A stretch of DNA of 28,235 bases, taken from a virus. Position 1 is the stretch's first letter. Each line of letters starts with the position of its first letter. A program made the translations under genes and the position numbers. Shown in pieces: positions 1 to 28,235 of this stretch. The notes beneath the pieces were generated by a model. That model had not been told where the DNA came from, ran no database searches, and saw nothing but the letters and a program-made list of their open reading frames with translations. The stretch is taken from positions 1-28,235 of the IMG/VR virus record IMGVR_UViG_3300036668_000156; one strand, 5' to 3'.

Positions 1-2
1 CT

Positions 3-95
3 GCTCCTCCTGGAAGATGGAGAACTTCAATTTCTCTATCTAATACTGCTACCCTTGCTAAGAAAATAAGTGACAAAATCACATCTAAACTATGA
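3..95 (+). CDS. 3' end of an upstream phage gene (partial)
   Basis: The first bases are open in frame 3 and encode about 30 residues ending in SDKITSKL before a TGA. That stop overlaps the ATGATG of the next gene, the tight junction seen throughout this module, which supports a real gene end. No domain is visible in this short tail and I do not recognise the protein. Position just ahead of head-associated genes suggests a virion gene, but that is inference only. Confidence 0.55.
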   Translation, partial: APPGRWRTSISLSNTATLAKKISDKITSKL

Positions 96-727
96 TGAGA
101 TCGTTCTCAGAATACCTTAGCGAACAGGCTACCTTTAATGACGGTAGCCTGACCATCTTTGATATTGATGAAACTTTATTCCATACAACAGCTCAGATTG
201 CTGTTAAGAAGGGTGGCAAGGTTGTTAAAAGTTTGTCCAATTCTGAGTTTAACACTTATATGTTAACGCCCGGAGAGTCGTTTGATTTTTCTGAGTTTCG
301 TTCTGCCGACAAGTTTGCAGAATCTAAGCCAATTGGTAGAATGATTGAGAAGGCCAAAGCAATTTCAAAAGGAATTGCTCAAAAGCCGCTTTCAAGAATT
401 ATCATTCTTACGGCAAGAGCAGACTTTGACAACAAAGAGAAGTTTCTAGACGTGTTCCGTAATCACGGACTTGACATGAGCAAGATCCGTGTCGAGCGAG
501 CAGGTAACATTCTCAGTGACCATGACGTTGCCACAAAGAAATATATGATCATATACAACTACCTAAATACTAGGCAGTTCTCTAAAGTAAGACTATTTGA
601 TGATAGTATGGAAAACCTAAAAGTATTTTTGAAGTTGAGTGCAAGGTTTCCAACAGTAAAATTTGAGGCGTACTATGCTAAGCCTGATGGCTCAATAAAA
701 ACAATTAAGGAGATGTTTAAATGTTAG
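92..727 (+). CDS. HAD-superfamily phosphatase-like protein with a capsid-targeting-like N-terminus
   Basis: A 211-residue protein with the HAD signatures in order: motif I DIDET at about residues 24-28 (the first Asp would be the nucleophile), motif II ILTAR near 105, and an acidic motif III LFDDS near 170. This predicts a Mg-dependent phosphatase; the substrate cannot be told, though nucleotide or polynucleotide 3'/5' ends are plausible in a phage. The N-terminus contains SFSEYLSE, which resembles the T4 capsid-targeting peptide (aromatic-x-E-F/Y-I/L-x-E) removed by prohead protease. ATG at 92 and at 95 are both possible; no good ribosome binding site is seen, so translation may be coupled to the upstream gene. 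It overlaps the next gene by 7 nt. The HAD fold is fairly certain; packaging in the head is inferred. Confidence 0.75.
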   Translation: MMRSFSEYLSEQATFNDGSLTIFDIDETLFHTTAQIAVKKGGKVVKSLSNSEFNTYMLTPGESFDFSEFRSADKFAESKPIGRMIEKAKAISKGIAQKPLSRIIILTARADFDNKEKFLDVFRNHGLDMSKIRVERAGNILSDHDVATKKYMIIYNYLNTRQFSKVRLFDDSMENLKVFLKLSARFPTVKFEAYYAKPDGSIKTIKEMFKC

Positions 728-1686
728 GATTTTCAAGATTTCTTATTGAAGGTGGTAATGTGTTTAAAGGGCAAACAGCATCCATTGCTCTTGAGGATAT
801 TGAACCTACTCTAAATGCATACTTTGCTGAGCTAAAAAAGGTATTCCCTAAAAAAGCTAGTATATTCAACATGCAGCATTTTCATCCCCTTGGTTCAGTT
901 GGTAAGAAACCATTGTCAGGTGACATCGACTTGGGGATAGATGCTAAAGACCTACTCGATAGAGAAATGTCTCCCAAAGCAATGGCTATGTGGAACATCG
1001 ATCACGCAAAAGTCCAAGAAGAATTTCTAGTGCTATCAAAGAGAGCTAGAACAGCTTTGCCTGAACAGTTAATGATGAAGGCATTCCTCAAACTGCTCAC
1101 TCAATACATCAATCAGAAGGCTCCAAATCTACACACTGATGAGGCTAAGGTATCTGCTGGAAACATCTTTGGGGTGTATCCTCAGATTGATAAGGCAGGT
1201 AAAAAGTTAGGCACTGGTGTTCAAATCGATTGGATGGTTGGCGATCTGCAATGGTTGAAGTTCTCATATTATTCGGCTGCCTATCCGGCAGGATCAAATG
1301 TTAAGGGATTGCATCGTACACAACTCATGCTATCTGCTTTTCAGCAAGCTAACTTGTCGTTCAATCATATATCCGGAGTCAAGGATAAAGATACTGGTAA
1401 GCTGATTGCAACAGACCCTACACGATCTCTAAAAGAATTATCGTTCCGTTTAGGTGTACCTCTTAACACCTCTGTGACAGAAGATTACTACAAACTGCAC
1501 GCTCAGCTTAAAAAGCACATGAAGCCTACAGATTACTCGGGGATGATTGATACTTACTTTAAAATTCTAGACAGTACCAGAGCAGATATACCTGACGACC
1601 TTCAAGCTGAATGGAAAAAACGTAAAACGCGATTGGGGCTGACAGGCAAGTTCTTGCCCGATAACTCTAAACTGAAAGGCATGTAA
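721..1686 (+). CDS. Pol-beta-type nucleotidyltransferase with a capsid-targeting-like N-terminus
   Basis: A 321-residue protein. Residues 58-74 hold the nucleotidyltransferase signature: GS (58-59) followed by DID with Asp68 and Asp70, and a third acidic residue in VQIDW (Asp170) fits the metal triad. Such proteins transfer a nucleotide to RNA, protein or a small molecule; the substrate is unknown. The N-terminus has FSRFLIE, close to the T4 capsid-targeting peptide with an L-x-E type cleavage site. GGAG lies 8 nt before the ATG, and the start overlaps the upstream stop. The next gene is a second enzyme of the same fold, joined by TAATG, so the two may be partners or diverged duplicates. T4 has no obvious equivalent that I recall. 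Confidence 0.72.
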   Translation: MLGFSRFLIEGGNVFKGQTASIALEDIEPTLNAYFAELKKVFPKKASIFNMQHFHPLGSVGKKPLSGDIDLGIDAKDLLDREMSPKAMAMWNIDHAKVQEEFLVLSKRARTALPEQLMMKAFLKLLTQYINQKAPNLHTDEAKVSAGNIFGVYPQIDKAGKKLGTGVQIDWMVGDLQWLKFSYYSAAYPAGSNVKGLHRTQLMLSAFQQANLSFNHISGVKDKDTGKLIATDPTRSLKELSFRLGVPLNTSVTEDYYKLHAQLKKHMKPTDYSGMIDTYFKILDSTRADIPDDLQAEWKKRKTRLGLTGKFLPDNSKLKGM

Positions 1687-2591
1687 TGTCTGGTTCAACA
1701 GGTGCTGATAGAATTAAAAGTAGAGAACACTTTAAACAGTTCTTGTTAAGCTATGAAAAAATAATGAAGAAGTATCCTGGGTTTGTATCAATCAAACCAT
1801 CGGGCAGTTACAACTCTGATATGACTAAGGAAAGCTTTGGAGATATTGATCTTATCACCCATATCAAGTCGGACAAAGATAAGGCAACAGTAAAGAAAGA
1901 ACTTGCTGATTGGCTTGCCAAACTACCAGACTCAACTATTGTTCCTTTTAGATCAGAAAGATATAAAGGCAAGAAGTTTTTAAATACTGGTGAGATTGTT
2001 ACGATTCGCTATCATGATCCAATTCTCGATTACAGTGTGCAGATCGACAACATCATTGCATTGGATCATACTGAAGCACAGTTTAAAGGTGACTTCTTAG
2101 ATATGCCAGCTGAACAGCAGGGTTTGGTATTGGGATTGGTTAAAGTAGCATCGATTGAAACTGAACCCTCTGTCTTATTCAAGAAAATGGGTATCCGAGC
2201 ACCTGCAGAGCTACCTAAAGATACAGAGTATGAATTCAACTTATCTAGCGTTGAATTACAACTGCGTAAGGTCACGTACGAACCAGGTACATATAAACAA
2301 AAGAGTAGAGAGATTATTTGGAAGTCGCGTAACTTCAAAGACCTTGAAAAGTTACTGTACCAATACAACCTATCGTTACCTTTCGATAAGTTACTTGCTC
2401 AGGCCAAATCAAAACTAAAGTCTAATCGCAGCGGTCAACGAATCAGTGGTGTGTTTAGGTCCATGGTGTCGGTCAAGTCTGGTGAAGTGGGCACTGACAA
2501 GGCCAAAGGTAAAGAAACAGCAATTCGTAAGATCAAACAAGCCTTTGGTGAAAACTTTCTAACCTTTGGCGATTACATGAGAGATTCATGA
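1686..2591 (+). CDS. Second pol-beta-type nucleotidyltransferase
   Basis: A 301-residue protein with the same signature as its upstream neighbour: PSGS at 38-41, then FGDIDL with Asp53 and Asp55, and a probable third metal ligand in VQIDN (Asp121). The start ATG shares one base with the upstream stop (TAATG). Unlike its neighbours it has no N-terminal targeting-like peptide, but its C-terminus ends in LTFGDYMRDS, which looks like that motif moved to the other end. The C-terminal third is basic (many Lys and Arg), which could bind nucleic acid. The catalytic fold is well supported; the reaction is not known. Confidence 0.7.
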   Translation: MSGSTGADRIKSREHFKQFLLSYEKIMKKYPGFVSIKPSGSYNSDMTKESFGDIDLITHIKSDKDKATVKKELADWLAKLPDSTIVPFRSERYKGKKFLNTGEIVTIRYHDPILDYSVQIDNIIALDHTEAQFKGDFLDMPAEQQGLVLGLVKVASIETEPSVLFKKMGIRAPAELPKDTEYEFNLSSVELQLRKVTYEPGTYKQKSREIIWKSRNFKDLEKLLYQYNLSLPFDKLLAQAKSKLKSNRSGQRISGVFRSMVSVKSGEVGTDKAKGKETAIRKIKQAFGENFLTFGDYMRDS

Positions 2592-2620
2592 GTTGCGTGG
2601 TTTAGCGAGAGGTATACTGA

Positions 2621-2628
2621 CATAAATA
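2621..2628 (+). promoter_or_regulatory. Candidate T4-type late promoter
   Basis: CATAAATA matches the T4 late promoter TATAAATA at 7 of 8 positions. It lies in the 69-nt gap between two genes, about 33 nt before the next ATG. This is one of the few real gaps in the head module, so a late promoter here makes sense. No transcript data are available and short A/T-rich matches occur by chance. Confidence 0.4.
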
Positions 2629-2660
2629 ACTAATAATAGAACTTTATATAGATGGATTAA

Positions 2661-3464
2661 ATGAAAAAATACCGACAGTTGGTAGAATCCCTACCTTCCA
2701 AGACAGTCGTGCTTGCTTTTGGCAGATTCAATCCTCCAACAACTGGGCATGAACTAATTGTCCGTTTCGTCAAAAAACTAGCTCAGCAATCTCGTGCTGA
2801 CTACGTCATCTATGCATCTCGTACACAGGATAAGAAAAAGAATCCTCTCACACTAGATCGCAAACTCCACTATTTAAACTTAATGTTCCCTAACACCAAC
2901 TTCAAGAGTGCTAATGATCAAGAGCGCACCTTCATGGAAGCTGCTGCAGCTCTCAATAAGAAATATAAACACCTGATTATGGTTGCTGGTTCTGATCGTG
3001 TCAACTCTTATAGAGAAACTCTTGAAAAGTATAATGGTGTAGATTACAACTTTGATAGCATTCAAGTCATATCAGCTGGCGAACGAGATCCAGATGCTGA
3101 TGATGCATCTGGAATGACATCCTCTAAAATGAGATCAGCAGCAGTTAAGGGTGATTTCATCGAGTTTAAAAAAGGACTTCCTTCAAGAGTCAGAATGATA
3201 GATGCAAAGCGTCTAATGAATGACGTTAGGGAGGGTCTTGGACATGACGTAATTAAAGAACAAGTAAAACTCGTCGTTGACTCAATACGGGAAAGGTACT
3301 TCCGTAAAGAAATATACAATGTCGGTGATATTGTAGAGTCGATCAGTGGTGAGTCCTTTGAAATAGTAAAAAGGGGAACAAATCACCTGTTGGTTAAAGA
3401 TGATCAAGGGGTAGTACACAATAAATGGATACACGAAGTATTAGAGGAAGCATCAAATGTTTAA
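2661..3464 (+). CDS. Cytidylyltransferase/NMNAT-like nucleotidylyltransferase with SH3-like tail
   Basis: A 267-residue protein. The first domain has GRFNPPTTGHE at 21-31, the glycine-rich and TxGH nucleotide-binding motif of the nucleotidylyltransferase superfamily, and the second signature GMTSSKMR at 151-158. These enzymes join NTP to a phosphorylated small molecule (NMN, pantetheine phosphate, choline phosphate or similar). Residues about 218-260, with GDIVES and a KRGTN turn, look like a small SH3/KOW-type beta domain; a comparable segment occurs in the large repeat protein downstream. The N-terminus MKKYRQLVES resembles the capsid-targeting peptide. The gene overlaps the next by 8 nt. 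Whether it acts in NAD metabolism or modifies another target is not visible. Confidence 0.75.
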   Translation: MKKYRQLVESLPSKTVVLAFGRFNPPTTGHELIVRFVKKLAQQSRADYVIYASRTQDKKKNPLTLDRKLHYLNLMFPNTNFKSANDQERTFMEAAAALNKKYKHLIMVAGSDRVNSYRETLEKYNGVDYNFDSIQVISAGERDPDADDASGMTSSKMRSAAVKGDFIEFKKGLPSRVRMIDAKRLMNDVREGLGHDVIKEQVKLVVDSIRERYFRKEIYNVGDIVESISGESFEIVKRGTNHLLVKDDQGVVHNKWIHEVLEEASNV

Positions 3465-4989
3465 TTTTAAACGCTATTATACAACAATTAATGAGTCCAC
3501 GATTAGATCAAAAGACTTTCCTAAGGTAGCCAGTGCTGTTACTCGGTACATGAGAAAACACGTCGGAAAGACATACTACTATCCTACTCAAGAAGTGTTC
3601 ACCTCAGGTGGTAAGGTAGGAGTGGGTGCTAGGTTCTTCTTTGTTGGTAACAGATCTATTCGACTCAATTGGGTGAGGTCGATCGACAGCTCGCTTGGAT
3701 TAGTTTCAATGGATTACTGGGATGGTATGAAAGCTGGTGCCAAACCAACTCAACATATCACCTTCAATAGACAACAATCGTTAGTGAAAATTCTTCCTTT
3801 TATTAAAGACTTTATGTTAGGGCTTGTTCATACGTCCGGCGTCTTTGTGAACGAGGGCAGTGAATCGGATGCTGAAAGTTTTTTAGCTGAAGCAGTATAC
3901 ACGCCTGATATTATTCTAAAGACCATTAGTAATACACTCAATGGATTGAAGATGGGTATTCAAATCCGTCAACAATCCTTAGAAGGTGGTAATAAAAAGT
4001 ATGGTCCTAAGTGGAATGATGTTCAACGCATCATTCGTGAAATGTATCCTAATCTGTTTAATGCAAGACCCGGAAATAAACAACTCATCATTGATAAAGA
4101 TGATGTAGAGAAGATTGATCCTAAAGCAATATTAGTTAATATAGTTGGGTCAACTGACAGCGTTGAGTTTACTGTATCTGCTGGCCGTCCTGAAACATAT
4201 GAAGTAGAAGGTGTATCAGAGAGCGAAATTGACCGGATGACATACGAAGAGCAGCTCGATGCTCTAAAGACTGGTATGAGACTACTAATGTCTAATGCGA
4301 CCAATGCTCTTTTCCTTGGTGGAAGAGGTGGTACTGGCAAGACTCAAACTGTGGAAGATATGCTACATGATGCTGGTAAGCGTGATGGAGAAGGATTCTT
4401 TAAGATTACTGGATCAGCTACCCCAACAGGGATCTATAGAATCCTTTTTAATCACCGCAAAGATATTATCCTATTTGATGACTCTGACTCGGCTCTTAAT
4501 GATCAAGAAGGACGTAACTTATTTAAAGCTGCATCAGACACTAAAAAAGTCAGAAAGATTAGTTGGATGAAAGGGGGCAAACAATTTGTTGACCCAGACG
4601 ATTACGATGACGAAGCAGATAACGAGGATGTACTTCCGAGGTCATTTGAGTTCACAGGTAAGATTATTTTTATATCCAATATGCCTTTGAACAAACTTGA
4701 TCCTGACGGTGCCTTGCGTACTCGTGGATATGTTATCACCATTGACCCAACCAATGAAGAAATTTATAGCTTCATGGAAAAGATTGTTGACAAGATTCCA
4801 TTGGATGTCAACTATACTTTATCAAAAGAAGACCGTATTGAAGTTGTTGAGGTGATTAAAGCGCGTAGAATTCCAAGTAAGACAGCTAACCTAAGAACTC
4901 TTGTTCGCGGTTTGAATACAAGAGCAGGAGTTGAGCAACAAGGCGGCTCAACTGAAGAGTGGAAGAAATTTGTTAAGATGTTTGCATAA
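3457..4989 (+). CDS. AAA+ family ATPase
   Basis: A 510-residue protein. The ATPase half shows Walker A GGRGGTGKT at 288-296, Walker B DIILFDD at 336-342, a sensor-1-like FISN with Asn408, and an arginine-finger candidate in LRTRG (Arg421 or Arg423). It should hydrolyse ATP, probably as a ring, to remodel a protein or nucleic-acid partner. The first 280 residues have no motif I recognise. The start NFKRYYTTINES loosely resembles the capsid-targeting peptide with an I-N-E cleavage-like site. It overlaps the upstream gene by 8 nt. A head or assembly role is inferred from context; a moron-type host-directed ATPase is also possible. Confidence 0.8.
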   Translation: MFNFKRYYTTINESTIRSKDFPKVASAVTRYMRKHVGKTYYYPTQEVFTSGGKVGVGARFFFVGNRSIRLNWVRSIDSSLGLVSMDYWDGMKAGAKPTQHITFNRQQSLVKILPFIKDFMLGLVHTSGVFVNEGSESDAESFLAEAVYTPDIILKTISNTLNGLKMGIQIRQQSLEGGNKKYGPKWNDVQRIIREMYPNLFNARPGNKQLIIDKDDVEKIDPKAILVNIVGSTDSVEFTVSAGRPETYEVEGVSESEIDRMTYEEQLDALKTGMRLLMSNATNALFLGGRGGTGKTQTVEDMLHDAGKRDGEGFFKITGSATPTGIYRILFNHRKDIILFDDSDSALNDQEGRNLFKAASDTKKVRKISWMKGGKQFVDPDDYDDEADNEDVLPRSFEFTGKIIFISNMPLNKLDPDGALRTRGYVITIDPTNEEIYSFMEKIVDKIPLDVNYTLSKEDRIEVVEVIKARRIPSKTANLRTLVRGLNTRAGVEQQGGSTEEWKKFVKMFA

Positions 4990-5002
4990 ACAAGGAAGAA
5001 TA

Positions 5003-6430
5003 ATGAGTAATCAAGAACACTTACAAGAATCAGCGGCTACATCTTTTAACCAAAAGGTTAAACAGGCCCGTGTAGCCCATGAAGCTGGTAATCATAAAAG
5101 AGCAAAGATGCATTTAGACGTGGCCCGTGAATCCATGTTGAGTGTAAGGTCTACAGACATGGGTAAGATTCAAAGTGCATATAAAGATTACACAGAATTG
5201 CGTAAGCTGCATGAATCTGCGATTAAAGAAGATCTAACAAACAAAACAATCCGTCCCACTGATAAGATCAAAGTGGCTCGGGTTATTGCCGATATGCTTG
5301 GTGTTGACAAGGTTGAGTCGATGACTCCTGAAGCTGCTATCAACATGGGGTTGCGTAAGATCAAGAACAAACGCATGACACCTGAACTTATCGGTGTACT
5401 ACAAAAAATGCTTAATTTAGCTCAAGAGGTGGGTGTAAAGGTTGATATGTCTTTGATGCCAGCTTCAATGAAAGAAGAGATTGACGAGTCTGAAAAAGTT
5501 GACACAGATTCGAACTATAATGCAGCTAAAGGAATTCTTCGTATTAAAGACTTCAACAAGCTAAACAAAATTGGTCATGGTATTGTATCTCCTGCTGATG
5601 ATGAACAAGATCGTCGTATGAAGGTTAAATACAAGACTGAAGATATGGCGTCTGCAGATTACAAAGTCAATCCTGAGACAGGACGTAAGTTTCGTGCACA
5701 TAAAATTGATTTCGCAAACAGTGGGGCCAAAGGTAAGCCAGCAGAAGATGATAAAGATGTACAGGAGCAATCGGTCGATTATGACACCGGAGCTCGTAAA
5801 GAAAAAATGGCTAAGCAAACTGATAAAGCTAATTTAATATTACGTCATTCAAAAGAACGTGAAGCTCTGGCAACACGGCATGACAATCAAAAGAAAGCCA
5901 TGTCGGAAGAAGACGAGTATTCTGACTTTGAGATTTTAGATCTGTCAGACGATGAGTTAGATGCACTTGTTAATCAAGCTAACTTTGATGATTTGATTGA
6001 TGTTGCCGACGACGATGAGGTAGTTATTATTGATTCAGATACTGGAGAAGAAATAGATGACATGCCAGTTAATGAAGAAATGTTAGCTGAAGTGTTGTCG
6101 AGATCAGAAAGGATGAAAGCTCGCATTAGGTTTATGAGGACATCTGCAAAACGTCAACGCAAAATGCAAATTGCAATGAAGAGACGTGCTGATCCTAAAA
6201 CATTAATAAAAAGAGCACGACGTATGGCAATCAAGCTCCTCAAGCAAAAGATTATGAAGAAACCTGTAGGCAAACTGTCTGTGGCTGAAAAGGAACGAGC
6301 TGAACGTATGATCAGTCAGCGCAAAGCTTTGGTCGGTCGTCTTGCTTTGAGACTTGCTCCAAAGCTAAGAAAGATGGAATCAGATCGATTATCAGGCGTT
6401 AAAGCAACCTCACCAGGAGTAACAGTGTAA
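5003..6430 (+). CDS. Internal head/prohead core-like protein
   Basis: A 475-residue, highly charged protein. I chose ATG 5003 because AAGGAAG sits just upstream; starting earlier would overlap the ATPase. The middle (about 290-370) is strongly acidic with runs of Asp and Glu, and the last 100 residues are strongly basic (Arg/Lys-rich, predicted helical). This bipolar composition, with a basic C-terminus, resembles internal or scaffold proteins of marine T4-like heads, which line or fill the prohead and may touch DNA. The N-terminus (QEHLQES) again has an L-x-E type site. No enzyme motif is seen. The next gene starts on its stop codon (TAATG). The product call rests on composition and context. 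Confidence 0.62.
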   Translation: MSNQEHLQESAATSFNQKVKQARVAHEAGNHKRAKMHLDVARESMLSVRSTDMGKIQSAYKDYTELRKLHESAIKEDLTNKTIRPTDKIKVARVIADMLGVDKVESMTPEAAINMGLRKIKNKRMTPELIGVLQKMLNLAQEVGVKVDMSLMPASMKEEIDESEKVDTDSNYNAAKGILRIKDFNKLNKIGHGIVSPADDEQDRRMKVKYKTEDMASADYKVNPETGRKFRAHKIDFANSGAKGKPAEDDKDVQEQSVDYDTGARKEKMAKQTDKANLILRHSKEREALATRHDNQKKAMSEEDEYSDFEILDLSDDELDALVNQANFDDLIDVADDDEVVIIDSDTGEEIDDMPVNEEMLAEVLSRSERMKARIRFMRTSAKRQRKMQIAMKRRADPKTLIKRARRMAIKLLKQKIMKKPVGKLSVAEKERAERMISQRKALVGRLALRLAPKLRKMESDRLSGVKATSPGVTV

Positions 6431-6816
6431 TGATCTCTTTTAGCCAATTCTTAGAAAAAGTTGAAGATCCTTGTTGGGACGGATACAAGCAACTTGGAAT
6501 GAAGAAAAAGAAAGGTGTAGAAGTACCTAACTGTATACCAGAAGAAGATCAAGCTGACGATACAGTCGTGTCGGAAGCGGAATATCAGGGTCGTGATGTT
6601 CCTTTAGGTAAGCCTATGGCTGGTGATGTTAAGAAGTCCAAGGTGTATGTGAAGGATCCTCAAACTGGTAATGTGAAGAAAGTAAACTTTGGTGATCCAA
6701 ATATGTCAATTAAGAAGGATAATCCTGCTCGCCGCAAATCTTTTAGAGCTCGACACAAGTGTGATGATCCTGGCCCAAAAACAAAAGCCCGCTATTGGTC
6801 ATGCAAGGCGTGGTAG
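6430..6816 (+). CDS. Small conserved phage head-associated protein
   Basis: A 128-residue protein. It opens with ISFSQFLEKVE, one of the clearest capsid-targeting-like peptides here. Next comes DPCWDGYKQLGMKKKK (about 13-28), a small module I recall from many marine phage virion proteins. The C-terminal 60 residues include NFGDPNMSIKKD and end in ARYWSCKAW, with basic and Cys residues (HKCDD, WSCK) that could bind a metal or nucleic acid. No function is established to my knowledge. The context says it is a head protein or packaged cargo. Confidence 0.62.
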   Translation: MISFSQFLEKVEDPCWDGYKQLGMKKKKGVEVPNCIPEEDQADDTVVSEAEYQGRDVPLGKPMAGDVKKSKVYVKDPQTGNVKKVNFGDPNMSIKKDNPARRKSFRARHKCDDPGPKTKARYWSCKAW

Positions 6817-6856
6817 GAAAAATACCTAAATAATAACAAATAAATGGAGAACTACA

Positions 6857-8908
6857 ATGATTTCAATTCGATATCTTATGGAAATGTCAAAGAAAAGGAA
6901 AGCTCAAGAAGCTATCATCCAACCTTCAGGTGATACTAAGATTGGTGAAGACACTGATCAATTAGATGAATTGTCAAAAAACACTTTGCGGTCGTATGCA
7001 AATAAAGCGTTAACTGATGTTGTTTCTAATTCAACTGCCGCTGGATATTCTGATGCTAAAAATTATCCAACAAAAGATTACACCAAAAAGGTGGTCAATC
7101 GATCTACTGGCATGAGAAACGCAGTACAGCGATTAGCTAAAGAAGATGTTGAACAAATTGACGAGTTGTCTAAAGGCACTCTTGCTTCCTATATTAAAGC
7201 TCGTGACAATGATCCCACAAAGATTAATGATTATAATGAGCGAGATAAACGAAATAAGAATGTTCAGACAGCTATTAATAAGTACTTACAAAAAGACAAA
7301 GATTCTACTATTGATGAAAAGAAAATCAAGAACGAAGACACGGATCTTGAAGAGGCACACCAAGTAGTTGCAAAGACTAAAGAAGGTGAGACTATGAGAT
7401 CCGCTGTGTATCCAACCAAGAAGCAAGCGATGGATATGCACTATAAGATGGCCAAAAACAACAAGTATGTAAAAGTAGATACTCATAAGGTAGAAAATAA
7501 TATGAAAGAAGAAAACAACTCGTCTATGGGACTGTACCTCGCTGCGATTGCAGGCAATACCGACCTTAGGGGAGGTTTGTATGAGAAAAAACTCACTCCT
7601 GCTGAACTAAAAAAGCGTGAAGAGGTGGCTCAGGCAATTGATCGTGACGACCCAGGGATGGGTATGAGCAAGAAGATGGCTATCGCCACAGCTACTGCTA
7701 AGAAGGTTGCTGAATCTAAAGCTCACACTGTTCCCAAGACAGAAAAAGAAAAAGACCTTGCTAAGATGGCTCCACCACATGATAAAATCACCCACGCTGA
7801 CGTAATGGTTGGCCGTGGTGTGAAGAAAGAAGAAACTGGTGATAAGCCATTTGACGACATGATGAAAAAGGTCACAAAGACTCCTACTGCCAAAGCAAGA
7901 AATGCAGAACGTATATTACAAAAGCGCGATGCCCAAGCGAGGTTACGAAGTGGTGAATATGGATTTGGACCAAGCCCTGCAAATAAGTTAGGCATACGCA
8001 AGCAGGGAAGCATGAGAGAAGAAACTCTAAATGAATCGCATTTTAAACTCGGCGATAAAGTTGAGTGCCTCGATAGCGGGATGACAGGTATTGTTGTGTT
8101 GATGGATACTCAACACGGTGCCGAAGATGAGAAGTACTACACAGTACAACGCTCAGATGGCAAGATGATGAAATACGCACCAAACGAATTAACTTTAGCG
8201 ATGAGTGAAGAAGTTGAATCGATTGATGAGTTGTCTAAAGATACTCTTGGCAACTATGTAAAAAAAGCAACAAAGAATGCTGTAGTCAGAGGTAGACTTA
8301 GCAAGGAGTTTGATAATGATTCTAGAAGAAGTAAAAACCCCGATATGCGTCTAGCTAAACAGAATTTAGCTAGAGACTTTGCAAATGATTCACAAAAGCG
8401 TCAAGACGGTGTTGGTAAAGCAGTAGATCGTTTAACAAAAGAAGACGTCGAGCTTGACGAAGGTGATATGCCTTTTAAAGGTCCTTATACCAAAGCCAAA
8501 GGCACTATAACGGATAAGTCGGGTGCAAAGCACGATGAGATGTCGCGTGTCCGTGACCTAGCACGTAAGGCTATGGAGAAACAGCAAAAGAAAGCTGAAC
8601 CAGTTAAGGAAGAATCTGATCTTGATGAAGCAATGATTTCATATAGCGATTTTACTGATAAGATTGCAATGCACCGTAAAGCAGGCAACAAAGTTGTGGA
8701 TGATAAATATACTAGCGGCAAAGCACATTACACTACAGTTGATGCAGACGGCCATGGACGTAAAGTTACCCACACTCCAACAGGCCAGAAAGCAGAGAGC
8801 TTAGGTAAAATGCAGGCTGATGATGATGAGGCAACAGAAGTTGCACCTACACAACAACGCGGCCGCGGACGTCCATCTGGATCGAAGTCGGGCGGAAAAT
8901 ACAAATAA
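6857..8908 (+). CDS. Multidomain repeat protein with prohead-protease-like cleavage motifs
   Basis: A 683-residue protein read as a chain of small units. The N-terminus ISIRYLMEM resembles the capsid-targeting peptide. Three repeats begin with (I/L)DELSK at residues 36, 101 and 456 and run through a T-L-x-S/N-Y helix; the first and third end in R-L-x-KED about 62-75 residues later. Between units are L-x-E sites: DLEEAH (163), TLNESH (390), ELDEGD (532), DLDEAM (588). T4 prohead protease gp21 cleaves after I/L-x-E, so this may be a precursor cut into small head proteins. Residues about 395-447 (FKLGDKVE onward) look like an SH3/KOW domain. The C-terminus is a RGRGRPSGS tail resembling an AT-hook. 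GGAG precedes the ATG. Repeats and sites are seen; processing is inferred. Confidence 0.68.
   Translation: MISIRYLMEMSKKRKAQEAIIQPSGDTKIGEDTDQLDELSKNTLRSYANKALTDVVSNSTAAGYSDAKNYPTKDYTKKVVNRSTGMRNAVQRLAKEDVEQIDELSKGTLASYIKARDNDPTKINDYNERDKRNKNVQTAINKYLQKDKDSTIDEKKIKNEDTDLEEAHQVVAKTKEGETMRSAVYPTKKQAMDMHYKMAKNNKYVKVDTHKVENNMKEENNSSMGLYLAAIAGNTDLRGGLYEKKLTPAELKKREEVAQAIDRDDPGMGMSKKMAIATATAKKVAESKAHTVPKTEKEKDLAKMAPPHDKITHADVMVGRGVKKEETGDKPFDDMMKKVTKTPTAKARNAERILQKRDAQARLRSGEYGFGPSPANKLGIRKQGSMREETLNESHFKLGDKVECLDSGMTGIVVLMDTQHGAEDEKYYTVQRSDGKMMKYAPNELTLAMSEEVESIDELSKDTLGNYVKKATKNAVVRGRLSKEFDNDSRRSKNPDMRLAKQNLARDFANDSQKRQDGVGKAVDRLTKEDVELDEGDMPFKGPYTKAKGTITDKSGAKHDEMSRVRDLARKAMEKQQKKAEPVKEESDLDEAMISYSDFTDKIAMHRKAGNKVVDDKYTSGKAHYTTVDADGHGRKVTHTPTGQKAESLGKMQADDDEATEVAPTQQRGRGRPSGSKSGGKYK
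6959..7294 (+). repeat. Two tandem I/L-D-E-L-S-K protein repeats
   Basis: These bases encode the first two repeat units of the 683-residue protein (residues 35 to about 146). Each starts with (L/I)DELSK followed by TLRSY or TLASY and a helix. The second unit diverges and shortens after about 45 residues. The DNA has diverged more than the protein motif, so these are old duplications. Confidence 0.7.
8219..8446 (+). repeat. Third copy of the I-D-E-L-S-K protein repeat
   Basis: Residues 455-530 of the same protein: SIDELSKDTLGNYVKKA at the start and GVGKAVDRLTKED at the end, matching the first unit (GMRNAVQRLAKED). It is followed at once by a VELDE site. It is separated from the first two copies by about 300 residues of other small domains. 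Confidence 0.7.
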
Positions 8909-8919
8909 GGAGAATTAAA

Positions 8920-9492
8920 ATGGCATTATGGAATAAAGTAGATAACGAAGCAGGTAAGCCAAAGTACTTGAGCGACACTCTTGTAAATAGTCAAGGTTTT
9001 TCTGATAAGGATGCTACCCTAGGAGTTGATGTTTCAGAAGCAACTACAGCTGCAAACATTGCAAAGGGAATCAAAACTCCTGGTTGGACTCAATACCGTA
9101 CATACACCGATGCACAAGGCAACACACGTCACAAATCAGAAGTACTGGTTGCTTTTGGTGGAAACTTTACTGACGGAGATAACGATACGATTGATCCAGA
9201 TCCAGTGATTACAATTGACACCCAACCACAGGCTGACGGCGTTACAAGTCCAGCTTCTGGTGAGTTTACAGTCGTGGCATCTGCTACACGTGGAGCTGTG
9301 CTTTCCTATCAATGGGAAGTTTCTACTGATACTGGTGCAAACTGGACAGCTATCTCTGGTGCTACATTAGCATCACTGACAGTTGCTAATGCCGATCCCG
9401 AGTATGTTACAGCAAATGAATTCCGTGTTGTTGTTTCAGCTGTCGGAGCAACTCCAGTTACATCATCTGCAGTTACATTGACTATTGCTTAA
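8920..9492 (+). CDS. Virion structural protein with C-terminal Ig-like domain
   Basis: A 190-residue protein with a strong ribosome site (AAGGAG, 8 nt before ATG). The N-terminal half (MALWNKVDNEAG, then GIKTPGWTQYRTY near 55-68) resembles a short conserved protein of marine T4-like virions. From about residue 100 the sequence becomes Ala/Ser/Thr/Val-rich with SYQWEVS and FRVVVSA strands, the pattern of a bacterial/phage Ig-like domain (variant I-set type) often found on capsid decorations and tail fibres for weak carbohydrate binding. No capsid-targeting peptide is seen. Likely an exposed or decorating virion component. Confidence 0.68.
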   Translation: MALWNKVDNEAGKPKYLSDTLVNSQGFSDKDATLGVDVSEATTAANIAKGIKTPGWTQYRTYTDAQGNTRHKSEVLVAFGGNFTDGDNDTIDPDPVITIDTQPQADGVTSPASGEFTVVASATRGAVLSYQWEVSTDTGANWTAISGATLASLTVANADPEYVTANEFRVVVSAVGATPVTSSAVTLTIA

Positions 9493-9501
9493 TAAAGGCT
9501 A

Positions 9502-9521
9502 GGAGGGGGTTATTCCCCTCC
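9502..9521 (+). terminator. GC-rich hairpin between genes
   Basis: GGAGGGG and CCCCTCC pair over 7 bp with a 6-nt loop, just after one stop codon and 7 nt before the next ATG. There is no U-tract after it, so it is a weak factor-independent terminator. It also buries the only strong Shine-Dalgarno-like run (AGGAGG) near the next start, so it might act on translation or mRNA stability instead. Confidence 0.5.
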
Positions 9522-9528
9522 ATTTGAT

Positions 9529-9909
9529 ATGATTCAACAACCTATTACTGAAGATAACTTTCTATTGATTGCAATGAATGCTTACGATAACTCTCAATGT
9601 ACCTCAATAGCAGAGTTTGAGGAGGATCTAAAACGATTCAGCTACCTCAAAAAGCTATTTAGTAGATACAACGAAAATGGTGACCTCAAAGAAAGGTTGA
9701 TTTTAAATCACATCATTGTACTCCATAATATATTTGGCGTGGTTACGATAGAGCTATTATTTTTTAAGATAGATAAACAATACTGGAATACTTTAGCATC
9801 CTTCTTAGTGTACTTAGGATTAATGCCTCAAGAGATTCCCGAGTTTAATATCAAGCTCGATGAAATGAATATCGATAAACAAGTAACAAGCGCTTTAGGG
9901 AACATTTAA
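9529..9909 (+). CDS. Conserved T4-like phage protein of unknown function
   Basis: A 126-residue acidic protein, probably mostly helical, with a hydrophobic stretch in the middle (NHIIVLHNIFGVVTIELLFF, about 65-84) that is helical core or a weak membrane segment. I recall similar short proteins beside the following gene in marine T4-like genomes, but no activity is known to me. There is no good ribosome site other than the one in the upstream hairpin. The next gene starts on its stop (TAATG), so the two are translationally coupled. Confidence 0.6.
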   Translation: MIQQPITEDNFLLIAMNAYDNSQCTSIAEFEEDLKRFSYLKKLFSRYNENGDLKERLILNHIIVLHNIFGVVTIELLFFKIDKQYWNTLASFLVYLGLMPQEIPEFNIKLDEMNIDKQVTSALGNI

Positions 9910-10640
9910 TGTCACAAGTTGTTGATAACCTCATTGCTTACCGCTTTCTTACACTACTGGTAAAGCCGTTTCCTGAAACAAAGGCTTTTGAGTTAGGTAT
10001 TATTGACGATAAAGGCAATAATCTAATTAAAGCTCGAGACTTAAAGACCTCTGAAGAAAAAGCAGCTTACAACTACTTGACTCGGCTTGTCTTTAATATG
10101 AAAAGGATCATTAATAAACTACCAGGTGGAGATTCTAAGCTAAAGAATATTATTGCAGCTATGTTCTTATTAAAGGAGTCATATGCAAGAGGTAGTACTT
10201 TAGTGAGTGAAGAACAACTAATCCAGATTATGAGTGAGTTAGACAGAGGCGTAGTTCTTGCTGAAGAACAGTTGATGGTGGAAGAATTCTTTTCTCTTAT
10301 GGAAGATGCTCCTACTAATGCAACAGGTGCCGCGGTATCTACCGATCAGCCAGTAGTTAAAGCTAAGAAACGTCCTGTTCGTAGATTTGCAAAATTCATT
10401 GTTAATAATGAAGTCTTTGAAAAATTTGCAAACGGTAAAGCAAAGTTCCGTAAGTGGTCTGAGTACTTGAATCTTGAAGATGATGGTCAGAATCAGCTTT
10501 ATGATTTTGCAAGGAAAAATCCGCATGGTGTTATCGTATTGCAAAATGGTACGCAGACCAAAGCCATAAGATTCAATTCTAAAGGTGGAGGATCTTGGTC
10601 AAAGATTGCCCGACCATCAAAGAGGGTTCAAGTGTCATGA
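9909..10640 (+). CDS. Conserved phage structural/internal protein
   Basis: A 243-residue protein. The first 130 residues look helical; the middle (about 135-165) is a linker rich in Ala, Lys and Arg; the last 80 residues (RRFAKFIVNNEVFEKF onward) look like a compact basic domain with GVIVLQNG and AIRFNSKGGG strands. It has no catalytic motif I know. Its position between a small coupled gene and the spanins, and its basic character, fit a head-internal or DNA-associated virion protein. The stop overlaps the spanin start (ATGA). Confidence 0.55.
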   Translation: MSQVVDNLIAYRFLTLLVKPFPETKAFELGIIDDKGNNLIKARDLKTSEEKAAYNYLTRLVFNMKRIINKLPGGDSKLKNIIAAMFLLKESYARGSTLVSEEQLIQIMSELDRGVVLAEEQLMVEEFFSLMEDAPTNATGAAVSTDQPVVKAKKRPVRRFAKFIVNNEVFEKFANGKAKFRKWSEYLNLEDDGQNQLYDFARKNPHGVIVLQNGTQTKAIRFNSKGGGSWSKIARPSKRVQVS

Positions 10641-11185
10641 TGTTTTTGGCTAACGAGAAAATTAAACTTATAATAGGGGCAACTTTGATTGCCCTCCTTG
10701 CCTTAGGAGCAATAGGGCTGTATTTAAAAGGTCGGTCAGATGGTGTTGCTCTTACAGAAGCAAAGGTTGCTGAAGAAAAACTGCAATGGGAAAGAAAGGT
10801 AGCAGACCTCCAATCAAAATATCGGGAAGATATAATTACAATCGTAACTCAATATGATCAAACTGTACTCCAGTACCAAGAAGAAATATCAAAGTTAATA
10901 GATAATCCTAAGGTGGTTGACAGGTATATTAATAGGTATGTACCTGTTGAAACACAATGTACTATACCGGAAGGGTTTGTTGAGCTACATAATAAATCTG
11001 CAGAAGGTGCAAGGTTAGGAGAGAGTCCTAGCAACGCTTCTCGTCCCTCAGATAAAACGCTATCCCAAGTTGGTCAGGTAGTTGCTCAGAACTATTACCA
11101 GTGTAATGAAATTAGAGTACGCCTTGAGGCATTACAACAAGTTGTGCAAAAGTACCAGAAGCAACAAGAGGATCTAATTAAATGA
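10637..11185 (+). CDS. i-spanin (Rz-like inner membrane lysis protein)
   Basis: A 182-residue protein. A short N-terminal anchor (LIIGATLIALLALGAIGLYL, about residues 10-29) leads into a long charged coiled-coil periplasmic part (about 35-90) and a Cys-containing C-terminal region. This is the Rz layout. With its partner it links and fuses the inner and outer membranes at the end of lysis. I chose ATG 10637 because it overlaps the upstream stop as ATGA and has AGAGGG upstream; a start at 10595 would lie inside the previous gene. The o-spanin gene follows with another ATGA overlap, which makes the pair convincing. Confidence 0.82.
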   Translation: MMFLANEKIKLIIGATLIALLALGAIGLYLKGRSDGVALTEAKVAEEKLQWERKVADLQSKYREDIITIVTQYDQTVLQYQEEISKLIDNPKVVDRYINRYVPVETQCTIPEGFVELHNKSAEGARLGESPSNASRPSDKTLSQVGQVVAQNYYQCNEIRVRLEALQQVVQKYQKQQEDLIK

Positions 11186-11319
11186 GGATACTATCTATTG
11201 CTATTTTGTCACTACTGCTCACAGGGTGTGCCTCAATGGATGTGGTCAAACGCGATCAACTGACCTTAGATGTACCTAAGTCACTTATGGTGCCGCCAGA
11301 GGCATTAAGGAACCTGTAA
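11182..11319 (+). CDS. o-spanin (Rz1-like outer membrane lipoprotein)
   Basis: A 45-residue protein. It has a short signal peptide (MRILSIAILSLL) and a lipobox LLTGC with Cys16, giving a mature lipoprotein of about 30 residues. The tail is Pro- and Val-rich (DVPKSLMVPPE), as in Rz1 proteins that span the periplasm. It starts inside the i-spanin stop (ATGA). Size, lipobox and partner together make the call firm. Confidence 0.82.
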   Translation: MRILSIAILSLLLTGCASMDVVKRDQLTLDVPKSLMVPPEALRNL

Positions 11320-11439
11320 TACCCCTCATCCCTGACATAGTCATTGTCCAGCGATTTATAATCCCAGTCAAATTTATTTTGTAGTTGATTGTTTACGTAT
11401 AACAGCGTATCATTGTGTTATATTATTATGAGGTGAATA

Positions 11440-12465
11440 ATGCTATTTGTTGATGTGAAATACGCCAATATACTTTCTCCACGACTCCGCAATTACAAAC
11501 GTAAGGGTGAATACCTGTGGAACTTTTCATGTGCTGTTTGCGGAGACTCCTCAAAGAATAAACTCAAGGCAAGAGGTTTCATCTACAAGGTCAAGATGGG
11601 GCTCTTTGTAAAGTGCCATAACTGTGGGTATAGTACAAACCTTGGCGCCTTCATTAAGTATATCGATACTTCTTTGTATCAAGAGTATGTACTTGAGAAC
11701 TACAAAGAAAGCGGTGCTCCAAGATCTGCTCACAAGAGCGTTGATATTGCAATTCCATCTATCCTAAAATCCCCTGAATTAACAGATTCAATACTCGATC
11801 CAATCAAGCGGTTGGATAGTCTACCTATCGATCACCCTGCTGTTAAGTATTCCCTCAACCGTAAAATCCCCTCAAAGCTCTTTCATCTCCTATACTTTGC
11901 TCCCAGATTCAAACAGTATGTAAATACAGTCGTTCCAGGTAAGTTTAAAATGGAGACCGATGAGCACCCACGTCTGATTATTCCGTACTTTAACCTGCAT
12001 GGCAAGTGCTTTGCTTTTCAGGGTAGAGCGTTTGGTAAAGAGGACCCTAAGTACTACACCATCAAAGTTGATGATGCAGAAGAAAGAATATATGGGTTAG
12101 ATCGAGTCAACTATGCCAAACGAATCTATATACTTGAAGGTCCAATTGACTCACTTTTCATTCCCAATGCTATTGCAGTATCGGGTTCATCATTCAACTC
12201 ACCTAGTGTAGAAGCTCTAAAGGTTAATGCAACTGTTGTGTATGATAATGAGCCAAGGTCACCAGAATTAAGCAAACTCATTAAGAAGACTATTGATGAG
12301 GGATTTTCAGTTTGCTTGTGGCCCGAAGCTGTGACTGAAAAGGATGTGAACGAAATGATAATGGCAGGTAAGTCACCAGAAGAAATATTGTCTATTATCA
12401 ATGAAAATACTTATAATGGAGCAGAAGCAAGGTTACGATTTGCAACATGGAGAAAATGCGAATGA
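11440..12465 (+). CDS. 61: DNA primase, T4 gp61-like
   Basis: A 341-residue protein, the length of T4 gp61 (about 342). The N-terminal zinc ribbon has CAVCGDS (Cys31, Cys34) and CHNCGYS (Cys59, Cys62). The C-terminal half carries Toprim-type elements: LEGPIDSLF with the catalytic Glu, then VVYDNEPRS with the acidic metal site. It should make short RNA primers for lagging-strand synthesis together with the gp41-type helicase. GAGGTG lies before the ATG. It follows a 120-nt A/T-rich gap that probably contains a promoter, although I could not fix one with proper spacing. It overlaps the exonuclease gene by 4 nt. Confidence 0.85.
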   Translation: MLFVDVKYANILSPRLRNYKRKGEYLWNFSCAVCGDSSKNKLKARGFIYKVKMGLFVKCHNCGYSTNLGAFIKYIDTSLYQEYVLENYKESGAPRSAHKSVDIAIPSILKSPELTDSILDPIKRLDSLPIDHPAVKYSLNRKIPSKLFHLLYFAPRFKQYVNTVVPGKFKMETDEHPRLIIPYFNLHGKCFAFQGRAFGKEDPKYYTIKVDDAEERIYGLDRVNYAKRIYILEGPIDSLFIPNAIAVSGSSFNSPSVEALKVNATVVYDNEPRSPELSKLIKKTIDEGFSVCLWPEAVTEKDVNEMIMAGKSPEEILSIINENTYNGAEARLRFATWRKCE

Positions 12466-12878
12466 ATTTGTTTATTGATTGTGAGTTTAATGAGTTTGGA
12501 GGTAAGCTCATTTCAATGGCTATTGTGTCAGAAGATGGTAAAGAATTTTATGAAGTTTTACCTTGCGAAAATCCAGGTGATTGGATCAAAGAGAACGTCC
12601 TCCCAATACTAAATAAAAGTCCCGTCAGCTTTGATGTGTTCCAAATGAAACTTCAAACATTCCTTGGGCAGTTTGAAACCATCCACATTATTGCCGACTG
12701 GCCAGAAGACATCAAGCATTTTTGTGAATCACTAATAACAGGTCCTGGGTTCAGGTTAAGTACTCCACCCATCCTTATGTCCCTTCATCGTATAGATACG
12801 GTGTCTGATCTTCCACACAATGCTTTAGCAGATGCTAGAGGAATTGCAAAATATTTTAAGGACAATCCTTCAACATGA
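12462..12878 (+). CDS. DEDD-type 3'-5' exonuclease-like protein
   Basis: A 138-residue protein. FIDCEFNEFGG at about 4-14 supplies the first Asp and Glu of a DEDD exonuclease, IIADWPED (about 81-88) the second Asp, and HNALADARG near 122-130 the final His and Asp of the DEDDh class (RNase T, DnaQ and oligoribonuclease relatives). It probably trims RNA or DNA 3' ends. I chose ATG 12462 because it overlaps the primase stop (ATGA) and has GGAG 9 nt upstream; a start at 12447 is possible. It overlaps thyX by 4 nt, within a nucleotide-metabolism run. Confidence 0.72.
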   Translation: MNLFIDCEFNEFGGKLISMAIVSEDGKEFYEVLPCENPGDWIKENVLPILNKSPVSFDVFQMKLQTFLGQFETIHIIADWPEDIKHFCESLITGPGFRLSTPPILMSLHRIDTVSDLPHNALADARGIAKYFKDNPST

Positions 12879-13555
12879 ATGTTCGTTTATTATCATACAG
12901 TCAACCAGCAGTAGAATTTTTAGATATGGGATTAGAGAATGTGCAAGACCTTATTGCGTATTGTGCAAGGGTTTCAAACCCATCAAATCAATTTAATGCT
13001 GAAACATCAGAGAAGCTGATTGGTTATCTTGTCAAGCACGCTCATTGGTCGCCTCTTGAGATGGTATCAGTTTGTATGGAGATTGAAACTACAAGGGACA
13101 TTGCTCGACAGATACTGCGTCACCGTTCGTTTTCTTTTCAAGAATTTAGTCAACGCTATGCTGACCCAACAAAAGACCTAAGTTTTGTAATACGTGAAGC
13201 TCGATTACAGGATAGTAAAAATCGTCAAAATTCTATTGAACTTGACAACACACTTTTTAATGCAAACTTAAGTGAACAGTGGAAGTGGATGCAGGAAGAC
13301 GTGATACGATCATCTCAAAAGGCTTATGAATGGGCTGTAAGTCATGGTATTGCAAAAGAGCAAGCTCGTGCTGTCCTTCCAGAAGGGTTAACTATTTCGC
13401 GTCTATATATGAATGGCACTCTTCGCTCTTGGATACATTTCATTCAGTTGAGGTCTGCTAATGGAACACAAAAAGAGCATATGATCATAGCTCGCGAATG
13501 CGCTGATGTGATATCCAAAATATTTCCAATGGCTGGTTCGTTAACCGCCAATTGA
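12875..13555 (+). CDS. thyX: Flavin-dependent thymidylate synthase
   Basis: A 226-residue protein, normal for ThyX. It has the signature RHRxxSxxxxSxRY as RHRSFSFQEFSQRY (82-95), binding FAD and dUMP, and a C-terminal LPEGLTISRLYMNGTLRSW segment typical of the family. It converts dUMP to dTMP using methylene-tetrahydrofolate and NADPH, unlike the ThyA-type enzyme (td) of T4. The start overlaps the upstream stop (ATGA). Next to nrdA/B and with a dCMP deaminase later, it completes a dTTP supply route. Confidence 0.95.
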   Translation: MNVRLLSYSQPAVEFLDMGLENVQDLIAYCARVSNPSNQFNAETSEKLIGYLVKHAHWSPLEMVSVCMEIETTRDIARQILRHRSFSFQEFSQRYADPTKDLSFVIREARLQDSKNRQNSIELDNTLFNANLSEQWKWMQEDVIRSSQKAYEWAVSHGIAKEQARAVLPEGLTISRLYMNGTLRSWIHFIQLRSANGTQKEHMIIARECADVISKIFPMAGSLTAN

Positions 13556-13576
13556 TTACAACTAATAAGAGGTAGC

Positions 13577-14962
13577 ATGAATAACATTGTACACGGTATT
13601 ACAGTTGACTATAGCAGAGATGAGATGTTCTCCGAATCAGGTCTATCACGATTGAAAGAGGGGTATATGCATGAGGGTGAAAAGTCCCCCCAAGAGAGGT
13701 TTGCTTTTGTTTCAAAAACATTTTCATCGAATCCAGAGCATGCACAACGTCTTTATGACTATGCATCGAAAATGTGGTTATCTTACTCTACCCCTATTCT
13801 GAGCTACGGTAAGACCCTTCGGTCATTGCCGATATCTTGTTTTGCTTCATACTTGGGTGACTCAATGAGATCTATCCTCGATACATCTTCAGAGACTCGT
13901 ATGCTAGCAGTGGTTGGCGGAGGGGTTGGGTTGCATGTTGGTCTTCGTCCAGGTGACAAAAAATCATCGGGCATTATTCCTCATTTAAAGACTTACGACA
14001 TAGACACGCTTGCATTTAAGCAAGGTACTACTCGGAGAGGTGCAACTGCTGCTTACTTGGATATCAATCACCCCGAAATTGTTGACTTCCTTGAAATGCG
14101 CAAGCTCACAGGAGGAGATCCCAACCGTAAGTGCTTAAATCTACATCATGGCATCAACGTGTCAGATGACTTCATGCAAAGAGTAGAGAAGCTGTCTTTA
14201 CATGGAGATACTTTAACAGCCGAACAGAAAGAAGTGATAAATAAGTTCCCCTTGATAAACCCCAACACAAAAGAAGTTGTGGAGTATGTCTCTGTGATGG
14301 AGTTGTGGGAAAGGATCCTTACTATTCGTATGGAAACAGGTGAGCCATATCTTTGGTTTATCGATACGGCAAACAAAGCATTACCTGAGTTTCAAAAAGC
14401 AAAGGGTTTAGTGAATAGAGGATCGAATCTTTGCTCGGAGATATCATTGGCTACTGATGAAAATCGTACTTTTGTTTGTTGCCTGTCTTCGATTAATGCT
14501 GAAAAATATGAAGACTGGAAGAATGATAATCAATTTGTTGCTGATGTAGTTGAGATGCTCGATAATGTCATTACTGTATTTTGTGAAAAAGGTAGATCAG
14601 TTACAGAGATTGCCAGTGCTATTTTTTCTGCTGAACAAGAAAGATCTATTGGTATTGGAATGCTTGGCTGGCACGCCTTGTTACAAAGTAAAGGCATTCC
14701 TTTTGAATCTCCAATGGCAGTTGGACTAAATAGAAAGCTGTGGGAAAAACTAAACAAAGACGCTAAAGCAAAAACAAAACAGTTAGCTGAGGAACGAGGA
14801 CCATGTCCAGACTCAGCTGAGGGTACGGTTTATGAAATTGAGCTGGATAATGGATCTACTATTGAAAAGTATGGTTTTGATATGATTCAAGTGTTCCGCA
14901 ACGGCGCTACGCAAAACGTAAGAGTATGTGAATTGGCAGAGAGCGACGAAATAAATCTGTAA
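13577..14962 (+). CDS. nrdA: Ribonucleotide reductase large subunit, N-terminal piece (NrdA-a)
   Basis: A 461-residue fragment of class I NrdA. The three active-site cysteines are here: Cys88 in PISCFAS, the thiyl Cys286 in NLCSEI with Glu288, and Cys301/302 in VCCLSS. The family sequence stops at RGPCPDSA (about 414). It then continues for about 47 foreign residues rich in beta strands (VYEIELDNG, FRNG, ELAESDEI) that look like a Hint/intein-type module or homing-endonuclease-linked tail. The N-terminus begins right at the catalytic domain (KSPQERFA), so the ATP-cone that mediates dATP feedback is absent. The rest of NrdA is encoded downstream, so activity needs the two pieces to assemble. 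Aeromonas phage Aeh1 has a known NrdA in pieces. Confidence 0.9.
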   Translation: MNNIVHGITVDYSRDEMFSESGLSRLKEGYMHEGEKSPQERFAFVSKTFSSNPEHAQRLYDYASKMWLSYSTPILSYGKTLRSLPISCFASYLGDSMRSILDTSSETRMLAVVGGGVGLHVGLRPGDKKSSGIIPHLKTYDIDTLAFKQGTTRRGATAAYLDINHPEIVDFLEMRKLTGGDPNRKCLNLHHGINVSDDFMQRVEKLSLHGDTLTAEQKEVINKFPLINPNTKEVVEYVSVMELWERILTIRMETGEPYLWFIDTANKALPEFQKAKGLVNRGSNLCSEISLATDENRTFVCCLSSINAEKYEDWKNDNQFVADVVEMLDNVITVFCEKGRSVTEIASAIFSAEQERSIGIGMLGWHALLQSKGIPFESPMAVGLNRKLWEKLNKDAKAKTKQLAEERGPCPDSAEGTVYEIELDNGSTIEKYGFDMIQVFRNGATQNVRVCELAESDEINL

Positions 14963-14967
14963 TAATT

Positions 14968-15226
14968 ATGTTTGCAGCTGCCCTCTCTATTGCTAAAAAA
15001 GGCAAGCCAACAAGGAATAAGGGCATTACAGGTGATCAATATAGGCAACACTATACCACAGGATTAACTCCACCCTCTATGGCTGGGGGTATGGATTAAT
15101 AACGGTGTAGAGCAACGTAAAATTTTACACTCAGATGACATGCCAGAAGGGTGGATTCGGGGACGTTGTGATATTAGAGGTGACAACAATTCAACAAGGA
15201 AGAAACGAAGTGAAAATAAAATCAAT
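14968..15226 (+). pseudogene. Homing endonuclease remnant inside split nrdA
   Basis: Between the two nrdA pieces, one frame (14968-15099) reads ALSIAKKGKPTRNKG, a NUMOD3-like helix motif. From 15092 a shifted frame reads WINNGVEQRK and MPEGWIRGR, the usual C-terminal end of phage HNH and GIY-YIG homing endonucleases. The catalytic domain is absent and the two parts are out of frame by one base, so no intact nuclease remains. This is the likely cause of the gene split. Family assignment rests on motif memory; a profile search would settle it. Confidence 0.68.
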
Positions 15227-15806
15227 TAAACCCAAACAGCCATTAGTGCGAAATAGCCACAGCTTTGCAATTGCTCCCAATGCAAGTAGTTCAATTATTC
15301 TCGACACCTCCCCGTCAATTGAACCCTATCGCGCTAACGTGTATTTGGAAAAAGGTGTTAACGGAACTAAAGTACACAAAAATAAGTATCTTGAAAAGTT
15401 GCTTGAGTCCAAAGGTAAGAATACAACTGAAGTTTGGAGAGACATTGTATCATGTGAGGGGTCTGTTCAGGGACTAGATTGCCTTGAAGAGTACGAAAGA
15501 GATGTATACAAGACTGCAATGGAAATAGATCAGACATGGTTAATTCAACATGCTGGTGATCGACAGCCATATGTGTGTCAAGCACAATCGTTAAATTTGT
15601 TCTTCAGTCCAACTGTTGATATTGAATTACTACACTTGGTACACTTGATGGCTTGGAAGGTAGGATTGAAGAGCTTGTATTATTGTCGTTCGGATGCAAT
15701 GCGTAAGGCCGATAAGGTTGGAAAAAGAGTCATCCGTGAACGTATTGAAGATATGAAAGAGATGTTGAAATCAGATGAGCCAGTTTGCATTGCATGCGAG
15801 GGATAG
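15210..15806 (+). CDS. nrdA: Ribonucleotide reductase large subunit, C-terminal piece (NrdA-b)
   Basis: A 198-residue fragment. It resumes NrdA at about residue 14 with SHSFAIAPNASSS and continues to the end. It has the paired Tyr of the radical path (LYYCRS, Tyr157-Tyr158) and the C-terminal redox Cys pair (VCIACEG, Cys193 and Cys196) that reduces the active site. I chose GTG 15210 because AAGGA lies 9 nt upstream; an ATG at 15135 in the same frame has no such site and would read through the endonuclease remnant. It ends 4 nt before nrdB. With NrdA-a it would rebuild a whole large subunit. Confidence 0.85.
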   Translation: MKIKSIKPKQPLVRNSHSFAIAPNASSSIILDTSPSIEPYRANVYLEKGVNGTKVHKNKYLEKLLESKGKNTTEVWRDIVSCEGSVQGLDCLEEYERDVYKTAMEIDQTWLIQHAGDRQPYVCQAQSLNLFFSPTVDIELLHLVHLMAWKVGLKSLYYCRSDAMRKADKVGKRVIRERIEDMKEMLKSDEPVCIACEG

Positions 15807-15810
15807 AGAA

Positions 15811-16785
15811 ATGATACAAAAGAAAAAATCGTTATTTGAGCCAAGAGAGTATTACAAGCCGTTTGAATACGAGCAAGCGTATAAGTTTTATGAGATGTCA
15901 GAAAAGATGCATTGGCTAGTGGATGAGGTTTCAATGCATCAAGACGTGTTAGATTGGAAAACTAAACTAACATTCCAAGAAAAGCACTTCCTCACCCAGA
16001 TCTTTAGATTGTTTACTCAATCAGACGTTGATGTGGCTGGTGCATATGCCAACAAATATATTCCTCTGTTTCCAAAACCAGAGATCCGTATGATGTTGTT
16101 AAGCTTTGCAGCTCGCGAGGCTATTCACATTCAGGCTTACAGTCACCTGATTGATACTCTTGGTATGCCAGAAAGCACATACAAAGCCTTTATGGAATAC
16201 GAGGCAATGCGTGAGAAGCATGATATGGTTGAGTCCTTCATGGGCACAGATAACAACATGATTGTGCAGCAGATTGCCACGTTCTCTGCATTTACGGAAG
16301 GCATGCAGTTGTTCTCGTCATTCATTATGCTCTTGAACTTTACTCGATTCAATAAAATGAACGGTATGGGTCAGATCATTGCCTGGTCTATCAAGGATGA
16401 GTCGCTTCACGTTGAAGGTATGACGTGGTTGTTTAAAGAGTTCTTAAAAGAGCATCGTGAAATTTGGACTGATGAGTTGAAAGCTCAACTATATACAATT
16501 GCAGAAAGGATGGTTGATCTTGAAGATAAGTTCATTGATCTTGCATTTGAGACAGGTGGTGTTGAGGGGTTGGCAATTGACGAAGTAAAACAATACATCC
16601 GTTACATTTGCGACCGTCGTCTAATTGGATTGGGTATGAAAGGTATCTTCAAAGTGAAGAATAACCCGCTGCCTTGGGTAGAAGAAATTCTAAACGCACC
16701 TGAGCATGCGAATTTCTTTGAGCAAAGATCTACCGCATATTCCAAGGGGTCTCTGACAGGGTCGTGGGGAAATGTCTGGAAGTGA
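15811..16785 (+). CDS. nrdB: Ribonucleotide reductase small subunit
   Basis: A 324-residue class I NrdB. Iron ligands and radical Tyr are visible: Asp in QSDVDVAG (72 or 74), then EAIHIQAY giving Glu103, His106 and radical Tyr110, and later DESLHVEG with Glu and His. It makes the diferric tyrosyl radical that NrdA needs to reduce ribonucleotides. I chose ATG 15811 because GAGGGA lies just before it and a start at 15775 would overlap nrdA. The C-terminal peptide that docks on NrdA is present (ends GSWGNVWK). No defect is seen. Confidence 0.95.
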   Translation: MIQKKKSLFEPREYYKPFEYEQAYKFYEMSEKMHWLVDEVSMHQDVLDWKTKLTFQEKHFLTQIFRLFTQSDVDVAGAYANKYIPLFPKPEIRMMLLSFAAREAIHIQAYSHLIDTLGMPESTYKAFMEYEAMREKHDMVESFMGTDNNMIVQQIATFSAFTEGMQLFSSFIMLLNFTRFNKMNGMGQIIAWSIKDESLHVEGMTWLFKEFLKEHREIWTDELKAQLYTIAERMVDLEDKFIDLAFETGGVEGLAIDEVKQYIRYICDRRLIGLGMKGIFKVKNNPLPWVEEILNAPEHANFFEQRSTAYSKGSLTGSWGNVWK

Positions 16786-16798
16786 TGCCTCGAAAAAG

Positions 16799-16820
16799 TT
16801 TGTATTATAAATAATACAAA
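16799..16820 (+). repeat. Perfect 9-bp palindrome with 4-nt loop
   Basis: TTTGTATTA pairs exactly with TAATACAAA around TAAA, in the gap between nrdB and the next gene. It could be a weak terminator for the nrd operon or an operator. A late promoter match lies in its centre. Confidence 0.6.
16806..16813 (+). promoter_or_regulatory. Candidate T4-type late promoter
   Basis: An exact TATAAATA, the T4 late promoter consensus, sits 20 nt before the ATG at 16833. It is embedded in the palindrome 16799-16820. The following genes would be its target. An exact match in an intergenic gap is good but not decisive evidence. Confidence 0.5.
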
Positions 16821-16832
16821 AGAGGAATTATC

Positions 16833-17699
16833 ATGCAATATACAAGAAAGCAATATCCCAGGGAAGACGGCGAAACCGATCGTGATTATGTTACACGAGT
16901 GATATCGCTGAACCCCAAGGGGTATGCTCCTTTTGTACGTACACTTGACTTTGTAAAAAACATCGAAGATTCAGCTGGGCAGACTTTTGGCGAGAAGCTT
17001 TTTAATTGGTTAAACCCAAGTAAAGATATTAGTTGCGTGCAATGTGGACAACCAACACAATTCAAACAACTTTCGCATGGCTATTACGACTTTTGTTCAT
17101 ACACGTGTAGAGCAAAGCATAACCAAAGCTACAAAAATGGTTGCAGTGAGCATGCCAAAGCTCAACGAAAATTAGCATATGATACAAACAAAGAATCGAT
17201 TATATCGAAAAGTAAGGCAACAAAACTAGAACGTTACGGTATGGTTGGCAACCCAAAAGCTGCCGAATCAGCCCATCTATTGAAATTGCAAAGACACGGC
17301 GTAGAGGCGGTTAACGCTCTGACCAATGTCGATACTATGATACAATACATACAGATCGATATGATGACGTCTGAACAAATAGGTAACTTACTCGGCGTGT
17401 CCCCGACTGTGGTTCAAACGCACGCCAAGAAGTTAGATGTAAAGTTTCCTAAAATTAACGGGCAGTCCAAAGAAGAGCACGAGTTGTATAGATGGGTTCA
17501 GTCGCTTGGAGTGGATACACAAGCGAGAGATCGATCGATGGGCATTGAGAATGAAGCATATCACCTCATGACTATCAATGTGCTAGAAAAGGTGTTTGAT
17601 AAATATGATCAGTCAGATATAAAAGATGTACTACTTGCAACAATCGTAAAGTTGGTTGTTGAGAATTTTGTACTTAATTTAAAACTAAGAGAAAAGTAA
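16833..17699 (+). CDS. Homing-endonuclease-like protein lacking its nuclease domain
   Basis: A 288-residue protein. Residues 65-95 form a zinc finger (Cys68, Cys71, Cys88, Cys92). The LERYGMVGNPKAAES segment near 132-146 and a helix-turn-helix (about 175-200, EQIGNLLGVSPTVV) are typical DNA-binding parts of large phage homing endonucleases. At 211-235 the text SKEEHELYRWVQSLGVDTQ...RDR matches the opening of a Vsr-like (EDxHD) nuclease domain, but it stops there. From about Met236 an unrelated helical tail (ENEAYHLMTINVLEKV) follows. The active site is therefore missing. Either a deletion fused two genes, or ATG 17538 still starts the tail as its own small gene. AGAGG precedes the start at 16833. 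Confidence 0.6.
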   Translation: MQYTRKQYPREDGETDRDYVTRVISLNPKGYAPFVRTLDFVKNIEDSAGQTFGEKLFNWLNPSKDISCVQCGQPTQFKQLSHGYYDFCSYTCRAKHNQSYKNGCSEHAKAQRKLAYDTNKESIISKSKATKLERYGMVGNPKAAESAHLLKLQRHGVEAVNALTNVDTMIQYIQIDMMTSEQIGNLLGVSPTVVQTHAKKLDVKFPKINGQSKEEHELYRWVQSLGVDTQARDRSMGIENEAYHLMTINVLEKVFDKYDQSDIKDVLLATIVKLVVENFVLNLKLREK

Positions 17700-17700
17700 C

Positions 17701-17853
17701 ATGGTCGTCAAGCAATTCGAATGCGAACAATGCGGTGCAAATGGTAAGATTACAGTCAAGGGAAGCGATTTCCAGTTTGAGGATCTTGTGTGTTGCCCAG
17801 TGTGCGGAAGTGATATATACGAGGAAGAGGACCTTCCTGAAGAAGACGAATGA
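17701..17853 (+). CDS. Small zinc-ribbon protein
   Basis: A 50-residue protein with two CxxC pairs: CEQC at 8-11 and CPVC at 32-35, the spacing of a rubredoxin-like zinc ribbon. The last 12 residues are nearly all acidic (EEEDLPEEDE). Such mini zinc ribbons may bind nucleic acid or RNA polymerase; no role is known for this one. It begins just after the upstream stop and its stop overlaps the next ATG (ATGA). Confidence 0.7.
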   Translation: MVVKQFECEQCGANGKITVKGSDFQFEDLVCCPVCGSDIYEEEDLPEEDE

Positions 17854-18257
17854 GTTGGATCTGTAGTGGGAGTGTGATAGAGGAAATTGATTTCCAATAT
17901 AAAGCATTCGTATATATCATCACAAACAAAATAACAGGCCGTATGTATATTGGTCTCAAACAAACTACATTTGCTAAAACCAAACAAGTGAAGGGCAAGA
18001 AAAAAAGGATTCATGTTGAGTCAGATTGGCGTGATTACTGGTCCTCATCAGAAGAGTTAAAAAGAGATGTACAAGCTCTTGGATCTGAGAACTTTACTCG
18101 TGAAATACTGTATTGGTGCAAGCTCAAGTCCCATGCTAACTATCTAGAAGCTAAAGAGCAAATGGATAGAAGAGTTTTAGAGAATCCGGACCAATACTAT
18201 AACGGTATCATTAATTGTCGTGTTTCTCGTAATCACATAAAGAATTTGTCTATATGA
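17850..18257 (+). CDS. GIY-YIG-type nuclease-like protein
   Basis: A 135-residue protein. FVYIITNKITGRMYIG (about 19-34) is the GIY-YIG core with its Y-I and Y-I-G strands, followed by a basic KGKKKR and YLEAKEQ with the likely catalytic Glu. This family includes Seg homing endonucleases of T4, but the protein has no separate DNA-recognition domain, so it may be a free-standing or domesticated form. ATGA coupling to the zinc ribbon and the next gene (ATGA at 18254) places it firmly in the operon. Activity is not certain. Confidence 0.7.
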   Translation: MSWICSGSVIEEIDFQYKAFVYIITNKITGRMYIGLKQTTFAKTKQVKGKKKRIHVESDWRDYWSSSEELKRDVQALGSENFTREILYWCKLKSHANYLEAKEQMDRRVLENPDQYYNGIINCRVSRNHIKNLSI

Positions 18258-19585
18258 TATATCTAATGTTTGGCTTTGCCTTAGCGCTATCCACCGTGGC
18301 TGCCTTTTATGCTATCTTCGGATTGGTAGCCATCTTCGCAGCTGCTCCTATTGCAATTATCATTCTTGGTTCGTTGCTTGAGGGATCTAAGTTGGTCATT
18401 GCATCCTGGTTATATCGTAATTGGAAGCAAGTTCCATTCTTACTTAGAACCTATTTTTTATCTGCATTAGTTATTCTAATGTTCCTCACATCAGTAGGTA
18501 TCTTTGGTTTCCTATCTGCAGCTCATATTGAACAAGCTGCTCTAGGTACAGAGGGTCAAGCTCAGGTTGTGCGTTTAGAAAAAGAAATCGCAAGACAATC
18601 GGCAACGCTTGAGAGGGCGGAGGGTAGGTTTAATCAATTGCAAACGACTGGACTAGGTGCTGATAGTAACGTTCAATCTCAGATCGATGCCGAACAACGA
18701 CGCATCGATTCAGCTTATGAAAGAATCCAACCGGCTATTAATGAGCAACAACTGATTATCGACAGTCAAACAAAGTTACTTCAAAACGAATTAGATCAAA
18801 TAGATCAACAGATCAATAGCCTTCAACGACATCTTGATACAAACGACATACTCAAGGCTCAATCAGTAGTTGGAGTGAGAGCGGATGGCCAATTCGGTCC
18901 AGCCACAACCTCAGCTGTAAGACAGTGGCAATCGGATAAACAACAGCAGCGTCAATCTATTCTGAAAAAGATTCAGTCTGCCAATAATAATCCAACAATC
19001 AAAGCTGCTAGAGATGAAATCCAACGAGTACGGTTGCTTGCAGAATCACAATTAGCAGAATCAAATAACCTCATCAATAGATTGAGAGGTCAGCTTGGCA
19101 ACATCGACAGCACAGAAATCGAAGCAGCTCTAAAAGAGCAGCAAGAAGTCATCCAAAATGCTAACGTAGAGATTGACACGTTCACACAACAAAAGTACGA
19201 GTTGGAAGCTGACGTACGTCGTCTGGAAGTTGAGGTCGGACCAATTAAGTATATTGCAGAGATGGTATACGGCGATCAGCCTGATACCAATACTCTTGAG
19301 AAAGCAGTTCGTATTATGATTATTTTACTGGTCATTGTATTTGACCCCCTTGCGGTTCTGATGCTGATTGCAGCAAACTGGTCTCTTATACAATCGAGAC
19401 CTAAACCTCTTGTTGAGGTGTCAGATAATGTACGACTCGAGGAGGGGATCCAAGAGCCTAAATCCCCAACTCATTCTGAAGAACCACAAGACCCTGTAAC
19501 TACCATACCTCCGCTACCTCGAACGCATATAAAACACTACATATCTAAAGGGGCTGATTGGATATCAAGGCCACCAAAACTGTAG
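18254..19585 (+). CDS. Membrane-anchored coiled-coil protein with peptidoglycan-binding-like segment
   Basis: A 443-residue protein. Two or three N-terminal membrane segments (about 3-50 and 62-90) are followed by a long Gln/Glu-rich coiled coil (about 100-340), another membrane segment (about 352-378) and a Pro-rich tail. In the coiled coil, residues 202-226 read AQSVVGVRADGQFGPATTS followed by AVRQW, which matches the core of the PG_binding_1 repeat (DGxFGpaTxxAV). It may therefore touch the cell wall from the periplasm. It may belong to an envelope, lysis-timing or superinfection-exclusion function; no homologue is known to me by name. It overlaps the GIY-YIG gene by 4 nt. Confidence 0.65.
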   Translation: MIYLMFGFALALSTVAAFYAIFGLVAIFAAAPIAIIILGSLLEGSKLVIASWLYRNWKQVPFLLRTYFLSALVILMFLTSVGIFGFLSAAHIEQAALGTEGQAQVVRLEKEIARQSATLERAEGRFNQLQTTGLGADSNVQSQIDAEQRRIDSAYERIQPAINEQQLIIDSQTKLLQNELDQIDQQINSLQRHLDTNDILKAQSVVGVRADGQFGPATTSAVRQWQSDKQQQRQSILKKIQSANNNPTIKAARDEIQRVRLLAESQLAESNNLINRLRGQLGNIDSTEIEAALKEQQEVIQNANVEIDTFTQQKYELEADVRRLEVEVGPIKYIAEMVYGDQPDTNTLEKAVRIMIILLVIVFDPLAVLMLIAANWSLIQSRPKPLVEVSDNVRLEEGIQEPKSPTHSEEPQDPVTTIPPLPRTHIKHYISKGADWISRPPKL

Positions 19586-19596
19586 TAAATCAGCTG

Positions 19597-19625
19597 TTGT
19601 CTTTTAATTGAATCTACTATACAAT
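19597..19625 (+). promoter_or_regulatory. Possible sigma-70 promoter
   Basis: TTGTCT, a 17-nt spacer and TACAAT. The predicted start point falls close to the ATG at 19632, which would make the message leaderless or nearly so; no Shine-Dalgarno is seen there. Moderate match only. Confidence 0.4.
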
Positions 19626-19631
19626 AGCAGT

Positions 19632-19865
19632 ATGAAAAAAGATATAACATTTTACATCAAGTGGACTGCTACAATTACCTTAATTGTAGGAACAGCTATA
19701 AACTCCCTCGGTTTTTACCCTCTCGGCCCTATAATTCTCATTATAGGTGGATTGCTTTGGATGGTGGTATCTATCCGATGGAAAGAACCTGCTATGATTG
19801 TAACAAATGCCGTCATGTGCATTACGGCAATTATTGGAGTTACCTACAACATTTTTTTTATGTAA
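19632..19865 (+). CDS. Small membrane protein
   Basis: A 77-residue protein with two or three hydrophobic segments: IKWTATITLIVGTAI (about 7-21), PLGPIILIIGGLLWMVV (about 26-42) and MIVTNAVMCITAIIGVTY (about 51-68). Lys at the N-terminus favours an inner-membrane protein. I do not recognise it. The ATG at 19632 is chosen over an upstream TTG. Possible holin-like or host-envelope role, but nothing in the sequence decides it. Confidence 0.55.
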   Translation: MKKDITFYIKWTATITLIVGTAINSLGFYPLGPIILIIGGLLWMVVSIRWKEPAMIVTNAVMCITAIIGVTYNIFFM

Positions 19866-19885
19866 TTATTTAAAAGGATGCTATA

Positions 19886-20170
19886 ATGACACCTGAGATA
19901 CCTAATACTAGTCCTGAATTTCAAACCTGGGTAAAAGGCTTACTACATGATACCGTTATTAAAGACTTGTGTATTACTTTCACCAAATCAGATGGGACAG
20001 ATCGCGAAATGCGGTGTACTCTCATCGAAGCAAACATCCCTTCAGACAAGATTCCAAAAACCACAGGTCGCCCAGCTTCTGAAACTACCCAACGAGTATT
20101 TGACCTTGACAAAGTGGAGTGGCGATCTTTTAGATGGGACACTGTAAAACAGGTTAACTTTACATTATGA
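19886..20170 (+). CDS. DUF2693-like small protein
   Basis: A 94-residue protein. LCITFTKSDGTDREMRCTL (about 29-47) and VEWRSFRWDTVKQV near the end resemble the small beta-rich DUF2693 proteins found in T4-like phages and some bacteria. The function is unknown; a WYL-like or SH3-like fold binding nucleic acid or ligand is possible. AAGGA lies before the ATG. It overlaps the next gene by 4 nt (ATGA). Confidence 0.65.
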   Translation: MTPEIPNTSPEFQTWVKGLLHDTVIKDLCITFTKSDGTDREMRCTLIEANIPSDKIPKTTGRPASETTQRVFDLDKVEWRSFRWDTVKQVNFTL

Positions 20171-20445
20171 ACAAAGATGAATTTGAACCGCTTTGCATTC
20201 TTCAAGAAGAGTGTGCAGAGGTTATACACGTCATATCCAAAGGGTATCGATTTGGATTTGATACCCCATTCAATATCAGGACTAGTAGGCAAAATCTCAA
20301 TGAAGAGATTGGTGATGTCCTTTGTATGATTGATATTCTTATCGACAAAGGATTCATCGACCCTGCCAAGATAGAGCTTGCCAAGCAAGATAAAAAACAC
20401 CAACTCAAACGATGGTCTAATATTAAATTTAACAGTGAGGAATAA
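20167..20445 (+). CDS. MazG-like nucleotide pyrophosphohydrolase
   Basis: A 92-residue protein with the all-alpha NTP pyrophosphatase motifs EECAEV (about 14-19) and EEIGDV (about 45-50), which supply the metal-binding EExxE and ExxD residues. Such enzymes hydrolyse NTPs or dNTPs to monophosphates. In phage they may clean the nucleotide pool or alter the host (p)ppGpp response. It is a single short domain, shorter than bacterial MazG. Start and stop are tightly packed with neighbours. Confidence 0.75.
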   Translation: MNKDEFEPLCILQEECAEVIHVISKGYRFGFDTPFNIRTSRQNLNEEIGDVLCMIDILIDKGFIDPAKIELAKQDKKHQLKRWSNIKFNSEE

Positions 20446-20447
20446 CT

Positions 20448-20711
20448 ATGAGCATTTCAAATCCAGTAGACCGCAAGAGAATTAAAGACGCCCTTCAGGA
20501 AATTAGTAACTGCATGACTCGCATTGAGGCTGAGCGTGACTTAATTAAAGACATCAAAGCAAATTTGTTTGAGGAATTTAAGACTAGCTTATCGAAGAAG
20601 CAGATTGCTCGTATGGCTAGAGTGTTCCATAAACAGAACTTTCAAGAAGAAGTGGCTAGCCATGAAGAGTTTGAATCTTTGTATGAAGAGATCACAAAAG
20701 TACAACAATAA
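20448..20711 (+). CDS. dsbA: DsbA-like double-stranded DNA binding protein
   Basis: An 87-residue protein, close to T4 DsbA (89). It opens NPVDRKRIKDALQEIS and continues MTRIEAERDLIKDIKANL, then KKQIARMARVFHKQNFQEE, the pattern I know from DsbA of T4-like phages. DsbA binds double-stranded DNA and has been linked to late promoters. It is all-helical. It lies near rnh, as in T4, which supports the name. Confidence 0.72.
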   Translation: MSISNPVDRKRIKDALQEISNCMTRIEAERDLIKDIKANLFEEFKTSLSKKQIARMARVFHKQNFQEEVASHEEFESLYEEITKVQQ

Positions 20712-20713
20712 GG

Positions 20714-20742
20714 TTGATATCTACTCCAGAATAATATATAAT
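20714..20742 (+). promoter_or_regulatory. Sigma-70 promoter before the 20769 gene
   Basis: TTGATA, a 17-nt spacer and a perfect TATAAT. The sequence GATATCTA occurs twice, at 20716 overlapping the -35 and at 20743 just after the -10, and could be an operator. A GGAG ribosome site and the ATG follow 27 nt after the -10. Confidence 0.72.
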
Positions 20743-20768
20743 GATATCTAATTGAATGGAGAACCATT

Positions 20769-21851
20769 ATGGTACGTAAGCAAAGCTTAGAAGAATCGAT
20801 GTATATCATGCGAGGTAATGAACCAACTGTATCAAAAGACACTTACAAGTCTGATCTGGTACAAGCACTTAATTGGTACAATTTCTCATGGGAGGAGAAG
20901 GATTACCGAAAGGCTGCAGAGATGTACATCAAGAAGACTGGAATGAAGGAGTACATGAATGCTATCTCTAAAGCGTCTTTCCTTGAGATCCGACCTGTAG
21001 GAGTGTTGGGAAGGTTGTCATTAAACAACCAACACGTAGAGCTCAACGATATGGAAACGATCATATCTCGACTTGAATACCTGAAGTCCAAGTACGCTAA
21101 AGTAAACCCTGTGGTCGATGCGCAGCCTTCCGTTGCTCCTGTTTCAATTCAAGACCGTATTGTTGAATCAGCTCGTACACATGCTGCTGAGATTGATGGA
21201 GCAGTAGATGAGTTTATGGTAAACAAAGGTACATCTTTCTCGACTAAATCCTATATGGTTTCCAGTCAAGTGTCTGGAGTAGTAGCTAAAAAAGTCGGAG
21301 ACCTCTATAAGCCCCTACTTGAAGAACTAAAGCAAGTGAATTCAGATGATCAACTTAAAGAAGGGTACTCACACCTATCTAAGATCGAAATGCGTAAATT
21401 AATTGCATTCGTTCAATCTATTATAGATGATTGTAATCAGCAAGTTGTTTCATCTAAGACACAACGTAAACCTCGTGCTCGTAAAGCTAAACCTGCATCT
21501 GTAATTGTAAACAAGATGAAGTACATGAGAGAGTATCCAGCACTAGGTTTGAAGTCAGTAGAGGCAGCTAAGATCATTGGCGCAGCAGAGCTTTGGGTAT
21601 ATGTGCCCCAGAAGCGTAAGTTGATTGTGTATCGAGCAGCAGATGGTCATCTAGGAGTTAGTGGGATGTCGATTACGAACTATGACACTAAGACATCAGA
21701 AGTGAAGACTCTCCGTAAGCCTGAAGAATTCTTCAAAGGATTATCAATGGGTAAGCGAGCGATGGCTAACGCGTGGAAGGGAGTTAGAGCTAAAACGTCA
21801 AGCCCTCGTTCACGCATCAACGAAGAAATGTTACTATTGGCGGTAAATTGA
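20769..21851 (+). CDS. Conserved T4-like phage protein of unknown function
   Basis: A 360-residue protein. The first 210 residues look helical. A basic linker at about 235-246 (QRKPRARKAKPAS) separates them from a C-terminal beta-rich domain with AAELWVYVPQKRKLIVYRAADG (first strand near 275). I recall proteins of this kind beside rnh in marine T4-like phages but no activity. The basic linker suggests nucleic-acid contact. It has its own strong promoter and GGAG 8 nt before the ATG. It ends 1 nt before rnh. Confidence 0.6.
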   Translation: MVRKQSLEESMYIMRGNEPTVSKDTYKSDLVQALNWYNFSWEEKDYRKAAEMYIKKTGMKEYMNAISKASFLEIRPVGVLGRLSLNNQHVELNDMETIISRLEYLKSKYAKVNPVVDAQPSVAPVSIQDRIVESARTHAAEIDGAVDEFMVNKGTSFSTKSYMVSSQVSGVVAKKVGDLYKPLLEELKQVNSDDQLKEGYSHLSKIEMRKLIAFVQSIIDDCNQQVVSSKTQRKPRARKAKPASVIVNKMKYMREYPALGLKSVEAAKIIGAAELWVYVPQKRKLIVYRAADGHLGVSGMSITNYDTKTSEVKTLRKPEEFFKGLSMGKRAMANAWKGVRAKTSSPRSRINEEMLLLAVN

Positions 21852-21852
21852 A

Positions 21853-22746
21853 ATGATTATTCTTGATTACTCACAAGTGGCAATGTCCAACATCTTCCAG
21901 TTCCAATCAGAACTAAAGAAGAACGCAAACAACCCTGAAGCCGTAAACATTATTCGTCATGTAATCTTGACTGGCATTAAGATGTACAAGAAAAAGTATG
22001 CTAATGAGTATGGAGAGATGGTTATTGCTTGCGATGGAAAGCAATATTGGCGCAAAAACATCTTTCCATACTATAAGGCTGGTCGCAAGAAGACACGTGA
22101 AGCTTCTGATCTAGATTGGAAGTTAATCTTTGATACCATCAGTCAGATTCGTGATGACCTTGCGGAACACTTTCCATACAGAGTAGTGCACCTTGAGCAT
22201 GTGGAGGCTGATGATATTATTGCCGTTGTCTGTAAGTGGTCACAAAGTAACGGATTAGTAGATCGTGGAATGTTTGAGGATAAACAGCCTATTATGATCG
22301 TCTCATCTGATGGTGACTTCAAGCAATTGCACAAGTACGATAATGTAAAACAATATAGTCCTATCCAGAAAAAGATGGTACAGTGTGATGACCCTGTTGC
22401 GTACCTTGCTCAGCACATTGCTAAGGCAGGAGATGATGGGATACCAAACTGTTTATCCAAGGATGATGTTCTGGTCACAGAAGGAGTGCGTCAGACTAAG
22501 ATGACAGCAGGTCGTCTTGCTGAGTTTGTAAAAGAAGGTCGTAAAGCATGTAGGACTGAAGAAGAGCAACGAAATTGGGACCGTAATAAGGCATTAATCG
22601 ACTTATCATGTATCCCCTCTAATGTAGAGAATAACATCGTTGAAGCATATATAAGACAGGAACCAAAGGGAGACAAGATGTCAATATACAACTATCTTGT
22701 TTCTCATAGGTGCAGGTTACTTCTGGATCACATCGAGGAATTTTAA
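21853..22746 (+). CDS. rnh: RNase H-type 5'-3' exonuclease (T4 Rnh-like)
   Basis: A 297-residue protein, near T4 RNase H (305). Metal-binding acids of the FEN/5'-nuclease family are in place: Asp5 (ILDYS), Asp61 (ACDGK), Glu118-Asp120-Asp121 (EADDII), Asp153 and Asp155 (SSDGDF). YRK-type helical arch residues near 66-82 (WRKNIFPYYKAGRKK) also fit. It removes RNA primers from Okazaki fragments and works with primase and the 32-type protein. The ORF runs straight into the next gene. Confidence 0.9.
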   Translation: MIILDYSQVAMSNIFQFQSELKKNANNPEAVNIIRHVILTGIKMYKKKYANEYGEMVIACDGKQYWRKNIFPYYKAGRKKTREASDLDWKLIFDTISQIRDDLAEHFPYRVVHLEHVEADDIIAVVCKWSQSNGLVDRGMFEDKQPIMIVSSDGDFKQLHKYDNVKQYSPIQKKMVQCDDPVAYLAQHIAKAGDDGIPNCLSKDDVLVTEGVRQTKMTAGRLAEFVKEGRKACRTEEEQRNWDRNKALIDLSCIPSNVENNIVEAYIRQEPKGDKMSIYNYLVSHRCRLLLDHIEEF

Positions 22747-23274
22747 ATGACAAAGTACGTAACGGAAGTACTAAAAGATATAAACAATGACCCTAAATTA
22801 TTGCTCACCCTCTACAAGCCAACTGGCACAGGTGGACCTTTAGGTATAATTTTTAAGCATGCATTCATGGCTCACGGAAAGTTTCTACTCCCCGATGATG
22901 AGCCGCCGTTTAAGAAGTCCGCTGAGCCAATTGGCATGACTCCTGCTCAGTTTATTTACGAGACAAGTAAATTTTATGTGTTCTGTCGTGCTGACCTAAA
23001 GCCTATTAAGCGTGAGCAATTGTTTATTGATATGCTTGAGAGTATCCATCCAGAAGAAGCAAAGATTTTGTTGGCAGTCAAAGCCCAAAATCTTCCAAAG
23101 TTGTATCCAAATATTACATGGAATGCTCTTGCTAATGCTGGATACTTACCGCCTTTGACGACTGAAGAGAAGGCTGAAGAGAAGCAAAAAGTAAAGAAAT
23201 CCGCGAGGCCGCGGGGCGCACCTCGCAAGTCGGCAAGCCTCCAACCAACTACATCCGAAACCACAAACCTGTAA
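22747..23274 (+). CDS. Conserved phage protein (DUF6433-like)
   Basis: A 175-residue protein. A helical N-terminal part (VTEVLKDINNDPKLLLTLY) and a middle with KREQLFIDMLESIHPEEA are followed by a disordered Lys/Pro/Ser tail. The pattern resembles a protein found next to rnh in many T4-like genomes, where it might be a replication or late-transcription helper. The assignment is from memory of neighbours, not a motif. It starts directly after the rnh stop. Confidence 0.6.
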   Translation: MTKYVTEVLKDINNDPKLLLTLYKPTGTGGPLGIIFKHAFMAHGKFLLPDDEPPFKKSAEPIGMTPAQFIYETSKFYVFCRADLKPIKREQLFIDMLESIHPEEAKILLAVKAQNLPKLYPNITWNALANAGYLPPLTTEEKAEEKQKVKKSARPRGAPRKSASLQPTTSETTNL

Positions 23275-23304
23275 CTTGGATACTTAAACTTAAAAGGTGG
23301 TGGT

Positions 23305-23448
23305 ATGAAAGTAAAAATTGAGCTGATCTGTGGACTGATGTTTGGATTTGAATACATGCCAGAGTTTAAGGCTGCAATGATTGATGTTGGTGTGATCCGA
23401 ATCTTTTTTGATTGGAGTGGTGAGGATTACGTTGACTTTTTGGAGTAG
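23305..23448 (+). CDS. Small hypothetical protein
   Basis: A 47-residue ORF (MKVKIELICGLMFGFE...) with AAAGGTGG upstream as a ribosome site. It ends in acidic and aromatic residues. No domain is recognisable. Tight packing with the upstream gene and a good ribosome site support translation. Confidence 0.55.
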   Translation: MKVKIELICGLMFGFEYMPEFKAAMIDVGVIRIFFDWSGEDYVDFLE

Positions 23449-23460
23449 TTGTTATATGAT
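23432..23460 (+). promoter_or_regulatory. Sigma-70 promoter
   Basis: TTGACT, a 17-nt spacer and TATGAT. It overlaps the 3' end of the small ORF before it and faces the ORF at 23484. Confidence 0.55.
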
Positions 23461-23483
23461 ATTATCTCTAGCGGAGAACCATC

Positions 23484-23663
23484 ATGATGAAATCAATGAC
23501 TTGCACCCACGCAGTGACATTTTTGAAGAAAGTTCCCGGTCAGGGTTGGATATACAATGACTTTAAAACTACTGAAACTTCATTACGGTCACATTTAACT
23601 TCCCTAGCCAACCTAGAATCAAAAGGGGTTGTCAGATTAGTGTCTTTTTCAAGACTAAAGTGA
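23484..23663 (+). CDS. Small hypothetical protein, possibly winged-helix-like
   Basis: A 59-residue ORF with GCGGAG upstream. SLRSHLTSLANLESKGVVRLVSF (about 33-55) has the look of a recognition helix plus wing as in small winged-helix repressors, so it may bind DNA. That is a guess from pattern. ATG 23484 and 23487 are both usable. Confidence 0.5.
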   Translation: MMKSMTCTHAVTFLKKVPGQGWIYNDFKTTETSLRSHLTSLANLESKGVVRLVSFSRLK

Positions 23664-23670
23664 GGCTGAT

Positions 23671-23934
23671 ATGAACGTAATTATGACACATAAGAATTGT
23701 ATTGACAAGATCTACAGTTACGATTATTTCGTTAGGTTGTTTGAGCAGTGTGTATCTGATGAGGGATTTTCGAAAGAATCTATCCTGGAACTAACCGACC
23801 CCAATAAGATAGTCTGGTTTTGGAATGTGTTTTGGTATGCGTTGCCAGATAGTGAAGCTATACGACGACATCCTTTTGATATTATTTGCAACATCTGTGA
23901 GTGGGATTATAGAGATGAAACAGGAATGGATTGA
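23671..23934 (+). CDS. Hypothetical protein
   Basis: An 87-residue acidic, aromatic-rich protein (VWFWNVFWYALPD near 48-60). GTGAGG lies before the ATG. It overlaps the dCMP deaminase gene by 20 nt. I recognise no domain. Confidence 0.55.
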   Translation: MNVIMTHKNCIDKIYSYDYFVRLFEQCVSDEGFSKESILELTDPNKIVWFWNVFWYALPDSEAIRRHPFDIICNICEWDYRDETGMD

Positions 23935-24406
23935 AGCTTATATGGATACAGCTGAGCGATTTGCTCAGCTCTCCCACGCTCGAAGATTAAAAGTTGGTGC
24001 TGTTGTTGTGAAAGATAACAGAATCATCTCTATTGGATACAACGGCACTCCTTCAGGATGGGATAACAATTGCGAAGATGAGCTTTACACTTATGATGAA
24101 CGTGATGTTGGAGATGGTATTTGGACGTTTGATACTGTAACAAAAAAATGGACATCTCTAAAGACTAAACTTGAGGTAATACACGCAGAAGCAAACGCTG
24201 TTATTAAATTGGCTAAGTCTAATGAGAGTGGTGAGGGAGCATATCTCTTCTGCACTCACGCTCCTTGTATTGATTGCGCTAAAATAATCTGCGTAGCAGG
24301 CATTAAAGCGGTGTACTTTCGAGGAAAGTATAAGAATGACCTAGGCGTAGAGTTCCTTCGAAAGTCGGGAGTCCAAGTATCAACCACCGATCTAAAAGAT
24401 TTTTGA
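23915..24406 (+). CDS. Deoxycytidylate (dCMP) deaminase
   Basis: A 163-residue protein. The zinc catalytic site is HAE (His90, Glu92) with APCIDC (Cys118, Cys121). It deaminates dCMP to dUMP, the substrate of ThyX, and so feeds dTTP synthesis. I chose ATG 23915 (MKQEWIEAYM) because the family starts there and a GGGA lies upstream; a start at 23825 would lie mostly inside the upstream gene. Usual phage length. Confidence 0.9.
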   Translation: MKQEWIEAYMDTAERFAQLSHARRLKVGAVVVKDNRIISIGYNGTPSGWDNNCEDELYTYDERDVGDGIWTFDTVTKKWTSLKTKLEVIHAEANAVIKLAKSNESGEGAYLFCTHAPCIDCAKIICVAGIKAVYFRGKYKNDLGVEFLRKSGVQVSTTDLKDF

Positions 24407-24432
24407 AATTTATTAAAACTACGGACATGAAA

Positions 24433-25293
24433 ATGAAAATTAAAATTGTATCCGACCTCCATTTGGAATTCAGCGACATCCTGATCAATAACAATCAAGG
24501 TGCTGATGTTCTAATCCTGTCTGGCGATATCGTGATTGCAGAAGATCTACACGATCATCCAGAATACGTCAACACCAGCGACCAACAGGCCATTGCCAAT
24601 GGTACAGGACTTGGTAAAAGACAAATGGCAGCGCAGCGTTACAGAGATTTTCTCAAACGCTGTAGTTTCCAGTTTCCTCATGTCATTCTAATTGCAGGCA
24701 ATCACGAGTTTTACAACGGCAAGTTTCATGCCGGACTAGACTACCTACGAGCAGAGTGTGCTAAGTTTACCAATGTTTATTTTTTGGAAAATGACACTAA
24801 AGTAATCGATGGTGTGGTATTTGTTGGTGCCACACTTTGGACTGATATGAACAAGGGTGACCCGATTACTCAGTCGTGTATTAGAGACATGATGAACGAC
24901 TTTCGTGTTATTAAAAATGATCGTAAAGAATACACTCGCCTTAAGCCTAGCGACGTAATGGCAAGACACATACAGAGTAAGCATTATTTTCAACAGGTTC
25001 TAGACAACCACAAAGATGATGTTTGTGTAGTGGTCGGACACCACAGTCCTAGCTATCAAAGTGTCCATCCGCAATACGCTAACGAATTCTTAATGAACGG
25101 TGGTTACCATAGTGACCTCAGCGAGTTCATTTTGGACCGTCCGCAAATTAAACTTTGGACGCACGGGCACACGCACCATGCCCTTGATTATATGATAGGA
25201 GATACTCGTATTGTATGCAATCCTAGGGGGTATGAAACTGCCAGTTACAGCGAAGATACAGGCTGGGATCCTGATAAAATAATTGAAATTTAA
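24433..25293 (+). CDS. Calcineurin-like metallophosphoesterase
   Basis: A 286-residue protein with all metal-site motifs: DLH (Asp8, His10), GD (31-32), GNHE (89-92), GHH near 205 and GHTH near 246. It is a two-metal phosphoesterase, likely on a nucleotide, cyclic nucleotide or nucleic acid; the substrate is not visible. ATG 24433 lies 7 nt after GGA, ATG 24427 is the alternative, and a TTG at 24403 would overlap the deaminase. Confidence 0.82.
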   Translation: MKIKIVSDLHLEFSDILINNNQGADVLILSGDIVIAEDLHDHPEYVNTSDQQAIANGTGLGKRQMAAQRYRDFLKRCSFQFPHVILIAGNHEFYNGKFHAGLDYLRAECAKFTNVYFLENDTKVIDGVVFVGATLWTDMNKGDPITQSCIRDMMNDFRVIKNDRKEYTRLKPSDVMARHIQSKHYFQQVLDNHKDDVCVVVGHHSPSYQSVHPQYANEFLMNGGYHSDLSEFILDRPQIKLWTHGHTHHALDYMIGDTRIVCNPRGYETASYSEDTGWDPDKIIEI

Positions 25294-25305
25294 TGTAAAA
25301 AGCCG

Positions 25306-25334
25306 TTGACCAATAGGTGAAAATACGTTATAAT
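25306..25334 (+). promoter_or_regulatory. Strong sigma-70 promoter
   Basis: TTGACC, a 17-nt spacer and a perfect TATAAT in a short gap, followed by AAAGGA and the ATG at 25358. It drives the run of three small genes. Confidence 0.75.
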
Positions 25335-25357
25335 TAATTATTGAAAAAGGAAATGAA

Positions 25358-25573
25358 ATGAAAATTCGCGCTATTGTAAATGGAACTAGTTTTTACACAA
25401 CACGTGCTGCATTGAAAAAGCAATGTAGCAGTGATTCTTTGCTACAGAACACTGCATTATTTTTTGCTCTAGATCAAATGGGAAAGTCTGTTGGTATTGT
25501 AACCAGTGTTAGCTTATATGACGAGAAAATGAAACGTCATGCGTTTGATATTCAGCTGTCACAAATGCAATAA
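25358..25573 (+). CDS. Small hypothetical protein
   Basis: A 71-residue protein (MKIRAIVNGTSFYTT...). It has alternating hydrophobic residues and a helix (ALFFALDQMGK) but no known motif. It has its own strong promoter and a good ribosome site (AAGGA), so expression is likely, probably early. Function unknown. Confidence 0.62.
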   Translation: MKIRAIVNGTSFYTTRAALKKQCSSDSLLQNTALFFALDQMGKSVGIVTSVSLYDEKMKRHAFDIQLSQMQ

Positions 25574-25583
25574 GGCACTGTAA

Positions 25584-25742
25584 ATGAACACTCGACAATT
25601 ATACAAGTATGCAATTATGCCAGTTGGACAAGCTATCGAAAAGCGTATAGTTCACGTGGTAGATCGTGCCCAGGCCATTAAGCAAGCCAAAGCCCTTTAC
25701 GGAAATCGACAGGTCAGCATTATCAAATTCGATGAGGTATAA
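25584..25742 (+). CDS. Small hypothetical protein
   Basis: A 52-residue ORF. IVHVVDRAQAIKQAKALYG followed by VSIIKFDEV suggests a small alpha/beta unit. Only GGCA lies upstream as a weak ribosome site. It follows its neighbour by 10 nt and ends just before the next start, so it is probably the second gene of a three-gene transcript. Confidence 0.5.
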   Translation: MNTRQLYKYAIMPVGQAIEKRIVHVVDRAQAIKQAKALYGNRQVSIIKFDEV

Positions 25743-25743
25743 C

Positions 25744-25878
25744 ATGATTGTAAATTCTTATAACCATCCACGGGGCACCATTTGCATTGCACGAATGTAC
25801 ATAGGATGGCAACGAGCTTTTAAAATAGACGGTCAGCACCAATATAAAGAGTTTACAGGGTGCTTTAGTATCATATAG
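25744..25878 (+). CDS. Small hypothetical protein
   Basis: A 44-residue ORF (MIVNSYNHPRGTICIARMYIGW...) starting 1 nt after the upstream stop. GAGG lies before the ATG, inside the previous gene. A longer reading from 25666 would overlap the upstream gene and is not favoured. No motif is seen. It is the last protein gene before the tRNA region. Confidence 0.45.
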   Translation: MIVNSYNHPRGTICIARMYIGWQRAFKIDGQHQYKEFTGCFSII

Positions 25879-25936
25879 AACTAAGAGTCGCTAAGGCTAT
25901 GATCGATTATCCCTATTCAGTTATCCTCAAACAGAC

Positions 25937-26011
25937 TGGTACGGCGGAACTCCGTACCATAAAAATTTGTTTACACTTAGTCGAGTAAACAAAGCTCAAT
26001 CAAGACTTGAG
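25937..26011 (+). repeat. Three small hairpins after the last small gene
   Basis: TGGTACGG/CCGTACCA at 25937-25959 (8 bp, 7-nt loop, then TAAAAATTT), TTTGTTTAC/GTAAACAAA at 25966-25993 (9 bp) and CTCAA/TTGAG at 25995-26011 (5 bp). The first could be a weak terminator of the small-gene operon. The rest of 25879-26062 holds no gene that I can see. Confidence 0.45.
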
Positions 26012-26062
26012 AACAGTCGTCCAATAACCAGAAGACAATATGGAGCTTGTTTAGGGACAGGC

Positions 26063-26136
26063 ACTATATTTGAGATGGATACATGAGTCGCGTTGCGATA
26101 AACTTTAAGTAGAGATGTATTCTTCTCAAATATAGT
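26063..26136 (+). repeat. Inverted-repeat RNA element 0 (74 nt)
   Basis: ACTATATTTGAGA pairs perfectly with TCTCAAATATAGT (13 bp), with a second 6-bp ATACAT/ATGTAT stem inside. It stands 9 nt before the TTGACA of the tRNA promoter. It shares size and layout with elements 1-6 but its ends are ACTATA/TATAGT rather than CCATATT/AATATGG. Confidence 0.6.
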
Positions 26137-26145
26137 AAATAGCTG

Positions 26146-26174
26146 TTGACAAATAGTAAAAAGTAAGTTATAAT
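26146..26174 (+). promoter_or_regulatory. Consensus sigma-70 promoter of the tRNA-Glu/Asp unit
   Basis: A perfect TTGACA, a 17-nt spacer and a perfect TATAAT. A boxA and tRNA-Glu follow. It is among the strongest promoters in the window. Confidence 0.9.
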
Positions 26175-26192
26175 GGTTGTATAGTAAGAAAT

Positions 26193-26208
26193 CGTTCTTT
26201 AACAATTT
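26193..26208 (+). promoter_or_regulatory. boxA-like antitermination site
   Basis: CGTTCTTTAACAATTT, between the promoter and tRNA-Glu. It matches rRNA-leader boxA of gammaproteobacteria (TGCTCTTTAACA) except at the first and third bases. NusB/NusE would bind it and make RNA polymerase resist termination. Confidence 0.65.
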
Positions 26209-26210
26209 AT

Positions 26211-26286
26211 GTCCCTATAGATTATCGGTTAGATCATCACCCTTTTCACGGTGGAGAGCCCAGTTCGATTCTGGGAGGGGACGCCA
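26211..26286 (+). tRNA. tRNA-Glu (UUC) with an 8-nt anticodon loop
   Basis: A 76-nt cloverleaf with encoded CCA. The acceptor pairs 6 of 7; the T arm CCCAG/CTGGG is perfect with TTCGATT. The anticodon stem TCACC/GGTGG encloses CTTTTCAC, one T more than the usual CTTTCAC of tRNA-Glu. It would still present UUC but could shift frame. Its CCA is the start of element 1. Confidence 0.8.
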
Positions 26287-26354
26287 TATTTAAGTACACT
26301 GTGATGGTGGATCTAGACTACCGACTACAAAGAGAGCAGTGTACTTAAATATGG
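26284..26354 (+). repeat. Inverted-repeat RNA element 1 (71 nt)
   Basis: CCATATTTAAGTACACTG pairs perfectly with CAGTGTACTTAAATATGG (18 bp). The left arm begins with the CCA of tRNA-Glu and the right arm ends with the first GG of tRNA-Asp, so it exactly bridges two tRNAs. Inside is GGTGG/CTACC with a 7-nt loop. It may serve as a processing hairpin. Confidence 0.7.
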
Positions 26355-26427
26355 TCTGTTCGTATAGTGGTTATTACAGAGGATTGTCGATCCCTTTACA
26401 AGAGTTCAATTCTCCTACAGACCGCCA
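26353..26427 (+). tRNA. tRNA-Asp (GUC), copy 1
   Basis: A 75-nt cloverleaf with CCA. The acceptor GGTCTGT/ACAGACC is perfect and the loop TTGTCGA gives GUC. The anticodon stem GAGGA/TCCCT has an A-C mismatch, so it may fold less well than copy 2 in that arm. Confidence 0.85.
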
Positions 26428-26433
26428 AGTATT

Positions 26434-26497
26434 GCCGTCATAGCTCAGTTGGTAGAGTGCTTTACTTGCCGAGGTTCGAATCCTCGTGACGGCACCA
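26434..26497 (+). pseudogene. tRNA-Thr lacking part of the anticodon arm
   Basis: 64 nt. The acceptor GCCGTCA/TGACGGC, D arm and T arm CGAGG/CCTCG are all perfect and CCA is present. Compared with tRNA-Thr at 26847, 12 nt are missing after CTTG, removing the 3' side of the anticodon stem and most of the variable loop. It cannot decode normally. Confidence 0.75.
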
Positions 26498-26529
26498 AGT
26501 TTTTAGCCTTTAGAGTGATTGGAAATCCT

Positions 26530-26546
26530 AGTGTACTTTAATATGG
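26530..26546 (+). repeat. Orphan right arm of an inverted-repeat element
   Basis: AGTGTACTTTAATATGG differs by one base from the right arm of element 1 and likewise ends on the GG of a tRNA-Asp. No matching left arm is found upstream (26498-26529), so this copy probably lost its left half. Confidence 0.55.
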
Positions 26547-26619
26547 TCTGTTCGTATAGTGGTTATTACAGGGGACTGTCGATCCCTTTACAGGAGTTCA
26601 ATTCTCCTACATACCGCCA
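26545..26619 (+). tRNA. tRNA-Asp (GUC), copy 2, with acceptor mismatch
   Basis: A 75-nt near copy of the Asp gene at 26353. The anticodon stem is better (GGGGA/TCCCT, loop CTGTCGA, GUC), but the acceptor GGTCTGT/ACATACC has a C-T mismatch at pair 4. CCA is present. It may be weakened or decaying. Confidence 0.72.
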
Positions 26620-26625
26620 GTTTTA

Positions 26626-26701
26626 CTATCTATTGCGTAATCAGGTAGCGCACTGCGTTTGGGACGCAGGAGTCTAGGTTCAAATCCTAGTAGATAGACC
26701 A
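26626..26701 (+). tRNA. tRNA-Pro (UGG)
   Basis: A 76-nt cloverleaf with perfect acceptor CTATCTA/TAGATAG, anticodon stem CTGCG/CGCAG, loop TTTGGGA and T arm CTAGG/CCTAG; CCA encoded. No defect is seen. Confidence 0.93.
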
Positions 26702-26706
26702 GTTAT

Positions 26707-26780
26707 GGGGAATTAGTTAAATGGGATAACGTTGGCTTTGCATGCCGAAATTAAGAGTTCGATTCTCTTATTCTCCACCA
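26707..26780 (+). tRNA. tRNA-Ala (UGC)
   Basis: A 74-nt cloverleaf: acceptor GGGGAAT/ATTCTCC with one G-T pair, anticodon stem TTGGC/GCCGA with one wobble, loop TTTGCAT, T arm AGAGT/TTCGATT region intact, CCA encoded. Confidence 0.9.
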
Positions 26781-26789
26781 AATAAGTAG

Positions 26790-26818
26790 TTGACACGTAA
26801 AGTTTTTAGTGTTACAAT
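26790..26818 (+). promoter_or_regulatory. Sigma-70 promoter of the tRNA-Thr/Leu unit
   Basis: A perfect TTGACA, a 17-nt spacer and TACAAT, 28 nt before tRNA-Thr. No boxA follows this one. Confidence 0.85.
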
Positions 26819-26846
26819 AACAGTGTAGTAAAAATTGTACAGTATT

Positions 26847-26922
26847 GCCGCTATAGCTCAGTTGGTAGAGTGCTTCACTTGTAATGAAGATGTCCGGGGT
26901 TCGAATCCTCGTGGCGGCACCA
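26847..26922 (+). tRNA. tRNA-Thr (UGU)
   Basis: A 76-nt cloverleaf: acceptor GCCGCTA/TGGCGGC with one wobble, anticodon stem CTTCA/TGAAG with loop CTTGTAA, T arm CGGGG/CCTCG, CCA encoded. It is the intact relative of the 26434 copy. Confidence 0.93.
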
Positions 26923-26940
26923 AAATTTTGTAAGTTTAAT

Positions 26941-27024
26941 GCCTTGGTGGTGGAACGGTTTACACAGCGGTCTTAGAAGCCGTCCCCGAAAGGGTTGCGA
27001 GTTCGAATCTCGCCCGAGGCACCA
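26941..27024 (+). tRNA. tRNA-Leu (UAG)
   Basis: An 84-nt type II tRNA: acceptor GCCTTGG/CCGAGGC, loop CTTAGAA, a CCC/GGG variable arm, T arm GCGAG/CTCGC, CCA encoded. The anticodon stem has two G-T pairs. Confidence 0.92.
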
Positions 27025-27030
27025 TAGTTT

Positions 27031-27105
27031 GTTTTAATATAGCAGCCCGACTAACTGTGATATGGGCGGGTTTACAATGCCCAGTAGCGACTGCTATATT
27101 AAAAC
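27031..27105 (+). repeat. Inverted-repeat RNA element 2 (75 nt)
   Basis: GTTTTAATATAGCAG pairs perfectly with CTGCTATATTAAAAC (15 bp, extendable by wobble). The ends differ from CCATATT/AATATGG but the layout is the same. Inside, TGGGC/GCCCA can form. It lies 6 nt after tRNA-Leu and just before the next promoter. Confidence 0.62.
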
Positions 27106-27108
27106 AGG

Positions 27109-27137
27109 TTAACCCCGAGTAAAAAGTAGTTTATAAT
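27109..27137 (+). promoter_or_regulatory. Sigma-70 promoter before boxA 2
   Basis: TTAACC, a 17-nt spacer and a perfect TATAAT. The stretch around the -10 (GTAAAAAGTA...TATAAT...GTATAGTAA) resembles the promoter at 26146, suggesting duplication of a promoter-boxA unit. Confidence 0.58.
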
Positions 27138-27164
27138 TAATGTATAGTAAAAAATTAGCAGTAA

Positions 27165-27178
27165 CGCTCTTTAACAAT
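27165..27178 (+). promoter_or_regulatory. boxA-like antitermination site, copy 2
   Basis: CGCTCTTTAACAAT, identical to the enterobacterial rRNA boxA except for its first base. It precedes elements 3 and 4 and a damaged tRNA stretch. Confidence 0.7.
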
Positions 27179-27183
27179 ACAAG

Positions 27184-27259
27184 CCATATTAGAACACATT
27201 AGCCAAATATCGTGTTATTTGGTTCTACACGAAGACGTAAGTAGTGTGTTTCAATATGG
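27184..27259 (+). repeat. Inverted-repeat RNA element 3 (76 nt)
   Basis: CCATATTAGAACACAT pairs with GTGTGTTTCAATATGG over 16 bp with one mismatch and two wobbles. Inside, CCAAATA/TATTTGG forms a 7-bp hairpin and CTAC/GTAG a second arm, giving a three-way junction. It is identical to element 4. Confidence 0.66.
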
Positions 27260-27267
27260 TACACCAT

Positions 27268-27288
27268 TTCAATTCTCCTACAGACCGC
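27268..27288 (+). pseudogene. tRNA-Asp 3' fragment
   Basis: 21 nt identical to the T-loop-to-acceptor end of tRNA-Asp copy 1 (TTCAATTCTCCTACAGACC, then GC). The rest of the tRNA is missing; it follows the AATATGGT end of element 3, so an internal deletion of an element-plus-tRNA-Asp unit is likely. Confidence 0.65.
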
Positions 27289-27315
27289 TAAGTTTTATCC
27301 ATGTGTTTAGCGGGA

Positions 27316-27391
27316 CCATATTAGAACACATTAGCCAAATATCGTGTTATTTGGTTCTACACGAAGACGTAAGTAGTGTGTTTCAATATGG
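27316..27391 (+). repeat. Inverted-repeat RNA element 4 (76 nt, exact copy of element 3)
   Basis: Identical base for base to element 3, 132 nt downstream. The gap between them holds the Asp fragment and a CCGCTAA/TTAGCGG hairpin. A perfect repeat means a recent duplication or ongoing conversion. Confidence 0.7.
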
Positions 27392-27398
27392 TACATGA

Positions 27399-27484
27399 GT
27401 AGTTGGTCGAGTGGATTAAGACGGCCTTTTGACAATGTCAATTCGCTGATACATGTTTATCATGTCCGTGGGTTCGAATCCCAC
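27399..27484 (+). pseudogene. Type II tRNA-like remnant without a normal 3' acceptor
   Basis: The D arm (GTC...GAC), a long variable arm (ACATG/CATGT) and a perfect T arm (GTGGG/TTCGAAT/CCCAC) are present. The anticodon stem does not pair, and directly after the T arm the sequence runs into ACCATATTTAAG of element 5 instead of an acceptor plus CCA. The amino acid cannot be assigned. Confidence 0.5.
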
Positions 27485-27580
27485 ACCATATTTAAGTACT
27501 CTAGTTGGTATCGGAGTGGGGCAACAGCTATAAACTTCCTGCCCCTTCAAAAGGGAAGTACTAGAGTACTTAAATATGGT
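27485..27580 (+). repeat. Inverted-repeat RNA element 5 (96 nt)
   Basis: ACCATATTTAAGTACTCTAG pairs perfectly with its partner at 27561-27580 (20 bp), the longest arm of the family. Inside, GGGGCA/TGCCCC and CCCTT/AAGGG can form. The left arm abuts the T arm of a tRNA-like remnant. Confidence 0.72.
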
Positions 27581-27732
27581 AACTGACTGCTGATAAGAGC
27601 TTGTTTACAAGTGCTAGTATTTTATCAGATGGTGTGTTAAGATGTTTCCCGCTGACTCTCGACGGTGGGAATGGCTGAATAGGTAGAGAGCAATAAAGCC
27701 CAACACACTGGCCCGAATGACGGGAACAAGAT
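27581..27732 (+). other. Structured, unassigned sequence
   Basis: No gene or tRNA was found. It contains a CTGATAA/TTATCAG stem enclosing CTTGT/ACAAG, and GTGTGTT (27632) pairing with AACACAC (27702) to enclose TTCCC/GGGAA and GGCT/AGCC arms over 77 nt. It may be another structured RNA or tRNA debris. Confidence 0.4.
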
Positions 27733-27823
27733 ACCATATTCAAATATACTGTGGCGAGTTCTTAAGTGTGGGTCGCATTCTAAAGAGTGCCCTCGGACTG
27801 GACATAGTGTATTTGAATATGGT
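27733..27823 (+). repeat. Inverted-repeat RNA element 6 (91 nt)
   Basis: ACCATATTCAAATATACT pairs with AGTGTATTTGAATATGGT (18 bp, one wobble). Inside, GCATTCT/AGAGTGC can pair. It ends 9 nt before a perfect TTGACA, as element 0 does. Confidence 0.7.
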
Positions 27824-27832
27824 AAATAGTTG

Positions 27833-27861
27833 TTGACAAGAACATAAAACTGATATATAAT
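27833..27861 (+). promoter_or_regulatory. Consensus sigma-70 promoter before tRNA-Gly
   Basis: A perfect TTGACA, a 17-nt spacer and a perfect TATAAT, the same quality as the 26146 promoter. It is 150 nt upstream of tRNA-Gly. No boxA follows. Confidence 0.9.
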
Positions 27862-27880
27862 TGTTCATTGAATAAGGTGT

Positions 27881-28010
27881 AGTGTACTAAAATATGGTAA
27901 CCAACTAACTGGCGGATAACCATATATTTTGCGGAATTAGTTTAATTACTTGTCCGCAGTGTGGGAAACAAGGAGGAGAAAGAGCAATTAAACGTTGGCA
28001 CAGAGTATGT
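27881..28010 (+). other. Structured leader before tRNA-Gly
   Basis: Transcribed from the promoter at 27833. It has ATATGGT and ACCATAT in the opposite order to the elements, a GCGGA/TCCGC pair, and GTTTAATT (27940) pairing with AATTAAAC (27986). No tRNA or ORF is seen. Confidence 0.4.
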
Positions 28011-28085
28011 GCGGGTGTAACTCAGTGGTAGAGTGTCAGCCTTCCAAGCTGTTCGTCGCAGGTTCAATCCCTGTCACCCGCTCCA
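28011..28085 (+). tRNA. tRNA-Gly (UCC)
   Basis: A 75-nt cloverleaf: acceptor GCGGGTG/CACCCGC perfect, loop CTTCCAA, T arm GCAGG/CCTGT with one wobble, CCA encoded. The anticodon stem has one T-T mismatch at its outer pair. Confidence 0.9.
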
Positions 28086-28111
28086 TTAAGTTTGTTGTTT
28101 TGGAAAATTCG

Positions 28112-28235
28112 ATGTATACGATATGCGCACTCTCACTGTCGTCACTGTCTGCAGGCACACGATACGAGTTGGACTATGACGAGATTGGACTGATCCTCCT
28201 ATACAGTAAGCATAGAACGATAAAAGCCAAAGAAT
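28112..28235 (+). CDS. Possible start of a protein gene, cut by the window end
   Basis: An ATG 26 nt after tRNA-Gly opens a frame that stays open for 41 codons to the window end (MYTICALSLSSL...). A GGA lies upstream. No motif is seen; it may be real or chance. Confidence 0.35.
   Translation, partial: MYTICALSLSSLSAGTRYELDYDEIGLILLYSKHRTIKAKE

What the first reader, a model, noticed from the sequence alone, without database searches (positions are those of the whole stretch)
14819..15229. NrdA in two pieces with homing-endonuclease debris and a Hint-like tail
NrdA stops being NrdA after CPDSA, gains about 47 residues resembling an intein/Hint beta module, and resumes after a NUMOD3-like and WINNG/PEGW endonuclease tail that is frameshifted. 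All catalytic residues survive, split over two ORFs, with a new GTG start and ribosome site for the second. Aeromonas phage Aeh1 has a functional NrdA in pieces created by mobE; here the endonuclease has decayed while the split persists.
Basis: partly seen in the sequence, partly recalled or inferred. Interest (0 to 1): 0.66.

Follow-up and report, generated by a model that had tools for sequence, protein, structure and literature searches.

The report
Phage NrdA split by dead endonuclease
An uncultured phage makes the large subunit of its DNA-building-block enzyme (ribonucleotide reductase) from two separate genes, because a selfish homing-endonuclease gene once landed inside it and has since decayed while both enzyme halves stayed intact; one functional case of such a split (phage Aeh1) is already known, and this is an independent one at another position.

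Summary
In this IMG/VR phage contig nrdA is two ORFs: NrdA-a (13577-14962) and NrdA-b (GTG 15210-15806). They are separated by about 420 nt that close relatives lack: 105 homologous loci read straight through the site. The insert holds a certain remnant of a homing-endonuclease C-terminus (WINNG...PEGWIRGR) and a weak NUMOD3-like piece in another frame. No nuclease domain is left. Every active-site residue is kept, split over the two ORFs.

The architecture matches Aeromonas phage Aeh1 (NrdA-a with a foreign tail, endonuclease, NrdA-b starting inside its 3' end), which I compared directly. The cut lies elsewhere in NrdA and the endonuclease is dead, so this is an independent event.

The 'Hint/intein' part is not supported. 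The 47-residue tail has no detectable relatives, about 2% of shuffles match phage intein N-domains as well, and all splicing residues are missing. There is no sign of a group I intron.

New result: both NrdA halves evolve 2-3 times faster on this branch than in a sister phage, NrdB somewhat so, flanking genes not. NrdA-b still keeps all 47 near-invariant positions. Most likely the split NrdA works as a two-chain subunit; this is inferred, not shown.

The parts
13577..14962 (+). nrdA-a ORF (461 aa): N-terminal part of NrdA with the PISCF, NLCSE and CCLSS active-site motifs, plus a foreign tail
   Evidence: PF02867 E 5e-64 at profile 2-339 and PF00317; alignment A1
14819..14962 (+). 47-residue foreign C-terminal tail of NrdA-a plus stop; origin unknown
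   Evidence: absent from all relatives; no family or structure match
14968..15099 (+). NUMOD3-like endonuclease piece (MFAAALSIAKKGKPTRNKG...), weak
   Evidence: 13/500 shuffles as good at best; together with the C-terminal piece it aligns to the GIY-YIG endonuclease of phage KP182, E 1e-3
15068..15229 (+). remnant of homing-endonuclease C-terminus (VWINNGVEQRKILHSDDMPEGWIRGR...KIN*), in another frame from the NUMOD3-like piece and without its nuclease domain
   Evidence: 0/500 shuffles as good against KP182, RHph_I1_18, RB11-B, fPSFA, L007 and L008 endonucleases; phrog_10820 E 0.0017
15196..15202 (+). Shine-Dalgarno-like AAGGAAG, 7 nt before the GTG
   Evidence: sequence
15210..15806 (+). nrdA-b ORF (198 aa from GTG): C-terminal part of NrdA with the SLYYC tyrosines and CIACEG tail
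   Evidence: PF02867 E 1e-35 at profile 378-522; 0 of 47 near-invariant columns changed
15210..15245 (+). 12-residue non-homologous N-terminal extension of NrdA-b (VKIKSIKPKQPL), overlapping the end of the endonuclease remnant by 20 nt
   Evidence: homology starts at residue 13-14
15811..16785 (+). nrdB, intact small subunit, next to nrdA-b
   Evidence: PF00268 E 3e-71

Best explanation
A free-standing GIY-YIG or HNH homing-endonuclease gene inserted into nrdA at a tolerant loop between the CPDS helix and the VRNSH strand. It split the gene into nrdA-a (reading on into 47 foreign codons) and nrdA-b (starting at a GTG inside the endonuclease 3' end). The endonuclease then lost its nuclease domain and frame. 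The two NrdA chains are made separately and associate without splicing into a working class Ia large subunit that pairs with NrdB, as in Aeromonas phage Aeh1. Shown: the insertion relative to relatives, the endonuclease remnant, intact complementary halves, and selection on the invariant core. Inferred: translation from the GTG, assembly and activity.
For: Empty site in close relatives and 105 uninterrupted loci. Significant endonuclease C-terminal remnant. The Aeh1 locus fetched here shows the same layout: NrdA-A with a 36-residue foreign tail, MobE, and NrdA-B starting 14 nt inside mobE. Both halves are open and keep all motifs; NrdA-b departs at 0 of 47 near-invariant columns despite 18 lineage-specific changes, P 0.004. 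SD plus GTG for NrdA-b. Alone, NrdA-a models poorly through residues 79-158, which fits a need for NrdA-b. Endonucleases sit between nrdA and nrdB in L007, L008 and L030, so this operon is a target.
Against: No expression, assembly or activity data. The right junction is seen in one metagenomic contig only. Substitutions are in excess in both halves, and NrdA-a has 5 nonsynonymous against 1 synonymous change relative to L006, which could also mean decay. The 47-residue tail matches no known endonuclease part.
Confidence: 0.64

Rival explanations
1. The insertion killed nrdA; both pieces are a young pseudogene on the way out and the phage relies on host reductase.
For: Raised substitution rate in both halves and partly in NrdB, not in ThyX or the primase-like gene. 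NrdA-b changes fall on columns of average conservation instead of variable ones, and NrdA-a departs at two near-invariant columns. 5 nonsynonymous to 1 synonymous against L006.
Against: No stop or frameshift in nrdA-a, nrdA-b or nrdB although the endonuclease between them is broken. All catalytic motifs are kept and 0 of 47 near-invariant NrdA-b columns are changed. A GTG with a fitting SD serves NrdA-b.
Confidence: 0.2
2. Assembly or sequencing artefact: a chimeric join of nrdA with an endonuclease fragment from another phage.
For: Only the window carries the right junction; the near-identical contig L006 breaks off 26 nt into the insert.
Against: L006 is a distinct genotype (98.2% identity here) with the same left junction, 26 of 26 nt. 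A chimera would not be expected to supply a start codon and SD in frame with NrdA-b.
Confidence: 0.07
3. A group I intron (with an eroded endonuclease) is spliced from the mRNA and restores one NrdA.
For: The insert size (about 420 nt) would allow it, and removal of a length of 1 mod 3 would restore the frame. nrd genes of phages often carry such introns (PMC3653736).
Against: No Rfam match up to E 5. RNA folding no better than shuffles, z -0.56. NrdA-b has its own start.
Confidence: 0.04
4. Remnant of a split or fractured intein; the tail is a Hint fragment, possibly still trans-splicing.
For: The tail looks beta-rich (YEIELDNGS...VRVCELAESDEI) and ends like an intein N-part; the short KIKSIK at the NrdA-b start recalls intein C-parts. 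This is pattern resemblance from memory only.
Against: No Hint profile hit. HMM score equalled by 2% of shuffles and by 3% of random protein pieces. No N-terminal Cys, TxxH or His-Asn. None of the three full-length phage NrdA inteins read (Vibrio 424E50-1, CcrColossus, Gurke) sits at this site.
Confidence: 0.04

Closest known systems
Aeromonas phage Aeh1 nrdA-a / mobE / nrdA-b (genes-in-pieces ribonucleotide reductase, Friedrich et al. 2007 as cited in PMC2988022 and PMC3653736)
   Same: NrdA in two ORFs around an endonuclease gene; non-homologous tail on NrdA-a (36 aa in Aeh1, 47 here); NrdA-b starts inside the endonuclease 3' end (14 nt in Aeh1, 20 here); all motifs kept between the two chains.
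   Different: Aeh1 is cut at profile position 221/222, between NLCxE and the next active-site Cys. Here the cut is at 339/378, so all three Cys motifs stay in NrdA-a. MobE is a full-length HNH protein; here the endonuclease is a fragment of another type. Aeh1 is reported active; this one is untested.
Listeria phages A511/P100 split nrdA with a 210-nt spacer (PMC3653736)
   Same: nrdA coding regions separated by a short sequence without an intact endonuclease.
   Different: The spacer there shows traces of an intein and matches an intron of phage A9, according to that paper. Here neither is found and an endonuclease remnant is. The A511/P100 locus was not compared here.
Fractured genes with split inteins (Dassa et al. 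2009, cited in PMC3653736)
   Same: Phage nrdA in two ORFs with an endonuclease gene between them.
   Different: No intein halves detectable here.
Seg-like GIY-YIG and HNH homing endonucleases of T4-like phages (e.g. Klebsiella phage KP182 UNY40946)
   Same: C-terminal WINNG...PEGW..GR segment.
   Different: No nuclease domain, frameshifted, no start codon for the C-terminal piece.

Membership tests
Endonuclease-split nrdA (Aeh1 type) | two separate ORFs give complementary, complete parts of NrdA | tested here: met
   PF02867 2-339 and 378-522; motifs
Endonuclease-split nrdA (Aeh1 type) | relatives have the uninterrupted gene at that site | tested here: met
Endonuclease-split nrdA (Aeh1 type) | a homing-endonuclease gene lies between the parts | tested here: inconclusive
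   only a remnant: C-terminal segment certain, nuclease domain absent
Endonuclease-split nrdA (Aeh1 type) | NrdA-b start overlaps the endonuclease 3' end | tested here: met
   GTG 15210, remnant stop 15229; Aeh1 14 nt
Endonuclease-split nrdA (Aeh1 type) | same insertion site as Aeh1 (common descent of the split) | tested here: not met
   profile 221/222 in Aeh1 against 339/378 here; so similar in kind, not the same insertion
Endonuclease-split nrdA (Aeh1 type) | the pieces assemble into an active enzyme | not testable with these tools
   needs protein biochemistry
Intein / split intein | Hint profile match | tested here: not met
Intein / split intein | N-terminal Cys/Ser, TxxH, C-terminal His-Asn before the extein | tested here: not met
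   three-frame reading of the insert
Group I intron | conserved catalytic core / Rfam match | tested here: not met
Functional homing endonuclease | intact nuclease domain in one ORF | tested here: not met

The most novel reading that the evidence does not exclude
The split has outlived its parasite and become fixed: NrdA is now a permanent two-chain subunit, the foreign 47-residue tail and 12-residue extension are tolerated or used in assembly, and NrdA-a, NrdA-b and NrdB have undergone compensatory change, a natural case of gene fission driven by a selfish element.
Probability: 0.3. Interest if true: 0.65.

Novelty: new variant of a known kind. Interest (0 to 1): 0.44.

Why it matters
Very few natural cases are known in which a selfish gene cut an essential enzyme in two and the enzyme kept working without splicing. 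A second, independent cut at a different place, with the selfish gene already dead, would show that such fission can become permanent. It would also give a direct test of how a radical enzyme tolerates a break in its barrel, and of whether the broken subunit and its partner evolve faster to compensate.

Tried and rejected
Hint/intein origin of the tail: family scans, targeted profile searches, a home-made HMM from 15 phage NrdA inteins with shuffle and real-protein controls, AlphaFold of the tail (pLDDT 63) and Foldseek (best E 0.8) all gave nothing significant. The tail as a displaced endonuclease domain: no support. Relatives of the tail in viral and genome contigs: only the near-identical L005/L006 and chance hits, L002-L004 in an unrelated protein. 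Group I intron: no support. Other contigs carrying the right junction: none. Another split at this site among NrdA relatives: none in the loci checked. Full texts of the Aeh1 and fractured-gene papers are not held, so what is said of them rests on reviews that cite them and, for Aeh1, on its genome record.

Full report
What was checked. The window is an IMG/VR phage record of 28,235 bases. In it nrdA-a is 13577-14962 and nrdA-b is best read from GTG 15210 to 15806, with nrdB at 15811-16785. NrdA-a matches PF02867 at profile positions 2-339 and NrdA-b at 378-522. The gap in the profile is the region that is short in these phages: relatives have only six residues between CPDS and VRN(A/S)H.

The insertion is real relative to relatives. 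The closest phages (L007 86% identical in NrdA-a; L008, L009, L013, L030) read through the site in one ORF. In a wider set of loci brought in by the NrdA alignment, 105 are uninterrupted with near-constant spacing, and the window is the only clean split. A second genotype (L006, 98.2% identical over this stretch) shares the left junction for 26 nt before its contig ends. No other contig with the right junction was found, so that junction rests on one assembly.

What lies in the insert. The segment VWINNGVEQRKILHSDDMPEGWIRGR (within 15068-15229) is a homing-endonuclease C-terminus: no shuffle out of 500 scored as well against endonucleases of KP182, RHph_I1_18, RB11-B, fPSFA, L007 and L008, with supporting hits in PHROGs and tblastn. 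The KKGKPTRNKG piece before it lies in another frame and is only weakly supported as NUMOD3. No nuclease domain remains. The endonuclease is therefore dead. Relatives L007 and L008 carry a GIY-YIG-type and L030 an HNH-type endonuclease between nrdA and nrdB, so this operon is a repeated target.

The tail of NrdA-a (47 residues) has no relatives in any collection reached. As a test of the Hint idea I built an HMM from the N-terminal domains of 15 phage NrdA inteins. The tail scored 1.7 bits, equalled by 106 of 5000 shuffles and 154 of 5000 random pieces of phage protein. It has no N-terminal Cys, no TxxH, and no His-Asn precedes NrdA-b. Targeted PF14890 and TIGR01445 searches were empty. AlphaFold gave three low-confidence strands and Foldseek nothing significant. 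I conclude that the Hint label is unproven and that splicing by this sequence is excluded on residues. A group I intron is not supported either.

Comparison with Aeh1. In the Aeh1 record, NrdA-A ends its homology at NLCIEIALPT and carries a 36-residue foreign tail; mobE follows after 46 nt; NrdA-B starts 14 nt inside mobE. The window has the same plan: foreign tail, endonuclease remnant, NrdA-b starting 20 nt inside the remnant. The cut is elsewhere: profile 221/222 in Aeh1, between NLCxE and the next active-site Cys, against 339/378 here. All three Cys motifs therefore stay on NrdA-a, and the tyrosine pair and C-terminal Cys pair are on NrdA-b. Foreign tails thus seem a normal by-product of such insertions, which makes an intein origin unnecessary. 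By the reviews, the Aeh1 split enzyme is functional (PMC2988022, PMC3653736).

Does it still work? For: no stop or frameshift in nrdA-a, nrdA-b or nrdB while the endonuclease is broken; all motifs kept; none of 47 near-invariant NrdA-b columns changed although 18 lineage-specific changes occurred (chance 0.004); a fitting SD and GTG. Ambiguous: a relative-rate comparison with L007 gives 26:11 changes in NrdA-a and 18:6 in NrdA-b (outgroup L008), NrdB 18:11 to 20:8 depending on outgroup, ThyX 17:17 and the primase-like gene 32:37. Excess change in the reductase genes only fits compensatory evolution after the split, but also relaxed constraint. Against L006, NrdA-a shows 5 nonsynonymous and 1 synonymous codon changes, too few to decide. 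The timing of the changes relative to the split is not known. The AlphaFold model of NrdA-a alone is poor at residues 79-158, as expected if NrdA-b is needed, but the alignment was shallow.

Verdict. A confirmed, independent case of the Aeh1 kind of split reductase, with an eroded endonuclease; a new variant of a known kind. The Hint claim is not supported. Function is likely but untested.

Noticed in passing
window 16833-17699: Homing-endonuclease-like ORF (phrog_3339, E 3e-12) matching only positions 47-276 of a 536-position profile; looks like another eroded endonuclease just after nrdB.
   Followed up: partly
window 17850-18257: SegE-type GIY-YIG endonuclease (PF19835, E 6e-33), so the nrd operon carries at least three endonuclease genes or remnants.
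   Followed up: partly
L007:5847-6602, L008:5851-6492, L030:6331-7140: Different endonuclease types (two GIY-YIG-like, one HNH) occupy the nrdA-nrdB gap in close relatives, while the window has none there.
   Followed up: partly
window 14819-14962: The 47-residue tail is beta-rich and protein-like but has no relative in any collection searched; its origin stays unexplained.
   Followed up: yes
L006:2707-2884 against window 12461-12466: The near-identical contig L006 has about 180 nt more than the window between the primase-like gene (11440-12465) and the next ORF.
   Followed up: no
L142:1084-1536 (Synechococcus phage RB11-B): 151-aa protein with the WVNNG...PDGW endonuclease segment and a DG-type domain but no recognisable nuclease domain; possibly another decayed or nuclease-free homing protein.
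   Followed up: no
window 13850-14525 against L006: NrdA-a differs by 5 nonsynonymous and 1 synonymous codons between the two split-bearing genotypes, ThyX by 3 and 4; too few to test, but odd for an enzyme core.
   Followed up: partly
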